A DNA stretch of 64,000 nt, from positions 1 through 64,000 of the forward strand of contig JAIXOR010000001.1 of NCBI GenBank assembly GCA_027486655.1, in the 5' to 3' direction. The DNA is from Verrucomicrobiaceae bacterium (GTDB lineage Bacteria; Verrucomicrobiota; Verrucomicrobiia; Verrucomicrobiales; Akkermansiaceae). Shown here one piece after another: positions 1-64,000 of the stretch. How positions within the stretch are numbered: the stretch's first letter is position 1; each line of letters opens with the position of its first letter. The notes under the pieces are model-generated. The model worked only from the letters and a program-made list of their open reading frames with translations, ran no database searches and was not told the origin of the DNA. The position numbers were made by a program, and so were the translations under genes.

Positions 1-1
1 C

Positions 2-214
2 GACCTTGGCCTTGCAGCCATGCTGCGGCGACGGGTGAGGTATTTCACCGACGGCGCGGTGATCGGCAGCCGCGGGTTTGTGAACGAAGTATTCGTCGCC
101 TCACGCCACCGCTTCTCCGCAAAGCGCAAGGACGGCGCAAGACGGATGAAGGGGGCAGGCCGGGAAGCGGCAGGGGTTTTGTGGAGCGCGAGGGATTTGC
201 GGGTGCGGGTTTGA
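2..214 (+). CDS. REP-associated transposase (RAYT), C-terminal fragment cut by window edge
   Basis: The window opens inside this gene; 70 residues and a TGA stop are visible. They resemble the C-terminal tail of REP-associated tyrosine transposases (Y1_Tnp / TnpA_REP family) as found in Verrucomicrobiota: RYFTDGAVIGSRGFVNEVF, then a basic stretch with KRKDGARRM, then LWSARDLRV. The catalytic HUH and tyrosine motifs would lie upstream, outside the window, so I cannot say whether the gene is intact. Family members act on single-stranded DNA and are linked to the spread of short palindromic (REP) repeats. It converges on the coiled-coil membrane gene. Recognition is from memory of the family's conserved tail, not from a search. 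Confidence 0.72.
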   Translation, partial: DLGLAAMLRRRVRYFTDGAVIGSRGFVNEVFVASRHRFSAKRKDGARRMKGAGREAAGVLWSARDLRVRV

Positions 215-254
215 AACGATTCCGAGCAGGGGGCCTCAGTGGTGCCATGGCACG

Positions 255-695
255 TCAGCGTGCGGAGGCGGCCTTGAGTCGTTCGATGGCTTCGTCGAGG
301 CGCTTGCGTGTGGCGGTGAGGTCGGCATCGAGGGATTTGAGGCGTTCGTCCCGTTCCTTGATGGCGGTCTCCCAAGCACTGATTTGGGTGCGAGTGGCGT
401 CGAGGTCGCTTTGGAGTTGTCCGGCGAGTTGGTCCTTTTCGGCGAGCGCCTTGGTGGTGGCTTCGGCGGCTTGTTGGGAGGAAGCGATGGACTCCTTGAG
501 CACGTGGATGTCGCGTTCGAGTGCGGTGCGTTTCGTGGTTTCCTCGGCGGTTTGCTTGCGGGCCTCGGCGAGTGCGGTGCGTTGTTCCCGGAGTTCGCGG
601 TTGAGCGAGCGTTCCTTGATCCACTGGATGCCGATGAGGCCGGTGAGCACGATGCAGCCGATGGCGTTGAGGATGGGGAGCGTGCGGGCCTTCAT
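255..695 (-). CDS. membrane-anchored coiled-coil protein next to exbD
   Basis: 146 residues. Residues about 7-25 form one hydrophobic helix (ILNAIGCIVLTGLIGIQW), and nearly all the rest is charged alpha-helix rich in E, K, R, A and Q without proline, typical of a long coiled coil. It starts one base after the stop of exbD in the same direction, so it is the last gene of the tonB-exbB-exbD transcription unit. No enzymatic motif is seen. It may be a periplasmic stalk that joins or spaces the TonB energising complex; that role is inferred from position only. Confidence 0.7.
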   Translation of the reverse strand: MKARTLPILNAIGCIVLTGLIGIQWIKERSLNRELREQRTALAEARKQTAEETTKRTALERDIHVLKESIASSQQAAEATTKALAEKDQLAGQLQSDLDATRTQISAWETAIKERDERLKSLDADLTATRKRLDEAIERLKAASAR

Positions 696-1109
696 TCAGT
701 CTTTGCTTTCGAAGCTCACTTTCTCGACTCCGGAGGCGCGCACCGCGTTGAGCACGCCGAGGACCTGCTTGTGAAGGGCGTTTTCATCGGCGGAGATGAG
801 GACGCGGGTATCCTTGGGAACCGCGGCGGCCTTGAGGCGTGCGGTGATTTCCGATGGGGTGACGATGACGCCTTCCCACGTGATCACACCGTGTGAATCG
901 ATGGCAATCTGATAGGGAGGCTCCTTGCTGTCCGGGATGCCGGTGGATGCTTGCGGCAGGTTGACGGGGACGCGTTTCAGGTGGGTCATGCTCAAGCTCA
1001 CCAGCATGAAAGCGGCGAGGAGGAAGAACATGATATCGATGAGGGGAATGATCTCGATGCGGGCCTCGTCGCCCTCCTCATCGCCATGGTTCTGGAGGTT
1101 CACGGGCAT
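696..1109 (-). CDS. exbD: ExbD/TolR-type biopolymer transport protein
   Basis: 137 residues. A short acidic cytoplasmic N-terminus is followed by one transmembrane helix with the family signature PLIDIMFFLLAAFMLVS (about residues 22-39), including the essential proton-path aspartate in LIDIMF. The periplasmic domain follows and ends in the usual beta-alpha pattern (TRVLISADENALHKQVLGVLNA minus its last residues). The frame stays open far upstream, but that part is a low-complexity shadow of exbB; the ATG chosen gives the standard family length and lies one base past the exbB stop. With ExbB it turns the proton-motive force into energy for TonB. Confidence 0.93.
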   Translation of the reverse strand: MPVNLQNHGDEEGDEARIEIIPLIDIMFFLLAAFMLVSLSMTHLKRVPVNLPQASTGIPDSKEPPYQIAIDSHGVITWEGVIVTPSEITARLKAAAVPKDTRVLISADENALHKQVLGVLNAVRASGVEKVSFESKD

Positions 1110-1110
1110 G

Positions 1111-1788
1111 TCAGTCGGTCTTTTGTTTTCCGATCTGCAGGTGTTTGGACGCGAAGGCCTCGATATTGTGACCGTGTTCCTTGGCGGATTTGACGAGGAG
1201 TTCCGAGTGGTTGATCCAGCGTTCGAGGGATCCGCGAAGGACGGAGACGCGTTTGCGGTAGAAGTTGTAGGGAAGCAGGCAGAGGATGGCGATGGCGATG
1301 CCGCAGGCGGTGGCGATGAGGGCCTCTGCGATGCCGCCGGAGACCTTGGCGGCGGCGAGCTGTTCATCGCCGACGAAGTTGAAGGATCCCATGATGCCGA
1401 CGACGGTTCCGAAGAGGCCGAGCAGGGGGGCGAGCGTGATCATGGTGCTAATGACCCACATGCGGGCCTCTGACTTCTCGATGAGGCGTGTGGCATCGAG
1501 TTGCATGGCGGCGAGCATGGAAGTGTGGGCATGGATCATGCCCTCGGCGAGGTTGCCGAGGTAGGGGTCTTCCGCGCCGCGGGAGAGTTGCCAGGCTTTT
1601 TGGAAATCGCCGGTGCCGAGGGCTTCGCGGGCTTGTTCGCGGTGGGCGGGTTTCATGCGTGCGCGGAGGCGCAGCCACCAGACGGCGCGGTCGAGCACGA
1701 CGCAGAGGGCGAGCAGGAAGGTGGCGAGGATGGGCCACATGACCCAGCCGCCGGTGATGAAGGTGTCGACAACGATGTTTGCGAGCAC
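1111..1788 (-). CDS. exbB: ExbB/TolQ/MotA-type proton channel
   Basis: 225 residues with three hydrophobic segments: about 13-35 (WVMWPILATFLLALCVVL), 110-135 (the MotA/TolQ/ExbB core with TLAPLLGLFGTVVGIMGSF) and 150-175 (IAEALIATACGIAIAILCLLP minus one residue). The LGLFGTVVGI motif and the following IAEAL helix are diagnostic of the family. It is the inner-membrane channel that, with ExbD, energises TonB and the receptor encoded just upstream. It lies nine bases after the tonB-like gene and almost touches exbD, so co-transcription is likely. Confidence 0.94.
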   Translation of the reverse strand: MLANIVVDTFITGGWVMWPILATFLLALCVVLDRAVWWLRLRARMKPAHREQAREALGTGDFQKAWQLSRGAEDPYLGNLAEGMIHAHTSMLAAMQLDATRLIEKSEARMWVISTMITLAPLLGLFGTVVGIMGSFNFVGDEQLAAAKVSGGIAEALIATACGIAIAILCLLPYNFYRKRVSVLRGSLERWINHSELLVKSAKEHGHNIEAFASKHLQIGKQKTD

Positions 1789-1797
1789 GGGGATGTT

Positions 1798-2568
1798 CTA
1801 ACGGAGTTGGAAGACGATGGGGCGCTGGAGTTTCATGATGCCGCCGGGAGGAAACTTCCAGCGTCGGACGGTGCGGACGGCTTCATTGTTGAGGAGCGGC
1901 CAGGGTGAGGGGCGGGAGGCGTTGGCGGCAATGACGGTTCCGCTGGCGTCCACGGTGAAATCGACGATCACGGTGCCGGTTTGCCCGGCGCGGCGGGCGG
2001 CGGCGGGGTAGCTGGGGGCGGGCATGCGGCCCTTGGCGAGGCGGGCGGCATTGGAGAGTCCGCCACCTTGTCCGCCTTGAGCGCCGGGGGAGCCTCCTGG
2101 GGTGCCGGTGTTCCGGCCTGGCGAAGACGACGAGCGGGCGGTGGAGGGTGCTTGCCGCGGGCGTGATGCGGTGCGGGATTCCGGAGTGGCCGGGGTTTCG
2201 CGTGGGGCGGCGGCGGGTTTTGATGCGGGTTTTGCGGTTTCCGGTTCGGGGCTCGGGATCGCGGGGATGTCCGGGAGCGGTTGACTCTCGGCCAACGAAG
2301 GGAGCTCGGGAGGGGCTGGCAGGAGATTTTCGGGGCTGGGAGCGGGCTCTTCGAGGGCGGGTTCCTGCCCGGCTTCGCCCTGGGGAGCGGGCTCGCTGCC
2401 TAACAGAAAGTCCTCCTGGCGGATTTCGGTCTCGACGGTTTCGGCCGTGGCGGGTGGGGCAGGTGGTTCCCAGGGTTGCACGGTGACGCCCACGGCCCCG
2501 AATCCGGCGAGGCTCAGCCAGGTGGCGAGCGTGCCGATGTTCAGCGTGTGGACGAACGCCTGTGTCAT
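1798..2568 (-). CDS. TonB-family energy transducer
   Basis: 256 residues. One N-terminal hydrophobic helix (about 8-30, LNIGTLATWLSLAGFGAVGV) is followed by a long Pro/Ala/Glu-rich periplasmic spacer (35-165) and a C-terminal TonB domain from about 175, with PSYPAAARRAGQTGTV, a beta-strand VDFTVDASGTV and the VRTVRRWKFPP segment. TonB spans the periplasm and passes energy from ExbBD to outer-membrane receptors. It is first in a tonB-exbB-exbD-coiled-coil unit and lies 54 bases downstream of the receptor gene on the same strand, so it probably serves that receptor. Confidence 0.92.
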   Translation of the reverse strand: MTQAFVHTLNIGTLATWLSLAGFGAVGVTVQPWEPPAPPATAETVETEIRQEDFLLGSEPAPQGEAGQEPALEEPAPSPENLLPAPPELPSLAESQPLPDIPAIPSPEPETAKPASKPAAAPRETPATPESRTASRPRQAPSTARSSSSPGRNTGTPGGSPGAQGGQGGGLSNAARLAKGRMPAPSYPAAARRAGQTGTVIVDFTVDASGTVIAANASRPSPWPLLNNEAVRTVRRWKFPPGGIMKLQRPIVFQLR

Positions 2569-2622
2569 GAGTGGATCTGTATGTAGGCTGGGAATGGAAA
2601 CAAGACAACCATCGATGCGGGA

Positions 2623-4851
2623 TCAGAACGCGGCTTCGAAGCCGGCGAAGATCATGCGTGGGGCGTTGGATCGGGACCCGAGGGGGGCGCGGCTGAGGAC
2701 GGCGCGTTCGTCGAAAAGGTTCTGGATGCCGCCGACGAGTTTCACCTCATCGGTGAGCTGGTAGCTGCCGCTGAGATCGAAGACGAGAAGGGGATCGATT
2801 TTCCCGTCCATGGCGCTCGGGTTGGCACCGGCGGGGCGGGGGTCGTCGTTGTAACCGGTGCCCCAGCAGCTGGAGACGTAGGAAGCGTCCAGGTTGACCG
2901 CCCATTTTTCGCCGGTGGCGCCGATGCCGGTGGCGAGTTTCCATTCGGGCACGTAGGGGACATCGTTGCCATTGCGGCCTCCGGCAAAGGTTCCGGCGCT
3001 GGGTGAGAGTTGGCCGTTCATGTTGGAGAATTCGGCGTTGGTGAAGGTGAGGCTGGCATAGACCGGCAGGCCGATGCCCCAGCTTGAGGCGTGTCCGTGG
3101 TCGTATTCGACGAGGCTTTCAATTCCCCAGACATCGGCGGATCCGCCGTTGAGGCTGGGGGTGGAACCTGCGCCGCCGGGGAGTTCGGGAGCGATGAGTT
3201 GATCGAAATGGGTGAGGAAGCCGATGAGTTCGGCGCGGAAGGATTCCTGGCGGTGGCGCAGGCCGATCTCAAAACCGAGGCTTTCCTCGCTTTCGGTGCC
3301 TGCGGCGTATCCCGAGGGGTTGGCGGGAGCCGCGCCGCGGTAGATGCCGCCGAAAAGGGCGTTGCGGTCGTCGAGATCGTAGTTGGCTCCGAGTCCGCCC
3401 ATGATGAGGTGTTCGGTGAGGGAGACCGAGGGCAGCGAAGGGGCGGAGGACTCCAGGTCCAGCCATTCGTAGCGGAGTCCGGGGCGCAGGGTGAGCTTGC
3501 CGATGGAGATCGCGTCCTCGATGAAAATGGCGGTGGCGAGTGCTTCCTGCCGGGTGATGCCGGTGGTGGGTGTCTGTCCGGCGAAAAGAAAGCCGCCGTT
3601 GCCGGTGGAGTTGTAGGTGGTTTTGGTATCGCTGCCGTCCTGCTGGTCGTAGTGGACGCGGAGGCCGAGGGCTAGGTCGTGTTCAAGGGATCCGGTCTGG
3701 AAACGATAGTTCGCCTGGTTTTGCCAGCCGTAGGCCTCGTGGTCGCGGAAGGCGTCCGTGGTGAGGATGGAGCCGGGGCCAAAGCCCTTGAGCAACGAGA
3801 GCCCGCCGGGGGTGAGCATGGCTTCGGCCACGTTGGTGATGGTGGAGCCGCTGGTGCTGAGGTCGACTGCGGAGAGCTTGTCCCAGTTGCGGCGGAACGT
3901 GTTGAGATACACCGCGCTTTCGAGGCGGAGGGCTTCGCTCGGCTCGGCGGTCCATTTCAGATAGGTGCGCCATTGTTCCGACTCGAACTCATCGTAGCGC
4001 GTGGCTGCGTAGCGGCGGTCCGGATCCGCATCGGCATCCGCGTCGGTGAGTCCCGTGTAGGTCTCGTTGGCATCGAAGCTGGTGTATCCGACCTTGAGTT
4101 CGAGGCGTTGTTTGAGGGCGCTGTCCGGTTCCCAGAACAGCTTCAGCATGGGTTCGAGCATGTCGTATCCGGCATCTTTGGACGTGCCGTCGATGTCGCG
4201 GTAGCCGTCGGAGGCCTCGCCGTGGAATTCTAACAGGTAGCCGATGCGGCCGGCTTCGGTTTCCTGCACACCACCGTGCCAGGTGTGCTGGAACAGTGTG
4301 TTGTAGCTGCCGTAGGTGCTGCGGTTGTAAAACGTATCGCCTTCCGCTTCTGGGAATCCTGTGGACAGGTAGTTCACGACTCCGCCGGTCGTTTGGGGGC
4401 CGTATTTCACTTGGCTGGAGCCCTTGAGGAACTCGATGCCGGACATTCTCCCGGCTTTGGGGGCGTAGTAGGCATTGGGTGCCGAGTACGGCGCTGGCGC
4501 GGTGAGAATTCCATCCTCCATCATCGTGACCTTCGTGCTGCGGTTTCCATCCACGCCGCGGAGTGACAGGTTCGGGAAATTTCCGAAGCCGTCCTCATCG
4601 CGCACATACACCCCGGGCACGCGGGCTGCGATTTGCGCCAGGTTGGTGTAGCCCCGCTCGCGGAACTCCTCCGCCGTCACGTAGGCTGCCGATCCCGGCA
4701 TTTCAAAAACCGCCTCCGTGCTTCCGACCACCGTCAGGGGCTCCAGCGTTTGGAGCGCGTCCTGCGCCTGTGCCGAGGCTCCGACCCAGACTGTCGCGAG
4801 CAAGCGGGAAAGGGGCGGCAGGGACTTGCGGAACTTGGGAGATGGTTTCAT
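2623..4851 (-). CDS. TonB-dependent outer-membrane receptor (FecA-like)
   Basis: 742 residues. A signal peptide (about 1-30, ending ASAQAQ) is followed by a plug domain with VTAEEFRERGYTNLAQIAAR, VPGVYVRDEDG, LSLRGVDGNRSTKV and a KYGPQTTGGVVNYLS segment, then a beta-barrel ending in phenylalanine (GFEAAF) as usual for outer-membrane barrels. Such receptors import ferric chelates or other scarce ligands using TonB energy. Its layout resembles ferric-citrate type receptors, but the substrate cannot be told from sequence. A Fur-box-like dyad lies 11-29 bases before the start, which favours an iron chelate. The tonB-exbB-exbD genes follow directly. Confidence 0.93.
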   Translation of the reverse strand: MKPSPKFRKSLPPLSRLLATVWVGASAQAQDALQTLEPLTVVGSTEAVFEMPGSAAYVTAEEFRERGYTNLAQIAARVPGVYVRDEDGFGNFPNLSLRGVDGNRSTKVTMMEDGILTAPAPYSAPNAYYAPKAGRMSGIEFLKGSSQVKYGPQTTGGVVNYLSTGFPEAEGDTFYNRSTYGSYNTLFQHTWHGGVQETEAGRIGYLLEFHGEASDGYRDIDGTSKDAGYDMLEPMLKLFWEPDSALKQRLELKVGYTSFDANETYTGLTDADADADPDRRYAATRYDEFESEQWRTYLKWTAEPSEALRLESAVYLNTFRRNWDKLSAVDLSTSGSTITNVAEAMLTPGGLSLLKGFGPGSILTTDAFRDHEAYGWQNQANYRFQTGSLEHDLALGLRVHYDQQDGSDTKTTYNSTGNGGFLFAGQTPTTGITRQEALATAIFIEDAISIGKLTLRPGLRYEWLDLESSAPSLPSVSLTEHLIMGGLGANYDLDDRNALFGGIYRGAAPANPSGYAAGTESEESLGFEIGLRHRQESFRAELIGFLTHFDQLIAPELPGGAGSTPSLNGGSADVWGIESLVEYDHGHASSWGIGLPVYASLTFTNAEFSNMNGQLSPSAGTFAGGRNGNDVPYVPEWKLATGIGATGEKWAVNLDASYVSSCWGTGYNDDPRPAGANPSAMDGKIDPLLVFDLSGSYQLTDEVKLVGGIQNLFDERAVLSRAPLGSRSNAPRMIFAGFEAAF

Positions 4852-4861
4852 TTCTAATGGT

Positions 4862-4880
4862 ATTGAGAATCAGTCGCAAT
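4862..4880. promoter_or_regulatory. Fur-box-like inverted repeat before the TonB receptor
   Basis: The sequence ATTGAGAATCAGTCGCAAT is an imperfect palindrome (ATTGnGAnTnAnTCnCAAT) in an AT-rich patch 11 bases upstream of the receptor start codon. It has the TTGAGAATC half-site typical of many Fur boxes; the other half is weaker. Binding by a Fur-type iron repressor is inferred from the pattern and from the gene it precedes. Confidence 0.5.
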
Positions 4881-5048
4881 AGCGGCGGGGGAATCCAACA
4901 CCCGGGATTCTGCCAGTCAATCCGAAATTTGCCGATGCGGAGGTGATTGAGGGGAGGGGGAGGGATGCGTGTGAGAGGGGAGGAAATCTCGATTGCGGGG
5001 CAAAAGACGGTTGCGTGTGGGCCCATTCCCTGAAACCTCGCGGGTCGC

Positions 5049-6950
5049 ATGTCCGCCTTGCTTTCCGCCAGTGAAATCCGCCTCACGTATGGCTATCAAA
5101 CGTTGCTGGATGGCGTTACGCTGGCGGTGGCTGCCGGTGAGAAGATCGGCATGGTGGGTCGCAACGGGTGCGGGAAAACCTCGTTGCTCAAGATTTTGAG
5201 CGGTGTGCAGGCGGCGGACTCCGGGGACATTGCCCTGCGGCGTGCCTTGCGGGTGGGCTACCTGCCCCAGGAGTTCGAGTTGGATGGGGACCTGAGCGTG
5301 GGTGAAAACATTGCGGCTGGGGCGGCGGATGTGGTTGAGGCGGTTCGCCGTTACGAGGCCGGGGAGGGGAGTGAGTCCGAGCTTGCCGATCTGCTTCACT
5401 TGATCGACCACGCGGATGGCTGGAATCTCGACAGCCGCATCAAGGCCACGGCCACCGCGCTCGGGGCTCCGCCGCTGGACGCGCCCACCGCGCCCTTGTC
5501 GGGTGGGGAGAAGCGCCGGGTTGCCCTTTGCCGTGCGCTTGCTTGCCAGCCGGACCTTCTTTTGTTGGATGAACCGACCAACCACCTCGATGCCGAGTCC
5601 ATCCGCTGGTTGGAGGACTATCTGCGCGCTTTTTCCGGAGCGGTGATCTTCGTCACGCACGATCGCTATTTCCTCGATGTGATCGCCACGCGCATCATCG
5701 AGATCGACCAGGGCCGTGCGTTTTCGCATCCGGGAAACTACACCGCGTTTCTGGAGGCGAAGGCGGTGAGGAGGCAGATCGCCGAGCAGACCGAGCGCCG
5801 CCGCCAGCGATTCCTGCGCGAGGAGCTGGAGTGGGTGCGATCCGGGGTGAAGGCGCGGGGCACCAAGTCGCGGCACCGGCTGGACAAGTTTTATGAGATC
5901 GAAGGCATGGAGGCTCCGCCCGAGGAGCGGGAAATGGACCTGCTGATCCCGCCACCGCCGCAGCTTGGTGACATCGTGGTGCAGTTGGAGAATGCCGGAG
6001 TCAACGTGGGCAGCGCCGCGCATCCGCGGTGGTTGTTCCGCCATCTTGATTTGAAGCTAGAGCCGGGCCAGTGCACCGGGATCGTCGGCAGGAATGGGGT
6101 GGGCAAGACCACGCTGCTGAAGCTCTGCCTCGGGCAGATCGCCGCGAGTGAAGGCACGGCGGTGACCGGCAAGCGTGTGAAGGTGAACTACATCGACCAG
6201 ACGCGCATGCAGCTCGACGGGACGGGATCGCTGCTGGATGAGATTTCGGAGGGCAACGAGAAGCTCATGTTCGGCGATCAGCCGCTCGGCGCGCGGAACT
6301 ACCTGCGGCGCTTTCTTTTCAACGACCAGCGGATCAACGAGCGCGTCGATCTTCTATCAGGTGGCGAGCGCGCCCGGCTGATGTTGGCGAAGGTGCTGAA
6401 GAACGGTGGCAACCTGATCGTGCTCGACGAGCCCACCAACGATCTCGACCTGCCTTCGCTGCGGATGCTGGAGGAGGCGCTGGCGGACTTTGACGGCAGT
6501 GTGATCTGTGTTTCCCACGACCGCTATTTCCTGGATCGGATCTGCGATCAGATCATTGCCTTCGAGGAAAACGGCGTGGTGGTGCAACCGGGGAACTACT
6601 CGTATTATCTGGAGAAGCGCCAGGCCAGGGAAGCGGCGCAGAGGATCCAGGCCCAGGCCGCCAACAAGGAGGCGGAAGCCCGGCGCAAGGCGGCGGAAGC
6701 ACCCAAGCGCCCGCGCAAGCTCACGCTGAAGGAGCGCACCGAGCTGGAGGGCATGGAGGCCGCCATCCTGAGCGCGGAGGAGCGGGTCGGAGAGCTGGAG
6801 GCAAAGCTCAACGATCCCTCCTATCAGGCGGAGCACTACGCGGAGATCCCCGCGATGATCGTGCAGCTTGATGAGGCGAAGGCCGCGGTGGCCGGTCTCT
6901 ATCAGCGATGGGAGGAGCTGGAGGCGTTGAGGGCCGAGCTGGAGGGTTGA
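5049..6950 (+). CDS. uup: ABC-F family ATPase, Uup type
   Basis: 633 residues and no membrane segment. Two ATP-binding cassettes are visible: Walker A GRNGCGKTS (about 38-46), signature LSGGEKRRV and Walker B LLLLDEPTNHLD in the first; Walker A GRNGVGKTT, signature LSGGERARL and LIVLDEPTNDLD in the second. Both end in a switch histidine (FVTHDRYFLD, CVSHDRYFLD). The inter-domain linker and a C-terminal charged coiled coil (about 545-633) are those of Uup. ABC-F proteins act on ribosomes, or for Uup also on DNA recombination intermediates. It is a single gene between divergent and convergent neighbours. Confidence 0.92.
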   Translation: MSALLSASEIRLTYGYQTLLDGVTLAVAAGEKIGMVGRNGCGKTSLLKILSGVQAADSGDIALRRALRVGYLPQEFELDGDLSVGENIAAGAADVVEAVRRYEAGEGSESELADLLHLIDHADGWNLDSRIKATATALGAPPLDAPTAPLSGGEKRRVALCRALACQPDLLLLDEPTNHLDAESIRWLEDYLRAFSGAVIFVTHDRYFLDVIATRIIEIDQGRAFSHPGNYTAFLEAKAVRRQIAEQTERRRQRFLREELEWVRSGVKARGTKSRHRLDKFYEIEGMEAPPEEREMDLLIPPPPQLGDIVVQLENAGVNVGSAAHPRWLFRHLDLKLEPGQCTGIVGRNGVGKTTLLKLCLGQIAASEGTAVTGKRVKVNYIDQTRMQLDGTGSLLDEISEGNEKLMFGDQPLGARNYLRRFLFNDQRINERVDLLSGGERARLMLAKVLKNGGNLIVLDEPTNDLDLPSLRMLEEALADFDGSVICVSHDRYFLDRICDQIIAFEENGVVVQPGNYSYYLEKRQAREAAQRIQAQAANKEAEARRKAAEAPKRPRKLTLKERTELEGMEAAILSAEERVGELEAKLNDPSYQAEHYAEIPAMIVQLDEAKAAVAGLYQRWEELEALRAELEG

Positions 6951-6981
6951 ACGGCTTGTCGCGGCCGCCGCCGTTGCGGGT

Positions 6982-8358
6982 TCACCAGCCGTTGCGGGCA
7001 TCCCGTTTCACGAAGCGTGCGGCTTCCGGGCAGTTCGGCGAGCGCATGTTGGGGCCGTCCCACTGCATGTTCACGCCTTCACCGACGCGCAGGGCCACGC
7101 AGCCTAACAGAATGATCTCCGTCAGGTAGCCGGCGATTTCGAAGTTCGAATAGGCGGGTGCGCCTCCCTTGATCATCTCGATCCACTCCTTGTAGTGGCC
7201 GGGCGAGCGCGGGATCGACTGCGCGATCGGGGTGACGGCCTCGTGTTTGTCGCCGTGCACGAACTTTTCCTCGCCTTCGAGTTTCAGGAAGAAGGTGGCG
7301 CCGTAATCGTCCGGCGAGAACAACTGTCCTTTCTCGCCGATGATGAGGCAGCCGGAAATGGGGAGCTTGCCGCGCAGGTTCACCACGTCCTTCACGATGT
7401 CCGGATAGGGGCGCATGGGGGCGTTTTCCTTGGACGGTGCGCCGTCGTACCACCAGAACTTGAGTGGCGGCAGGCCTTCGCGTTCCGGGAACTCGAAGCG
7501 GATGCGCGAGGTGAGCGGATAGGTTTCAGGGAAGATGCGGGAAGCCATCTCGCACTCCACGGCGGTGGGGTATCCGAGTTTGAGGGCGCGGAACGGCATG
7601 TTCACGGTGTGGCAGGCCATGTCGCCGAGGGCGCCTGTGCCGAAGTCGCTCCAGCCCCGCCATTTGAACGGGTGATAGACCTCGTTGAGGTAAGGGCGGA
7701 GCTGGGCGGGGCCGAGCCACAGGTTCCAATCAAGCTCCTTGGGGATGGGGTCCTCGCCCTTGGGGCGGTCGATGCCCTGCGGCCAGATCGGGCGATTCGA
7801 CCAGACGTGGAGTTCGAGCGGCTTGCCGATGATGCCGGACTGGATGACTTCCACGGCGCGGCGCAGGCCATCGCCGGCGCTGCCCTGGTTGCCCATCTGG
7901 GTGGCGAGCTTTTTCTCCTTGGCCAGGCGGCTGAGCTCGCGGGCTTCGAAGACGGTCTGGGTGAGGGGTTTCTGGCAGAAGACGTGCTTGCCCATGTCCA
8001 TGGCCATTTTTGCGGCGATGCCGTGGAGGTGGTCCGGCGTGGAGATGGTGACGGCGTCGATGGAATCGCCCATTTCCTTGAGCATCTGGCGGAAGTCCAC
8101 GTATTTGCGGGCGTCCGGATGCTGTGCGGCTTTTTTGTCGAGCATGCGCGAGTCCACATCGCAGAGGCCGACGATGGTGGCACCGGCGGCCGCGGTTTCC
8201 CGGATGTCGCTGTCGCCTTTGCCGCCGACGCCGATGGCGGCCACGTTGAGGCGGCTGTTGAGATTCTGTCCGCGGACGATGGCGGGGGCTCCGAGGATGA
8301 GGCCACCGGCACCGAGTCCGGTTTGCTTGAGGAAATGGCGGCGGTGGATGGATGACAT
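6982..8358 (-). CDS. Tat-exported Gfo/Idh/MocA-family oxidoreductase
   Basis: 458 residues. The N-terminus HRRHFLKQTGLGAGGLILGA is a twin-arginine-type signal, so the protein is probably exported folded. The Rossmann fold starts with NVAAIGVGGKGDSD (about 40), followed by VGLCDVD and the family motif HVFCQKPLTQTVFEAREL with the conserved lysine-proline. Members are NAD(P)-dependent sugar dehydrogenases, often expanded in Planctomycetes and Verrucomicrobiota. The ATG of MSSIHRRHF was chosen over one 11 codons earlier because it gives a normal Tat signal. The substrate is unknown. Confidence 0.9.
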   Translation of the reverse strand: MSSIHRRHFLKQTGLGAGGLILGAPAIVRGQNLNSRLNVAAIGVGGKGDSDIRETAAAGATIVGLCDVDSRMLDKKAAQHPDARKYVDFRQMLKEMGDSIDAVTISTPDHLHGIAAKMAMDMGKHVFCQKPLTQTVFEARELSRLAKEKKLATQMGNQGSAGDGLRRAVEVIQSGIIGKPLELHVWSNRPIWPQGIDRPKGEDPIPKELDWNLWLGPAQLRPYLNEVYHPFKWRGWSDFGTGALGDMACHTVNMPFRALKLGYPTAVECEMASRIFPETYPLTSRIRFEFPEREGLPPLKFWWYDGAPSKENAPMRPYPDIVKDVVNLRGKLPISGCLIIGEKGQLFSPDDYGATFFLKLEGEEKFVHGDKHEAVTPIAQSIPRSPGHYKEWIEMIKGGAPAYSNFEIAGYLTEIILLGCVALRVGEGVNMQWDGPNMRSPNCPEAARFVKRDARNGW

Positions 8359-8455
8359 GGCAGGGTGGGGTTTGGAAAATGCCGGGATCACGCGGCAAGC
8401 CGAGCCCGATTCGAGGACGCGGTTTTCCGGATACGTGTCCCTTTCACCGCTTTAT

Positions 8456-8473
8456 CTCCCGAATTCTCGGGAG
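8456..8473. terminator. hairpin after pyrC
   Basis: CTCCCGA-ATTC-TCGGGAG is a perfect 7-bp stem with a 4-base loop, 8 bases past the pyrC stop codon and in the gap before the next gene on the same strand. No T-run follows on the minus strand, so it may stall RNA decay or act with Rho rather than be a classical intrinsic terminator. Confidence 0.45.
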
Positions 8474-8481
8474 AAGGCCGG

Positions 8482-9762
8482 TCAGGCGCGGTCGAGCAGG
8501 ATTTCCCCGCCGAGCACGACGAGGTCCACGCTGCCCTTGAGCGTCTGGTCGAGGAAGGGCGTGTTGCGGGACTTCGACTTCATGAAGTCCGCGGTGAAGG
8601 TCGTCTCGCGCTCGGGATCGAAGAGCACGAGGTCCACGGGAAGGCCTTCCTCGATGGCGGCGACGGGCAGGCCCATGAAGCGGCGGGGCTCCGCGCTGAA
8701 GCGCTTCACGAGGAGGTCCCAGCCGAATTTTCCGGTGGCCACGAAGTGGTGGTGCAGGGAAACCAAAGCGGTATCCAGGCCGGTGATGCCGTTGGGCGCG
8801 CTGACGAAGTCCTGGGACTTTTCAAACGGCGTGTGTGGAGCGTGGTCGGTGGCGATGAGGTCGAAGGTACCGTCGATGAGTCCTTCTAACAGAGCCTCGT
8901 TGTCCGCCTTGGTGCGCAGCGGCGGGTTCATCTTGTAGTGAGTGTCGTAGTCGCCGATGTCCTCGTCGGTGAAAAGCAGGTGATGGGGGGCGATCTCGGC
9001 GGTGACCTTCACATCGCCGCGTTGTTTCCACCAGCGGATGGTTTCCATGCCGAGCTTGCTGGAGACGTGCTGGATGTGGATGTGGGCCCCGGCGGCGTGG
9101 GCGAGGCGGATGTCGCGGTCGATGATGATTTCCTCGGCGCAGGCGGGTGAGCCCTTGATGCCGAGGCGGTAGCTCATGGCTCCTTCGTTAAGCGCGCGCG
9201 GCCCGGCGAGCTCGGGCACCTCGCAGTGGCTGGCGAAGAACATGCCGAACTCGGTGGCGTATTGCATCGCCCGCAGGAGGACGGCCGGATCGCCTGTGGT
9301 GTCGCCATCGTCGGTGAGCATCACCACGCCATGGGCGCGCATGCCATCGATGCCGGCGAGTTCCTTGCCGTGGCGGCCCTTGGTGACGCAGCCGGAGGTG
9401 TAAACCGGGATGCGTGCGGTGCGGCGGGCGATATCCAGCACCTGGCCGATCACCGTGCCGTTGTCCAGGGCGGGACTTGTATTGGGCATCATCACCACGC
9501 CGGTCACGCCGCCGTTGATGGCGGCTTCGGCACCGGAGGCGATGGTTTCCTTGGCCTCGAAGCCCGGTTCGCGGAAGTGCACGTGGGCGTCGAACATGCC
9601 GGGCATCAGAATCCGGCCGCGGGCGTCGAGGGTGCGGGTGCCTTCGGGCACCTGGATCCCCTTGCCGATCCGCTGGATCTTCCCGTCGGCAAGATAAACG
9701 TCGGCTTCCGTGAGATCGGGAGAATGTTCGGAGGCGATGCGGGCGCTGGTGATGAGGAGCAT
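8482..9762 (-). CDS. pyrC: dihydroorotase (class I)
   Basis: 426 residues. The zinc-binding HxH lies in MFDAHVHFREPG (His60, His62); further ligands and substrate residues are in FFASHCEV, IHIQHVSS and LIATDHAPHTPFEK, and the DDGD segment corresponds to the class I aspartate position. The enzyme cyclises carbamoyl-aspartate to dihydroorotate in pyrimidine synthesis. pyrB, the preceding step, is on the same strand about 830 bases upstream, but a plus-strand toxin-antitoxin pair lies between them, so the two are probably not on one simple transcript. Confidence 0.95.
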   Translation of the reverse strand: MLLITSARIASEHSPDLTEADVYLADGKIQRIGKGIQVPEGTRTLDARGRILMPGMFDAHVHFREPGFEAKETIASGAEAAINGGVTGVVMMPNTSPALDNGTVIGQVLDIARRTARIPVYTSGCVTKGRHGKELAGIDGMRAHGVVMLTDDGDTTGDPAVLLRAMQYATEFGMFFASHCEVPELAGPRALNEGAMSYRLGIKGSPACAEEIIIDRDIRLAHAAGAHIHIQHVSSKLGMETIRWWKQRGDVKVTAEIAPHHLLFTDEDIGDYDTHYKMNPPLRTKADNEALLEGLIDGTFDLIATDHAPHTPFEKSQDFVSAPNGITGLDTALVSLHHHFVATGKFGWDLLVKRFSAEPRRFMGLPVAAIEEGLPVDLVLFDPERETTFTADFMKSKSRNTPFLDQTLKGSVDLVVLGGEILLDRA

Positions 9763-9869
9763 GGGATGAAAGGGGATGGGAAACCAGGAGCACTAGAGGC
9801 CGCCGAGGAGTCGCGGGGCGATGATGGGGGGAACGGGAAGGATTTCAAGGGTGGGCTGGGCCGGGTTCC

Positions 9870-9898
9870 TTGACGCGGATAGGTCCTGTGTGTATTCG
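9870..9898 (+). promoter_or_regulatory. candidate sigma70 promoter of the toxin-antitoxin pair
   Basis: TTGACG, a 17-base spacer and TATTCG lie just before the antitoxin ATG at 9906. The start point would fall at or next to the ATG, so the mRNA may be leaderless or nearly so; no Shine-Dalgarno motif is seen. The -10 box is weak. Confidence 0.4.
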
Positions 9899-9905
9899 TT
9901 TTCGT

Positions 9906-10148
9906 ATGACAAAGGTTTTGACCGTGAGGATCGATCCGGCGCTTTTGCAGAAGGCCGAGGCCCGCGCCGCCCGGCTCGGCGTGGACCGCGCCCAGTATGT
10001 CCGCTCGCTCATTGAGGAGGACTTGGCGGCAGGCGAGGGGGGAATGCCCAACCGATTTTCTTCCGACGACCTGGCCGGACTCTACGAAGGAACTGGAAAA
10101 CCGGCCACCAATCAGGAAACCCGCAACCGTCTGCGGCGCGGGAGATGA
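9906..10148 (+). CDS. ribbon-helix-helix type antitoxin
   Basis: 80 residues. The N-terminus TKVLTVRIDPALLQKAEARA has the strand-helix pattern of ribbon-helix-helix DNA-binding proteins, followed by a second helix (AQYVRSLIEEDLA) and a polar, flexible C-terminal tail that would wrap the toxin. An in-frame ATG 12 codons upstream lies inside the candidate promoter and was not used. Its stop overlaps the start of the PIN-domain gene by four bases (ATGA), the usual antitoxin-first layout with coupled translation. It probably represses its own promoter. Confidence 0.82.
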   Translation: MTKVLTVRIDPALLQKAEARAARLGVDRAQYVRSLIEEDLAAGEGGMPNRFSSDDLAGLYEGTGKPATNQETRNRLRRGR

Positions 10149-10552
10149 AAGAAATCGCGGACACCGGATTGATTGTCGCGCTGCTGTTTCGCAACGATCC
10201 CTATCATGCTTGGGCGCTGGAGACCTTTCGGAAACATGCGCCATTCCATACCTGCGAAGCCGTGCTTGCCGAAGCCGCCGCCTTCTGCCCCGATCCGGTG
10301 GCGGTGCTGAAACTCGTAACCCGAGGCGATTTGATCATCGATCCGGAATTTTCGCTGGCAAATGAAGCATCCCATCTAACGGCACTGGCCTCGAAATACG
10401 CCGACCGGCCCATGGACCTCGCCGATGCCTGCATCGTCCGCATGACCGAACTTACTTCCAAATGCCGCGTCTGGACTGTCGATCGCTCCGATTTCTCCAC
10501 CTATCGCCGCCATGGCAAGAAGGCGATCCCATGCGGGTTCCCGGAGGACTGA
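10145..10552 (+). CDS. vapC: PIN-domain toxin (VapC-like ribonuclease)
   Basis: 135 residues, the usual VapC length. The acidic metal site expected for PIN nucleases can be placed: Asp6 in ADTGLI, Glu43 in LAEAAAF (or Glu38), Asp91/Asp94 in MDLADACIV, and Asp113/Asp116 in TVDRSDF. VapC toxins cleave tRNA or rRNA when freed from the antitoxin. The pair lies on the strand opposite to the flanking pyrB and pyrC genes, which suggests insertion into a once continuous pyr cluster. Confidence 0.9.
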   Translation: MKEIADTGLIVALLFRNDPYHAWALETFRKHAPFHTCEAVLAEAAAFCPDPVAVLKLVTRGDLIIDPEFSLANEASHLTALASKYADRPMDLADACIVRMTELTSKCRVWTVDRSDFSTYRRHGKKAIPCGFPED

Positions 10553-10588
10553 AACTTGGATGAAGAAGGAATCGGGTTCTGCCGGATT

Positions 10589-11515
10589 TTACTCTCCGGG
10601 AGCCCCCGGCTTCAGCCAATAAAGCACGGCCATTCTCACGGCGATTCCGTTTTCCACCTGGTCGTTGATGAGGGAGCGTTCGTAGTCCATGACGGCGTCG
10701 CAGAGCTCGACGCCGCGGTTCACGGGGCCGGGGTGCATGAGGTAGAGGCCGCGTTTGCGAACCTCTTCGAGGCGGGCCTCGGTGATGCCGTAGAGTTTGT
10801 GGTATTCGCGCAGGCTGGGGAAATACTGGACGTCCTGGCGTTCCATCTGGACGCGGAGCAGATAGACGATGTCCGGGCTCCAGGCCATGGCTTCCTTGTA
10901 GTCGGTGAAGCGGCGGATGTTCTCAGGGCCGGTGCGCGGCACGAGCGATCCGGGGCCGAGGTAGGCGACCTCGAGACCGAGTTTCTTGAGGATGGTGCTG
11001 GTGGATCGGGCGACGCGCGAGTGGAGGATGTCGCCGATGATGATGACCTTTTTCCCGGTGGGATCCGGAAACTTCTCCTTGATGGTGAAGGCGTCTAACA
11101 GGGCCTGGGTGGGGTGGGCGTGGGCACCGTCTCCGGCATTGATGACGGAGGCGCGGGTGAGGCGTGCGATGGTGCCGGGCAGTCCGGAGGCCTTGTGGCG
11201 GACGATGACGAAATCGGTGCGCATCGCCTGGAGCGTCTCGATGGTTTCCCTGACCGATTCTCCCTTGGTGATGGACGAGTGGGCGACGTCGAAGTTGGTG
11301 ACATCCGCGGAGAGGCGTTTCGCGGCGACCTCGAAGGACGAGTGGGTGCGGGTGGAGGGCTCGTAGAAGAGCGTCAGCACGGACTTGCCCTTGAGGGCGG
11401 GGACCTTCTTCACGGAGCGGGTGAAGAGTTCCTTGAAGGGGGCGGATTGATCGAGCAGGTGTTCGATTTCCGCGCGGTCGAGCGAGGCGATGTCGAGCAG
11501 GTCTTTACGTGGCAT
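10589..11515 (-). CDS. pyrB: aspartate carbamoyltransferase catalytic chain
   Basis: 308 residues. The carbamoyl-phosphate site FYEPSTRTHSSFE is intact, followed by ITKGESVRET, the HAHPTQALLDAF segment and the C-terminal MHPGPVNRG motif. It makes N-carbamoyl-aspartate, the second step of pyrimidine synthesis. The ATG of MPRKDLLDIASL gives the family length and overlaps the end of the upstream membrane-protein gene by 11 bases, so translation may be coupled. It is the last gene of a purD-pyrR-membrane protein-pyrB unit. Confidence 0.96.
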   Translation of the reverse strand: MPRKDLLDIASLDRAEIEHLLDQSAPFKELFTRSVKKVPALKGKSVLTLFYEPSTRTHSSFEVAAKRLSADVTNFDVAHSSITKGESVRETIETLQAMRTDFVIVRHKASGLPGTIARLTRASVINAGDGAHAHPTQALLDAFTIKEKFPDPTGKKVIIIGDILHSRVARSTSTILKKLGLEVAYLGPGSLVPRTGPENIRRFTDYKEAMAWSPDIVYLLRVQMERQDVQYFPSLREYHKLYGITEARLEEVRKRGLYLMHPGPVNRGVELCDAVMDYERSLINDQVENGIAVRMAVLYWLKPGAPGE

Positions 11516-12248
11516 GCCGGAGGTGTGGGAAGTAATGGAGCGCGCCGAAGACGATGACGAAGAGCGCGATGATGAAAATGAAGGCCGAGTGGTGGCGCGA
11601 GATCGGCCGGCGGACGAGGATGGCGAGCGCGACAAGCAGCGCGGCGGCGGCACAGCTTGCGGTGGCGGCCATCGGGAAATCCTCGAAGAGGAAACAGGAG
11701 GCTCCTGCGAAGGCGAGCACGTATCCCGGGGCGATCACCGCGGGGTGAGCGGCGAGCAAGCGGGGATCGGGCGGCGGGGTGTTGAGCAGGGCTAGGGCCT
11801 CGCGGCGGCGGATTTCGTTGAGTTCCTCGTCGCTGTGGCGGCGGAAGGGGATCTTGCCATCGCCCGCCGAATCATCGCGGACGAGCGGTTTGAGGGGAGC
11901 CGCCTGTTCGGACTTGCGCAGGGAGCGGACGGGCTTGGGGTCCGGCAGCGGAGCGATCACCGCAGCGGGCAGAGCTGCGGGCTGCACGGGGCGCTCGTGA
12001 GTGAAGGGCCCGCGCTCGGAGCGCTTGAACGAGTGAACCGGTTTCGGCCCCGGGGCAGGGGCGGCGGGCAGCGGTGAGAGGGGGGCGACCGGTGCGGGCT
12101 CAATCAGGTCCGCCTGATGGATGTGGGGCACGAGAGTCTCGGCCTGAGGGGCGGGAGCCGGCGGGTTGCCGACCGGGGAAATGCCGAGCTGCTCGCGGAG
12201 TCTTGTGATCTCCTCGGCGGATTTCTTGCGCTCGGGCAGCAGGCTCAT
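11505..12248 (-). CDS. Pro/Ala-rich protein with C-terminal membrane segments, unknown function
   Basis: 247 residues, not recognised. The N-terminal 150 residues are Pro/Ala-rich and polar, with two similar KPVHSFKRSERG and KPVRSLRKSEQA elements and a charged DEELNEIRRREAL helix. The last ~90 residues hold two or three hydrophobic helices (AVIAPGYVLAFAGASCFLF, AATASCAAAALLVALAILV, AFIFIIALFVIVFGAL). It overlaps pyrR by four bases and pyrB by 11, so it is firmly inside the pyr operon. A cytoplasmic N-terminal domain on a membrane anchor is the simplest reading. No link to pyrimidine metabolism is visible in the sequence. Confidence 0.75.
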   Translation of the reverse strand: MSLLPERKKSAEEITRLREQLGISPVGNPPAPAPQAETLVPHIHQADLIEPAPVAPLSPLPAAPAPGPKPVHSFKRSERGPFTHERPVQPAALPAAVIAPLPDPKPVRSLRKSEQAAPLKPLVRDDSAGDGKIPFRRHSDEELNEIRRREALALLNTPPPDPRLLAAHPAVIAPGYVLAFAGASCFLFEDFPMAATASCAAAALLVALAILVRRPISRHHSAFIFIIALFVIVFGALHYFPHLRHAT

Positions 12249-12778
12249 GGGGTTTCTTTGCGGCTGATCCGCACTTCATCGCAACCGTCGGTCCCTTCAA
12301 GGGAGACCCATACATGGTCGAGGCGGCGGGTGTCCAGAACGATGCCGACATAATCCGGCTGAATCGGCATTTCGCGGTGGCCGCGGTCGATCAAGACGGC
12401 CAGTTCCACCTTGCCGGGGCGGCCATAGTCCGAGAGAGCATCCAGGGCGGCCCGGATCGTGCGGCCGGTGAAGAGCACGTCGTCCACCAGGATGATGTGC
12501 GCGCCTTCGACGGGAAACGGAATGTCGGTTTCCTGAATGGCGGGATTCTCGTGAAGGTGCTCGAAGTCGTCGCGGTAGAGCGAGATGTCCAGCACGCCGA
12601 AGGCGAGTTCGCGATCTTCCTCGGAGAGCAGGTTGAGGACGCGCTCGGCCACCTCGTCGCCGCGGCTGCGGATGCCGACGAGGGCGATGGGGGAGTCGCC
12701 ATTGCGTTCGCGAATGGCCTCGGCAAGGCGGCGCACGCCTTCGGCGATGTCATCGGCGCTGAGTTTCTGATCTTCCAT
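12245..12778 (-). CDS. pyrR: PyrR, pyrimidine operon regulator / uracil phosphoribosyltransferase
   Basis: 177 residues. The PRPP loop IILVDDVLFTGRTIRAALDA is intact, with the family segments GIRSRGDEVAERV and LIDRGHREMPIQPDYVG. PyrR proteins bind UMP, often control pyr genes by RNA attenuation, and may make UMP from uracil. The gene starts only 8 bases after the purD stop, so there is no room for its own attenuator leader just upstream. Any attenuation would have to act before purD or elsewhere in the genome. It overlaps the next gene by ATGA. Confidence 0.93.
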   Translation of the reverse strand: MEDQKLSADDIAEGVRRLAEAIRERNGDSPIALVGIRSRGDEVAERVLNLLSEEDRELAFGVLDISLYRDDFEHLHENPAIQETDIPFPVEGAHIILVDDVLFTGRTIRAALDALSDYGRPGKVELAVLIDRGHREMPIQPDYVGIVLDTRRLDHVWVSLEGTDGCDEVRISRKETP

Positions 12779-12786
12779 GAGGGGTA

Positions 12787-14040
12787 TCAATCGAAGTTGA
12801 GGATGCCCACGTCGCGGCGGCGTTGCAAGCCATCGAAGTGGATCAGATCGGCGGCGGCATGGGCCTTGGAGACGGCCTCCTGGCGGGTGGCGCCGCCGGA
12901 GACGACGGCGAGCACGCGGCCGCCGTGGGTTTCCCAATCGCCGTCGTCGTTGCGTCGGGTGCCCGCGTGGTAAACCCGGAAGTCGCCGGTGTTTCCCAGT
13001 CCGGTGATGACATCGCCGCTGCGCGAGGATTCCGGATATCCGGCCGAGGCGAGGATCACGCAGACGCTCCAACCATCGTCGAAGGAAATGAAGTCCGGCC
13101 GCAGTTCACCCTTGGCCCCGGCAAGGCAGTAGGAGGCGAGATCGCCCTTCACCAGCGGCATGACCGCCTGGCATTCCGGATCGCCGAAGCGGCAGTTGTA
13201 TTCGATCACTTGCGGGCCTGAGGGCGTGAGCATCAGGCCGAAGTAGAGAAACCCGCGGTAGGGCAGGCCGTCGCGGCGCAGGCCTTCGACGGTGGGCAGG
13301 ACGATTTCGCGTTCGATGCGTTCGAGAACCGGGCGAGGGACCAGATTGCGGCTGGCGACGGCACCCATGCCGCCGGTGTTCGGACCGAGGTCGCCGTCTC
13401 CGGCGCGTTTGTAATCCCGGGCCGGGGTGAAAATCTGATAGGAGTCATCGACGATCGCGGCGAACACGGAGACCTCCGGGCCGGTGAGGCATTGTTCGAC
13501 GAGCACCCGGCCCGGGCCGAAGCGGCGCTGGGTGAAGACTTCGTCGAGAAAGGCGCGTGCGGATGCTTCGTCCGGACAGACCGCCACGCCTTTGCCGGCG
13601 GCGAGTCCATCGAACTTGAGCACGGTGGGATACTCTCCCGCGATGGCTGCGAAGGCTTCCTCCAGCGAGTCGGTGGCGGTGGCCCGCGCGGTGGGGATCT
13701 GGTTTCTCACCAGGAAGTCCTTGGCGAATTCCTTGCTGGCCTCGAGCATGGCGGACTGTTTGGGCGGGCCCCAGCAGGGGATGCCGTTGCTGGCGCAGAG
13801 ATTGGCCAGCCCCTCGCCTTTCACGAGGTAGCTTTCCTCGCCGGCCACGCAAAGGTCGATGGCATTTGCCTTCATCCATGCGACCAGGGACTCCAGTCCG
13901 TCGGCTTCGACCGGTTTGGCGATCTCGTGGATCGCGTCGCTGCCGGGAAACGAGAAGAGTTCCGGATTTCCGGGAGACTCCGCCAACGCCCTCACCAGCG
14001 CGTGTTCGCGCCCGCCTTTGCCTACGACCAGTATTCTCAT
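12787..14040 (-). CDS. purD: phosphoribosylamine-glycine ligase
   Basis: 417 residues, ATP-grasp fold. Visible are the N-terminal MRILVVGKGGREHALVRAL nucleotide-binding start, the KFDGLAAGKGVAVC segment, GPEVSVFAA, the NTGGMGA motif and EYNCRFGDPECQ with the metal-binding Glu and Asn. It makes glycinamide ribonucleotide in purine synthesis. An ATG ten codons upstream is less likely because MRILVVG is the family's normal start. It leads the purD-pyrR-membrane protein-pyrB transcription unit, an unusual link between purine and pyrimidine genes. Confidence 0.95.
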   Translation of the reverse strand: MRILVVGKGGREHALVRALAESPGNPELFSFPGSDAIHEIAKPVEADGLESLVAWMKANAIDLCVAGEESYLVKGEGLANLCASNGIPCWGPPKQSAMLEASKEFAKDFLVRNQIPTARATATDSLEEAFAAIAGEYPTVLKFDGLAAGKGVAVCPDEASARAFLDEVFTQRRFGPGRVLVEQCLTGPEVSVFAAIVDDSYQIFTPARDYKRAGDGDLGPNTGGMGAVASRNLVPRPVLERIEREIVLPTVEGLRRDGLPYRGFLYFGLMLTPSGPQVIEYNCRFGDPECQAVMPLVKGDLASYCLAGAKGELRPDFISFDDGWSVCVILASAGYPESSRSGDVITGLGNTGDFRVYHAGTRRNDDGDWETHGGRVLAVVSGGATRQEAVSKAHAAADLIHFDGLQRRRDVGILNFD

Positions 14041-14168
14041 CCGCGGCGGTTCTCGCGGAATCCGGAGCAAGACTCAACCCCGAATCGCTCTTGCCCTTGT
14101 CTGAAAGAAAGATCTGCATTGCCAGGTAGCCCGGCTGGGCGGCATGCTCCGCCCCTCATCCATCGAAC

Positions 14169-15095
14169 ATGAAAGCCCTGATTCCCTGTGTGTTGACCGG
14201 AGTGGCCGCGCTGCTCGTCGTGGCCCAGAAACCCAAGGTCGAGGAGGCCCCGCCGGGTTCCGCCGAGAAAATCGCCGCCGCGCTGCCCGCCGAGCCGTAT
14301 GCGAAGCCCGCCGCGCCGCGCCGGGTGCTGGTGTTTTCCAAGACCAACGGGTTCCGCCACGCATCCATTGCGACCGGCAAACTCTGCCTCACCGAGATGG
14401 GCCGCAAGACCGGGGCATTCGAGGCTGTGATCAGCGACGACCTCGCGGAGTTCGAGGCGGACCGGCTCTCCAAGTATGACGCCGTTTGTTTCCTCAGCAC
14501 GACGATGAATGTCTTCGCCCCCCATCCGAACGAGCTCAAGACCATGGCGGAGGCGGACAAGAAGGCCGCTTTCGAAAAGGAGACCCGGCTCAAGGAGAAT
14601 CTCATGAAGTTCGTGAAGTCCGGCCGCGGATTCATCGGCATCCACGCCGCCACGGACACCTGCTACGAATGGAGCGAATACGGGAAGATGATCAACGGAT
14701 ACTTCGATGGACATCCCTGGACGGCCGGCACCCAGGTCAGCATCAAGGTGGAGCCGGGGCAGGAGAAACATCCGCTCGTCGCCATGTTCGAGGGCGACAA
14801 CGTGGACTTCAAAGAAGAGATCTATCAGCTCAAGGATCCCTACGATTCCAAGGCTGTGCACATGCTGCTGCGTCTTGATACCGAGAAGTCCGACATGAAC
14901 GTGAAGGGTATCAAGCGCACCGATGGCGACTTCGGCGTGGCCTGGGCGCGCCATTGGGAGAAGGGCCGCGTGTTCTACTGCTCCATCGGCCACAACCACG
15001 ACATGTACTGGCATCCCAAGATCGTCCGCCACTACCTGGCCGGCATCCAGTGGGCGCTGGGCGATTACAAGGTGGACGTCGGCGGCAAACGATAA
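14169..15095 (+). CDS. exported ThuA-like (trehalose utilisation) domain protein
   Basis: 308 residues. A short hydrophobic N-terminus (about 3-20) looks like a signal peptide. The ThuA-like glutamine-amidotransferase-like fold follows from about residue 50: VLVFSKTNGFRHASI, DAVCFLSTT, RGFIGIHAATDTCYEW, and a C-terminal GHNHDMYWHPKIVRHYLAGI. These proteins are common in Planctomycetes and Verrucomicrobiota and are linked to uptake or processing of sugars; no precise reaction is proven for most. A sulfatase follows 30 bases later in the same direction. Confidence 0.88.
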   Translation: MKALIPCVLTGVAALLVVAQKPKVEEAPPGSAEKIAAALPAEPYAKPAAPRRVLVFSKTNGFRHASIATGKLCLTEMGRKTGAFEAVISDDLAEFEADRLSKYDAVCFLSTTMNVFAPHPNELKTMAEADKKAAFEKETRLKENLMKFVKSGRGFIGIHAATDTCYEWSEYGKMINGYFDGHPWTAGTQVSIKVEPGQEKHPLVAMFEGDNVDFKEEIYQLKDPYDSKAVHMLLRLDTEKSDMNVKGIKRTDGDFGVAWARHWEKGRVFYCSIGHNHDMYWHPKIVRHYLAGIQWALGDYKVDVGGKR

Positions 15096-15125
15096 GCCTG
15101 CGGGGTTCCTCCGCGCGATCTGCCC

Positions 15126-16538
15126 ATGAAGACGCTGCTTGCCGCCGCAGGAGCCATGGTGCTCGCGTTTTCACAGGTCGTGGCGGAGCGGCCCAACGTG
15201 CTCTTCATCGCGGTGGACGATCTTCGCGACGACATCGGCGCGATGGGAGCGGCATCCGCGAAGACTCCCTCGCTGGATGCCTTTGCGAAGACCGCGCGTG
15301 TTTTCACCCGGCACTATGTCCAGGCACCCACCTGCGGCGCTTCACGCTGTGCTCTTCTCCGCGGACGGTATCCGGATCGCCCGGTGCATCTGTCCAACGA
15401 GGCGATCCTCAAAAGCCACGCGGAGTGGGCCGCGGATTCCCTCCCGGCCTTGTTCCGCAAGCAGGGCTACCGGACGCTTTCTCTCGGGAAAATCACCCAT
15501 TATCCGGGGGGGCTCACCGGCAAGAACTGGGCGCGTCCGCCGGAGGAATTGCCTGCGGCGTGGGACCGGTCCTGGGTTCCGGAATCCCCGTGGAAAACGC
15601 CCCGGGAGATGATGCATGGCTATGCGAACGGACGGGGTCGGAAACCCGGAACATCTCCCGCTTGGGAAGCTCATGAGGGACCGGATGAATCCTATCCGGA
15701 CGCCTGGGTGGCCAAGGACGCGGTGGCCACGCTCAAGGAACTTTCCTCGTCCGGGCAGCCGTGGTTTTTCGCGGTCGGGTTCTTCAAGCCGCACCTTCCC
15801 TTCGCCGCTCCGGCCCGCTGGTTCGATCTTCACGCCGCGGGCATTCCCGCCCCGGATCCATCGGTGCTTGGCAGGCCGGACTGGCCATCGGGTTGGCATG
15901 CCAGCGGCGAGTTGTTAGGCACCTACGCCGGACCTGCCGCCGTGGATGCGGAATTCGCCGCGACCCTCCGGCGGGCGAATGCGGCCTGCGTCAGCTACAT
16001 GGATGCCCAGGTGGGACGGGTGATGGAGGGGCTCCGCACATGCGGCTTGGAGAAGAACACGATCGTCGTGCTCTGGGGGGATCACGGGTATCTGTTAGGA
16101 GAACACGCGATCTGGGGGAAACACTGCCTTTTCGAGCGTGCCGTGCGCTCGCCGCTGATGATCCGCAGCCCGGGCATGCGGCGGCCGGGAGACTCCTGCC
16201 CGGCAGTGGTGGAGACCGTGGACATCGCCTCCACCCTGCTGGAACTCTGCGCGCTTCCAGCCCCGGCGCGGAGCGATGGCAGAAGCCTCCTGCCCCAACT
16301 GCTCGATCCTTCAGCCGAGTCCAGCAAGCCCGCCTTGTCGTTCTGGGGCGGCCGCCGCAGTGTGAGGGACTCTCGATGGCGCTTGATCCGCCGCGAAACG
16401 CCGGAAGGCCCGAAGGATATCGAGTTGTTCGATTACCAGAACGACCCCCACGAATCGCGCAATCATGCTGCGGAGCAGCCGGAGACCGTCGCGCGCCTCG
16501 GCCGCCTGTTGGATCGGGCTCCGATGGGTGCCCGTTGA
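15126..16538 (+). CDS. exported type I sulfatase (iduronate-2-sulfatase-like)
   Basis: 470 residues with a signal peptide (about 1-20). The metal-binding start NVLFIAVDDLRDD and the activation site APTCGASRCALLRGRYP are present. The cysteine that becomes formylglycine is in C-G-A-S-R, where the usual proline of CxPxR is an alanine. Metal ligands recur at VLWGDHGYLLGEH. The C-terminal half ends in a FDYQNDPHESRNHA segment typical of iduronate-type sulfatases. It would release sulfate from sulfated glycans, and needs a formylglycine-generating enzyme encoded elsewhere. Confidence 0.92.
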   Translation: MKTLLAAAGAMVLAFSQVVAERPNVLFIAVDDLRDDIGAMGAASAKTPSLDAFAKTARVFTRHYVQAPTCGASRCALLRGRYPDRPVHLSNEAILKSHAEWAADSLPALFRKQGYRTLSLGKITHYPGGLTGKNWARPPEELPAAWDRSWVPESPWKTPREMMHGYANGRGRKPGTSPAWEAHEGPDESYPDAWVAKDAVATLKELSSSGQPWFFAVGFFKPHLPFAAPARWFDLHAAGIPAPDPSVLGRPDWPSGWHASGELLGTYAGPAAVDAEFAATLRRANAACVSYMDAQVGRVMEGLRTCGLEKNTIVVLWGDHGYLLGEHAIWGKHCLFERAVRSPLMIRSPGMRRPGDSCPAVVETVDIASTLLELCALPAPARSDGRSLLPQLLDPSAESSKPALSFWGGRRSVRDSRWRLIRRETPEGPKDIELFDYQNDPHESRNHAAEQPETVARLGRLLDRAPMGAR

Positions 16539-16643
16539 TCCGGCTTTGGAAAACACGGATCACTTTCCACCTGCGGAAATGCCACATCCGGTGAACAAGG
16601 GAGCGTGCGGATCTTCCCCGTGATCCCCGCCTCCAACATCCTC

Positions 16644-17573
16644 ATGCCCATGACGACCGAAACCGATCATCCCGCCGCCGAGCCGCTTCTCGCCATCTGC
16701 CTCTTTGCCGCCTATGCCGATGGAGGAAAGTCCGATGAGGAAACCGCCCGCATCGAGGCGCTCGCCGCCGAGCTCGGGGGGCAGGATGCCTCGTCGATCT
16801 CCAGGCGCATCCTCATGGGACGGCTCTCGATGGATGCCGCGGTGGCCGGGCTCGCCGAGCCGCGAGACCGCATGCTGGCCTACGAGATGGCGCGTGCCGT
16901 CTGCGAGGCCGGCGGTTCGATTTCCGCGGCGGAGCAGGCCTTTCTCGATGAACTTCGATCAAAGCTCGCCCTTCCCGGCAATGAGGTGGCCGAGGTGGAT
17001 CGGCAGGTGGACACCATCGCGCAGGCCCCCCTGGAAAGCCCTGAACCCGCCGCCGCGGATGTGAGCCCGATGATTCTCCGCTATTCGATTCTCAACGGTG
17101 CCCTCGAGTTGCTGCCGGAAACCATGGCCACCCTCGCCATCCTTCCCTTGCAGATGAAAATGGTCTGGCGCATCGGCAAGGCCCACGGGCATGAGCTGGA
17201 CCGCTCCAGCATCAAGGAATTCCTCGCCACGGCCGGTATTGGCATGGGCTCTCAGGTGGTCGAGGGCTTCGCCCGCAAGTTCATCGGCGGATTTGGCAAG
17301 AAACTGGGCGGCAAACTCGCCGGGCGCATCGCCAATGAAGCCACCGGATCGCTCTTCTCCTTCGCCTCCACCTACGCCATCGGCCATCTTGCCCTCAAGT
17401 ATTACGCTGGAGGACGCACGCTTGGCGGCATGGAGATCCGTTCCCTCTACACCCCGCTTGTCGATCAGGCGCGGCAGATTCACGAGCGGCATTTCCCCGA
17501 GATCCGCCAGCGCGCCGCCGGTCTGAACACCTCGTCCATCATCGACCTCGTCCGCGGCAAGGCCGCCGTGTGA
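16644..17573 (+). CDS. TerB-like N-terminal domain with C-terminal DUF697-like membrane region
   Basis: 309 residues. Residues about 10-110 are helical and acidic with the pattern of TerB/tellurite-resistance-like domains (LLAICLFAAYADGGKSDEE, then AEQAFLDELRSKLALP). Residues about 135-290 contain hydrophobic helices with GALELLPETMATLAILPLQM and a glycine-rich GIGMGSQVVEGFARKFIGGF stretch, as in the DUF697 (YcjF/GTPase-associated) family. The function is unknown; the architecture suggests a membrane protein with a cytoplasmic TerB-like sensor part. Two close ATGs exist; the first of the pair was used, and a longer start 13 codons upstream is possible. Confidence 0.72.
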   Translation: MPMTTETDHPAAEPLLAICLFAAYADGGKSDEETARIEALAAELGGQDASSISRRILMGRLSMDAAVAGLAEPRDRMLAYEMARAVCEAGGSISAAEQAFLDELRSKLALPGNEVAEVDRQVDTIAQAPLESPEPAAADVSPMILRYSILNGALELLPETMATLAILPLQMKMVWRIGKAHGHELDRSSIKEFLATAGIGMGSQVVEGFARKFIGGFGKKLGGKLAGRIANEATGSLFSFASTYAIGHLALKYYAGGRTLGGMEIRSLYTPLVDQARQIHERHFPEIRQRAAGLNTSSIIDLVRGKAAV

Positions 17574-17579
17574 GCGGGC

Positions 17580-20500
17580 TCAGTTCTGGACCACCCGGTA
17601 GTATCTTCGGTCCGGCATGGCTTGTCCGGGCTCACTGCTTTCGGAATAACCGATCGGCCCGCCCGTGCCGGTGAAACTCCGCGAGTGCTGCCAGGTCTGC
17701 ATGTCCCCGGATGTCTGAACGGAATAGGAAAAGCCTTCGACGCTGGAAAAGGTCAGGCTGAACTCGCGACCCTTGGCCCCGGTTCCAAGACCGTGTTCAA
17801 GCACCCTCGGAAGGGGTGCGGCCACGGCGGTGAGGCCGCCCAAGGTCGAGCCCCAGCCGGATCTGGAGGAGTTGTAGAACACCGTCGTCAGAGAGCCCGT
17901 GCCGCCGAAGACATCCGTCCCGGGATCCGGAGCGTCGCCAAGGAACGTGAGCTGCGTCAATCCGGAGGCCGCATGGAAGGCGCCCGCCTCCAGATGGGTC
18001 ACACTCGCGGGAACCAGGTAGTGCCCCGCCTTTGCCTCGGGGAACTTCATGAGCACCGACTGGGCGCGATTGAACAGCACTCCGTCGATCGATGAATACC
18101 TCAGGTTCGCCGCATCGACCGTGATCCCAGCCAGGCTGGAGCATCCGGAGAACGCGTTCCCCATCACGCTGGTGACGCCTGCGGGTATCTCGAACTGCGT
18201 GAGGCTGGTGCAGCCGAGGAAGGCCTCCCACCCGATGACGGTGACCGTGCCGGGCACGCTGACGGTGGAGAGATTCACGCAGTCCATGAACGCATGGTCT
18301 CGGATCGCCGTCACTCCATCCGGAATCGCCACGCTGCCGAGACTGGAGCATTCGGAGAACAGATACGGAGCGAGCTCCTGCAAACCGCCCGGGAGCGTGA
18401 TTCCTGTGAGAAGCGTGCAACCTTGAAACGCGGAATGCCCGAGCGTGAGCAGGCTTTCGGGAAGGTGGACCGTGGTCAGGCCCGTGCACGATTTGAAGGC
18501 GCGGTTCCCGATCGCGGTCACGCCTTCCGGGATGGTGATTCCGGATAGCTGGCTGCAACCTTGAAAGGCCTGGTTCCCGATGAGATTCACGCTGGTGGAG
18601 ATCTTGACTCCGGAGAGGGCGGTGCAGTCGAGGAAGGCGCCGGCTCCGATGGCAGTCACTCCGCTGCCGATGATCACGTCGCTCAGGCTGGCGGCGGGAC
18701 CCGTCACCGAGTCGATCGTCTGGCTGGTGCTCATCACAACACTGCCATTCGTGAACAGAAAGCGGGTTTGGGAAACCGCGGGCAATCCGCCAAACTGGCT
18801 TTCCCAGCCTGCTTTCGTGGGATCATGGAAGATGTTTTCCAGGCTTAGACTCAGGTAGAAAGGATCCACCCCGACTTGTGGCGCGTCACCGGTGAAGATC
18901 ATCGTCGTGAGAGCGAAGCATCCGGAAAACGCACGATCGCCGATTCCAGTGACGCTGCCGGGAATCGTGAGGCTCGTCAGGAGACGACAGTTGAAAAACG
19001 CCTGTTCGTCGATCATCCGGAGTCCGCTTCCCAGGCCGATGCTGAGTAGCCCGGTGCTCGCGAAGGCACCCTTCCCGATGTAGGTCACGCTGGAGGGAAG
19101 GGTGATTGAACTGAGGCTGCTGCAGCCGAGGAAGCATGCGTTGTTGATGCCCGTAAGCCCCTCCTGCAAGGAGATCGAGCTCAAGGCCACGCAGGATTGA
19201 AATGCACTGTCCCCGAGATGCACCAGCCCGACGGGAAGGTCGATGTCTGACAGGGTGGAGCAGCCACTGAAGGCGAAGTTTCCGATATGGGTCAGCCCGG
19301 CGGGAAGGGTGATCTCATTGAGGCCGGTGCAATCGGCAAACAGATTGCTTTGCAGGTGGGTCAGGCCATTTCCCATCGTGACAGTCTCCAGCGAGGAGCA
19401 TCCGGTGAAGGCGCCCGATCCACAGGTGGAGAGGCTGTCCGGCAGCGTGACGTTTGTGAGGCTCTCGCAGTTCTCGAACGCGCGGATTCCGATGCTTTCC
19501 ACCGAGTTGCCGATGCTGAGGCTTGCCAGGTCCTGGCAGCCGGAGAACGCGTAGGAGCCAATGCTGGTGACATGGTTGGGAATCGCGATGCCGCTCAGGC
19601 TGGTGCAGCCGCGGAAGGCATTTTCTCCGATCGCGGTGATGCCGCCGGGAAGGCTGATGGACGAAAGGCTGGTGCATCCTTCGAACGCATTGTTCAAGAG
19701 GGCGGTGACCCCGTTGCCAAGACCAAGAGTGGTCAGGCCGGTGCAGCCTTGGAAGGCCTGTGAACCCAGATAGGTCACGCTGTCAGGAAGGATGAGGTGG
19801 GTGAGACCGGTGCATCCCTTGAAGGCAGAGGATTCAATGCGCGCCAGACCGCCGGGAAGCTTGACGCTGGTGAGGCTGGTGCATCCTGCAAAGGCGAATG
19901 GGCCGATCGTGGTGACGTCCGCGCCGACCAGCACCGCGGTCACATCCGTGCGGTTGTTCCTGCTGGTTCCGACAATCTGGGAATCCGTGTTGTAGGTCTT
20001 GGAGCCATTCGCAAACGTGAACCGGGTGGCAGAGGGAAAGGTGTTTTTTCCTCCGAACGTGTCGATCCACCCGGTCCGGGTCACCTGATAGACGATTTCA
20101 ACCCCGGGTGTGCCTTCGAAGACGAACACATCATCAAGAAGCGGCGCGTTTCCTGCAAACGTGATCCGGACAAGGCCCGTGCAGCCACCAAAGGCCCGTG
20201 TGCCGATGCTGGCAAGCCCGGTGCCCACGCTGACCTGGGTGAGTCCCGTGCACTGATGGAAGGCATAGTCGCCGATGCGGGTGAGGCCATTCCCGATCGT
20301 GAGGCTGGCTAGCCCCGAACATCCCGAGAAAGCATGGTTATGCAGGTTCACCACGTTGTCCGGGAGGGTGAGGGATGTGAGGCTGGTGCAGTTGGCGAAG
20401 GCCAGCGTTTCGATGGTGGTGAGACCACTGCCAAGCGTGACAGCGCTGAGGCCGCTGCAGCCTTGGAAGGCGGAAATGCCGATGCTCGTCACCGAGTCCG

Positions 20501-21611
20501 GGATGACGATGGAGGCGAGGGAACTGCAGTTGGAGAACAACTCGCTGGCGAGGGTCGTCATGGCATTGCCGAGCGTGACGCTTGCAAGGGCCGTGCATCC
20601 GGAAAAGGCCGCGCTCTCAAGGGTCGTGACGCTGTCCGGCAAATCGATGGACGCTAGGCTGGTGCAATCCAGGAAGGCCCGTGTGCCGATCACCGCCATA
20701 CCCGTGCCGAAGGTCACGGAGGAAAGCCGCGTGCATCCGCGGAACGCATCCATGCCGATCGAGGTGACGCCGTCCGGAATGGCAAGGGTGATGAGCTCCG
20801 AACAATCACGGAAGGCATTGGCCTCAATGCCCGTGACCCGGTTTCCAAGGGTGACGCCAACCAAGGTCTTTGTGGGGTTCCGGGTGGTGGAGGTCAGCGT
20901 GGAGGCGGTGGAGGAAGAGGTGGTTCCATCCGAGTAGGTGAAGACCGTCTGGCTCCCCGGGCTGAGGGTTTCCTTGCCGCCATAGGTGGTCCCCCATCCG
21001 GGCTGGGCGGGATCATACTGGATGAAAGTCAGCGCCGGGGTGTTGATGAAGACATTCGCTCCCAGCGCAGGCGGTGGTCCGGCGAAGGTCATCGACGAAA
21101 GCGCGGTGCAGTTTCGGAAGGCATTGCTGCCGATGCTTGTGACGGCGGCCGGGATCTGGATGCTTTGCAGGCTGCTGCATGAATAGAATGAATCCGCTCC
21201 TATGCTGGTGATGCCAGCGGGAAGGTGAATGCTCGTGAGGCTCGTGCATCCGTAAAAGGTGTTGTCCCGGATGCTTGTCACGCCGGAAGGAATGGTGAGG
21301 CTCGCCAGACTGGAACACTCGTAGAATGCATACGGGCTGATGGTGGTCACCGAGTTCGGGATGACCACGCTGGTCAGGCTGGATGCGCCGTAGAAGGCGA
21401 GAAAGCCGATGTCGGTCACCTGGTTTCCCAGCGTCACTTCAACGAGGGTCTTCGAGGTGTCCCATGAGTTCATCCCGATGGAAGTGGCGCTGCTGGTCGA
21501 GCGGGTGCCGTCTGAATACAGGTATGAGGTTTCCGCCCTCGCGCCGGCGATGAGACAGAGAGCGGTGAGAGCGGCAAGCAGCGTTCTCAGGATGCCTTGG
21601 AAAGGGATCAT
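17580..21611 (-). CDS. secreted BspA-type leucine-rich repeat protein
   Basis: 1343 residues. A signal peptide (LLAALTALCLIAGARA, about 10-27) precedes roughly forty ~23-residue repeats of the BspA/LRR_5 type with the core LTSVxIPxSVTxIGxxAFxGC. The repeats are broken into four blocks by linkers of the form GWxxxFGGKxTxSPxT followed by a new YSDG/FTNGS start. The C-terminal 70 residues (FSSVEGFSYSVQTSGDM, then DRRYYRVV) form a domain that often ends Verrucomicrobiota surface proteins. The frame stays open 94 codons upstream but the ATG before the signal peptide is clearly right. Adhesion or surface binding is the usual role of BspA repeats; here it is inferred. Confidence 0.9.
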   Translation of the reverse strand: MIPFQGILRTLLAALTALCLIAGARAETSYLYSDGTRSTSSATSIGMNSWDTSKTLVEVTLGNQVTDIGFLAFYGASSLTSVVIPNSVTTISPYAFYECSSLASLTIPSGVTSIRDNTFYGCTSLTSIHLPAGITSIGADSFYSCSSLQSIQIPAAVTSIGSNAFRNCTALSSMTFAGPPPALGANVFINTPALTFIQYDPAQPGWGTTYGGKETLSPGSQTVFTYSDGTTSSSTASTLTSTTRNPTKTLVGVTLGNRVTGIEANAFRDCSELITLAIPDGVTSIGMDAFRGCTRLSSVTFGTGMAVIGTRAFLDCTSLASIDLPDSVTTLESAAFSGCTALASVTLGNAMTTLASELFSNCSSLASIVIPDSVTSIGISAFQGCSGLSAVTLGSGLTTIETLAFANCTSLTSLTLPDNVVNLHNHAFSGCSGLASLTIGNGLTRIGDYAFHQCTGLTQVSVGTGLASIGTRAFGGCTGLVRITFAGNAPLLDDVFVFEGTPGVEIVYQVTRTGWIDTFGGKNTFPSATRFTFANGSKTYNTDSQIVGTSRNNRTDVTAVLVGADVTTIGPFAFAGCTSLTSVKLPGGLARIESSAFKGCTGLTHLILPDSVTYLGSQAFQGCTGLTTLGLGNGVTALLNNAFEGCTSLSSISLPGGITAIGENAFRGCTSLSGIAIPNHVTSIGSYAFSGCQDLASLSIGNSVESIGIRAFENCESLTNVTLPDSLSTCGSGAFTGCSSLETVTMGNGLTHLQSNLFADCTGLNEITLPAGLTHIGNFAFSGCSTLSDIDLPVGLVHLGDSAFQSCVALSSISLQEGLTGINNACFLGCSSLSSITLPSSVTYIGKGAFASTGLLSIGLGSGLRMIDEQAFFNCRLLTSLTIPGSVTGIGDRAFSGCFALTTMIFTGDAPQVGVDPFYLSLSLENIFHDPTKAGWESQFGGLPAVSQTRFLFTNGSVVMSTSQTIDSVTGPAASLSDVIIGSGVTAIGAGAFLDCTALSGVKISTSVNLIGNQAFQGCSQLSGITIPEGVTAIGNRAFKSCTGLTTVHLPESLLTLGHSAFQGCTLLTGITLPGGLQELAPYLFSECSSLGSVAIPDGVTAIRDHAFMDCVNLSTVSVPGTVTVIGWEAFLGCTSLTQFEIPAGVTSVMGNAFSGCSSLAGITVDAANLRYSSIDGVLFNRAQSVLMKFPEAKAGHYLVPASVTHLEAGAFHAASGLTQLTFLGDAPDPGTDVFGGTGSLTTVFYNSSRSGWGSTLGGLTAVAAPLPRVLEHGLGTGAKGREFSLTFSSVEGFSYSVQTSGDMQTWQHSRSFTGTGGPIGYSESSEPGQAMPDRRYYRVVQN

Positions 21612-21891
21612 GGGTGGGATGGGTCGGTTTGTGACGGAGGTATTCCGGATGCTTGAATGAGGTTTGAGCTGTTGCCCGGAACGCCCATGGACCCGGAGGG
21701 GACCGGATCCGACAGGGAAATGTGATACTGAGGGTAGCGGATCCACGAATGGTTTCCGGCGGGAGTCGCTCACGATGTGTGCATTAAATTCATCATTCCG
21801 GCACGCCGCCGGCCTTCCAAGCCGGTCCCGCATCTTCCGTGGAAATGCCGTCGCGCTTGCGAACCCCGGGCTTTGGTGCGAGAGGAGCCGC

Positions 21892-22179
21892 ATGCCATCA
21901 CGCGGGCGTCATCGCAGCACTTCCAAGGAATGCCAGAGGGTGCTCGCGTGGATCGAGGGCATGCCCGGGGTGATCGGAGTCATGATCGGGCGCTCTTATG
22001 GAGGGCGTTCCCTCGGCCAGCAATGCCGCACGGGTTCGATCCGCATCCAGCGCGAGGTATCCGGCGGTCTGAAGGCGGTGATGCAGTCGTCGAAAGGTCT
22101 CCAGGAAATCTTCATCCGCACGGAGGCCGGGACCGAAGACGCTGTCGCACGCATGATTTCAGGTCCCGGTGATGCCTGA
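21892..22179 (+). CDS. small protein of unknown function (possibly DUF2103-like)
   Basis: 95 residues, basic, no signal peptide. It has a helix (ECQRVLAWIEGMPGVIGVMI), a glycine/arginine turn (GRSYGGRSLGQQCRTGSI) and a second strand-helix part ending LQEIFIRTEAGTEDAVARMI. The LPGV-type turn plus a late QEIFI strand recall DUF2103 proteins, but I am not sure. It stands alone between two divergent surface-protein genes. The ATG used follows an AGGAG-like stretch (gagaggagccgc) 5-9 bases upstream, which supports this start over longer forms. Confidence 0.55.
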   Translation: MPSRGRHRSTSKECQRVLAWIEGMPGVIGVMIGRSYGGRSLGQQCRTGSIRIQREVSGGLKAVMQSSKGLQEIFIRTEAGTEDAVARMISGPGDA

Positions 22180-22251
22180 CGAGCGGGCCTTTACCCTACG
22201 GGATCGCGGGTAAACGGCGGCTTGCTTGAAAGTCAGGAAAATGGGAGCTTC

Positions 22252-24678
22252 ATGGCAGCAAGGATGCATCCTGCGCTGGACTCAAGCACCCGACGGCCGT
22301 TCATGAACCTCTACTTGAAGCGATGGAGAGGACCCCTTTTCAAGGTGTGGGCCCTTGTCACTCTGCTTGGGTTCGCGGCTCTTCCGACGATGGTCCGGGC
22401 TTGGGAGCCGGGAACCTCCCAACCGGCGGCAACCGGCGGTTTCGTGGTGAATACGGCGGACCGCCGCGATGTGCTGGCCTTTCACAATACCGTCTATGAA
22501 GCCTCCGAGGGATATGCCTCCCGCGTGGAGTGGACGGGTGATCTCGTCAACGGTGTGGCGGGCACGACCTCCGCCGAGTTCAAGGACGATGTGTTGCGGC
22601 GGATTCATTACTTCAGGGCGCTTGCCGGTCTGCCCGCGGATGTGACGTTCAACAGCGCCTTGTCGGCCAAGTGCCAGAAGGCGGCCCTGATGTTTTCTGC
22701 AAACAACGACATCGACCACTATCCGGGAACGAATTGGACTTTTTATTCGGCGGACGGGGCCCTTGCCGCATCCAAATCCAATCTGTCGCTTGGCAACTTC
22801 GGCCCGCAGGCGGTGAACGACCAGATCACCGATGATGGCGTGGACAACGAGATCGTGGGACACCGTCGCTGGCTGCTCTATCGTCTGGCGCGGGAGATGG
22901 CTACGGGCGATGTGCCGCCGACCGCCTCCAGGCCTTCATCGAATGCGGTCTGGGTGATCGGCAATTTCAAATCCTCGGCTCCTGCACGGTTTGTGGCCTG
23001 GCCCAACGCCGGCTATGTTCCCCGCGGCGTGGTGCCTGCACGGTGGTCGCTTTCCTATCCGAACGCGGATTTCTCCGCGGCGGTGGTGACGATGTCCCGC
23101 GGGGGCGTCGCGGTGCCCTTGACGGTCGTCTCGCGGACGGATGACGGCTATGGGGACAACACCCTGGTCTGGGAGCCGGCCGGAGTTTCCTTCGGTGGTG
23201 AAAGCGACGTCACCTATCAGGTCAGCGTGAGCGGGATCGGCGGTCCGGGAGTCCCTGCTTCGACCAGTTATGCGGTGACGCCCTTCGACCCCGCGGAGTT
23301 GGGTGACGAGGTGTCGATCGCCGGTCCGGACGGTGCGGCCCCGGGGCTGTCCTTCACCTTCAACCCGATCTCCCAGGCGGATCTCTATCAGCTACGGATC
23401 AGCAAGGCTACGTCTGCGGCGTGGATGGAGGGGGCGGAGGATTCGCCGGTGCCTGCGGTGGTGGAGGGCGTTTCGGGTGGCTATCTGCTGAGGCAGTCCG
23501 ACGTGGTACGAAGCGGTTCGCGCGCCTTTCACCTGACGATTCCCGCGGTGTCGGACAACGAGCAGTTTTTCGAAATCGACCGCGACATCCTTCCTTCCTC
23601 GACCAGCCAGGTGGTGTTTTACGATTTGTTCCGCTTTGCCACCGTCAACACGCGGCTGGCTCTGGAGGTCAGCACCAACGACGGTCTGTCCTGGTCCGAA
23701 ATCTGGGGACGTGCCGGCAACGGGATCACTTCGAGCACCGGTTGGGACACCGGTTTCAACGCGCGGGTCGCGGATCTATCCGGCTATGCGGGGCGTCCGG
23801 TGAGGCTGCGTTTCGCCTTGCGTTTCCATGGCTCCGCGTTTGTCGGGACGAATACGAATCTGGGGGTTTTTGTGGATGACATCACGGTCACCGGTGCGAA
23901 GCGGCTGGTGGATACGGTCAGCACCGAGCTTGCCGCGGATGCCGAAGGATTCACGCTGGACGAGACCGCACTCGGTGGCGTGCCGATGATGGGGGAGGTC
24001 TATCACATGAGGGTGAGGCCCAAGGTGGGGACGCGTTGGTTTGCCGATGGTCCTTTGAAGACCGTGACGGGCACCATTCCATCGACGAATGCCTTGTTGA
24101 AATCACTGGAGGCGGGTTCCGCGTCGTTGACGCCCGCTTTTTCGGGATTGGTGACGGCTTACCGCACGGAGGTGGCGAACGCCACGGCCTCCGTGCGCAT
24201 CCGGGCCGCCGCCGCGCATCCGGCGGCAAGCGTGAAGGTGAATGGTGCCACCGTGTCGTCCGGCTCGTGGAGCGCGGCGATTCCGCTGGCGGTGGGAGTG
24301 AACGAAGTGCGCGTCTCGGTGACGGCGCAGGACGGCGTGACGCGAAAAACCTATCTCATCGAGGTGGTCCGCAAGCCCTCATCCGTGAGGAGTCTCACTG
24401 CGCTGGTGGCGAGTGCGGGTTCGCTCGACCCGTTGTTTGCTCCCGGGCAGACCGAGTATGAGCTTCCGGTCCGCCACAAGGTGGATTCGATCCGCTTCAC
24501 GCCATCCACCAAGGATCCCACATCCCGGGTGAAGGTGAACGGGGTGGCGGTCAAATCCGGAAACCGCAGCCAAGCGATTCCGCTGCCGGTGGGGCGGACG
24601 GTGGTGAAGATCGTAGTCACCGCTCAAAACGGGGAGACCCGCACTTATCGCGTGCGGGTGAAGCGTGCGGCTCCCTGA
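22252..24678 (+). CDS. secreted CAP/SCP-domain protein with cadherin-like beta-sandwich repeats
   Basis: 808 residues. Start chosen at the ATG preceded by GGGAG; a hydrophobic export segment follows (about 28-50, VWALVTLLGFAALPTMVRA). Residues about 65-230 form a CAP/SCP-like domain (VLAFHNTVYEAS, IHYFRALAGLPADV, ALMFSANNDIDHYP, EIVGHRRWLLY with the EIVGHR histidine). A middle beta-rich part (about 390-590) resembles MAM/LamG-type sandwiches. The end holds two copies of the ~90-residue cadherin-like sandwich (LxSLxAxxxSLxPxF...VKVNGxxVxSGxxSxxIPLxVG). Secreted CAP proteins bind lipids or cut proteins; the exact role here is unknown. Confidence 0.82.
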   Translation: MAARMHPALDSSTRRPFMNLYLKRWRGPLFKVWALVTLLGFAALPTMVRAWEPGTSQPAATGGFVVNTADRRDVLAFHNTVYEASEGYASRVEWTGDLVNGVAGTTSAEFKDDVLRRIHYFRALAGLPADVTFNSALSAKCQKAALMFSANNDIDHYPGTNWTFYSADGALAASKSNLSLGNFGPQAVNDQITDDGVDNEIVGHRRWLLYRLAREMATGDVPPTASRPSSNAVWVIGNFKSSAPARFVAWPNAGYVPRGVVPARWSLSYPNADFSAAVVTMSRGGVAVPLTVVSRTDDGYGDNTLVWEPAGVSFGGESDVTYQVSVSGIGGPGVPASTSYAVTPFDPAELGDEVSIAGPDGAAPGLSFTFNPISQADLYQLRISKATSAAWMEGAEDSPVPAVVEGVSGGYLLRQSDVVRSGSRAFHLTIPAVSDNEQFFEIDRDILPSSTSQVVFYDLFRFATVNTRLALEVSTNDGLSWSEIWGRAGNGITSSTGWDTGFNARVADLSGYAGRPVRLRFALRFHGSAFVGTNTNLGVFVDDITVTGAKRLVDTVSTELAADAEGFTLDETALGGVPMMGEVYHMRVRPKVGTRWFADGPLKTVTGTIPSTNALLKSLEAGSASLTPAFSGLVTAYRTEVANATASVRIRAAAAHPAASVKVNGATVSSGSWSAAIPLAVGVNEVRVSVTAQDGVTRKTYLIEVVRKPSSVRSLTALVASAGSLDPLFAPGQTEYELPVRHKVDSIRFTPSTKDPTSRVKVNGVAVKSGNRSQAIPLPVGRTVVKIVVTAQNGETRTYRVRVKRAAP

Positions 24679-24687
24679 TCGGGGGAC

Positions 24688-26178
24688 TCAGGCGAGGATG
24701 CCTTTGACCACCTTGGTGCCGGTCTTGGTGATGTTGCTGAGTCGCTGGTTCACGCCCTGGCTTGGATAGGTGAGCATTTCGTGATCGAATCCGAGCAGTT
24801 GGAGAATGGTGGCGTGCAGGTCGTGGACCGAGACCTTGTCGGTCATGGCCTCGTATCCGATGGGGTCGCTTTCGCCAAAGGTGGTGCCTGGTTTCACGCC
24901 GCCGCCGGCCATCCACACGGTGAAGGCGCCGGGGTTGTGGTCGCGTCCGATGAAGGCCATCTCGCCGCCGCCGCGGTTTTCGAGCATGGGGGTGCGTCCG
25001 AACTCACCGCCCCAGATGACGAGTGTGTCTTCGAGCAGGCCGCGCTGTTTGAGGTCCTTGAGCAGAGCGGTCATCGGTTGATCCACCTCGCGGCAGCGGT
25101 CGCCGAAGCCCTTGTTGAGGGCTTCCGAAGCGGCGGCTCCGTGGGAGTCCCAGCCCCAGTGGAAGAGCTGGATGTAGCGCACGCCGCGCTCGGCGAGGCG
25201 GCGGGCGAGCAGGCAGTTGTTGGCGAAGGATTCGCGGCCGGGCTGGGTGCCGTACATCTTGTGAACGGCCTCGGGCTCCAGCTTGAGGTCGAAGGCGTCC
25301 GTGGCGTGGGTCTGCATGCGGAACGCCATCTCATACTGGGCGATGCGGGTGACGGTCTCGAGGTCGCCGGTTTCCTCGGCGATGCGCCGGTTGATGCGAT
25401 CGAGCGCATCCAGCGAGCGGCGGCGCAGCGGCCGGTTGATGCCTTCCGGATCGTTGAGGTAGAGCACGGGTTCGCCTTCCGAGCGGCATTGCACGCCCTG
25501 ATAGACGGAGGGCAGGTAGCCGGAGCCCCAGACGGACTTACCGGCGTCCGGGTTCTTTCCTCCGGAGGTGAGGACGATGAATCCGGGCAGGTTCTGGTTT
25601 TCCGAACCGAGGCCGTAGGTGGCCCATGCGCCGATGGATGGCGCGCCCGGATTCTGCGAACCGGTGTGGACCAGCAACTGCGCGGGGCCGTGGTTGAACT
25701 GATCGGTGTGCATCGACTTGATGAAGCACACGTCATCGACCACCGAGGTGAAGTGGGGCAGGCGGTCGGAAACCCACGCGCCGGACTGGCCGTGTTGTTT
25801 GAAGGGGAACTGCGGGCCCAGCATCTTGGGCACGCCCTGGATGAAGGCGAACTGCCGGCCTTCGAGAAACTCCTTGGGGCATTCCTTGCCATTCAGCTTG
25901 AGGAGCTCCGGTTTGAAGTCGAAGAGCTCGTGCTGAGAAGGCGCGCCTGCCATGTGCAGGTAGATGACGCGTTTCGCCTTCGGCGCGAAGCCCGGGGCTG
26001 CCGGGGCGAGCGGCTGCGAAGGGTCCTTCACGAGCGTGCCGGAGCCGCCCCATGAGCGGCCGGTGGTGGCGGTGAACCAGAGTGCGCCCAACCCGAGGCC
26101 GCACTGCGAGAGGAAGTGGCGGCGGGTGTGGTGTTCAAGTTCGGCATGGCGGAGCCTGGCTGCGATATGAGGATCCAT
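24688..26178 (-). CDS. DUF1501 family exported protein
   Basis: 496 residues. The N-terminus HTRRHFLSQCGLGLGALWF is a twin-arginine-type signal. The DUF1501 (sulfatase-like fold) features are seen: VIYLHMAGAPSQHELFDFKP, FKQHGQSGAWVSD, HTDQFNHGPAQ, LFHWGWDSHG, VIWGGEFGRTPM and RDHNPGAFTVWMAGGG. These proteins are very common in Planctomycetes and Verrucomicrobiota and almost always paired with a PSCyt1/PSD1 protein, as here, where the partner lies six bases upstream. The reaction is not known. Confidence 0.93.
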   Translation of the reverse strand: MDPHIAARLRHAELEHHTRRHFLSQCGLGLGALWFTATTGRSWGGSGTLVKDPSQPLAPAAPGFAPKAKRVIYLHMAGAPSQHELFDFKPELLKLNGKECPKEFLEGRQFAFIQGVPKMLGPQFPFKQHGQSGAWVSDRLPHFTSVVDDVCFIKSMHTDQFNHGPAQLLVHTGSQNPGAPSIGAWATYGLGSENQNLPGFIVLTSGGKNPDAGKSVWGSGYLPSVYQGVQCRSEGEPVLYLNDPEGINRPLRRRSLDALDRINRRIAEETGDLETVTRIAQYEMAFRMQTHATDAFDLKLEPEAVHKMYGTQPGRESFANNCLLARRLAERGVRYIQLFHWGWDSHGAAASEALNKGFGDRCREVDQPMTALLKDLKQRGLLEDTLVIWGGEFGRTPMLENRGGGEMAFIGRDHNPGAFTVWMAGGGVKPGTTFGESDPIGYEAMTDKVSVHDLHATILQLLGFDHEMLTYPSQGVNQRLSNITKTGTKVVKGILA

Positions 26179-26184
26179 GGCGTT

Positions 26185-29034
26185 CTAACGGTTGAGAGCG
26201 GAGTCGAGGTTGAGGATGGTGTTGGCCACCAGGGTAAGTGCGGCCGATTGCGGATCGGCGCCCAGTTTCGCGGCGAGCTCGGGGGACTTCGTGTATTCTG
26301 CGGTGGCTTCCTGATGAAGCGCGGCGAGCTCTTGCAGCATGGCGGGCGTGGCCTCGCGCTGCGTGGCTAACAGAACGGCGGCGGCGATGCGCGCCTGGAG
26401 GTCGGGCGACTGGTCGGAGACCCTGCGTGCCAGCGCGCGGGCGGCCTCGATGTGGGCGGGGTCGTTGAGGGTGACGAGGGCCTGGAGAGGCGTGTTGCTG
26501 GTGATGCGCCTCGCGCTGCAAAGGTCACGGCTCGGGGCATCGAAGGTGAGGAATCCGGGGAAGCCGCTGGTGCGCTTGCTGTAGGTGTAGATGCCGCGGC
26601 GATAGCGGTCCTCGCCCTGGGACTCTTTCCAGGAATCGCCATTGTAAACCGAGTTCCAGACTCCGGCCGGCTGGGGTGGGTAGACGGGTGGGCCGAACAT
26701 TTTGACGGAGAGCAGGCCGGAGGCCGCGAGTGTCTGGTCTCTGACCATTTCCGCGGTGAGCCGGACGCGGGGGCCGCGGGCGAGCAGGCGGTTTCCGGGA
26801 TCCCGGGCGACCAGTTCCGGCGAGGCCTTGTGGCTTTGCGAATAGGTTGATGAAAGCACGATTTCGCGGAGCATCTTCTTGATCGACCATTGGTGGTGAT
26901 CGCGCTGGCGCAGGGCGAGGTGGTCGAGCAAGCCGGGGTGGGATGGGGGTTCGCCGGAGGTGCCGAAGTCCTCGAGCGTGCGCACGATGCCGGTTCCGAA
27001 GAGCTCGGCCCACAAGCGGTTCACGAGGACCCGGGCGGCGAGCGGGTTGTCTTTGCCGACCAGCCAGCGGGCCATGTCCAGGCGGTTGCGGACGGGGGCG
27101 GCTCCGGCGGCTTGGAACAAGGCGGGGATGCCGGGCTCGACGGGGTTTTCCTTGGACAAACGGTTGCCACGGGCAAACACGCGGGTCTCGCGGGGGGAAT
27201 GGGTCGGGCGCTCGACCATCACGGGCACCATCACGCCGGGGATCGGCTGATAGGCGGCACGCGCCTCGCCGAGTTTCTGCCAGAGCTCCGCTCTTGCCGG
27301 ATCGGTGATGAGCTGGCTCCAGGCGGGATTCGAAGTGAGGGCAATGCTGAAGTTTCTAACAGGCGTGGCTTGGTTTCCGGTGGTCTGGGCGTCCTGTTTG
27401 AGGAAAACCACGAGACGGGATCCTGGCGGAGGCGTGACCGGCGCGGCCGGAACGAAGACAGCCCAGCGCGGACTTTCGAGTTTGGGGAAGCCGCCGACGT
27501 TTCCTCCGGGGCCGGGTTCGTGGGGTCCATCGAGGCGGTCAACGAAGACCTCCTTCATGGCGACGGGGGAGCTGGCACCTGCGGCATCGACGAGGCGGAC
27601 CTCGAAGCGGGTGGCGAATGAGCCGCGTTCCGGCCATTTCTTCGGGTCTTCGCTGTCCGGGAGGATGTCGAGTTTCAGAGCGGTGAACGGGGCGGCGGGC
27701 GCGGAGACCTCGTGGCTGTTGCCCATCGGCAGCGTGCCTTCGCTGCGGATCACTCCGCCAGGGTAGGCGGAGAGTTTGCCGTGGCTCGGTTTCAAGCTGT
27801 CCGGCACGAAGGGGGCCCAGTCCTTGGTGGTGGCGGCCACCGGAAGGCCCGCGTCGTTGATTTGGTTCCGGAGCGAGCGGATGCGGCTTTCGAGTGTGGA
27901 TGCCTCGTCCCGCTTGGCCGCATCGTGGGCCACTTTCATGCGCGGGAAGTCGTCGTCCTGATCGCAGTCCAGCGTGTTGTTGAAAAAGGCGGCGAACTGA
28001 TAGAACTCGTCGTGCCGGATGGGATCGTAGGGGTGGGAGTGGCACTGCACGCAGCCGAAGGTGGTGGCCTGCCAGGCGGTCCAGGTGGTGGCCACACGGT
28101 CAAGCACGGCGGCGACCCGGAATTCCTCGTCATCGGTGCCGCCCTCGGTGTTGCACTGGGTGTTGCGGTGGAAGGCGGTGGCCAGTCGCTGGTCGGCGCT
28201 GGCGTTCGGAAGAAGGTCGCCAGCCAGTTGCTCGATGGTGAATCGGTCGTAAGGCATGTCCTCGTTGAAGGCACGGATCACCCAGTCCCGGTAGGGCCAG
28301 ATGTTGCGGTGGGGGTCCTTCTCAAATCCGTAGGTGTCCGAATAGCGGGCGAGATCGAGCCAGACTGCGGCCCAGCGTTCTCCGAAGCGCGGAGACGCGA
28401 GCAGGCGGTCCGCCGCTTTTTCCTTCGCGGCGCGGGGATCTGCCTGGAATTCGCCGACGAACGAAGCGAGTTCATCCGGAGTGGGCGGCACACCGGTGAG
28501 GTCCAGGCTGGCACGGCGCAGCCACTCCGCCGGAGGTGCGGCGGGGGAGGGCTTGAGTTTCTCCCGATCGAGCCGGCCAAGGACGTGACGGTCGAGTGGC
28601 GAGGTGATCCACGATTCGTCGGAAACGGCGGAAACCGGAGCATCCACCGGCTTCTCAAAGGCCCAGTGGTTCGTCCATTCGGCGCCTTGGGCGATCCACC
28701 TCTCGACCAAGGCCGCCTCGGCGGAACTGAGGGGCGGGCCGTGTTTTGGCTTGGGCATCACTTCGTCCGGATCCTGGCTGCGAATGCGGCGGAGCATGTC
28801 GGATTTCGATGGATCTCCGGGAACGACCGGCCGCTCGCCGGATTCGCCTTCGGCAATCGCGCGGTCCCGCGAAACGAAGGAAACTCCGCCGGCCTCCTTC
28901 ACTCCGCCATGGCATGCGGTGCAGTGTTTGGTGAGCAAGGGCCGGATCTCCCGGTTGAAATCCACCTTTTCCTCCGCCGCCACCGTGGAAATCAGCCAGG
29001 GAAGAACCAGAAATCGTTGAAGGGTCGGGCACAT
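26185..29034 (-). CDS. PSCyt1/DUF1549/DUF1553 (planctomycete-type cytochrome) exported protein
   Basis: 949 residues with a signal peptide (about 1-20). The PSCyt1 part has the haem-binding HCTACHGG (about 40) and a MPKPKHGPPLS segment that could give the methionine ligand. DUF1549 follows (EWLRRASLDLTGVPPTPDEL, RFGERWAAVWLDLARYSD, YPYRDWVIRAFN-like), with NTQCNTEGGTDDEEFRVAAV, and DUF1553 at the end (NRLWAELFGTGIVRTLEDFG, HPGLLDHLA, SRDLCSARRITSNTPLQAL). These proteins are paired with DUF1501 proteins, and the pair may oxidise or bind polysaccharide-derived substrates in the periplasm; this is not established. ATG at MCPTLQRF chosen for the signal peptide. Confidence 0.92.
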   Translation of the reverse strand: MCPTLQRFLVLPWLISTVAAEEKVDFNREIRPLLTKHCTACHGGVKEAGGVSFVSRDRAIAEGESGERPVVPGDPSKSDMLRRIRSQDPDEVMPKPKHGPPLSSAEAALVERWIAQGAEWTNHWAFEKPVDAPVSAVSDESWITSPLDRHVLGRLDREKLKPSPAAPPAEWLRRASLDLTGVPPTPDELASFVGEFQADPRAAKEKAADRLLASPRFGERWAAVWLDLARYSDTYGFEKDPHRNIWPYRDWVIRAFNEDMPYDRFTIEQLAGDLLPNASADQRLATAFHRNTQCNTEGGTDDEEFRVAAVLDRVATTWTAWQATTFGCVQCHSHPYDPIRHDEFYQFAAFFNNTLDCDQDDDFPRMKVAHDAAKRDEASTLESRIRSLRNQINDAGLPVAATTKDWAPFVPDSLKPSHGKLSAYPGGVIRSEGTLPMGNSHEVSAPAAPFTALKLDILPDSEDPKKWPERGSFATRFEVRLVDAAGASSPVAMKEVFVDRLDGPHEPGPGGNVGGFPKLESPRWAVFVPAAPVTPPPGSRLVVFLKQDAQTTGNQATPVRNFSIALTSNPAWSQLITDPARAELWQKLGEARAAYQPIPGVMVPVMVERPTHSPRETRVFARGNRLSKENPVEPGIPALFQAAGAAPVRNRLDMARWLVGKDNPLAARVLVNRLWAELFGTGIVRTLEDFGTSGEPPSHPGLLDHLALRQRDHHQWSIKKMLREIVLSSTYSQSHKASPELVARDPGNRLLARGPRVRLTAEMVRDQTLAASGLLSVKMFGPPVYPPQPAGVWNSVYNGDSWKESQGEDRYRRGIYTYSKRTSGFPGFLTFDAPSRDLCSARRITSNTPLQALVTLNDPAHIEAARALARRVSDQSPDLQARIAAAVLLATQREATPAMLQELAALHQEATAEYTKSPELAAKLGADPQSAALTLVANTILNLDSALNR

Positions 29035-29402
29035 GAAAGTCGCGGCAATTACGCAGGCCCCACCCTGCATCGATCAGCCGCGTCGCGCAAATGCACAAGT
29101 GGGTGACCGGGAGTTGGCCGAAGTGGCTAAAAGTACACTGGGCTCTCGGAATGCTGAATCGGCGTACACCGGGATTGGAAATGGCTCAAATTTGAACAAA
29201 AATGATCCCGATTTCTTCAAAAATCTGCGAGATTCCACGGGGATTAGCCCGAATTCATGCCCCTTATTTCTGATAGATGGGCATGCAATACATTGAATAT
29301 AAGCATTTTAAAATTTTACTTCAAATCATCGAATTTATTCTTGCGGTTTGAGTGTATCTCAGTGTACTTTCCGAACACTGACGCGATCGTCAGCACCTTC
29401 CC
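29035..29402. promoter_or_regulatory. AT-rich divergent control region upstream of mraZ
   Basis: This 368-base gap between the divergent PSCyt1 gene and mraZ is clearly richer in A and T than the rest of the window, notably 29155-29350. It contains a perfect 11-base inverted repeat, AAAGTACACTG at 29130-29140 and CAGTGTACTTT at 29360-29370. The right copy is also part of a short dyad, CAGTGT ... ACACTG, at 29360-29380. I see no convincing -35/-10 pair and no clear array of MraZ boxes (spaced TGGGN repeats). The region must hold the main dcw promoter; the exact position is not determined. Confidence 0.55.
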
Positions 29403-29855
29403 GTGAGCAATCCTCAACAGCGCCACAAGGGTTTTCACCCCTACAAGATGGACCCGAAGTTTCGGGTTTCCGTCCCGACGGGTTGGCGTCCGGAAGCGGG
29501 GGGATCCCTGTTCCTGCTCTATTCCAAAGAGCACGACATGCCGGTGGTGAAGGTGCTCAGCCAGGCTGCATTCGATGAGAAGGTGGACCTGATCAACGCC
29601 AGCAACCTTTCCCCGGCCGACAAGAACCGCACGCTCGGCAAGCTCTCGATGCTGTGCCGCGAGGTGGGCCTCAACGAGCAGGGCAAGCTTCTTGTTCCCA
29701 AGGACCTCAGCGAGAAGGCCGGCATCCAGGCGGACTCGGACGTGGTCCTCGCCGGCCGCGGCATCCACTTCGAGATCTGGAGCAAGGCCAACTTTGAGAA
29801 ACTCCTCGAGATCGAGACCTCGCAGGATGTCGAAGACGATCTCGGCATTTTCTAA
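29403..29855 (+). CDS. mraZ: MraZ, transcriptional regulator of the dcw cluster
   Basis: 150 residues made of two SpoVT/AbrB-like swapped-hairpin repeats. The first has the pattern HPYKMDPKFRVSVPTGWRP, the second LNEQGKLLVPKDLSEKAGI followed by VVLAGRGIHFEIWSKANFE. MraZ binds DNA upstream of its own operon and usually represses the dcw cluster. The start is a GTG following TTCCC, without a clear Shine-Dalgarno motif. It is the first gene of the cluster, but about 940 bases of structured repeats separate it from rsmH, where most genomes have almost no gap. Confidence 0.93.
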   Translation: MSNPQQRHKGFHPYKMDPKFRVSVPTGWRPEAGGSLFLLYSKEHDMPVVKVLSQAAFDEKVDLINASNLSPADKNRTLGKLSMLCREVGLNEQGKLLVPKDLSEKAGIQADSDVVLAGRGIHFEIWSKANFEKLLEIETSQDVEDDLGIF

Positions 29856-29901
29856 CCACTCACCCGTCACACACCCAACAGCAGCAATGTTGTTCACCCC
29901 A

Positions 29902-29972
29902 CCCATTCCGGCACTTGGAACGGTCCGCACCCCGGCGGCCGAGTCCGCCTTCGTTCCAGTGCCGGAATTGGG
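29902..29972. repeat. long inverted repeat at the head of the hairpin array
   Basis: CCCATTCCGGCACTTGGAAC at 29902-29921 is complementary, apart from two one-base slips, to GTTCCAGTGCCGGAATTGGG at 29953-29972. The 31-base loop is GC-rich and contains a GGTCCGC...GGCGG..GTCCGCC sequence like the stems of the following array. The folded arm could terminate or pause transcription after mraZ, or be the outermost member of the array. Confidence 0.75.
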
Positions 29973-29985
29973 ACTCCTTTCCTAC

Positions 29986-30802
29986 GGACCAGCGACTCCT
30001 CTCGGGACAGAGCGTCGCAGGTCCCTCCTTACGGATGTCCGCCCCGCTTCTGGCTGGTTGTCGGGGCGGCGTCCGCTGGCTTTCATGGCTGGGCGTTTGA
30101 AGTCTCTCGGGACAGAACTTCAATCGTCACTCAACACGATGGTCCGCGCGGCTTCTGGCTGGTTGTCCGCGCGGCCATCCGAGATTTTCATGGCAAATCG
30201 GAATGGCGCGCTCGGGACAGCACGCCCTTCCGGCACTTCGGACGTCCGCTCCGCTCCTGGCTGGTTGTCGGGGCGGCGTCCGGTCTCTTTCATGGCTGGG
30301 CGTTTGGAGTCTCTCGGGACAGAACTCCAATCGTCACTCAACACGATGGTTCGCGCGGCTTCTGGCTGGTTGTCCGCGCGGCCATCCGAGATTTTCATGG
30401 CAAATCGGAATGGTGCGCTCGGGACAGCACGCCCTTCCGGCACTTCGGACGTCCGCTCCGCTTCTGGCTGGTTGCCGGGGCGGCGTCCGGTCTCTTTCAT
30501 GGCAAACGGAAACGTCGGGCTCGGGACAGCCGGTCGTTTCCTCCTTACGGATGTCCGCTCCGCTCCTGGCTGGTTGTCGGAGCGGCGTCCGCCGGTTTTC
30601 ATGGCTGGGCGCGGAAGCCCTATCGGGATTGGGCTTCTTCCGCGACTTGAAACGATGGTCCGCGCTGCTTCGGGTGTGTTGTCAGCGCGGCCATCCAGGT
30701 TTTCACATCACAGTCAGCCCCCCGCGCTCGGGACAGTGCGGCGGGTCGACGATCCCACGGGTACCCGCGCCGCTTCTGGCTGGTTGTCGGCGCGGGTGCC
30801 CG
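29986..30802. repeat. tandem array of eight two-hairpin units between mraZ and rsmH
   Basis: Eight units with a period of 105,102,105,102,102,105,105 bases. Each has hairpin A with a CTCGGGACAG loop (29986-30024, 30097-30123, 30200-30231, 30304-30330, 30407-30438, 30508-30541, 30611-30643, 30721-30745) and hairpin B with the 15-base loop CTTCTGGCTGGTTGT (30033-30074, 30138-30179, 30239-30282, 30345-30386, 30446-30489, 30548-30591, 30654-30695, 30758-30802). B stems have 8 upper pairs, a bulged T and 5-6 lower pairs. Stem bases change in pairs while loops stay fixed: TTGAAGT/ACTTCAA against TTGGAGT/ACTCCAA; CCGCGCGG/CCGCGCGG against CCGCGCTG/CAGCGCGG; CCGCCCCG/CGGGGCGG against CCGCTCCG/CGGAGCGG. 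Units 2-3 and 4-5 are nearly identical, a recent ~207-base duplication; unit 7 has degenerate loops. A TTTTCATGGC block separates units. Confidence 0.9.
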
Positions 30803-31755
30803 CCGATTTTTCCGTTTCCACACCGGATGGCGGCTATCATGTCTCGGTCTTCCCGGCGGAGACCCTTGAGTGGATGGACGCCCGTGAGGGTCGCTTCATC
30901 ATCGATGGAACGCTGGGTGGAGGCGGCCACAGCGAGCTGTTCCTCAAGGCCGGCGCACGGGTTCTCGGTGTCGACCGCGATCCGGAGGCCCTCGCGCACG
31001 CGCGCGTAAGGCTGGCGCCCTTCGGCGATCGATTCACCACCTGGCAAGGCAACTTCGCCGATCTCCATGAAAGCCCCGAAATCCGGCAGGGGGAGCGGGC
31101 CGATGGCCTGCTGCTGGATCTCGGGGTGTCTTCCCGGCAACTTGACAGCGCCGAGCGCGGCTTCTCGTTCATGCGCGAGGGACCGCTCGACATGCGGATG
31201 GGTCCTGCAAGTCGCCACAGCGCCGCGGACATCGTGAATGCTTGGGACGAAGCGGACCTCGCGCGGATCCTCTTCCAACTCGGAGAGGAACCCAAGGCTC
31301 GCCGGATCGCCGCCGCCATCGTGAAACAACGCGCATCGCGTCCATTCACCACCACCCTTCAGCTGGCATCCTGCATCGAAGCCGCGGTCGGCCGCCACGG
31401 CCGGACCCACCCGGCGACCCGCTCGTTTCAGGCGATCCGCATGGCGGCCAACGAGGAACTCGAGTCGCTCGCCGCAGCCCTTGCCGCCGCGCCTGCCGTC
31501 CTCAAGCCCGGTGGGCACCTCCTGATCATCACCTTCCACAGCCTTGAAGACCGCATGGTCAAACGCCACCTGCGGCATCACTCGGCCCCCTTCATCGACG
31601 ATCCGGGATGGCCCGAACCCAAGCCGAATCCCGACTATCAGTTCGAGCTTCTTTCCCGCAAGGCCATCCTGCCGACCGACGGTGAAATCACCCTGAACCC
31701 CCGGGCCCGCAGTGCGAAACTGCGGGTCGCACGCCTTTTGGAACCCGCGCCATGA
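30796..31755 (+). CDS. rsmH: 16S rRNA (cytosine1402-N4)-methyltransferase
   Basis: 319 residues from the GTG used here. The family core starts at GGYHVSVFPAETLEWM, then FIIDGTLGGGGHSELFL with the SAM-binding glycines, VDRDPEAL, LLLDLGVSSRQLD, ERGFSFMREGPLDMRM and near the end ITFHSLEDRMVKRHL. It methylates C1402 of 16S rRNA. No ATG lies between the repeat array and the conserved N-terminus; GTG 30796 or TTG 30784 give the normal length, whereas the nearest in-frame ATG (30655) adds 47 residues encoded by the repeats. The frame is open through the whole array. The GTG sits in the right arm of the last hairpin. Confidence 0.9.
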   Translation: MPADFSVSTPDGGYHVSVFPAETLEWMDAREGRFIIDGTLGGGGHSELFLKAGARVLGVDRDPEALAHARVRLAPFGDRFTTWQGNFADLHESPEIRQGERADGLLLDLGVSSRQLDSAERGFSFMREGPLDMRMGPASRHSAADIVNAWDEADLARILFQLGEEPKARRIAAAIVKQRASRPFTTTLQLASCIEAAVGRHGRTHPATRSFQAIRMAANEELESLAAALAAAPAVLKPGGHLLIITFHSLEDRMVKRHLRHHSAPFIDDPGWPEPKPNPDYQFELLSRKAILPTDGEITLNPRARSAKLRVARLLEPAP

Positions 31756-32093
31756 ACCGCAGAAAAGACGAGCCCCGTTCACACGCCACGGTCTTCATCG
31801 CCGTCATCCTCGCCGCATCCATCAGCGCCGGGGGCGGCGTGCTCCACGCGTATTACAAAAACCGCCAGGTCCAGCTCACCCGCGAGATCGATGCCATCGA
31901 CCGCCGCGTGGAGCACAGCCGCCTGGAGATCCGCACCACCGAGATGCGCATGGACCAACTTCTCAACCGCTTCGTCATCCGCAAACAACTCCAGGAAAAC
32001 GGCTCCAACCTCCGGCCCATCGCACTCAGCGCGGTCGAGGAAATCGATCCCGCTCCCGCCGCCCGCCGAAGCGTTGCGTCCACCGCACCCTAG
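31752..32093 (+). CDS. ftsL: FtsL-like division protein
   Basis: 113 residues. A short basic N-terminus, one transmembrane helix (about 12-30, ATVFIAVILAASISAGGGVL) and a periplasmic coiled coil (about 35-85) give the classical FtsL layout. Its start overlaps the rsmH stop by ATGA and ftsI starts three bases after its stop, the conserved rsmH-ftsL-ftsI order. The call rests mostly on position and topology because FtsL sequences diverge strongly. It would recruit FtsI/FtsW with FtsB to the septum. Confidence 0.82.
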   Translation: MNRRKDEPRSHATVFIAVILAASISAGGGVLHAYYKNRQVQLTREIDAIDRRVEHSRLEIRTTEMRMDQLLNRFVIRKQLQENGSNLRPIALSAVEEIDPAPAARRSVASTAP

Positions 32094-32096
32094 TCC

Positions 32097-34019
32097 GTGA
32101 ATTCCGCGTTCCAAACCCGCTGCATCCTGCTCTGCCTGATCCTTGTGGTCGGTCTCAGCGTGCTGTCGGGGCGGCTCGTCCAGATCCAGCTCGTGGACCG
32201 CCATCGCTATGCGGAAAGTTCGCGGAAGGCCTTCCACCGCGTCGAAAAACTCCCGGCCCTGCGCGGCATGATCGTTGATCGCCGCGAGGAACCGCTCGCA
32301 AAGAGCATCCCGGTCTCCACCGTGTTTGTGGATAAAAACCACCTGCAGGATCCCAAACTCGCCGCCTACGGCCTTGCCTATCAGGAAGCCAGTGCGGAAC
32401 CCGGATGGTCCACCCTCGACCCCACCGCCCAGCGCCGCCGCATCAATGGACTGCGTGGCGAGATCCTCGCCCGGGACAGCGCCGAGGCCATCGTCAGCAA
32501 ACACATGGCCTACGCCGTCGGCGTGCTCGCCCGCCCGCTCGGCATGCGCCGCGAGGAACTGCGCGAAAAAATCGAGGACAGCAAAGGCAAGTGGGTGCCC
32601 ATCGCCAAGGAACTCCCGGAAGACGTCGCCGAAAACCTCCGCGATGCCGTCGACAAACACTGGATCCAGGGTTTCGAGTTCCAGAACTCCATCAAACGCT
32701 GGTACACCGCACCCAATCTCGCCACCCACCTGTTAGGCTTCACCGGCGAGACCGAGGAGGTCAACGAGGAAGGCAAACCGGAAACCCGCGTCACCGGACG
32801 CTTCGGCATCGAGTCGTCCATGGAAACCTATCTGGCCGGTCGCGATGGTTGGCGCGAGCACTGCCGCGACGCCCGCGGGCTGGTGGTTCCCGGAAACTCC
32901 GCCAGCCTCATGCCGCCGCGTGCAGGACTCAACGTCCAGCTCACCATCGACATGGGCCTGCAAGCCATCGTCGAGGAGGAGATGGAAGCCTGCCTCGAGG
33001 AATTCCAATCGGTCCGGGGTGCCGTCATTCTGATGGATCCGAAGAACGGCGAAATCCTGGCGATGGCCAGCCGCCCGCACTTCGATCTCAACCGCCGGGA
33101 CGACATCGCCACCAATGGATTCAACTTCGCCATCCAGGCGATTTACGAGCCCGGTTCCACTTACAAGATCGTAGCCACCGGTGGTGCCATCAACGAAGGC
33201 CTCGCCACTCCGTTCACCTCCGTCTTCTGCCACAACGGCAACTACTCGGAAGGCAAGATCCAGGTGCCGGACCACCATCCCTACGGAAACCTCACGCTGG
33301 AAGGTGTGCTCGTGAAATCCAGCAACATCGGTGCCTACAAGTTCGCACGCCAACTCGGCGCAAAGCGCTTCTACGAATACACCCGCGATTGGGGATTCGG
33401 CCGCAAGACCGGCATCCAACTCAGCGGCGAAAGCTCCGGCATCGCCCGCAATACCAACAACGCGGTCGACTTCTCGCGCGCCAGCTACGGATACGCCCTC
33501 AACGTCACTCCGCTCCAGATGGCCTGCGCCTACGCCGTCATCGGCGGAGACGGCAGGCTCCTCAAGCCGAAGATCATCAAATCCCTCGTCGCCAACGACG
33601 GCACCGTCGTCGAGACCTTCCCCACCGAGGTGGTTTCCCAGGTGCTCAAGCCGGACACCGCGCGGAAAATGCGCTCCGCGCTTGAGAAAGTGACGGAAAC
33701 CGGCGGCACCGCCACCCTCGCCGCCGTCCCCGGATACAAGGTGGCCGGCAAGACCGGCACCGCCAAGCGCCACAACCCGAACGGCCGCGGATACCTGCCT
33801 AACAGCTATACCGTCTCCTTCGCAGGCATGCTGCCCGCACAGGACCCCGCCTTTGTGGGCATCGTCGTCATCGATGATCCCAAGACCAACAAGGTCACCC
33901 GCTACGGCGGCACCATCGCCGCACCCGCCTTCGGCCGCATCGCCGCACGCGCCGCCTCCTATCTCAACATTCCTCCCACCGAGCCTGTTTCCACGCCTCT
34001 GGCGAACGCCCAACGATGA
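32097..34019 (+). CDS. ftsI: FtsI, septal peptidoglycan transpeptidase (PBP3 class)
   Basis: 640 residues, class B penicillin-binding protein. One N-terminal transmembrane helix (about 8-27), the RGMIVDRREEPLA segment and pedestal domain, then the transpeptidase with the active-site serine in S354-TYK, KSSNIG and KTGT (GKTGTAKRHN). It cross-links septal peptidoglycan together with FtsW. The start is GTG, three bases after the ftsL stop. It overlaps murE by four bases (ATGA). Confidence 0.95.
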   Translation: MNSAFQTRCILLCLILVVGLSVLSGRLVQIQLVDRHRYAESSRKAFHRVEKLPALRGMIVDRREEPLAKSIPVSTVFVDKNHLQDPKLAAYGLAYQEASAEPGWSTLDPTAQRRRINGLRGEILARDSAEAIVSKHMAYAVGVLARPLGMRREELREKIEDSKGKWVPIAKELPEDVAENLRDAVDKHWIQGFEFQNSIKRWYTAPNLATHLLGFTGETEEVNEEGKPETRVTGRFGIESSMETYLAGRDGWREHCRDARGLVVPGNSASLMPPRAGLNVQLTIDMGLQAIVEEEMEACLEEFQSVRGAVILMDPKNGEILAMASRPHFDLNRRDDIATNGFNFAIQAIYEPGSTYKIVATGGAINEGLATPFTSVFCHNGNYSEGKIQVPDHHPYGNLTLEGVLVKSSNIGAYKFARQLGAKRFYEYTRDWGFGRKTGIQLSGESSGIARNTNNAVDFSRASYGYALNVTPLQMACAYAVIGGDGRLLKPKIIKSLVANDGTVVETFPTEVVSQVLKPDTARKMRSALEKVTETGGTATLAAVPGYKVAGKTGTAKRHNPNGRGYLPNSYTVSFAGMLPAQDPAFVGIVVIDDPKTNKVTRYGGTIAAPAFGRIAARAASYLNIPPTEPVSTPLANAQR

Positions 34020-35515
34020 TTCTTCGCGACCTGGTTTCCTCTCTTCCCCGTGTCACGGCCTCCGGGCCGATGGACACCGAAGTGCTTTCCCTCACCGCGG
34101 ATTCCCGCGCCGCCGGCCCCGGCATGTTGTTTGCCGCCATCCGCGGCACCACCATCGATGGCCACCGCTTCATCCAGGACGTGCTTGCCGCAGGATGCAC
34201 CGCCGTGCTTGCGGAGTCCGCGCCGCCCGCCGATCTCCCGTCCGGAATCGCATGGCTCCACGTTGCGGACAGCCGGTCCGCGCTTTCCTCGATGGCCTCG
34301 TTGATGGCCGGCCACCCGTGGGAGGACCTCGCCATGGCGGGCGTCACCGGCACCAACGGGAAAACCACCACCGCCTTCATCATCCATCACCTCATGAAGA
34401 CCGCGTGGCACCGCGCGGGGCTGTTAGGAACCATCCTCACGGACGACGGTGTCGAGGTTTCCACCGCCAAACACACCACCCCGGGGTCGATCGAGCTGTC
34501 CGCCCTGCTTGCAGGCATGCGCGACCACGGTTGCCGCGGCATGGCCATGGAAGTCTCCTCCCACGGCATCCACCAGAAGCGCGTCTCCGCGATCGGCTTC
34601 GACGCCTGTGTGTTCACCAACCTCACCCAGGATCACCTCGACTACCACGGCACCATGGAGGCCTACTTCGAGGCCAAGGCCGCCTGGTTCCATGATCTCG
34701 CCGCCGATCCCCGCGGGAAAAAACCCGCCGCGGTCATCAACACCGACGATGCTTACGGCGCGGAACTCGCCGCAGCCCTCGATGGGAAAATGCCCGTCAT
34801 CCGCTATGGCTTCAACGTCCACTGCGACTACCGGGCCAACAATTTCCGCCAAAGCCCCCGCGGCATGGAGTTCGAACTCACCGCCAAGGGCCGCAGCTTC
34901 CTCGTCCGCGCGCCCTACATCGGCCGCTTCAATGTGTACAACCTGTTAGGTGCCATCGCCGCCGCCAATGCCTGCGGCATCCGCCCTCGGGAAGCCGTCG
35001 CCGCCGTGGCCAAGGCACCGCAGGTCCCGGGCCGCATGGAAAACGTGGGCAATGCCGGCGGTGCCACCGTGTTTGTCGATTACGCCCATACCCCGGACGC
35101 CCTTCGCAACGCCTGCCGCACCCTGCGCGAACTCGGCCCGCGCCGCCTCATCACCGTCTTCGGCTGCGGTGGCGATCGCGACCGTGGCAAGCGCCCGCTC
35201 ATGGCGGCCGCCGCTGCCGAATACAGCGATGCCTGCGTGATCACCTCGGACAATCCACGCTCGGAAGACCCGCTCGCCATCATCCGCGAGATCGAGCCCG
35301 GCATGGCCGGCAAGGGCCACATCAGCATCCCGGATCGCGCCGAGGCCATCGCCCACGCCGTCCGCAACGCCCTCTCCGGCGACATCATCCTCATCGCCGG
35401 GAAAGGCCACGAAACCACCCAGCAGTTCGCGGACTCGGTCATCGACTTCGATGATCGCAAACATGCCTCCAAGGCTCTTCGTGATCGCGCCCAGACGATC
35501 GCCGACAATCGATGA
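34016..35515 (+). CDS. murE: UDP-MurNAc-tripeptide synthetase (meso-diaminopimelate adding)
   Basis: 499 residues. The three Mur-ligase domains are visible: N-terminal UDP-binding part, ATP-binding GVTGTNGKTTTAFI (about 110), HTTPGS, EVSSHGIHQKRV, FTNLTQDHLDYHG and the C-terminal VFVDYAHTPDAL and TVFGCGGDRDRGKRP. The DNPR motif (TSDNPRSEDP) is the mark of enzymes that add meso-diaminopimelate rather than lysine, so the peptidoglycan is probably of the DAP type. It is coupled to ftsI and murF by ATGA overlaps. Confidence 0.96.
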   Translation: MILRDLVSSLPRVTASGPMDTEVLSLTADSRAAGPGMLFAAIRGTTIDGHRFIQDVLAAGCTAVLAESAPPADLPSGIAWLHVADSRSALSSMASLMAGHPWEDLAMAGVTGTNGKTTTAFIIHHLMKTAWHRAGLLGTILTDDGVEVSTAKHTTPGSIELSALLAGMRDHGCRGMAMEVSSHGIHQKRVSAIGFDACVFTNLTQDHLDYHGTMEAYFEAKAAWFHDLAADPRGKKPAAVINTDDAYGAELAAALDGKMPVIRYGFNVHCDYRANNFRQSPRGMEFELTAKGRSFLVRAPYIGRFNVYNLLGAIAAANACGIRPREAVAAVAKAPQVPGRMENVGNAGGATVFVDYAHTPDALRNACRTLRELGPRRLITVFGCGGDRDRGKRPLMAAAAAEYSDACVITSDNPRSEDPLAIIREIEPGMAGKGHISIPDRAEAIAHAVRNALSGDIILIAGKGHETTQQFADSVIDFDDRKHASKALRDRAQTIADNR

Positions 35516-36876
35516 AACCCCTCACCGCAGCGCAGATCGCGGAAATCCTCGGCACATCCGTCGCCGCGGGAGATCCCGCCGCGCTCGTCTCCGGCGGGGT
35601 TTCCACCGACACACGCAAGCTCCCTCACGGCTCGCTCTTCGTCGCCCTGCGCGGTGAGACTTTCGATGGCGACGCCTTCGCCGCGCAGGCGCTTCAGTCC
35701 GGCGCATCGGTCGTCATCACCCATCGCTGGGAAGGCGGACCACCCGCCGGATGCGCGGTCATCGTCGTGGGGGACACGCTCCTCGCCCTTCAGAAGCTCG
35801 CCCACTGGTGGCGCCGGCAGTTGGACATTCCGGTGGTCTGCATCACGGGATCCAACGGCAAAACCAGCACCAAGGATTTCACGGCGGCAGTTCTCGGCCA
35901 GGCCTTTGATGTTTCCGCCACCAAGGGCAACCTCAACAACCACATCGGTCTTCCACTCACCGTCCTCGCCACCACTCCCGAGCACGGCGCCGCGGTGTGG
36001 GAGATCGGCATGAATCATTCCGGCGAGCTCGCCCCGCTCTGCGAGATCGCCCGGCCGAAGTACGGCATCATCACCAACATCGGCACCGCCCACATCGAGT
36101 TCCTAGGCACGCGCGATGCCATCGCCGAGGAAAAAGGCACGCTCGCCCGCGCGCTTCCCGCCGAAGGCATCCTGTTCCTGCCTGCCACCTGCGACTACAA
36201 CGAATATCTCCGCAAACGCAGCAAGGGCGCCATCGTCTCGGTCGGCAACGGCCGCGGCCTCGTCCGTGCGGAAAACCTCCGCTTCGGCGCGGACCACACG
36301 GCCTTCTCCCTCGTCATCGAAGACACCGGAACCGCCGAGGTCGTGCTCCCCGTGCCCGGGAAACACATGGTCACCAACGCCCTGCTCGCCGCCGCCGTCG
36401 GCTGGAAGCTCGGTGTGCCCGTCGCCGCGATCGCCGCCGGACTCTCCGGATCGTCGCTCTCCTCCGGAAGGCTCAACCGCTTCGTTTGGAACGGCATCTC
36501 CGTCATCGACGACACCTACAACGCCAATCCCGAATCGATGGCTGCGGCCATCGATACGCTGGCCGAGACTCCTGTGGACGAGGGCTGCCGCCGGTACGTC
36601 GTGCTCGGCCGCATGGGCGAACTCGGCCCTCACGCTCCCGAAGCCCATCTCAAGGTGGGACAACTCGCCGCCTCGCGGAAACTCGAACTCATCGCCGTGG
36701 GCGAGGGGGCAGAGGGCATCGCCGCCGGTGCCGGAAACGCCCCCCACTTCCCGGATCTGGCGGAAGCCGGAGCCTGGCTCGCCTCACGCGTCAGACCGGG
36801 CGACGTGGTGCTCTTCAAAGGCAGCCGCACCGCCACGGTCGAGAAAGTCATGCACGCCGCATTCCCCCGAATCTAA
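35512..36876 (+). CDS. murF: UDP-MurNAc-tripeptide:D-Ala-D-Ala ligase
   Basis: 454 residues. Mur-ligase motifs are ITGSNGKTSTKDF (about 117), the GNLNNHIGLPLT segment specific for MurF, EIGMNHSGELAPL, TNIGTAHIEFLG and VIDDTYNANPESM with VVLGRMGELG. It adds the D-Ala-D-Ala dipeptide to complete the pentapeptide precursor. It starts in an ATGA overlap with murE and ends three bases before mraY. Confidence 0.96.
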   Translation: MKPLTAAQIAEILGTSVAAGDPAALVSGGVSTDTRKLPHGSLFVALRGETFDGDAFAAQALQSGASVVITHRWEGGPPAGCAVIVVGDTLLALQKLAHWWRRQLDIPVVCITGSNGKTSTKDFTAAVLGQAFDVSATKGNLNNHIGLPLTVLATTPEHGAAVWEIGMNHSGELAPLCEIARPKYGIITNIGTAHIEFLGTRDAIAEEKGTLARALPAEGILFLPATCDYNEYLRKRSKGAIVSVGNGRGLVRAENLRFGADHTAFSLVIEDTGTAEVVLPVPGKHMVTNALLAAAVGWKLGVPVAAIAAGLSGSSLSSGRLNRFVWNGISVIDDTYNANPESMAAAIDTLAETPVDEGCRRYVVLGRMGELGPHAPEAHLKVGQLAASRKLELIAVGEGAEGIAAGAGNAPHFPDLAEAGAWLASRVRPGDVVLFKGSRTATVEKVMHAAFPRI

Positions 36877-36879
36877 CCG

Positions 36880-38097
36880 ATGCTCCCCGCGATTTACGAT
36901 TTCTGGCTCCAGGCCTTCGAAGCGGAAAAAGCCTCCGGCCAGCAAGGCTGGGCGCATGCCTGCTCGTTCCTCAACCTGTTTCAATACATCACCTTCCGCG
37001 CCGCCAGCGCCGGATTGCTCGCCTTCATCCTGTCCCTGCTCATCGGCCCGCGCGTCATCCGCAAGCTGATCTCGCTGAAGGTCGGCCAGCCGATCCGCAC
37101 CGCCGAAGAGGTCCACAAACTCGCCGAACTGCACGGCGGCAAGATCGGCACCCCCACGATGGGCGGCGTGCTCATTCTCGGCACCGTGCTGGTCGCCACC
37201 CTGGTCTGCGCACGCCCTCTCAATCCCTTCGTCGCCGTGTGCGCCTGCTCGATGGCCGCCTGCGGGCTGTTAGGGCTTTGCGATGACTACAAGAAGGTCA
37301 AGGAGAGGAAATCCGACGGCGTCAGCAGCCGCACCAAGCTGTTCTGGCAACTGGTCATCGCGCTCGTCGCCGCCTCGTTCATCTACTTCAAGCCGGAGAT
37401 CTCCGGCATCGGAGCCAGCGAGGCGCGCATCGCCGCAGGCGAGGCCGGATTCACGCTCGGCAAGGGGAACCCGATCGGCATCGGGTCGATCTGCTTTCCG
37501 CTCTTCAAGACGCCGATCGTCAATCTGGGCATCTTCATCATCCCGTTCTTCGCCCTGATCATCGTCGGCTGTTCCAACGCGGTGAACCTCACCGACGGTC
37601 TCGACGGCCTTGCCACCGGCTGCACGATCAGCACGGCGCTCGCCTACTCACTGCTCGCCTACCTCGCCGGCCACTACTTCATGGCGGCGGAATACCTCGT
37701 CATTCCCCACAACATCTACATCGGAGAGCTCGCCGTCTTCCTGATGGCCCTCGCCGGGGCGGGCTTCGGGTTCCTCTGGTTCAATTGCCACCCCGCCAAG
37801 ATGTTCATGGGAGACACCGGATCGCTGGCCATCGGCGGAGCGCTCGGCACGGCCGCCATCTGCACCAAGCAGGAACTCCTTCTTGTCATCATCGGCGGCA
37901 TCTTCGTCATGGAGGCGATGTCGGTCATCCTCCAGGTCGGCAGCTTCAAGCTCCGTAAAAAGCGCATCTTCAAGATGTCGCCGATCCACCACCACTTCGA
38001 ATTGTTAGGCTGGCATGAGAGCCAGGTCATCATCCGCTTCTGGATCCTCTCGATCATGCTCGCCCTGTTCGGCCTCGCCATCCTCAAAATCGCCTGA
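36880..38097 (+). CDS. mraY: phospho-MurNAc-pentapeptide translocase
   Basis: 405 residues with about ten transmembrane helices. Diagnostic motifs are GTPTMGGVLIL, the cytoplasmic double aspartate GLCDDYKKVKERKSDG, NAVNLTDGLDGLA, NCHPAKMFMGDTGSLA and the histidine cluster SPIHHHFELLGW. It transfers the phospho-muramyl peptide to undecaprenyl phosphate, making lipid I. The murD start follows its stop with no gap. Confidence 0.96.
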   Translation: MLPAIYDFWLQAFEAEKASGQQGWAHACSFLNLFQYITFRAASAGLLAFILSLLIGPRVIRKLISLKVGQPIRTAEEVHKLAELHGGKIGTPTMGGVLILGTVLVATLVCARPLNPFVAVCACSMAACGLLGLCDDYKKVKERKSDGVSSRTKLFWQLVIALVAASFIYFKPEISGIGASEARIAAGEAGFTLGKGNPIGIGSICFPLFKTPIVNLGIFIIPFFALIIVGCSNAVNLTDGLDGLATGCTISTALAYSLLAYLAGHYFMAAEYLVIPHNIYIGELAVFLMALAGAGFGFLWFNCHPAKMFMGDTGSLAIGGALGTAAICTKQELLLVIIGGIFVMEAMSVILQVGSFKLRKKRIFKMSPIHHHFELLGWHESQVIIRFWILSIMLALFGLAILKIA

Positions 38098-39408
38098 ATG
38101 ACACTCGCCGGAAAACATGTCGCCATCCTCGGAGTCGGCCGCAGCGGCCGCGCCGCCGCCCAGCTCGCACTCCGCGAGGGCGCGCGCGTGTCCGCATGGG
38201 ACAGCGCCGGCCCCGATACCTTCGTGGGCATGCCGGAGGCGGTCGACATCCATCCCGGTGCCACCGCAGAAGACGGCGCGGCTGTGGTCAGCGACCTGCT
38301 TGTCGTCAGCCCCGGCATCGACACCTACGGTCCGTATGTCGCCGCCTTCGCGCAACAGGCCGGGGAGGTCATCGGTGAAGTGGAACTCGCGGCGCGTTTC
38401 TATCAGGGACGCATCATCGGAATCACCGGCACCAACGGGAAAACCACCACCACCGAGCTGGTCGGCCGCATCCTCGCCCACGCCGGGCTGGGTGGCGTGC
38501 CTTGCGGGAACTACGGCACGCCCTTTGCCGAAGTCGTGCTGCAGCAGACACCTCCCGCAGCGGTTTCTCTCGAACTCAGCTCGTTCCAGCTCGAAACGAT
38601 CCGTATTCTCCGCCCGGAAGTCGCCGTTTGGCTGAACTTCGCGCCGGACCACATGGACCGCTACCCCACGGTGGACGCCTACCGCTCCGCGAAACTGCGG
38701 ATTTTCCTGAATCTCGGCCCGCAGAACACCTCGGTGGTCCGCAGTGGCGAGAACCTACCCGCCCATCCGTCGAAGCAGGTCACATTCTCCACCACCGATT
38801 CCTCCGCGGATTGGTTCTCCGACGGCTGCGTGATCACCCATGCCGGAGAGACCGTGCTCGACCTCGAAAGCGATACGGCCCTGCGCGGACTCCACAACTC
38901 GGAGAACGCCATGGCCGCCATGGCCGCCTGCGCCGCCATCGGCATCAGCACCGCGACCATGCGCGAGGCCCTTCACGGATATGCCCCGCCGCCGCACCGC
39001 TGCGAGTTGATCCGCACGCTGGATGGCGTCGAGTATCTCAACGATTCCAAGGCCACCAACCTGCACGCGCTCGAAAGCGCCCTGCGCTCGCAAACCCGCC
39101 CCGTGGTGCTCATCGCGGGCGGCAAGGAAAAAGGCCTCGATTACTCACCGGTGGTGCCCTTGCTTCGCGAGAAGGCCCTCGCCACCGTCACCTTCGGCCA
39201 GATCGCGCGTCCGCTTGCGGCCTTGTTCGCCGATGCCGTCCCCACCGAGTCGGTCTCCACACTCGCCGATGCGGTGGCCGCCGCCCGCAGCCTCGCGCCC
39301 CGTGGGTCGGTGGTGCTGTTTTCCCCCGGCACTTCATCCTTCGACCAGTTTTCCGGATACGAACAACGCGGCAACTCGTTCCGCGATCTCGTCCACCAGC
39401 TTCGTTAA
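38098..39408 (+). CDS. murD: UDP-MurNAc-L-alanine:D-glutamate ligase
   Basis: 436 residues. The N-terminal Rossmann-like domain (KHVAILGVGRSGRAAAQLAL) is followed by GITGTNGKTTTTELVG, VSLELSSFQLE, LNFAPDHMDRYP, YLNDSKATNLHALESAL and the C-terminal LIAGGKEKGLDYS and FSPGTSSFDQFSGYEQRG motifs. It adds D-glutamate to UDP-MurNAc-Ala. Placed after mraY as in most dcw clusters, but followed by a LysM gene rather than directly by ftsW. Confidence 0.96.
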   Translation: MTLAGKHVAILGVGRSGRAAAQLALREGARVSAWDSAGPDTFVGMPEAVDIHPGATAEDGAAVVSDLLVVSPGIDTYGPYVAAFAQQAGEVIGEVELAARFYQGRIIGITGTNGKTTTTELVGRILAHAGLGGVPCGNYGTPFAEVVLQQTPPAAVSLELSSFQLETIRILRPEVAVWLNFAPDHMDRYPTVDAYRSAKLRIFLNLGPQNTSVVRSGENLPAHPSKQVTFSTTDSSADWFSDGCVITHAGETVLDLESDTALRGLHNSENAMAAMAACAAIGISTATMREALHGYAPPPHRCELIRTLDGVEYLNDSKATNLHALESALRSQTRPVVLIAGGKEKGLDYSPVVPLLREKALATVTFGQIARPLAALFADAVPTESVSTLADAVAAARSLAPRGSVVLFSPGTSSFDQFSGYEQRGNSFRDLVHQLR

Positions 39409-39419
39409 CCATCCTTCAC

Positions 39420-40235
39420 ATGAAACCCCAGACTCTTCCCGTAAAGCGCCGGCCTGTTCCCAAAGGCATGTTCCGCCGTCTGAGCGCCGTCACCCGCAAC
39501 CGCAAGCAGCGCGTCGCTGCGGCTGCCGCACCGGCGGATTCCGAGATGGAACTCGATGACGGTGGCTCGAAAATCTCCCGTGCCCTCACCATCATCTTCC
39601 TCATTCACATCGTCGCCATCGGCTTGATCTTCGTGCACCAGCAGTTCCTGGACGGACGTCCGGCCGAGGCCGCGAAGTCCGGCGTGGCCGCGCCCGCTTC
39701 TTCGGCTCAGGAAGAACTGCCACGCCTGTCCAACGGTGAGAAAGTCCACGTCGTCAAACCCGGCGACAACTACTCGCGCATCGCCATCGCCGAAAACGTG
39801 GACGAGGCCGAGCTCCGCCTCGCCAACAAACATGTCGAGATCCGGCCCGGGCTCATCCTCAGCATTCCGCCCAAGCGCATCGTGGCCGAGGAGCCGCCGG
39901 AAGTCGCCGCCATCCGCCAGCAAACGCCCTCCGATGCCGATCGCGGGCTCGTCGAGGCGGTGGACGTCACCAACGCTCCCAAGGCCAGGCTCGTTCGTCC
40001 CAACGTCGCCCTCCAACCCGCCGCTGCGCCGACCGCATCGCCAAGCGCCGTGGCTCCGTCCACGCCGGTTCCCGCCACGGCCGCCGCACGCTCCTACACG
40101 GTGCAACCGGGCGACAGCGTCTGGCGCATCGCCAATCGTTTCAAGGTCAGCCAGGACGTCCTCATGCGCGCCAACGGCATCAGCGACGCAAAGAAAATGA
40201 AAACCGGCATGAAGCTCGTCATCCCCCAGGGATGA
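39420..40235 (+). CDS. membrane protein with two LysM domains, inside the dcw cluster
   Basis: 271 residues. A basic cytoplasmic N-terminus (about 1-53), one transmembrane helix (about 54-74, SRALTIIFLIHIVAIGLIFV), then two LysM modules: about 103-150 (KVHVVKPGDNYSRIAIAENV, ending LILSIPP) and 222-270 (SYTVQPGDSVWRIANRFKVS, ending MKLVIPQ), joined by a Pro/Ala-rich linker. LysM binds peptidoglycan glycan strands. It starts 11 bases after murD and ends 37 bases before ftsW in the same direction, so it is probably co-expressed and may tether the division machinery to septal peptidoglycan; that role is inferred from position. Confidence 0.9.
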   Translation: MKPQTLPVKRRPVPKGMFRRLSAVTRNRKQRVAAAAAPADSEMELDDGGSKISRALTIIFLIHIVAIGLIFVHQQFLDGRPAEAAKSGVAAPASSAQEELPRLSNGEKVHVVKPGDNYSRIAIAENVDEAELRLANKHVEIRPGLILSIPPKRIVAEEPPEVAAIRQQTPSDADRGLVEAVDVTNAPKARLVRPNVALQPAAAPTASPSAVAPSTPVPATAAARSYTVQPGDSVWRIANRFKVSQDVLMRANGISDAKKMKTGMKLVIPQG

Positions 40236-40272
40236 GTTTCCGGCACCGGCGCCCACTCTAACCGCCTTCCAC

Positions 40273-41421
40273 ATGGCCCGTCACTGCTCCACCATTCTCT
40301 GCATCGCCGTCGCGGCCCTAGTCGCGCTCGGCCTCACCATGCTGACCAGCACCTCGGCATGGGTGAAGGGAGTGGAGGAGCCCTATCACTTCCTCACCCG
40401 CCAGTCGTTCATGGCGGTGCTCGGCCTCGTCGCCGCAGTCGTCGCCGCGCGCACCACGCCGGATTTCCTGCGCAAGCTCACTCCGGCGTTGTTCGTGATT
40501 TCCTGCATTCTGTTAGTGCTTTGTTTTGTGCCCGGCATCGCCGCGCCGGAACTCGGGTCCAACCGCTGGATCAAGATCCCGGTGATCGGCCGCTTCCAGC
40601 CATCCGAGCTCGTCCGCATCGTCGTCATCATCTGCCTCGCCACCTGGTTCGCCCGTTGGCAGACGGAAACCCGCTCGTTCTGGCGCGGATTCGTCCTCCC
40701 GGGATTGATCGCGGGCATTCCGTTGGGCCTCATCGCCATCGAGACCGATGTCGGTTCCGCGCTCTCGCTCTCCGTGGCGGTCGCCGCCGTGATGTTCTGC
40801 GTGGGCACTCGTCTCTGGTTCATGCTGCCCGTCGCCGCGGTCGGCATCAGCGGAGCCGGCTGGTATCTTTTCAACAACGAGAACCGCTGGTCCCGCATCG
40901 AGGCCTGGCTCGATCTGGACAACCCGGTCCACCAGCTCGGCAAGGGCATGCAACAGTGGCGCGCCCTGCTTGCACTCGGCAATGGCGGCCCCACCGGCGT
41001 CGGCCTCGGCAACGGCAATGAAAAGTTCGGCACGCTCACTTACGCGCACATCGATTTCATCTTCCCCGCCATCGGTGAGGAACTCGGCCTGCCCGCCACC
41101 CTCGGCATCATTTTCGCCTATGTGCTCATCGCCCTGGCCGGCTGCGGCATCGCCCTGCAGGCCCGCGATGTCTTCAGCCGCTGCCTTGCCCTCGGTCTCA
41201 CCTGCATCCTGGTGGTGCCCGCCATCGTCAACATCGGCGTCACCACCGCGCTGCTTCCCAACGACGGATTGCCGCTGCCATTCGTGAGTTATGGCGGCAC
41301 CAGCCTCGTATTCAGCCTCGCGGCCGTGGGCCTTCTCCTGGGCATCCATCAACGGTCCCAGGCCCGTGCGCCGCAGGAATTCCCGCTGACGCGCCAGACT
41401 CGTCTTGCGGTGAGACTTTGA
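40273..41421 (+). CDS. ftsW: FtsW, septal peptidoglycan glycosyltransferase (SEDS family)
   Basis: 382 residues with about ten transmembrane helices. SEDS signatures are GSNRWIKIPVIGRFQPSELV, ETDVGSALSLSV with the catalytic aspartate region, GNGGPTGVGLGNGNEKFG, THIDF-like AHIDFIFPAIGEELG and the C-terminal LLPNDGLPLPFVSYGGTS. It polymerises septal glycan strands with FtsI. It is the last dcw gene here; murG and the other usual followers are absent, and a hairpin lies just after its stop. Confidence 0.94.
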   Translation: MARHCSTILCIAVAALVALGLTMLTSTSAWVKGVEEPYHFLTRQSFMAVLGLVAAVVAARTTPDFLRKLTPALFVISCILLVLCFVPGIAAPELGSNRWIKIPVIGRFQPSELVRIVVIICLATWFARWQTETRSFWRGFVLPGLIAGIPLGLIAIETDVGSALSLSVAVAAVMFCVGTRLWFMLPVAAVGISGAGWYLFNNENRWSRIEAWLDLDNPVHQLGKGMQQWRALLALGNGGPTGVGLGNGNEKFGTLTYAHIDFIFPAIGEELGLPATLGIIFAYVLIALAGCGIALQARDVFSRCLALGLTCILVVPAIVNIGVTTALLPNDGLPLPFVSYGGTSLVFSLAAVGLLLGIHQRSQARAPQEFPLTRQTRLAVRL

Positions 41422-41427
41422 AAGGCG

Positions 41428-41444
41428 GCCCTCGGCATGAGGGC
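41428..41444. terminator. hairpin after ftsW
   Basis: GCCCTC-GGCAT-GAGGGC is a perfect 6-bp stem with a 5-base loop, six bases past the ftsW stop and at the point where the dcw operon gives way to surface-protein genes. No T-run follows, so it is only a candidate for transcript end formation. Confidence 0.45.
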
Positions 41445-41584
41445 TCCACTTGCTCGAAAGGGTAATCCGGCACCGCTCCCTCATGGGGATGACAGAAGGC
41501 CGGATCATGGAGGATAGTTGGATTGGTTGAACGATAGGTTACCCATTCACCCGTCGCTGACGTCCCAAAGCCCTCGCTCCATCC

Positions 41585-44209
41585 ATGAAAATCCATCCAT
41601 CCGTACTCCTGGCCTGTGCCACCTCCCTGGTCGGAACTTCCTCGCTTCTTGCCCAGTCCACCTGGACCGGTCTCGGCACGGCCGAGACTCCCGCCCTCTG
41701 GTCCGGCTCCTCCAATTGGACCGGCACCGCGCCCACAAGCGGCGGCAGCTCCGCCCTCATCTTCCTGAATGCCGCGGGCAACTCGGTTTCCTCCAACGAT
41801 CTCACCGGATTCACCGCAACCTCGATCAGCATCCCGGCCAACGACGGGGCCAGCCCCACACCGGTCAATATCAAGGACAATACCGTCACTGGTAACGCCA
41901 TCACCCTGGCTGGCGGCATCACAGTGGGTACCGGAAACTGGCAGACCTTCAACGTCGACCTCGCCCTCGGTTCGGCGGCCAGGACCATGACCATCAGCAG
42001 CGGCCGCCTCTATCTCGGCGGCGTCCTGTCCGGCACCGGAGCGGCCATCACAAAGTCCGGAGGCGGCGATCTCTGGCTGCTCAATGCCAACAGCTTCACC
42101 GGCAATGGATCCAATGTCGTCAATAGCAGCATCCCCGGTGCCGGAACCTACTCGCAAGGCCTGCTTTTCAGCGGTGGCGGATCGGGCACCGTCGTCATTC
42201 AGAATCCTTCGGCCCTCGGCGCGGCCACCAATTCCATCCGCTTCTCCGCCGGGGGATCGGGGAATCTCAGCCTGCAAACCAATTCCAGCGTCAATGCCTG
42301 GCCGGTCTTCAGCGGCTCCGGAAATGGCGGCACCATCAGCGTCGGAAGACTTACCGCAGGTGCGGGCATCACCCATACCCTTGGAGTGCTCGATCTCAGC
42401 AGTGTGACCATGACTCTCAATACCGGTGCCAACGTCACCAGCGGCATCGCGGGGGTTTCATTCAGAGCGCTCAGCATGTCCGGAGGAAATGATAACAGTC
42501 CGGTCACTCTCGCAGGCACGGCCGCCATCAGCGTCGGTTCCGCGGGCATCACGAACAATACCAACCTCACACGACGCCTCCAGCTCGATGGCACCAACGC
42601 CAATAACACCATGGGCCTGATCTCCGATCTGGCTCCCGGCGCTGCTTCCGGGACCGCCAAGGTCAATTTGATCAAGGCCAATACGAGCACCTGGACTCTC
42701 ACCGCCAACAACTCGTTCACTGGCACCACCACGATCAACGCCGGCGTGCTCCAACTCGGCAACGGCGGCACCAACGGATCCCTGTCCCCATCGAGTGTCC
42801 TTACCAATAACGGCACGCTCGCATTCAACCGCTCGAACACCATCACCCAGGGCACGGACTTTGCCTCGGTGATCTCCGGAGCCGGATCCTTGCGGAAATC
42901 CGGGACGGGCAACCTCATCCTCAACGCGGAAAATCTGAGCGGCGGTGTCGCTCGCGAAGTGCTCACGTTCAGCGGCGCGAATGCCGGCACCGTCACCCTC
43001 ACCCACACCGCGGCACTCGGCGCGGCTGGCAATGCCATCCGCTTCAGCGGTGGCGGTTCGGGAGTTGTGGATCTCCAGACAGACAACAGCGTCAATGCCT
43101 ACTCTTTCGTCAGCGGCACCGGGAACGGCGGCACGCTTCTTGCCAACCGCGCCACTCCGGACACCACCATCACCCACACCCTCGGAGCACTCGATCTCAG
43201 CAGCGTGACCCTCACCGTCAACACGGGTGGCAACGTCACCGGAACCGCTGCCGTGTCATTCACCGAACTCCGCATGAACGGCGGAAATGATAACAACCCG
43301 GTCACCCTCGCCGGAAACGCGGACATCAGCATCGATTCCGCATCCATCACCGCCAACGGAATCCCCAAACGCCTGCGCCTCGCCGGCACCAGCGCCAACA
43401 ACGTGGTCAACGGAGTGATCACAGACTCTGCCAATGCAACCTCGGGAGCCAAGGTCAGCCTGATCAAATCGGACGCCTCCATCTGGCACCTCAAGGGAAA
43501 CAACACCTACACCGGAGACACCAGCGTCGTCGGTGGCAGACTGAAGGTCGATTTCCCCTGTCTGGACGATTCGGCCGCGCTTTCCATCGACGGCGTCCTC
43601 GAACTCAACCACAGCAGCATCGATGTCGTCGGTTCCCTCACGCTGGGAGGAATCGTCAAGGGGCCCGGTGAATACGATCAGTCCAACAGCGCTGGCTACA
43701 TCGAAGGCACCGGCAAGATCAAGGTGCTGCCCTCCAGCGCCTTCGACTCCTGGGCATCCCAAAAAATCACCGCCATCAATCCGCTTGCCGATGCCACACC
43801 CGCCGGGGATCCGGATGCGGATGGCACCAACAACCTCGCCGAGTTTGCCTTCAACGGCAATCCGCTCAGCGGTTCGGACAACGGCATCGTCGCCGTGAAG
43901 ACCGAAGATAGCACCGATGTCGGCACCGAACAGGAACTGATCCTCACCGTGGCGGTGAGAAAGACCGTCCCGGCGGCTCCCTCCTTCTCAGGAACTCCTC
44001 TGGAACTCAGCGTCGCGGGCATCACCTACACCATCGAGGGCAGTATGGACCTCTCCAACTTCAACGCGCCCGTCGCCGAGGTGGCTCCCGTCACCTCCGG
44101 CCTGCCGGACCTCAGTGCGAATCCCGATTACGAATACCGCAGCTTCAGCCTCACGGGTTCAAACGGCCTCGCCGGAAAAGGTTTCCTCCGTGCCAAGGTC
44201 CGGAACTAA
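41585..44209 (+). CDS. secreted passenger-repeat (PATR) surface protein with AEFAF-type C-terminal domain
   Basis: 874 residues. A signal peptide ending LLAQS (about 1-24) precedes a beta-helix rich in S, T, G and N. A ~230-residue module occurs twice (about 155-370 and 400-640), each with GGGSGxVxLQxxxSVNA, THTLGxLDLSSVTxTxNxG, GGNDNxPVTLAG, RLxLxGTxANN and a closing NNxxTGxT PATR motif. The last ~150 residues hold DPDADGTNNLAEFAFNGNPL and a final YEYRSF...RAKVR part also found in the GH30 protein nearby. No autotransporter barrel is visible. Likely role: surface adhesion or substrate binding. Confidence 0.85.
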   Translation: MKIHPSVLLACATSLVGTSSLLAQSTWTGLGTAETPALWSGSSNWTGTAPTSGGSSALIFLNAAGNSVSSNDLTGFTATSISIPANDGASPTPVNIKDNTVTGNAITLAGGITVGTGNWQTFNVDLALGSAARTMTISSGRLYLGGVLSGTGAAITKSGGGDLWLLNANSFTGNGSNVVNSSIPGAGTYSQGLLFSGGGSGTVVIQNPSALGAATNSIRFSAGGSGNLSLQTNSSVNAWPVFSGSGNGGTISVGRLTAGAGITHTLGVLDLSSVTMTLNTGANVTSGIAGVSFRALSMSGGNDNSPVTLAGTAAISVGSAGITNNTNLTRRLQLDGTNANNTMGLISDLAPGAASGTAKVNLIKANTSTWTLTANNSFTGTTTINAGVLQLGNGGTNGSLSPSSVLTNNGTLAFNRSNTITQGTDFASVISGAGSLRKSGTGNLILNAENLSGGVAREVLTFSGANAGTVTLTHTAALGAAGNAIRFSGGGSGVVDLQTDNSVNAYSFVSGTGNGGTLLANRATPDTTITHTLGALDLSSVTLTVNTGGNVTGTAAVSFTELRMNGGNDNNPVTLAGNADISIDSASITANGIPKRLRLAGTSANNVVNGVITDSANATSGAKVSLIKSDASIWHLKGNNTYTGDTSVVGGRLKVDFPCLDDSAALSIDGVLELNHSSIDVVGSLTLGGIVKGPGEYDQSNSAGYIEGTGKIKVLPSSAFDSWASQKITAINPLADATPAGDPDADGTNNLAEFAFNGNPLSGSDNGIVAVKTEDSTDVGTEQELILTVAVRKTVPAAPSFSGTPLELSVAGITYTIEGSMDLSNFNAPVAEVAPVTSGLPDLSANPDYEYRSFSLTGSNGLAGKGFLRAKVRN

Positions 44210-44228
44210 CCCATCACGCGCCACACTC

Positions 44229-45491
44229 ATGATCCGAACGTCCATCCTCGCCATCGTATTCCTCGCTGCCTCTCTCGTGGGTGCTGCGGCGGATGATCGA
44301 TTCCTCAAGACGCACGGCACGGAAATCCGCGATGCCAAAGGCAGAACCGTCCTCCTGCGCGGCGTGAACCTCGGGGGCTGGCTGGTCTTCGAGCCCTGGA
44401 TGTGCCCCATGGACTCATCAGGCAAGCTGCCGGACGATTTCTCCGCCCGCGAAACCCTTGCCAAGCGCTTCGGAAACGACACCGCCGAGAGCCTGCTCCG
44501 CGTCTATCAGGAAAACTGGATCACCGAGGAGGACTTCGACAACATCGCCGCCCGCGGGCTCAATGCCATCCGCATTCCCTTCTGGTACCGCAATATCCAG
44601 ACCGAGGAAGGGGAGTGGATTCCGGGCGGTCTCGAACGTCTCGACTGGGCCGTGCGCGAAGCCTGGAAACGCGGGATCTATTCGATCATCGATCTCCACG
44701 GCGCGCCCGGCGGCCAGACCAATGGCGTCAGCGTCGGACGCAAGCGCGCGAAGGCGGAGTTCTGGAACAACGATGCCAACCTCCGCCGCACCGCAGCCAT
44801 CTGGCGAAAGGTCGCCACCCACTTCAAAGGCAACCCCGCCGTGGCGGCCTATGATCTGCTCAACGAACCTGCCGAAGCGCCATCCCTCGGTGCCCTCTGG
44901 AGCTCCTACGATTTCCTCTACCGCGAGATCCGCGCAGTGGATCCCGATCATATCATCACCGTCGAAGGCTGCGTGAATGCCAAGGTGGGGGATCGCCATA
45001 TCCATTGGGGATGGGATGCGCTGCCGCATCCTGATTTCTTCGGATGGAAAAACGTGCTTTATCAGATCCATCACTACGAATGGGATTGGGACCACCCGGA
45101 AAAGCAAATGCGCGGAGTCGATTTCCAAGTCGCCGAGTGGAAGAAGAACATGAAACTCGGCGTGCCCGCCTACATGGGTGAGTTCAACCCGATGGGCGTC
45201 GAGAAAGCATGGGTGCATGCGCTGGAACAATACACGGCCTCGGGCATGCATTGGACCTTCTGGAGTTACAAGGCGAACCATGGAACCGGCTCGGACAGCT
45301 GGGGACTCTACAATCCTGTTAGAAAAGACGCGCCGAATCTTCTCGCCGACGACGAGTCCGTCATCCGCTCCAAGTGGAAGGCGGTCCGCACCACCGAGTC
45401 CTACGCACTCAATCCCATGCTGGACCGGGTCTTGAAGAAGACCGTCACTCCCGCGACTTCGGAAAAGTCCTCCGTGAGCTCCAACCCGTGA
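44229..45491 (+). CDS. secreted glycoside hydrolase family 5 (endoglucanase/exo-glucanase like)
   Basis: 420 residues with a signal peptide (about 1-20). GH5 features include LRGVNLGGWLVFEPWM, GLNAIRIPFWY, YSIIDLHGAPGGQTNG, the acid/base glutamate 213 in LLNEPAEAP and the nucleophile glutamate 318 in AYMGEFNPMG, then TFWSYKANHG. This resembles the exo-beta-1,3-glucanase / cellulase branch of GH5. The gene lies between two paralogous PATR proteins in the same direction, 19 bases from each or nearly so, suggesting one transcript for polysaccharide breakdown. The exact substrate is not set by sequence. Confidence 0.92.
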   Translation: MIRTSILAIVFLAASLVGAAADDRFLKTHGTEIRDAKGRTVLLRGVNLGGWLVFEPWMCPMDSSGKLPDDFSARETLAKRFGNDTAESLLRVYQENWITEEDFDNIAARGLNAIRIPFWYRNIQTEEGEWIPGGLERLDWAVREAWKRGIYSIIDLHGAPGGQTNGVSVGRKRAKAEFWNNDANLRRTAAIWRKVATHFKGNPAVAAYDLLNEPAEAPSLGALWSSYDFLYREIRAVDPDHIITVEGCVNAKVGDRHIHWGWDALPHPDFFGWKNVLYQIHHYEWDWDHPEKQMRGVDFQVAEWKKNMKLGVPAYMGEFNPMGVEKAWVHALEQYTASGMHWTFWSYKANHGTGSDSWGLYNPVRKDAPNLLADDESVIRSKWKAVRTTESYALNPMLDRVLKKTVTPATSEKSSVSSNP

Positions 45492-45510
45492 AAACCCCTC
45501 CTATTCTCCG

Positions 45511-48057
45511 ATGAAAGCAAGACCCCTGTTCGCCGCCGCTGCATGCTTGATCGCAGGAGCCCCGATCCTCAACGCCCAGGCCGCATGGGTTGGAGTCGGT
45601 GCGTCCGGAACTCCGGCTGCCTGGAGCAATTCGTTGAACTGGACGGGCACCGTTCCCACGAACGGCTCGACCATCAGCGGCCTCACGTTTTCCAATACGG
45701 TCAACAGCTTTTCCAACAACGACCTCACGGGGTTGACCATCACCGGAATCACCATCCCCAACACGCTGCCCACGCGCGACAACACGATCACCGGAAACAA
45801 GTTTACCCTCGCCGGAGACGTCACGGTGAGCACGGGGAACTGGCAGAACATCCTCACGGACATCGGCATCACCGGCAACCGCAGGTTTGTGGTCAGCTCC
45901 GGGCAGTTGACGCTTGGTGGTTCCCTCACCGACGGAACGAGCGCCGGTGGCATCCTCAAGGAAGGGGCTGCTTCGTTGATCGTTTCGGGCAGTGGATCTC
46001 TTACGGGGGTAAGCACCCAGACGGTCACGGCAGGAACCCCAGGTGGCGGAAGCTACACGATCCCTCTTCTCTTCAACGCCGGATCCGCAGGCACGGTTGT
46101 GCTGCAGAATAGCTCCGCCTTCGGCGCGGCCTCCCTCAAGGGAATCCAGTTCAGCACCGGAGGCGGCGGCACTCTGGATCTCCAGACAGACACCAGCGTC
46201 AACGGTTACGGAATTTTCGCCGGAAGCGGTGCCACCGCCAATACCCTGGTGGCAAACCGTTTCACCAACGGGGCCGGTATCACCCACAATCTCGGTGTGG
46301 CCCAGCTTGGCTCCACCACCCTCACGATCAACCAAGGCAGCCGCGTGACCAGCGGCACGGGCGGGGTCTCCTTCAGCGCGGTGAGCCTCACCGCGGGAAA
46401 CAACGACCGGGTGGTCACCTTCAATGGAAACGCCGCGATCACGCTCGGATCCGTGGCCACCACCGCCAATGCCTCTAACAACCGTCGGCTTGGCCTTGCA
46501 GGTACGAATTCCGGAAACGCCGTCACCGGAGTGATCTCGAACCTCGCCTCCGGAGTCACCGGCACCAGCGTGCTTTCGCTCATCAAGTCGGAATCAAGCA
46601 CCTGGACGCTCACGGGGAACAACACCTACACCGGCACCACCACCATCAGCGCGGGGACACTCCAGCTCGGCAACGGCGGCACCAGCGGAGCGCTTTCATC
46701 GGCAAGCGCCATCACCAATGACGCCACCCTCGCCTTCAACCGCTCGAACACGATCACCCAGGGCAGTGATTTTGCCTCCTCCATCTCCGGTGCCGGATCG
46801 TTCCGGAAATCCGCTGCTGGCAATCTGATCCTCAACTCCGCAAACCTCGCCTCGGGAACCGCTCGTGAGGTGCTGACCTTCGCCGGTTCGAACTCCGGCA
46901 CCGTCACCCTGAGCCACACCGCCGCCCTCGGTGCCGCAGGGAACACCGTGCGCTTCAGCGGCGGAGGATCCGGTGTGCTGGATCTGCAGACCGATGCGGG
47001 CATGAATGCCTACAACATTGCCAGCGGCAGCGGCAACGGCGGCACGCTGATCGCCAATCGCGCCACCTTGGGAGCCACCATCACCCACAGCCTGGGTCAT
47101 CTGGATCTCAGCAGCGTCACGCTCACCGTCAACAAAGGCTCCAATGTCAGCGGCAGTGCCCTTGTTTCCTTCACCGAACTGAGGATGACCGGTGGCAACG
47201 ATTTCAACCCTGTGACTCTCGCGGGGAACGCGGACATTTCCATTGGCTCCGCCTCGATCACCGCCAACGGGTTTCCCAAACGCCTGCAACTCGATGGCAC
47301 CAGCTCCAACAACACCGTCACCGGTGTGATCTCGAATTCGAACAACGCCACCACAGGAGCGGTCGTCAATCTGATCAAGGCGAATTCCGGAACCTGGACA
47401 CTCCAGTCGAACAACACCTACACCGGCACCACCACCATCAAGGCGGGCACACTCAGGATCAACAGCTCCACTTCCATCGCCACGAGCTCCTCGATCACCA
47501 TCGGCGATGCGGGCTCATCCGGTGCCGTGCTCGATGTCACTGCGGCCGGACTTTCGATTGCCGCAGGCCAGACGGTTGGTGGAATCGGCAGCATCCTCGC
47601 CACCGGGCGGACCGTCACCGCGTCAGGCACCTTGTCACCAGGCAACAGCGTGGGCACGCTCACCCTCGATGGCGGCACCCTGGCGCTGGATGCCACCTCC
47701 GCCCTCGTCTTCGAACTCGGTCTCTCCAGTGATCGCATCGATCTGATCCAGGCTGCTTCCCTCAGCCTCGGCACCAACACTCTCGGCTTGTCCGATTTTT
47801 CGTTCTTCAACTCCGGCGGCTTCGGCGTGGGCACCTACACGCTGATCCAGGGTGCTTCGGGTTTCACCGGCTCGCTGGACTCCGCCGATCTAACAGGGAA
47901 TGTGCTCGGCTACCAGTCCACGCTCGGCATGAGCGGAAACAACCTCGTGCTCACTGTGGTGCCGGAGCCCCAGTCCATCCTGTTAGGTCTTCTGGGAAGC
48001 TGCTCGCTCCTGCGCCGCAGGCGTGGTTCGCTTCCTGCCAGCAAAATCTTGCCCTGA
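45511..48057 (+). CDS. secreted PATR surface protein with PEP-CTERM sorting signal
   Basis: 848 residues with a signal peptide ending LNAQA (about 1-23). It is a close paralogue of the PATR protein upstream: same N-terminal start (W.GxGxxGTPAxWSxSxNWTG), the same ~230-residue module twice, and NNTYTGTTTI motifs. The C-terminus differs: a compact beta domain with FELGLSSDRIDLIQAASLSL, then VPEPQSILLGLLG and an RRRR cluster, a PEP-CTERM signal cut by an exosortase. It is thus expected to be processed and anchored or released at the envelope. No exosortase gene is in the window. Confidence 0.9.
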   Translation: MKARPLFAAAACLIAGAPILNAQAAWVGVGASGTPAAWSNSLNWTGTVPTNGSTISGLTFSNTVNSFSNNDLTGLTITGITIPNTLPTRDNTITGNKFTLAGDVTVSTGNWQNILTDIGITGNRRFVVSSGQLTLGGSLTDGTSAGGILKEGAASLIVSGSGSLTGVSTQTVTAGTPGGGSYTIPLLFNAGSAGTVVLQNSSAFGAASLKGIQFSTGGGGTLDLQTDTSVNGYGIFAGSGATANTLVANRFTNGAGITHNLGVAQLGSTTLTINQGSRVTSGTGGVSFSAVSLTAGNNDRVVTFNGNAAITLGSVATTANASNNRRLGLAGTNSGNAVTGVISNLASGVTGTSVLSLIKSESSTWTLTGNNTYTGTTTISAGTLQLGNGGTSGALSSASAITNDATLAFNRSNTITQGSDFASSISGAGSFRKSAAGNLILNSANLASGTAREVLTFAGSNSGTVTLSHTAALGAAGNTVRFSGGGSGVLDLQTDAGMNAYNIASGSGNGGTLIANRATLGATITHSLGHLDLSSVTLTVNKGSNVSGSALVSFTELRMTGGNDFNPVTLAGNADISIGSASITANGFPKRLQLDGTSSNNTVTGVISNSNNATTGAVVNLIKANSGTWTLQSNNTYTGTTTIKAGTLRINSSTSIATSSSITIGDAGSSGAVLDVTAAGLSIAAGQTVGGIGSILATGRTVTASGTLSPGNSVGTLTLDGGTLALDATSALVFELGLSSDRIDLIQAASLSLGTNTLGLSDFSFFNSGGFGVGTYTLIQGASGFTGSLDSADLTGNVLGYQSTLGMSGNNLVLTVVPEPQSILLGLLGSCSLLRRRRGSLPASKILP

Positions 48058-48151
48058 ACCGGGGCCGGACACGGGGCGGAGTCAGGAATGGGTTTCCCTG
48101 CCTCCGCCCCCTAGTTTCAAACCCAACCGCCGGACCTTGCTCCTCCCCGGA

Positions 48152-51100
48152 ATGAAAGCCATTCTTCAAACCCTCCTTGTTTTCTGCGTCCCGATCGTTT
48201 CCAAGCTCGCAGCGCAGGTTGCCGAGCCGGAAGCATCCCATCCCGCACCGCCGCCCGGCACGGTGCAGGTCTGGCTCACCACCGCGGATGCCTCCAAGAG
48301 ACTCGCGCGCCAACAGGACCTCTCCTGGAATATTCAAACGGCCGCCTCGTCGAATCTAACCGTCAATGAGGCCACCACCTTCCAGGAAATCGATGGCTTC
48401 GGAGCCACGATCCTTGATTCATCGTTGTGGGATGCGGATCCCGCCGTGCGCGAGGAACTGATGAGGCTGTTGTTCTCGCGTTCCAGCGGCATTGGCTTGA
48501 GCATGATCCGCATTCCCATGGGCCTCAGCGGACTCACCGGTCCTCACCGCACCTACAATGATCTTCCGAGCGGCCAGACGGACCCGGCGCTTTCCCAATT
48601 CTCCATCGCCGGCGACGAGTTGTGGAAACTGCCGATGATGCAGCAAGCCAAGTCGCTCAACCCAGAACTCACGCTGATGGGCACGCCATGGAGCGCTCCA
48701 GCCTGGATGAAAACCTCCGGTGCCCTCGGCTATGGAAAGCTGAAGCCGGAGTATCAAGCCGTTTACGCCCAGTATTTCGTGAAGTGGCTCGATGCCTGGC
48801 GTTCCCGTGGCATGGGCATCAGCGCGGTGACGATGCAAAACGAGCCGCATCATGAGCCATACAGCTACCAGGGCATGCGCATGGAGCCTGCCGAGCAGGC
48901 TGCGCTTGGTCTGCTGATGGGCCCCGCGTTCAAACAGGCGGGCCATGCCACCCGCATCCTCTGCTGGGATCACAACTGCGATGAGATGAGCTATCCGATC
49001 ACCGTGATGGATGATCCCGCGGCGCGCAATTGGATCCACGGCGCCGCGTTCCATGCCTATGGCGGCATCACTTCGGATATCTATCAGTTCACGGATGCGC
49101 ATCCGGACAAGGATGTGTATTTCACCGAGCAGACGGGCAGTTATCCCAGCCGTGGCTTCGGGGGTTCCCTTGCATGGCATCTGCGGCACATTTTCCTGGT
49201 CCCATCCCTCAATGGATCGCGCTGCAATCTTGTCTGGCAGTTGTCCCGGAAGATGGAGGACGCCCTCGCCGGAGACCGGCCCTTCGTGCGGATCTCGCCG
49301 GATGGAAAAGGCTACGAACTCCACGGTGAGTATTACGAAACCGGGCATTTCAGCAAGTTCGTCCGCAGAGGCGCTCGCCGCATCGCCACGAACAATCCGC
49401 GGGATGGGGTGACCCGTGTGTTCAACGGCCCGCTGCTTTACGCAGGCTATCGAAATCCGGATGGATCGAAATCCATGGTGGTTCTCAACGACTCATCCAC
49501 CACTCAATCCTTCACTCTTGAAGACCTGACCGCGTCCGGGCGCCGCGTGGCCTACTCGATGCCCGCCGGGGCCGTGGCCACCTTCCATTGGCGGGATGCC
49601 ACTGGCGGAGCCGGGCTGGCTGCTACATATTTCGACAATCCGGACCTCACCGGTCTGAGTGAACGCCGCATCGATCCGGTTATCGATTTCACCTGGGCAC
49701 CGGAGACTGTGGTTTCTCCGGAGTTCACCCGTCCCGCACAGAGTCCGATGCACTCGATCGGTCCCATTGGGTTCAGTGCACGCTGGGAAGGCAGTCTGCT
49801 GCCGTCCGCCACCGGCAATCATACCTTCCATGTGACCTCCACGGATGGCGTCCGCTTGTGGATTGGAAACCAGTTGATCATCGATCAATGGGTGTCCCAG
49901 GCCACCACGGAGAGTTCGGGCAGCGTCTCGCTCACTGCCAATCAATCGGTGCCGGTGCGGATGGAATACTTCAGCTCCTCCGCCGCTGGAGGTGGACGGA
50001 TCTCGCTCGAATGGTCGTCCGCTACCCAGTCCCGGCAGATCGTGCCCCGCGAGCGCCTCTTTCCGCCCGCGACGAACTCCGTGCCGTCACCTCCGCTGGC
50101 GCTTGTGGCGAGGGCCCCGGGCGGGCAGGTGCAGCTTTCATGGTCGCCCGCGCCGATGGCGGTGACCTATCAGGTGAAACGGGCATCGAGCGCATCCGGC
50201 CCATTCACGACCATCGCAACCGGGATCGCGGGCACGACCTATAACGACACCACCGCCACTTCGGGCAGCGCCGCTTTCTATCAGGTCAGTGCAATCAACA
50301 GTTTTGGCGAAGGTCCGCCTTCCGCTACCCGCCAAGTCACACCCCGTGGAACGGTGCTTGCCGCGCCATGGACCCAGCAGGACATTGGTCCGGTCGGCTC
50401 GGCCGGCATCGGAGGAAACGCGGGCGACTCTGGTGAGTTCCTCACCCTCGGCGGTGCGGGCACGGATATCTGGAACAGTTCCGATTCGTTCCGCTACGCA
50501 TGGCTCCCGCTCGCAGGTGATGGCTCGATCACCGCGCGAGTGGCGGTTATGGAAGAAACCTCTCCCTGGGCAAAGGCCGGAGTGATGATCCGCGAATCCA
50601 CTGCGGCGGACTCGGCTTATGTGAATGTGGTCGTCACTCCGGCAAACGGAGTGTCGGTCCAGTCGAGATCCGCCACCGCGGCCGCCGCAACAAGCACCAC
50701 TCTCAATAGCCTCTTCGCCCCGCGCTGGCTCAGGCTCAGCCGGGCGGGCTCTTCGTTCACCGCTTATCACTCGGTGGATGGAGTGACATGGACGCAGGCT
50801 GCCGCTCCGGTCACCGTGGCCATGGGAACAAATGTGACGATCGGCCTCGCGGTGTGTTCCGGGCAGACCGCTGTGCTCAATCTCGTGCAATTCGACGGCA
50901 TCTCCGCCCCGGGGCTTGCCCAGCCGCGTCCTCCCGCTCCGCAAAGACCGGAGGCCATTCCCGGAAACTCCAGCGTCAATCTATCCTGGGCCGCCGCACC
51001 CTATGCGGCCTCTTACGAGATCCTCCGCTCGACAACGCCAGGCGGGCCCTTCGCGATGATCGGCACGACCCACCAGACGTCATATCTCGATGCGGGCATT

Positions 51101-54100
51101 CAGAATGACGTGACGCGTTATTATCTCATCAGGGGAATCAACCCCAGCGGATCCGGGCCTGCCTCATCGGAGGTTTCCGCCACCCCCCGATCCAGCTATC
51201 TGCCATCGGGATGGATCAATCGTGACATCGGCACGGTGGGTCTCGCCGGTTCCGTGAATTTGACCAGCGGGCTTTACACCATCCTCGCCGCCGGTGCGGG
51301 GGTGTGGAGCACCGCGGACGGGTTCAATTACAGCTACCGGGATGCTGTTGGAGATGGCTCGATGACCGTGCGGGTGGATTCGCTTTCCAACGTCAACCCC
51401 TCCGCCACCAAGGCGGGTTTGATGTTTCGTGCGAGCACCGCACCGAATGCCGCCTATGCCTTTCTCGCGGTGACTCCCGGCACCGGGGTGAAATTCGAGT
51501 ATCGTCTCACCGATGGTGCCTCCGCCGCATCCCAAGGCGGTGTGGCGGGCACGGTGCCCCGCTGGCTTCGACTGGAGCGCAGCGGCGGGGTGCTCCGCGC
51601 CTTCAGCAGTGTGAATGGTTCGACATGGTCCCAGGTGGGTGCGGATCTGGCGCTGGATTTTACCGGTGATTTCCTCGCAGGCATCGCGGTCACCGCCAAC
51701 AACACCAGCACCCGCACCGCCAGCGAACTCTCGGAGTTGTCCGTCACAGGCTTCTCCGGGCCCCTCACTCCAGCCAACCTCAATGCGGTCGCCGGTCTTG
51801 ATGGAGTGCGCCTTTCCTGGGACACAGTGGCGGGTGCCACCGGATACCGCGTCAAGCGCAAGACTGCCGCGGATGCCACCTACAGTGTGATTGCCACGGT
51901 CCTGTCTCCCTCATTTTGGGACATGAATGTTTCCAACCGGACGACTTACAGTTATGTCGTTTCCGCGCTGAATGCGGAAGGGGAGGGCGGGCCGTCCACT
52001 CCGGTGTCTGTCACGACATCCCTGGCACCGCTGCCTTCCGCATGGACTTCCATCGATATTGGAAGCACCGGTCTCTCTGGCAGCGCCGATCACGCATCCG
52101 GGGCCTTCACGGTGAGAGGTGCGGGAAACTCGATCTCCGGTGCTGCCGATTCTCTTCAGTCGTGCATGGTCAATCTATCCGGAGCGCTCACCTTCATCGC
52201 ACGGGTCGCCGATGTCGGCAGCGCGAGCGGCACGGCCAAGGTGGGCATCATGCTCCGAGAAACCACCTCGCCCGATTCCCGCTTCGCCTACATCGGTGTT
52301 TCGCCCGGAGGTGCGGTGGAGTCCCGCTACCGTACCAGCACGGCTGGAAATGTCACAGTCGGCGCCACCGCCGCGGGTCAGAGCCTGCCACGCTATCTCC
52401 GGCTTGTGGTCACCCGCTCGAACCGCCGCTCGACCTTTACTGCCTCACACAGTGCGGATGGCGTGAGCTGGACTGCGCTTGGTAGCAGTGTGCAGATCAG
52501 CAGCATGCCATCTGCGATCCTCGGATCTCTGGTTGTATGCTCGATGGATCCGGCGCTGCTCCACACGGCGGTGTTCGACAAGGTCAGTGCCACAGGAATC
52601 ACCGGCGTGGGCCAGCCGTCCGGCCTTGCCGCCACCGTCACGCCGAACTCGGTGGATCTGACATGGGATGCGGCTTTGAATGCGGCGGCCTATCGAGTGA
52701 AACGATCGATCATTGCCGGTGGCCCCTACGTCACGCTCGCCGAAACCACCTCACTGTCGCATCAGGATGTCTCCGCCGAGGACAACGTGAGTTATTATTA
52801 CGTCATCTCTGCGTTGAACTCCTTCGGAGAGAGCGTGCATTCGTCGGAGGTGGTTGCCATCCGGGTGGTGGGTCCTCCCGCCGATCCTGGGCGCTGGCTG
52901 GCCGATGTGCCCGGGCAGTGGAGTGATGTCTCGAAATGGACTTCCTCCACAACAGCAGGGGGAGCGGTGGCTGCCGACTTTTCGAGCATCGACATCACTG
53001 CCGACCGCACGGTGCTGCTGAATGTTCCGGTGAGTCTGCCGGGCATGAATTTCGGAGATGCCCAGCCGACGAGTCCCGGTGGGTGGACCGTGGACAATCA
53101 GGGAAATCCATCGAATGCGATCACTCTCACTGGAATCAGCCCATCCGTTTCCGTGGGATCGTTGGCCGCTGGAAAATCCGCGGTCCTCCAAACCGAGATT
53201 CTTGGAGCCTCAGGACTTCGGAAGACCGGCCCGGGCATGCTCACCCTTGCGGCCTTCAATTCATACAGCGGCGGCACGATGGTCGATCAGGGCATCCTGC
53301 GTCTTTCACAAGGTGGTTCCACCGGCGTGATCCGCGGGCCGTTGACCATCCTGCCGGGGGCCTCGGTGCTATCCACGGCCGCGAGTTCCTTCGGCTGGGG
53401 CCTTGGCACCAAGGTGGATTCGGTTTCCATCAACGGGGCTTCGCTCATTCACAATCCCCCTGGCGGGACGCTCACTCTGTCCAGCGTGGCGATTGAGATG
53501 ACCGGTGGGTCGATGGATTCCAGCGGCTCTGGCGGTTTTGATTTCTTCGATGCATCGGCCATCGGCGGTCCATCTCTCAATACAAACGTCACGACGCTTG
53601 CCGCCGAGGCGCCGGCCACCATCGCCGGCCGGATCAACCTGCGGGCTGGAGACAATGATGCGAATGGCACCCTCTTCACCGTCGCGGACGGAAATGCGGT
53701 CGATGATCTGGTGCTCTCGGCAAATCTCTTCAACGGCAGTGCGCAAGGGGCCGCATCGCGAATCCAGAAATCCGGAGCCGGCAGAATGGTCGTTTCCGGA
53801 AACAACAGCTATACCGGCGGCACGATCCTCAATGGAGGCACCTTGGTGATGGCCTCGCCCACCGCGCTCGGGTCGGGTGGCACCGTAACCTTCAACGCAG
53901 GATCCGGACTCGTCTTGGAACTCGCTACGGCCGATGGCACTGTGGCCAGCCCATACATTCTTGATATGGGTTCGAATCGCTTCAACACGGTGCTCGTGAA
54001 CCGCTCCAGCCCGGGGCCTGCGGACTACACTCTAGGGTCCTTGAGACTCGGCGCGTCCACCATGACCTTCCAGCGCGGTTCCGGTGTGCTTGGTGCCGCG

Positions 54101-55027
54101 TTGCTTCGCCTCGCGACCGTGGATCTCTCCGGTGGCAACAACGATCGACCGGTCATCCTTCAGGCAAACGCCTCATTGCGCGTCGGCAACGCGGCGATTC
54201 TATCCAATCCTTCAATTTCGAAACGGCTCCAACTCGATGGCAGCGCCACGGACAGCACGATGGGCCCCATCACCAATGGAGCCGGGACCGGTGTGCTCAG
54301 CCTTATCAAGGCGGGCAGCGGGAAATGGACACTCACCAGTGCGAATTCCTACAGCGGGACCACCACCATCCAGTCGGGCGAGTTGGTGATGCAGAGCGCC
54401 ACCCTTTCGGACACGGCGGCCGTATCGATCCAAGCCACCGGCAGACTTCACCTAGGGCACGCGCAGGCGGATGTCGTCGGATCCTTGACTCTGGGTGGGG
54501 TACTCCAAGCTCCGGGCACCTACAATCAATCTAACAGCGGTGGATTCATCACCGGCACCGGAAGCCTTCGTGTTGGCGCGGGCACGGCCTTTGCGGATTG
54601 GGCCCAGGCCCGGATCACGGCGCTGAGGCCGGAGTCGTCCACGGCCACTACTGCGGACCCGGATGGTGACGGCGCCACCAATTTCGCGGAGTTTGCATTT
54701 CGTGGCAACCCTCTCGATCCTTCGGAAAACGGAGTTTCCCGCCAAGTGGGCACGGGTTCGCTGGTCTATACTCTCGCGATCCGCAAGGGCAATCCGTCTG
54801 CGTTTTCCGGGGTGCCGCTTCAGCTTGCGGCTGGGGGAGTGACTTACTCGATCGAAGGCAGCCGTGACCTCGCTGATTTCACCGTTCAAGTGATCGAAGT
54901 GCCGCCTGTGACCACCGGTCTTCCGGATCTATCAGCGGATCCGGACTACGAGTATCGAAGTTTTGTGCTTGGCGGATCTTCGGGGCCTGCGGGAGCGGGT
55001 TTCATTCGAGCCAAGGCGCGCCCATGA
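48152..55027 (+). CDS. giant secreted GH30 glycosidase with PA14, FN3, beta-sandwich and PATR modules
   Basis: 2291 residues. Signal peptide (about 1-24); GH30 catalytic domain about 60-480 with acid/base Glu231 (TMQNEPHHEP) and nucleophile Glu326 (YFTEQTGSYP); PA14 domain about 488-640 (GLAATYFDNPDLTGL, DGVRLWIGNQLIIDQW). Then four FN3 modules (about 645-730, 929-1013, 1206-1290, 1487-1572) alternate with three ~190-residue sandwiches like DUF1349 (GxGxxIWxxxDSFxY...AGVMIREST...PRWLRLxR). Residues about 1573-2140 are PATR beta-helix (NNSYTGGTILNGGTLV) and the end is the AEFAF/YEYRSF domain. GH30 enzymes cut beta-1,6-glucan, glucosylceramide or xylan; the substrate is unknown. Longer upstream frame rejected: it lacks a signal peptide. 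Confidence 0.9.
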   Translation: MKAILQTLLVFCVPIVSKLAAQVAEPEASHPAPPPGTVQVWLTTADASKRLARQQDLSWNIQTAASSNLTVNEATTFQEIDGFGATILDSSLWDADPAVREELMRLLFSRSSGIGLSMIRIPMGLSGLTGPHRTYNDLPSGQTDPALSQFSIAGDELWKLPMMQQAKSLNPELTLMGTPWSAPAWMKTSGALGYGKLKPEYQAVYAQYFVKWLDAWRSRGMGISAVTMQNEPHHEPYSYQGMRMEPAEQAALGLLMGPAFKQAGHATRILCWDHNCDEMSYPITVMDDPAARNWIHGAAFHAYGGITSDIYQFTDAHPDKDVYFTEQTGSYPSRGFGGSLAWHLRHIFLVPSLNGSRCNLVWQLSRKMEDALAGDRPFVRISPDGKGYELHGEYYETGHFSKFVRRGARRIATNNPRDGVTRVFNGPLLYAGYRNPDGSKSMVVLNDSSTTQSFTLEDLTASGRRVAYSMPAGAVATFHWRDATGGAGLAATYFDNPDLTGLSERRIDPVIDFTWAPETVVSPEFTRPAQSPMHSIGPIGFSARWEGSLLPSATGNHTFHVTSTDGVRLWIGNQLIIDQWVSQATTESSGSVSLTANQSVPVRMEYFSSSAAGGGRISLEWSSATQSRQIVPRERLFPPATNSVPSPPLALVARAPGGQVQLSWSPAPMAVTYQVKRASSASGPFTTIATGIAGTTYNDTTATSGSAAFYQVSAINSFGEGPPSATRQVTPRGTVLAAPWTQQDIGPVGSAGIGGNAGDSGEFLTLGGAGTDIWNSSDSFRYAWLPLAGDGSITARVAVMEETSPWAKAGVMIRESTAADSAYVNVVVTPANGVSVQSRSATAAAATSTTLNSLFAPRWLRLSRAGSSFTAYHSVDGVTWTQAAAPVTVAMGTNVTIGLAVCSGQTAVLNLVQFDGISAPGLAQPRPPAPQRPEAIPGNSSVNLSWAAAPYAASYEILRSTTPGGPFAMIGTTHQTSYLDAGIQNDVTRYYLIRGINPSGSGPASSEVSATPRSSYLPSGWINRDIGTVGLAGSVNLTSGLYTILAAGAGVWSTADGFNYSYRDAVGDGSMTVRVDSLSNVNPSATKAGLMFRASTAPNAAYAFLAVTPGTGVKFEYRLTDGASAASQGGVAGTVPRWLRLERSGGVLRAFSSVNGSTWSQVGADLALDFTGDFLAGIAVTANNTSTRTASELSELSVTGFSGPLTPANLNAVAGLDGVRLSWDTVAGATGYRVKRKTAADATYSVIATVLSPSFWDMNVSNRTTYSYVVSALNAEGEGGPSTPVSVTTSLAPLPSAWTSIDIGSTGLSGSADHASGAFTVRGAGNSISGAADSLQSCMVNLSGALTFIARVADVGSASGTAKVGIMLRETTSPDSRFAYIGVSPGGAVESRYRTSTAGNVTVGATAAGQSLPRYLRLVVTRSNRRSTFTASHSADGVSWTALGSSVQISSMPSAILGSLVVCSMDPALLHTAVFDKVSATGITGVGQPSGLAATVTPNSVDLTWDAALNAAAYRVKRSIIAGGPYVTLAETTSLSHQDVSAEDNVSYYYVISALNSFGESVHSSEVVAIRVVGPPADPGRWLADVPGQWSDVSKWTSSTTAGGAVAADFSSIDITADRTVLLNVPVSLPGMNFGDAQPTSPGGWTVDNQGNPSNAITLTGISPSVSVGSLAAGKSAVLQTEILGASGLRKTGPGMLTLAAFNSYSGGTMVDQGILRLSQGGSTGVIRGPLTILPGASVLSTAASSFGWGLGTKVDSVSINGASLIHNPPGGTLTLSSVAIEMTGGSMDSSGSGGFDFFDASAIGGPSLNTNVTTLAAEAPATIAGRINLRAGDNDANGTLFTVADGNAVDDLVLSANLFNGSAQGAASRIQKSGAGRMVVSGNNSYTGGTILNGGTLVMASPTALGSGGTVTFNAGSGLVLELATADGTVASPYILDMGSNRFNTVLVNRSSPGPADYTLGSLRLGASTMTFQRGSGVLGAALLRLATVDLSGGNNDRPVILQANASLRVGNAAILSNPSISKRLQLDGSATDSTMGPITNGAGTGVLSLIKAGSGKWTLTSANSYSGTTTIQSGELVMQSATLSDTAAVSIQATGRLHLGHAQADVVGSLTLGGVLQAPGTYNQSNSGGFITGTGSLRVGAGTAFADWAQARITALRPESSTATTADPDGDGATNFAEFAFRGNPLDPSENGVSRQVGTGSLVYTLAIRKGNPSAFSGVPLQLAAGGVTYSIEGSRDLADFTVQVIEVPPVTTGLPDLSADPDYEYRSFVLGGSSGPAGAGFIRAKARP

Positions 55028-55148
55028 AACGACGCTTCATCGAGCCGGGGCATGGCTGGGGCCGCAAGGCGGTTCTGGACAGCGCCGCCTTGTCTCGTTT
55101 GGATGATGCACGCAGCGGATGTCATTGATTCCTCCCCATCCACGAACG

Positions 55149-57326
55149 ATGCGCCTGTGGCAGCACGGGATCGTGTTGGCGTGCCTCATCGGCTTCACGA
55201 GTCTGGTACAAGCGGTGCCATTGACGAGCGCGAGGCAGGTGCTGGACCTCAGTGGAGAGGAAGCCAAGCTCGCGTATCCGGTCCAGGTTCGCGGTGTAGT
55301 GACGTACACGGATCCCTCGTGGGCCGGGCAGTTTTTTGTGCAGGACGATACCGGCGGTGTGTTTGTGGGATATTCAGGCAAGGCACCTCCGGAAATCGGC
55401 CAACTTGTGGAAGTCAGCGGCGTGAGCCATCCCGGGGCCTTCGCGCCATTCATCGAGCATCCGACTTGGAAGGCCGTGGGCCGTGCAGCCCTGCCGCAGG
55501 CCCGGGCGATTCCGATGGAGCGCTTTGCAAGCGGTATTGATGACGGCTTGCGGGTGGAGGTGGGAGGACGCATCCGCAGGGTTTTCGCGAAATCTCCGGG
55601 TCAGTGGGGGCTCATCATCGCCTCCGGCGGCCATCGATTCGAAGCCGCGGTCACCTCGAAAACACCCGATGCTCCGCTGCCCGAGTCATGGGTCGGATCG
55701 GTGGCAAAACTCCGCGGCGTGCTGGGCGCGGACTATCAACTCCACCGTCGCGGGCTGGCGATGGTCCGCTTGTTCGTGGCATCGCCGGATGATGTCATCA
55801 TCGAGCAGGCCGAGGAGATCGATCCCTATCAGCAGGAACGGATTCCGCTTTCCGGAGTGGGCCAATACCGCCGCGATCTGGCTCCCGGACAACGCACCCG
55901 GGTCCGTGGCGTGGTGGTCGCCCGGCTTGCCGAGGAGAGTCTTGCCATCGAGGACGAGACCGGTGGACTTCTGATCCGGGGAGGGGAGCTCGCTTCATTC
56001 TCGCCGGGGGATCCGGTGGAGGCGGTGGGATTTGAAGAACTGGAAAACTTCCTCCCGGTGCTGCAGGACGCCGTGGTCAAACCTCTCGACCAGCCCAAGG
56101 GACTGCCCGCTATCCAGTACCCGCCGATGGACAAGATTGTCCTCGGGAAATATCATGCATGCCTCATCTCACTCACGGCCGATCTGGTGGAAATCAGCGG
56201 TCGCCCACCCGCAGATGGCTCCGGCCGCGGGAGGGAGATCGTGATGACGCTTCAAGAGCAGGGCCGCACGTTCAAGGCTGGATTTGCCGACTCCGGCTCG
56301 GAGAAAGACGATCTGCCCTTCGAGCCGGGAAGCAGGCTTGCCCTGACCGGCCTGTGTCTTGCAGAGGCCAATCGGCTGGGTCGTGTGGATTCGTTCCGCA
56401 TGCATCTCACCGGTGCGGAACAGGTCTCCATCGTGCGTCCGCCGCCATGGTTCAACCGCCGTCGTCTGGGTGTGGCACTCGCGGCGACGCTTGCGGCGAT
56501 GATCCTTTCCGGGCTGTGGATCATCTCCTCCTCCCGCCGGAACCGCCGCCTTCGCGCGGAGATTCTTGAGCGCGAAAAGCTCACGGCGGAACTCGAACAG
56601 GCGAAGAAACAGCTTTCACAACGGGTCGATGAACGCACCGAGCAGTTGAACTATCAGATCAGCGCCCGCAACGAATCCGAGGTCCGCTTCAAGGCGGTCA
56701 TTGGAGAGCGCACCCGGCTCGCCCAGGAACTGCACGATGGTCTCCAGCAGGGACTCACCGCTGTGGCCCTGCAGTTGGACACCGCCTCCCGCCTGCGCGA
56801 GCGAGCCCCCGGTCAGTCGATGCATCATCTCGAAATGGCCCGCACCCTCATGCGGCAGACCCATGCGGATCTTCGCAGCTCGGTGTGGAACCTCCGCTCG
56901 CGCAGTCAGGAGGACTTCAGTTTGTTAGAAGCATTGCGGCAGTCCTCGGAACGTCTTACCGAGGGCTCCGAAGTGGAGGTCCGTGTGCATTCATCCGGCG
57001 ATTTGCCGCCCTTGTCCGAGCTGCAAGAGGAGAATCTGCTCCGCATCGGGCAGGAGGCCCTGACCAATGCGATCAAGCATTCCGGATGCGGCCGGATCGA
57101 CATCCACCTCGGCGTTTCAGACCTAGTGCTCACACTGCGCATTCAGGACACCGGCTCGGGATTTCTCACCGATCTTGCGCGAGGGCCCGAGCAAGGGCAT
57201 TTCGGCCTCTCTGGCATGGCCGAGCGGGCGCAGCGCATTGGTGGCACGCTCACGGTCCGGAGTCGCCCCGGCGAAGGCACGCTCGTCGAGGCGAATCTGC
57301 CGCTTTCTCCATCCGATCCCGTTTGA
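55149..57326 (+). CDS. NarL-type sensor histidine kinase with OB-fold-like extracytoplasmic domain
   Basis: 725 residues. Signal-like helix at about 5-22, a long periplasmic part (about 23-430) and a second helix at about 436-460 (LGVALAATLAAMILSGLWI). The periplasmic part holds at least two similar OB-like units (VQVRGVVTYTD...FFVQDDTGGVFV and TRVRGVVVARL...LAIEDETGGLLI), a layout I know from Verrucomicrobiota kinases. A coiled coil leads to HisKA_3 with the phospho-acceptor His529 (LAQELHDGLQQGL), and an HATPase domain from about 630 (RIGQEALTNAIKHS, DTGSGF, GHFGLSGMAERA). The response regulator follows four bases later. Confidence 0.92.
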   Translation: MRLWQHGIVLACLIGFTSLVQAVPLTSARQVLDLSGEEAKLAYPVQVRGVVTYTDPSWAGQFFVQDDTGGVFVGYSGKAPPEIGQLVEVSGVSHPGAFAPFIEHPTWKAVGRAALPQARAIPMERFASGIDDGLRVEVGGRIRRVFAKSPGQWGLIIASGGHRFEAAVTSKTPDAPLPESWVGSVAKLRGVLGADYQLHRRGLAMVRLFVASPDDVIIEQAEEIDPYQQERIPLSGVGQYRRDLAPGQRTRVRGVVVARLAEESLAIEDETGGLLIRGGELASFSPGDPVEAVGFEELENFLPVLQDAVVKPLDQPKGLPAIQYPPMDKIVLGKYHACLISLTADLVEISGRPPADGSGRGREIVMTLQEQGRTFKAGFADSGSEKDDLPFEPGSRLALTGLCLAEANRLGRVDSFRMHLTGAEQVSIVRPPPWFNRRRLGVALAATLAAMILSGLWIISSSRRNRRLRAEILEREKLTAELEQAKKQLSQRVDERTEQLNYQISARNESEVRFKAVIGERTRLAQELHDGLQQGLTAVALQLDTASRLRERAPGQSMHHLEMARTLMRQTHADLRSSVWNLRSRSQEDFSLLEALRQSSERLTEGSEVEVRVHSSGDLPPLSELQEENLLRIGQEALTNAIKHSGCGRIDIHLGVSDLVLTLRIQDTGSGFLTDLARGPEQGHFGLSGMAERAQRIGGTLTVRSRPGEGTLVEANLPLSPSDPV

Positions 57327-57330
57327 ACTC

Positions 57331-57960
57331 ATGAATCCACCCGCCTCCATCCGCATTCTTCTGGCCGACGATCATTCGGTCGTCCGCATGGGACTTGAAG
57401 CGCTCATCACCACCGAGCCCGGCCTCAGCGTGGTGGGACATGCCGCCGATGGCGAGGAAGCCATCGTCCAATACCGCTTGCTTCGTCCCGACGTCGTCGT
57501 GATGGATCTGCTGATGCCCAGAAAGTCCGGCAGCCAGGCCACCAGCGAGATCCGCGCGGCCTTTCCGTCCGCCCGGGTCCTGATTCTCAGCACCAGCGAT
57601 GGGGATGATGACGTGTATCGCGCCCTCCAGGCCGGGGCTGCGGGGTATATCCTGAAAAGCGCGCCCGGCGAGCAATTGATTCCGGCGATCCATGCTGTGA
57701 TGCGCGGTGAGAAGTGGATCCCGCCGGAAGTCGCCCGCAGTTTGGCAAACCGGTCCCTGCGCGAGGAACTCAGCCCGCGCGAGGTGCAGGTGCTCAGTGA
57801 ACTCGCCCGCGGCGGTTCCAACAAGGAGATCGCCGTTTCCCTCAACATCACCGAGCACACCGTGAAGGCCCATCTCAAGAGCATCCTCGCGAAACTCCCC
57901 GCGCGCGACCGCACCGAGGCTGTCACCGTCGCCCTCCAGCGTGGAATCATCCACCTGTGA
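57331..57960 (+). CDS. NarL/LuxR-family response regulator
   Basis: 209 residues. Receiver domain with ILLADDHSVVRMGLEALI, the phospho-acceptor Asp59 in VVVMDLLMP, the switch Thr/Ser in ILSTSDG and the lysine in YILKSAPG. A LuxR-type helix-turn-helix fills about 150-205 (LSPREVQVLSELARGGSNKE, ITEHTVKAHLKSIL). It is the partner of the kinase just upstream. Targets cannot be told; the adjacent glycosidase and surface genes are candidates by position only. Confidence 0.95.
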   Translation: MNPPASIRILLADDHSVVRMGLEALITTEPGLSVVGHAADGEEAIVQYRLLRPDVVVMDLLMPRKSGSQATSEIRAAFPSARVLILSTSDGDDDVYRALQAGAAGYILKSAPGEQLIPAIHAVMRGEKWIPPEVARSLANRSLREELSPREVQVLSELARGGSNKEIAVSLNITEHTVKAHLKSILAKLPARDRTEAVTVALQRGIIHL

Positions 57961-58003
57961 GTTGTTTTGTTAGATAAAGTGTCCGCAATACGACGCGGCG
58001 ACA

Positions 58004-58552
58004 TCACCGACAAGGAACCTCGGCCCGGGTGAAACGCCGGGTTCCGTCCTTGCATCGCAGTTCGATCTTCACTCGTAGGACGCCATCGTCCAGCCAGGCT
58101 TCCGGGATCTGGCTGGAGCTGCGAAGGCTGGCCCGGTCCACCTTGAGGGTGGCGCACGCCTGGTCGAGGAGCGGGGGAAGGGGAGCCTTTTCGAGGGCCT
58201 TCGGAGTGAGGCGATGCACGCTCACTTCGCTGTGCTTTGCGAGTGAATCATGAACGGCCACGAGGGTTGAATCCGGACTCCAGAGGATCACGGTGCGGCC
58301 CTTGTAGGGTTGGTCCGTGCTCCACTCCGTGGGCACCGGGATGCGGCCCAGATTGAGCGTACGGTCCAGAGTAGCGACGATGACGGAGGTTTGGGTGGTC
58401 TCCGAGTGAAATACCTCGAACATGGCAAACTTCTGATCGGGCGAGATGCTGGAGGGTATTTGTTTTCCCTGTTGGATATTCTCGGGAAGGATTCCTTCCG
58501 CCTTCAGGCCGAGGGCGGACATGAGAACCAGCGAGGCAAGGACCAATTTCAT
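58004..58552 (-). CDS. small exported protein of unknown function
   Basis: 182 residues with a signal peptide (LVLASLVLMSALGLKAEG, about 3-20). The mature part has a beta-propeller-like or WD-type strand pattern (SPDQKFAMFEVFHS, GRTVILWSPDSTLVAVHDSL), then a basic C-terminus ending KDGTRRFTRAEVPCR. No family recognised. The upstream frame is open for 41 more codons but is very arginine-rich and lacks a signal, so the ATG before the signal peptide was used. It converges on the response regulator. Confidence 0.7.
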   Translation of the reverse strand: MKLVLASLVLMSALGLKAEGILPENIQQGKQIPSSISPDQKFAMFEVFHSETTQTSVIVATLDRTLNLGRIPVPTEWSTDQPYKGRTVILWSPDSTLVAVHDSLAKHSEVSVHRLTPKALEKAPLPPLLDQACATLKVDRASLRSSSQIPEAWLDDGVLRVKIELRCKDGTRRFTRAEVPCR

Positions 58553-58673
58553 GGATTGCCTATGGGAAGAGCGTGACCGCCTTCTGGCAAGTTTCGAATG
58601 AGGCCTGCCCCGGTGATCCGCACGTGTCGTTTGCTTTTGCCAAGCGGCCCTGCGACGTGCAGCTTCACCCGCC

Positions 58674-59279
58674 ATGAACCTGCGTTCCTACACCGGCGGC
58701 TTTGTCCAAACGAATGGCTATCTGATTGAAAATCCAGGTGGGAACATCCTGATCGATGCGCCTCTCGGAATCTCCAAGTGGGTCCAGTCGCTGGGACTCA
58801 AGGTGGATCACGTGCTGCTCACCCATCAGCATTACGACCACGTCGAGGATGCCGCCCTCCTCGAAGCCTCGGGAGCACGGCTTTATGCCTTTGCGGAGTA
58901 TTCCACGGCTCTTACCCTTGAGGATCACGCCCGTGGCTGGGGACTTCCCATTTCGGTGAAACCCTACCGGATTGCCGAACTCGTCAAGCCGGGGCCATTG
59001 CACGTTGGCGGACTCGAGTTTCAAGTCGCCCATGTGCCGGGCCATGCGACGGATGGCGTGATCTATCACCTCCCGCAGGCCGCGGTGGTCTTTTCCGGCG
59101 ATACTCTCTTTGCCGGATCGATTGGGCGCTCCGATCTTCCCGGTGGCGATGGCAGGCGGCTGATCGAAGGGATCGACCGCCACCTGCTCACGCTTCCAGC
59201 CGCGACCCGGGTTCTATCAGGTCACGGGCCGGAGACGACGATTGGCAGGGAGAAACAGAGCAATCCTTATTTGGAGTGA
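58674..59279 (+). CDS. metallo-beta-lactamase-fold hydrolase (glyoxalase II-like)
   Basis: 201 residues. Metal ligands are in THQHYDHVEDA (HxHxDH), VPGHATDGVIYH, FSGDTLFAGSIGRSDLPGGD and the final LSGHGPETTIGREK with NPYL. The FSGDTLF...GR.D motif is the glyoxalase II / YcbL-type subgroup, which splits small thioesters or related metabolites. It is shorter than true GloB (about 250), so a YcbL-like enzyme is more likely. It stands alone between convergent and divergent neighbours. Confidence 0.9.
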   Translation: MNLRSYTGGFVQTNGYLIENPGGNILIDAPLGISKWVQSLGLKVDHVLLTHQHYDHVEDAALLEASGARLYAFAEYSTALTLEDHARGWGLPISVKPYRIAELVKPGPLHVGGLEFQVAHVPGHATDGVIYHLPQAAVVFSGDTLFAGSIGRSDLPGGDGRRLIEGIDRHLLTLPAATRVLSGHGPETTIGREKQSNPYLE

Positions 59280-59305
59280 TGAGTTGCTCCCCGCTCAGGA
59301 CCGCA

Positions 59306-59827
59306 TCAACGGCGCCTGCGGCTGGTCAGAGCGACGGCTCCGGCACCCAGCATGAGGAAGGCGGAGGGCTCCGGAATGGGAGTCACCACGGCGAGGATCT
59401 TTTGATTGCCGAGATCCCAGCGTCCCAAGTCCATGCGGTTCGGGTAGCCGGTCGGAGGCGAATCGATGTTGTTGATCACGAACCATCCGGGACCTGGATA
59501 ACTGGCGTGCATTTCCAGGAAGACCGGCATGCCTCCGTAGGTCGCTGAGCCATTGTACTCAATGTAGGCCGATCCGAGTCCCTCGCTGATCAGGAAGTTC
59601 CAGAGCGCTTGTTCATTGCCGACCGCATCCAGCTTGAGCGTGGTGAATTCCGCTGTGCTGGAACCGGAACCGAACTCGGCCTGAATGGCGGCATCCCAGT
59701 TGGAATAGCCACCGTAGGTGCCCGTGGTGACTGCATACGTGCGTGATCCGAGGGTGAGGGTGGCAGCATGGCAGGAGATGCCCGCGACGAGCGATGCTCC
59801 CAGAATAAGAAACGACTTTTTAAACAT
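59306..59827 (-). CDS. small secreted PEP-CTERM protein
   Basis: 173 residues. Signal peptide MFKKSFLILGASLVAGIS and mature part of unknown fold with a repeated Gly/Tyr-rich start (TYAVTTGTYGGYSNWDAAIQ). The C-terminus is a textbook PEP-CTERM signal: IPEPS, a hydrophobic helix (AFLMLGAGAVALT) and RRRR. It should be cut by an exosortase encoded elsewhere. Second PEP-CTERM protein of the window. The mature region is not recognised. Confidence 0.88.
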   Translation of the reverse strand: MFKKSFLILGASLVAGISCHAATLTLGSRTYAVTTGTYGGYSNWDAAIQAEFGSGSSTAEFTTLKLDAVGNEQALWNFLISEGLGSAYIEYNGSATYGGMPVFLEMHASYPGPGWFVINNIDSPPTGYPNRMDLGRWDLGNQKILAVVTPIPEPSAFLMLGAGAVALTSRRRR

Positions 59828-59991
59828 GTTAGGACGTAAGGATGGGGGTGTGTGACAAATGGAGCCTCCGAACCCGGAAGCCCCCGGCGGACCGATTGCG
59901 TCGCATTCCCGGACGGCAACGCCATGGATCGGAAATCCGACCCGTGGCATGCAGATCCTGCATCATTCCTCCGAAAGATGCCTGCGCGGCA

Positions 59992-60720
59992 TCAATCGCC
60001 CGCCAGCGTGCGCTTGAGCAGACGGATCATCGCATCCGCCGCCTGCTTTCCGGTTTCCAAAACCTCATGGTGGTCGAGCGGAGCCGCGGTGATCCCAGCG
60101 GCCCAGTTGGTCAGGCAGGAGAAGGCACACACCTTGAGTCCGAGCGACCGCGCCTGGATGGTTTCCAGAACGGTGCTCATGCCCACCGCATCCGCACCCA
60201 GGGTCCGGAGCATCCGGATCTCCGCAGGCGTTTCATACTGGGGCCCTCGCAGCCCGGCATACACGCCCTCATGCAGCGCCATCCGCGAGTCCGCGGCCGC
60301 TTGCCGGAACAGGCCGCGCCAGTCCGGATCATAGGCCGTCGACATGTCGATGAAATCCGCGCCCTCCAGTGGTGAGGTGGCTGTTAGATTGAGGTGGTCG
60401 GAAAGCATCATCCAGGTGCCCGGTGGAAAATCCGGATTCAGAGTGCCTGCCGCGTTGGTGAGGATCAGGCGCTCCACGCCCTGCTCCGCCATCCAGCGGA
60501 TCCCCGAGGTGACGGCACGCGCCGGGTGGCCTTCGTAAAGATGCACGCGCCCCTTCATCAGGACCACCGGTGTGCTGCCGAGGGATCCGAACACGAACTT
60601 CCCGGCATGGCCCGGCACGGTCGAGGCCGGCAATCCCGCATCGGAGAAAGGAACTTCACGCTCCACCACCACGGCCTCCGCCAGAGGCCCCAACCCGGAT
60701 CCAAGCACCATGCCAATCAT
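59992..60720 (-). CDS. punA: purine nucleoside phosphorylase (trimeric family)
   Basis: 242 residues. Motifs are GMVLGSGLGPLA, the phosphate-binding MKGRVHLYEGH, LTNAAGTLN, YAGLRGPQYETPAEIRML, GADAVGMSTVLETI and the base-binding TNWAAGI. It splits inosine or guanosine into base and ribose-1-phosphate. The start ATG gives an N-terminus about 20 residues shorter than most family members; an upstream non-ATG start cannot be excluded. Confidence 0.94.
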   Translation of the reverse strand: MIGMVLGSGLGPLAEAVVVEREVPFSDAGLPASTVPGHAGKFVFGSLGSTPVVLMKGRVHLYEGHPARAVTSGIRWMAEQGVERLILTNAAGTLNPDFPPGTWMMLSDHLNLTATSPLEGADFIDMSTAYDPDWRGLFRQAAADSRMALHEGVYAGLRGPQYETPAEIRMLRTLGADAVGMSTVLETIQARSLGLKVCAFSCLTNWAAGITAAPLDHHEVLETGKQAADAMIRLLKRTLAGD

Positions 60721-60803
60721 GCCGCGCAGGCTGGCAGTTTCCGTGCCGGATGGCGATGAGGATCTTTGCCGATCGTTTGCACGCGGCGCCGTGCCACCAG
60801 GGC

Positions 60804-61391
60804 TCAGAATGCCGCGCTTTTCAGCAGATCGACGATGTCCGCCGAGTCATCCGCCTTCGCACCACGCAGACGGTAGCTCGCCGTGCGCCCGTCCGGCGCG
60901 GTGAGGCGGAAGGTTTCGGTGGTGTATTGCACCGGATCGTCCTCCGATCCCGCCTCGGCAATGCAATACCGCACCTCCCGACCGGCGATGCACGTGGATT
61001 TCCACGACTGGGCAACCTCGCGAGGAGAGAAGGTGCCGCTGCCCGCATCCGCCCCCAGATCCGTGTAGGGCGGGGCGAAGGGGCCCGCCGTGGGATACTT
61101 GCGGGCGGACCCGAAAATCGTCAGATGAGTGCCCGGCCGCCGTGGGTTTTCGTATCGCAGTGCGTAGCCCCCGTTGGGGCCGACCAAGAGCCTGGGTTTG
61201 CCCCAGCGCTTCTCGAGAACCGCCGACCGCAGCACAGGCACCTTGATCCTGGCCGGATCCCGGTTCTCCGGTCCGGCCTGCTGCTCCAGCACCTGGAATG
61301 GATTCGGATCGATGCCATCCGCCCGCCCCAGCAAGGCGGACTGGCACTGGCAGAGAACCAACAACGGCGCGGCACAAAGAAGGAAACGCAT
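60804..61391 (-). CDS. putative lipoprotein of unknown function
   Basis: 195 residues. The N-terminus MRFLLCAAPLLVLCQCQSAL is a short hydrophobic export signal with cysteines at 14 and 16 that could be lipidated, though the lipobox is imperfect. The rest is a small beta-rich domain (YALRYENPRRPGTHLTIFGS, FRLTAPDGRTASYRLRGA) of no known family. It is in the same direction as punA, 83 bases away. Function unknown. Confidence 0.68.
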   Translation of the reverse strand: MRFLLCAAPLLVLCQCQSALLGRADGIDPNPFQVLEQQAGPENRDPARIKVPVLRSAVLEKRWGKPRLLVGPNGGYALRYENPRRPGTHLTIFGSARKYPTAGPFAPPYTDLGADAGSGTFSPREVAQSWKSTCIAGREVRYCIAEAGSEDDPVQYTTETFRLTAPDGRTASYRLRGAKADDSADIVDLLKSAAF

Positions 61392-61553
61392 GCCCCATCA
61401 TCCCGCCATTTCCCGCCCCGCTGCAAGGCCGGAAATGCCGGAGGTGGGAAGGGGGGCGGGGATTCCCGCCCTTTGAATCCCCCAACGGCATTCCATCGCC
61501 TCATTTCCCGGTGATCTTGTGACCGGGCTTCAGGATGAATGGATTTTGTTAGA

Positions 61554-61570
61554 GCGGACGGGACGTCCGC
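61554..61570. terminator. GC-rich hairpin after tkt
   Basis: GCGGACG-GGA-CGTCCGC, a perfect 7-bp stem with a 3-base loop, begins six bases past the tkt stop codon. No T-run follows on the minus strand. The sequence GGACGTCCGC also occurs in stems of the mraZ-rsmH array, so it may be a dispersed repeat rather than a dedicated terminator. Confidence 0.45.
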
Positions 61571-61575
61571 GCTCC

Positions 61576-63552
61576 TTACTTGGCGGCGGCGAGGACGGCT
61601 TCCTTGGTGATGCCGAGTTCCTTGAAGACGGTGTTGCCGGGGGCGCTGATGCCGAAGCGGTCGATGCCGATGACCTTGCCGGCGGTGCCGACGTATTTCC
61701 ACCAGAGGCCGGTGACTCCGGCTTCGATGGCGATGCGTTTGGTGACGGCAGCGGGAAGGACGGACTCGCGGTAATCGGCGCTTTGGCGGTCGAAGAGTTC
61801 GAAGCAGGGGAGGGAGACGACGCGGACGCCATCGCCGAGTTCCGCGGCGGCGGCGAGGGCGTATTGGACTTCCGATCCGGAGGCGAGGAGGATGGTGGTG
61901 AGCGGGCCGCTTTCCTGTTTCACGATGTAGCCGCCCTTGAGGGTGCCATCGCGGCGAGTGGCGACGCTCAGGTCGTTCATGAGCGGGATGGCCTGGCGGG
62001 TGAGGATGAGGGCGGTGGGGCCATCGGTGCGGGCCATGGCGGCGATGAAGGCACCGGCGGTTTCCTCGGCATCGCCGGGGCGGATGACGTCGAGGTTCGG
62101 GATGACGCGCAGGCCGCTGACGGTCTCGACCGGTTGGTGGGTGGGGCCGTCCTCACCGACGCCGACGGAGTCGTGGGTGAAGATGTAGGTGACGGGCAGG
62201 TGGGCGAGGGCGGCGAGGCGGATCGAGCCGCGGAGGTAATCGGCGAAGACGAGGAAGGTGGCACCGGAAGCGCGGAAGAGTCCGTCGTAGGCGATGCCGT
62301 TGCAGATGGCGCCCATGGCGTGCTCGCGGATGCCGAACCAGATGTTGCGGCCGAGGGAATTGGCTTTCGAGAAATCGCCGCCGTCCTTGAGGTAGTTTTT
62401 GGTAGAGCCGAAGAGGTCGGCGCTGCCGGTGAGCAGGGAAGGGATCGCTTTGGCGACGGCATTGAGCACGGTACTGCCTGCGGAGCGGGTGGCGTCCTTG
62501 TAGTCGGCCGGGAAGGCGGGGATTTTCTCGGTGAGGTCGGTGGGGACTGCCTTGGCGAGGCCATCGGTGAGTTCCTCGGCGAGGGCGGGGTTGGCGGCGG
62601 CCCAGGCGTCGTAGGTTTGCTGCCAGCCATCGAAGGCGGCCTTGGAAGCGGCTTTTTTCTCTGCGAAGAAGGCCTGGGTTTCCGCGGAAACGAAGAAGTG
62701 TTGGTCGGCGGGGAGTCCGAGGCCGGCGCGGGCGGCTTCGGAGAATTTCGCGCCGCCTTCGCCGTGGCCCTTGGCGGTGCCTTGGACTTCGGCGATGCCT
62801 TTGCCGATGATGGTCTTGGCGATGATCACCTTGGGGCGGCCATTGTCATCGGCCTTGGCCTTGGCAAGGGCGGAGGCGATGGCGTCGAGGTCGTGGCCAT
62901 CGATGGTGACGGCGTCCCAGTTTTGGGATTGGAAGTAGGCCTCGGCGTTTTCGCTCTGGGTGACGTCCGCCATCGCGTCGAGGGTGACGTCGTTGGAGTC
63001 GTAGATGAGGATGAGGTTATCGAGGGCGTTGTGGCCGGCGAAGGCGATGGCTTCCTTGGCGACGCCTTCCTGGAGGCAACCGTCGCCCATGAGAGCGATC
63101 ACGTGGTGGTCGAAGAGTGTGTGTTCCGCGGTGTTGAAGCGGGCTGCGGCGCGTTTGCCGGAGAGGGCGTAGCCGACGGCGTTGCCGACGCCCTGGCCGA
63201 GCGGGCCTGTGGTGGCCTCGACGCCCGGGGTTTCCGCGTATTCCGGGTGGCCCGGGGTGATCGAGTGGAGCTGGCGGAAATTCTTCACATCGTCCTTGGA
63301 GACGGCGTATCCGGAGAGGTGGAGCCAGCCGTAGAGGAACATCGAGCCGTGGCCGGCGGAGAGGATGAAGCGGTCGCGGTTGAGCCACTTGGGTGCGTCC
63401 GGGCAGTAGCGCATGGATTCGCCGAAGAGGACCGCGCCGATCTCGGCGGAGCCGAGGGGGAGGCCGAGGTGGCCGGAATTGCAGGCGTGGACGGCATCGA
63501 TGGCGAGGCCGCGGGCTTCGTTGGCGGCTTGGGCGAGGAGGGTGTGGTTCAT
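61576..63552 (-). CDS. tkt: transketolase
   Basis: 658 residues, normal family length. The thiamine diphosphate site is intact: [57 protein letters not shown] with [10 protein letters not shown], and in the second half [31 protein letters not shown] with the catalytic Glu of the REHAM motif. It moves two-carbon units between sugar phosphates in the pentose phosphate pathway. The chosen ATG precedes [20 protein letters not shown]; a longer frame upstream is arginine-rich and not conserved. A hairpin follows the stop. Confidence 0.96.
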
Positions 63553-63720
63553 GGGGATGGACGCGGCGCGGGTTTTACCATGGGTCGCGCGGAGCGCGTG
63601 AAGACTAGGAATCCGGGCCGGGATGACAAGCGGGTTTCGGGTTTCAAACGTATTACAGTCGCATGACCCGGGTGAAAGCCGGAGCACAGGGGCAGGGAAG
63701 CGACGGCCGCGGGTGGGGGA

Positions 63721-64000
63721 TCAGCGGCGTTTCTTGCGTTTGGGCGGCGGGGACGAGCGGTGTGACTTGGGCGGCCCGGCCTTGGCAGCGGGCTTGGCGG
63801 CGGGTTTGGACTGGGGTTTGCCGCGGTGTTTCGGTTTGGGAGCGGGGCGGCCGTGGACCGGCTGGGTGCCGATGGTGGTGGGAGGTCCGGCGACGGCGAA
63901 ATCGACGAAGCGTTTCTCGCGATCGAGGCCGGTGACGTGGAGGGGGACGCGCATGCCCATGGCGATGACCATGCCATCGGCGGAGACCCATGCGCCGCGG
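63721..64000 (-). CDS. rnr: ribonuclease R (VacB/RNase II family), C-terminal part cut by window edge
   Basis: 93 codons are visible up to the window edge. RGAWVSADGMVIAMGMRVP followed by LHVTGLDREKRFVDFAV is the end of the S1 domain region of RNase R-type exoribonucleases, where a VDF/DRE..FVDF pattern is usual. After it comes a basic, Pro/Ala/Lys-rich tail of about 50 residues ending PPPKRKKRR, a typical unstructured RNase R tail that helps with structured RNA. The catalytic RNB domain would be outside the window. Confidence 0.75.
   Translation of the reverse strand, partial: RGAWVSADGMVIAMGMRVPLHVTGLDREKRFVDFAVAGPPTTIGTQPVHGRPAPKPKHRGKPQSKPAAKPAAKAGPPKSHRSSPPPKRKKRR

Follow-up and report, generated by a model that had tools for sequence, protein, structure and literature searches.

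A translated array of paired RNA hairpins in the 5' coding part of rsmH in two genera of Akkermansiaceae

What does a long tandem array of paired hairpins do in the division and cell-wall (dcw) cluster of a bacterium, and on which molecule does selection act there? The question is raised by a locus in the window, by which we mean the whole stretch of DNA that was analysed (64,000 nucleotides, positions 1 to 64,000 of contig JAIXOR010000001.1, assembly GCA_027486655.1, from a Verrucomicrobiaceae bacterium of the family Akkermansiaceae). A first-pass annotation, made from the sequence alone, had described here eight units with sixteen hairpins in A-B alternation, and had placed them in the junction between mraZ and rsmH, with a leader RNA and a hairpin-based mobile repeat among the possible roles. 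The hairpins have stood up to further analysis but their placement has not. What lies here is a structured element of the rsmH mRNA that is itself translated, the 5' coding part of the gene forming a head hairpin followed by tandem A/B pairs (probability above 0.9).

Both the number of units and their alternation are recovered by direct-repeat analysis and by a covariance model, R1 (Table 1). The B core recurs in eight copies at spacings of 105, 102, 105, 102, 102, 105 and 105 bases, clean A loops number seven, and all unit lengths (102 or 105 bases) are multiples of three, in frame with rsmH. The loops had been called constant. This is nearly so for A, where CTCGGGACAG is exact in seven of the eight own copies and 30622-30631 reads ATCGGGATTG, but less so for B, where CTTCTGGCTGGTTGT is exact in four copies, one base off in three and diverged at 30668-30682. 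The bulged base of the B stem, said to be a constant T, is T in seven of the eight own copies but only common in the genus, where 85 distinct B hairpins have T in 48 cases, C in 26, G in 8 and A in 3. Two adjacent double units of 207 bp are 95 % identical, which marks a portion of the array as recently duplicated. Directly upstream of the array lies a longer hairpin, the head hairpin, which the first-pass annotation had not mentioned; its stem begins at nucleotide 16 of the rsmH frame. Compared with 20 shuffles each, positions 29888-30834 have a folding z-score of -7.4 and the RsmH body one of -0.85; as the minus strand likewise folds well (z -9.7), the score does not indicate the strand. Inspection by eye found no complementarity by which A and B loops could kiss. 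Intrinsic terminators are ruled out as the main role, with three terminator-like sites vs 1.9 expected within 29200-31000.

Table 1. Features of the hairpin array and its surroundings (positions in the window)
Feature	Position	Strand	Basis or remark
mraZ, upstream of rsmH in the dcw cluster	29403..29855	+	Pfam MraZ, E=6.5e-11
rsmH (mraW) ORF including the array, 622 residues	29887..31755	+	open frame; Methyltransf_5 at residues 318-616
Head hairpin	29902..29971; arms 29902-29917 and 29956-29971	+	covariation across five genera (32 chosen sequences)
Array of eight A-B units	29977-30802	+	covariance model R1 and covariation
Units 1-4	29977-30076, 30082-30181, 30187-30283, 30289-30388	+	model R1
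Units 5-8	30394-30490, 30496-30592, 30598-30697, 30703-30802	+	model R1
First A loop, CTCGGGACAG	30001..30010	+	C-G and T-A pairs close the hexaloop CGGGAC
Other A loops	30106, 30211, 30313, 30418, 30520, 30727; diverged: 30622	+	
First B loop, CTTCTGGCTGGTTGT	30047..30061	+	
Other B loops	30152, 30254, 30359, 30461, 30563, 30773; diverged: 30668	+	
RsmH methyltransferase domain, opening with YHVSVFPAETL	30835..31755	+	

The mraZ-rsmH junction is indeed tight, but the array lies beyond it, inside the rsmH ORF. The frame of the RsmH core stays open across the array up to an ATG at 29887, 31 nt past the mraZ stop, and on the sequence this ATG is the likely start of rsmH. In a separate collection of 29 loci with both mraZ and rsmH, the first in-frame ATG lies 24-42 nt past the mraZ stop in every case, and 22 of the 29 open with MLF. 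The frame was followed through 30 loci, comprising the source genome and 29 relatives of its genus. A and B hairpin matches precede the RsmH core in all of them, and the gap from the mraZ stop to the core measures 386-979 nt in the 27 loci with mraZ. Over 5316 codons of this gap (the three loci without mraZ being counted from the contig end) stops number 6 in the rsmH frame, as compared with 87 and 88 in the other two forward frames. Of the six, two lie ahead of the ATG (L018, L034) and four belong to L014, a locus with a shifted frame from a genome that is 84 % complete. Three of 95 B hairpins are out of frame, two of them in L031; the breaks in L014 and L031 reflect either sequencing errors in draft genomes or a start site that differs there. 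In ten loci of a second genus the rsmH frame contains 1 stop vs 17 and 28.

An intergenic leader is rejected, since the rsmH frame is open and kept through the array. With this frame and an ATG so close behind mraZ, RsmH is most simply made with a 316-residue N-terminal extension encoded by the array region, and rsmH probably begins 948 bases further upstream than homology to the catalytic domain suggests. A start-site assumption can hide an element such as this one. The proposed leader RNA is still plausible as a role, but it would be translated.

The extension (residues 1-316) is predicted to be disordered, the ten-residue blocks of the AlphaFold model having a pLDDT of 25-39 as far as residue 310 and, from residue 321 on, one above 70 in 23 of 31 blocks; the structure alignment (A3) consisted of the window protein and 24 of 29 listed proteins. 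No Pfam family reaches its cut-off in residues 1-316. In other families of the order (L151-L170), RsmH seems to be extended in frame at its N-terminus by tens of residues in many of 20 genomes, from putative start sites. Downstream of rsmH in the window, Pfam identifies a transpeptidase, three Mur ligases, an mraY-like glycosyltransferase and an FtsW/RodA protein, gene names within the dcw cluster (e.g., ftsI for the transpeptidase) being presumed from gene order. After the FtsW/RodA gene, at 41585-44209 on the plus strand, a protein with autotransporter-type PATR repeats is encoded.

An insertion confined to a single strain, a prospect raised by the first-pass annotation, is contradicted by the search of relatives with the covariance model. 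At E <= 0.001, R1 matches the 5.33-Mb source genome eight times, always within the array. Across the family 88 of 260 genomes carry units, namely 71 of 73 in the source genus (the two genomes without a match being 70 % and 79 % complete) and 17 of 18 in genus g22 (the miss is 72 % complete), with no match in 14 other genera among these 260 genomes. Of 288 genomes sampled from the order 39 were matched, in 2 of 50 genera; given the stricter search filters used, weak relatives may be missed. Matches per genome range from 1 to 8, the source genome having the most, and low counts can reflect contig ends.

The site has been kept as well, a point that the first-pass annotation had proposed to check. 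The repeat peptide, searched against 84,980 species genomes, matched at 32 loci, each of which has mraZ or rsmH next to it: both genes are present at 29 of them, and mraZ only at three, which lie at contig ends. Their deposited labels are Luteolibacter, Akkermansiaceae, Verrucomicrobia(ceae), Akkermansia or Prosthecobacter. The sole named type strain, Luteolibacter pohnpeiensis (L052), is presumed to be a member of the source genus because the identities of its RsmH and MraZ equal those of G028 from that genus. Among ten g22 loci taken by RsmH, the array lies between mraZ and the RsmH core in nine, and the tenth begins at a contig end; the in-frame plan is the same in this genus, and GGGAC and GGCTGGTT are kept. 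The flanks of R1 matches were examined in a minority of carrier genomes. Single-contig carriers have one cluster each, with all matches listed in five of the six and three of four in the sixth. Loop B, allowing up to 2 mismatches, occurs elsewhere 6 times vs 13 for a reversed control.

Other palindromes were seen in the mraZ-rsmH gap of further genomes. Genus g31 (L113, L114) has two A-like hairpins with the loop AAGGGACG, of which the L113 hairpin reads GGCGGG-T-GGAGGAGC AAGGGACG GCTCCTCTCCCGCC, in frame with rsmH, and a close pair of A-like sites is present in 6 of 10 genomes of this genus. REP-like palindromes around GGGATGACTT are found in two copies in L125 and in one copy in L128.

Conservation of an array within a coding sequence can be due to the RNA, to the peptide or to both. 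The co-varying stems noticed in the own array have their counterpart in homologues. Of 90 A-B units, those that were >93 % identical at equal length or ran off a contig start were removed, which left 71 units from 27 of the 30 loci, five of them from the own array; R1 was built from these 71 as well. At 15 pairs, 93.6 % of the cells are paired vs 77.0 % when shuffled, and 193 cells carry double changes vs 65.6 in shuffles; these counts are inflated by relatedness and by repeat types within arrays, and tests resting on the coding frame were therefore used. Units slid out of register have just 34–52 % of their cells paired.

The -2/+2 pair of the B hairpin consists of third codon bases, which in 42 of 91 in-frame copies belong to an Ala GCN and a Ser TCN codon. 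All 42 are paired (CG 18, TA 15, GC 7, AT 1 and TG 1) and all changes among them are synonymous. In a codon-reshuffle null, the peptides of 82 distinct in-frame B hairpins from 30 loci were retained and encoded with random synonymous codons of RsmH bodies in 1000 trials. Pairing in the B stem is 88.1 % as observed, compared with a null mean of 60.7 % and a null maximum of 63.7 %, and third-third pairs are paired in 92.7 % vs 37.1 % (maximum 46.7 %).

The loops are restricted in their codons too. The Leu of loop B is TTG in 88 of 88 copies, a codon that serves 13.5 % of the 890 Leu residues counted in RsmH bodies (another residue occupies the position in 4 of 92 copies), and the Gly of loop A is GGG in 81 of 81, as against 16.1 % of 706 Gly codons, although loop constancy is partly by choice because units were picked by loop similarity. 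Loop A survives moves of the frame, being read as LGT or PGT in 81 of 93 copies and in other frames in 12, for instance as SGQ. For CGGGAC hexamers in the gaps, whose neighbours were unselected, the inner pair is formed in 96 of 97 and the outer pair in 96 of 97; downstream of the gaps both neighbour pairs are formed in none of 12. A check of 100 B matches found five to be false (TGGCTGGG), none of which is in the A-B units or the in-frame sets.

Seven chosen species pairs were compared: in the extension the synonymous difference, uncorrected, is 2.1-4.6 times below that in the RsmH body and dN/dS is 0.26-0.73 vs 0.05-0.11, so that the peptide is loosely and the RNA tightly constrained; some selection on the extension peptide may exist, dN/dS being <1 in all seven. 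Over 14 stem pairs, with the invariant pair 25-34 left out, there are 52 G-U vs 14 A-C combinations, which favours the sense strand, i.e., the mRNA. Selection on the array is thus mainly at the RNA level, over and above the encoded peptide. The earlier claim of selection on a folded strand is sustained by the covariation, the synonymous pair changes and the codon-reshuffle null; peptide-only selection is rejected by the loop codons together with the latter two.

The head hairpin can be followed further. In 32 chosen sequences of five genera, 92.6 % of the cells in its stem are paired vs 79.9 %, with 74 double changes vs 19.4, the structure having been taken from RNAalifold on the same sequences that were later scored. 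These 32 come from 40 listed sequences, of which L018, L027, L028, L029, L034, L036, L116 and L119 were left out as diverged or of another fold; L014 (frame broken) and the loci lacking mraZ had been omitted from the listing beforehand, and the other genera offered 18 loci, five listed and three used. The head hairpin seems to be older than the array. Folding z-scores are -2.5 to -7.6 in 27 of 27 loci with mraZ and -2.4 to +0.4 in eight RsmH-body controls, so the weakest array loci nearly touch the controls. Strong folding is not special to the array: short rsmH leaders elsewhere reach z -3 to -6 (L113-L115, L118, L119, L121, L122, L125 and L130), and others are not well folded (L116, L120, L123, L124 and L126-L129).

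Loops that stay fixed while the stems vary are typical of binding sites for trans-acting factors, from which we infer a factor that binds the loops, and the position of the array, where the rsmH message begins, suggests that the translation of rsmH and the genes behind it are controlled. We prefer, with a probability of roughly 0.5, to read the array as a cis-regulatory RNA that is itself translated and that tunes rsmH and dcw expression through a trans-acting factor bound to its loops. The A and B loops, on nascent or free mRNA, would be putative sites for an RNA-binding protein acting in trans, and their several copies would give avidity for it. Together with the head hairpin near the start codon, the array would set the translation of rsmH, and this level would pass on to the division and cell-wall genes further along. 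Translation would be held back by bound factor or by hairpins left intact; ribosomes reading through would melt the hairpins, and the RsmH they produce would carry a disordered, probably dispensable tail. A copy number of 1-8 per genome is odd for a precise switch, and the kept frame requires only that RsmH be made. We know of no agreed reason why ribosome modification and cell-wall/division genes share the dcw cluster; an array maintained over two genera would provide a link between ribosome modification and the expression of these genes that can be tested.

A more speculative and rather unlikely elaboration takes the array for a dual-coded, multi-site RNA device, in which the first 300 rsmH codons would be read both by ribosomes and by the loop-binding factor, with feedback between ribosome maturation (RsmH) and the division/cell-wall operon. 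In a bolder form, the reader of the loops would be a domesticated hairpin-binding, RAYT-like protein, and an N-terminal stretch of RsmH in genus g18 would be its trace in a sister lineage.

Proteins of the IS200/RAYT type are HUH-type proteins that bind hairpins. In g18, probably Akkermansia, two loci (L126 and L127, genomes G059 and G068) have RsmH apparently joined in frame to an N-terminal stretch of ~200 residues with an NHVHV motif and weak similarity to IS200/RAYT proteins. The rsmH frame begins 9 nt past mraZ in these two genomes, with an in-frame ATG at 844, and no hairpin array was found at either locus. The stretch scores 18 bits against Pfam Y1_Tnp (E=0.0032, cut-off 23) and likewise far below the curated cut-offs in NCBIfam; it is 21 % identical over 127 residues to a RAYT of the source genome (E 6e-6 in a single comparison), and a PDB sequence search returned one chance-level match (E 0.96). 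Such similarities suggest that hairpin-binding proteins and the 5' site of rsmH have met before. In the source genome, five contigs (C3, C45, C65, C79 and C80) have a Y1_Tnp fragment <=200 bases from their start, which suggests a multi-copy IS200/RAYT element that breaks the assembly.

Can the array be explained without a loop-binding factor? Ribosome-sensing autoregulation would need no dedicated binding protein, as early stem-loops would tie rsmH translation to the RsmH mark on the 30S decoding site. A 2026 preprint (PMC13317604) reports that B. subtilis requires MraW to translate transcripts with early stem-loops efficiently, and the rsmH locus offers a conserved stem from nucleotide 16 of the frame and a 5' part that folds far better than shuffles. 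However, the stems would thereby be explained and the fixed loops CGGGAC and GGCTGGTT left unexplained; most of the array lies far past the first codons and the sign would be that of positive feedback, so that we consider this account unlikely.

Nor do we put much weight on a selfish or passive palindromic coding repeat of the RPE or PARCEL kind, which would have entered in frame at a tolerant, disordered N-terminus and multiplied there through unequal crossing-over; this account appears distinctly unlikely. The array does have the expected looks, being in frame, palindromic and tandem, with a predicted disordered product, a variable copy number and a recent 207-bp duplication. Dispersed copies are lacking, however: the eight R1 matches of the source genome are all in the array, single-contig carriers have one cluster, and the 32 loci from 84,980 species genomes all adjoin mraZ or rsmH. 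The hairpin-based mobile repeat of the first-pass annotation founders on the same matches. Moreover, fixed loops and compensated stems in two genera require purifying selection on the RNA.

We give little credence to the idea that the repeat peptide (e.g., LGTE...RAASGWLSARP) functions as protein and that the hairpins are a by-product. It would account for the 16 of 57 columns that are invariant in 13 chosen repeats and for a dN/dS below 1 in all seven pairs, but not for constrained synonymous codons or for a loop A that is kept in other frames, and residues 1-316 are those predicted to be disordered and matched by no Pfam family at its cut-off. Very improbable, finally, is an ssDNA element whose hairpins are REP/BIME-like DNA sites for an HUH/RAYT-type nuclease: paired bulged hairpins resemble BIMEs and the g18 stretch is weakly Y1_Tnp/RAYT-like, below cut-off, but here the loops are fixed rather than the stems, the locus is single, 0 of the 15 Y1_Tnp matches of the genome are on the array contig, and the G-U excess favours one strand, though ssDNA of that strand would match.

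How does the translated cis-regulatory RNA proposed here compare with known systems? Our searches of the open-licence literature yielded no description of a class in which conserved RNA hairpins form long tandem arrays within coding sequence, and nothing on an RNA or repeat at rsmH in this phylum. The mraW RNA motif is a cis-regulatory RNA before mraW in Actinobacteria. It resembles the array as a structured RNA at the same gene and differs from it in that it belongs to another phylum, whereas the array RNA is translated and tandem. Rfam, including the mraW motif, gave 0 matches at gathering threshold in the window, the best score in 29856-30850 being that of a microRNA model (23.7 vs a threshold of 54 bits); a known Rfam RNA is thus rejected, in line with the first-pass annotation, which knew of no family with these two loops. 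REP/BIME elements are high-copy, extragenic alternating palindromes associated with RAYT transposases. Alternating palindromes and bulged stems are common to both, but the array is one intragenic locus on a contig without RAYT, and neither the loop-B search nor R1 reveals numerous intergenic copies.

Rickettsia palindromic elements (RPE) and the coding palindromes of Wolbachia and Methanocaldococcus are in-frame and translated in housekeeping genes (PMC10969869, PMC2996958). The array is likewise an in-frame palindrome inside a protein-coding gene, rsmH. In contrast to RPEs, which are dispersed among many genes, it was found at a single site, where it is tandem and combines two nearly fixed loops with compensated stems; R1 detected no dispersed copies in unrelated genes of the source genome (8/8 in the array). 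PARCEL repeats share with the array tandem, variable-number, translated repeats with DNA dyad symmetry, and consist of a 25-residue amphipathic motif spread among taxa, often in membrane proteins (PMC2996958). The array has instead a period of 34/35 codons, a product predicted to be disordered and a conservation that is mainly that of RNA, and the PARCEL family DUF285 has no Pfam match in residues 1-316. The MraW-dependent B. subtilis mRNAs cmpA and isp carry a small stem around the start codon (PMC13317604). A stem-loop in the first codons and the involvement of RsmH/MraW are common to these mRNAs and to the locus described here, which has a head hairpin and, inside rsmH itself, an array with conserved loops.
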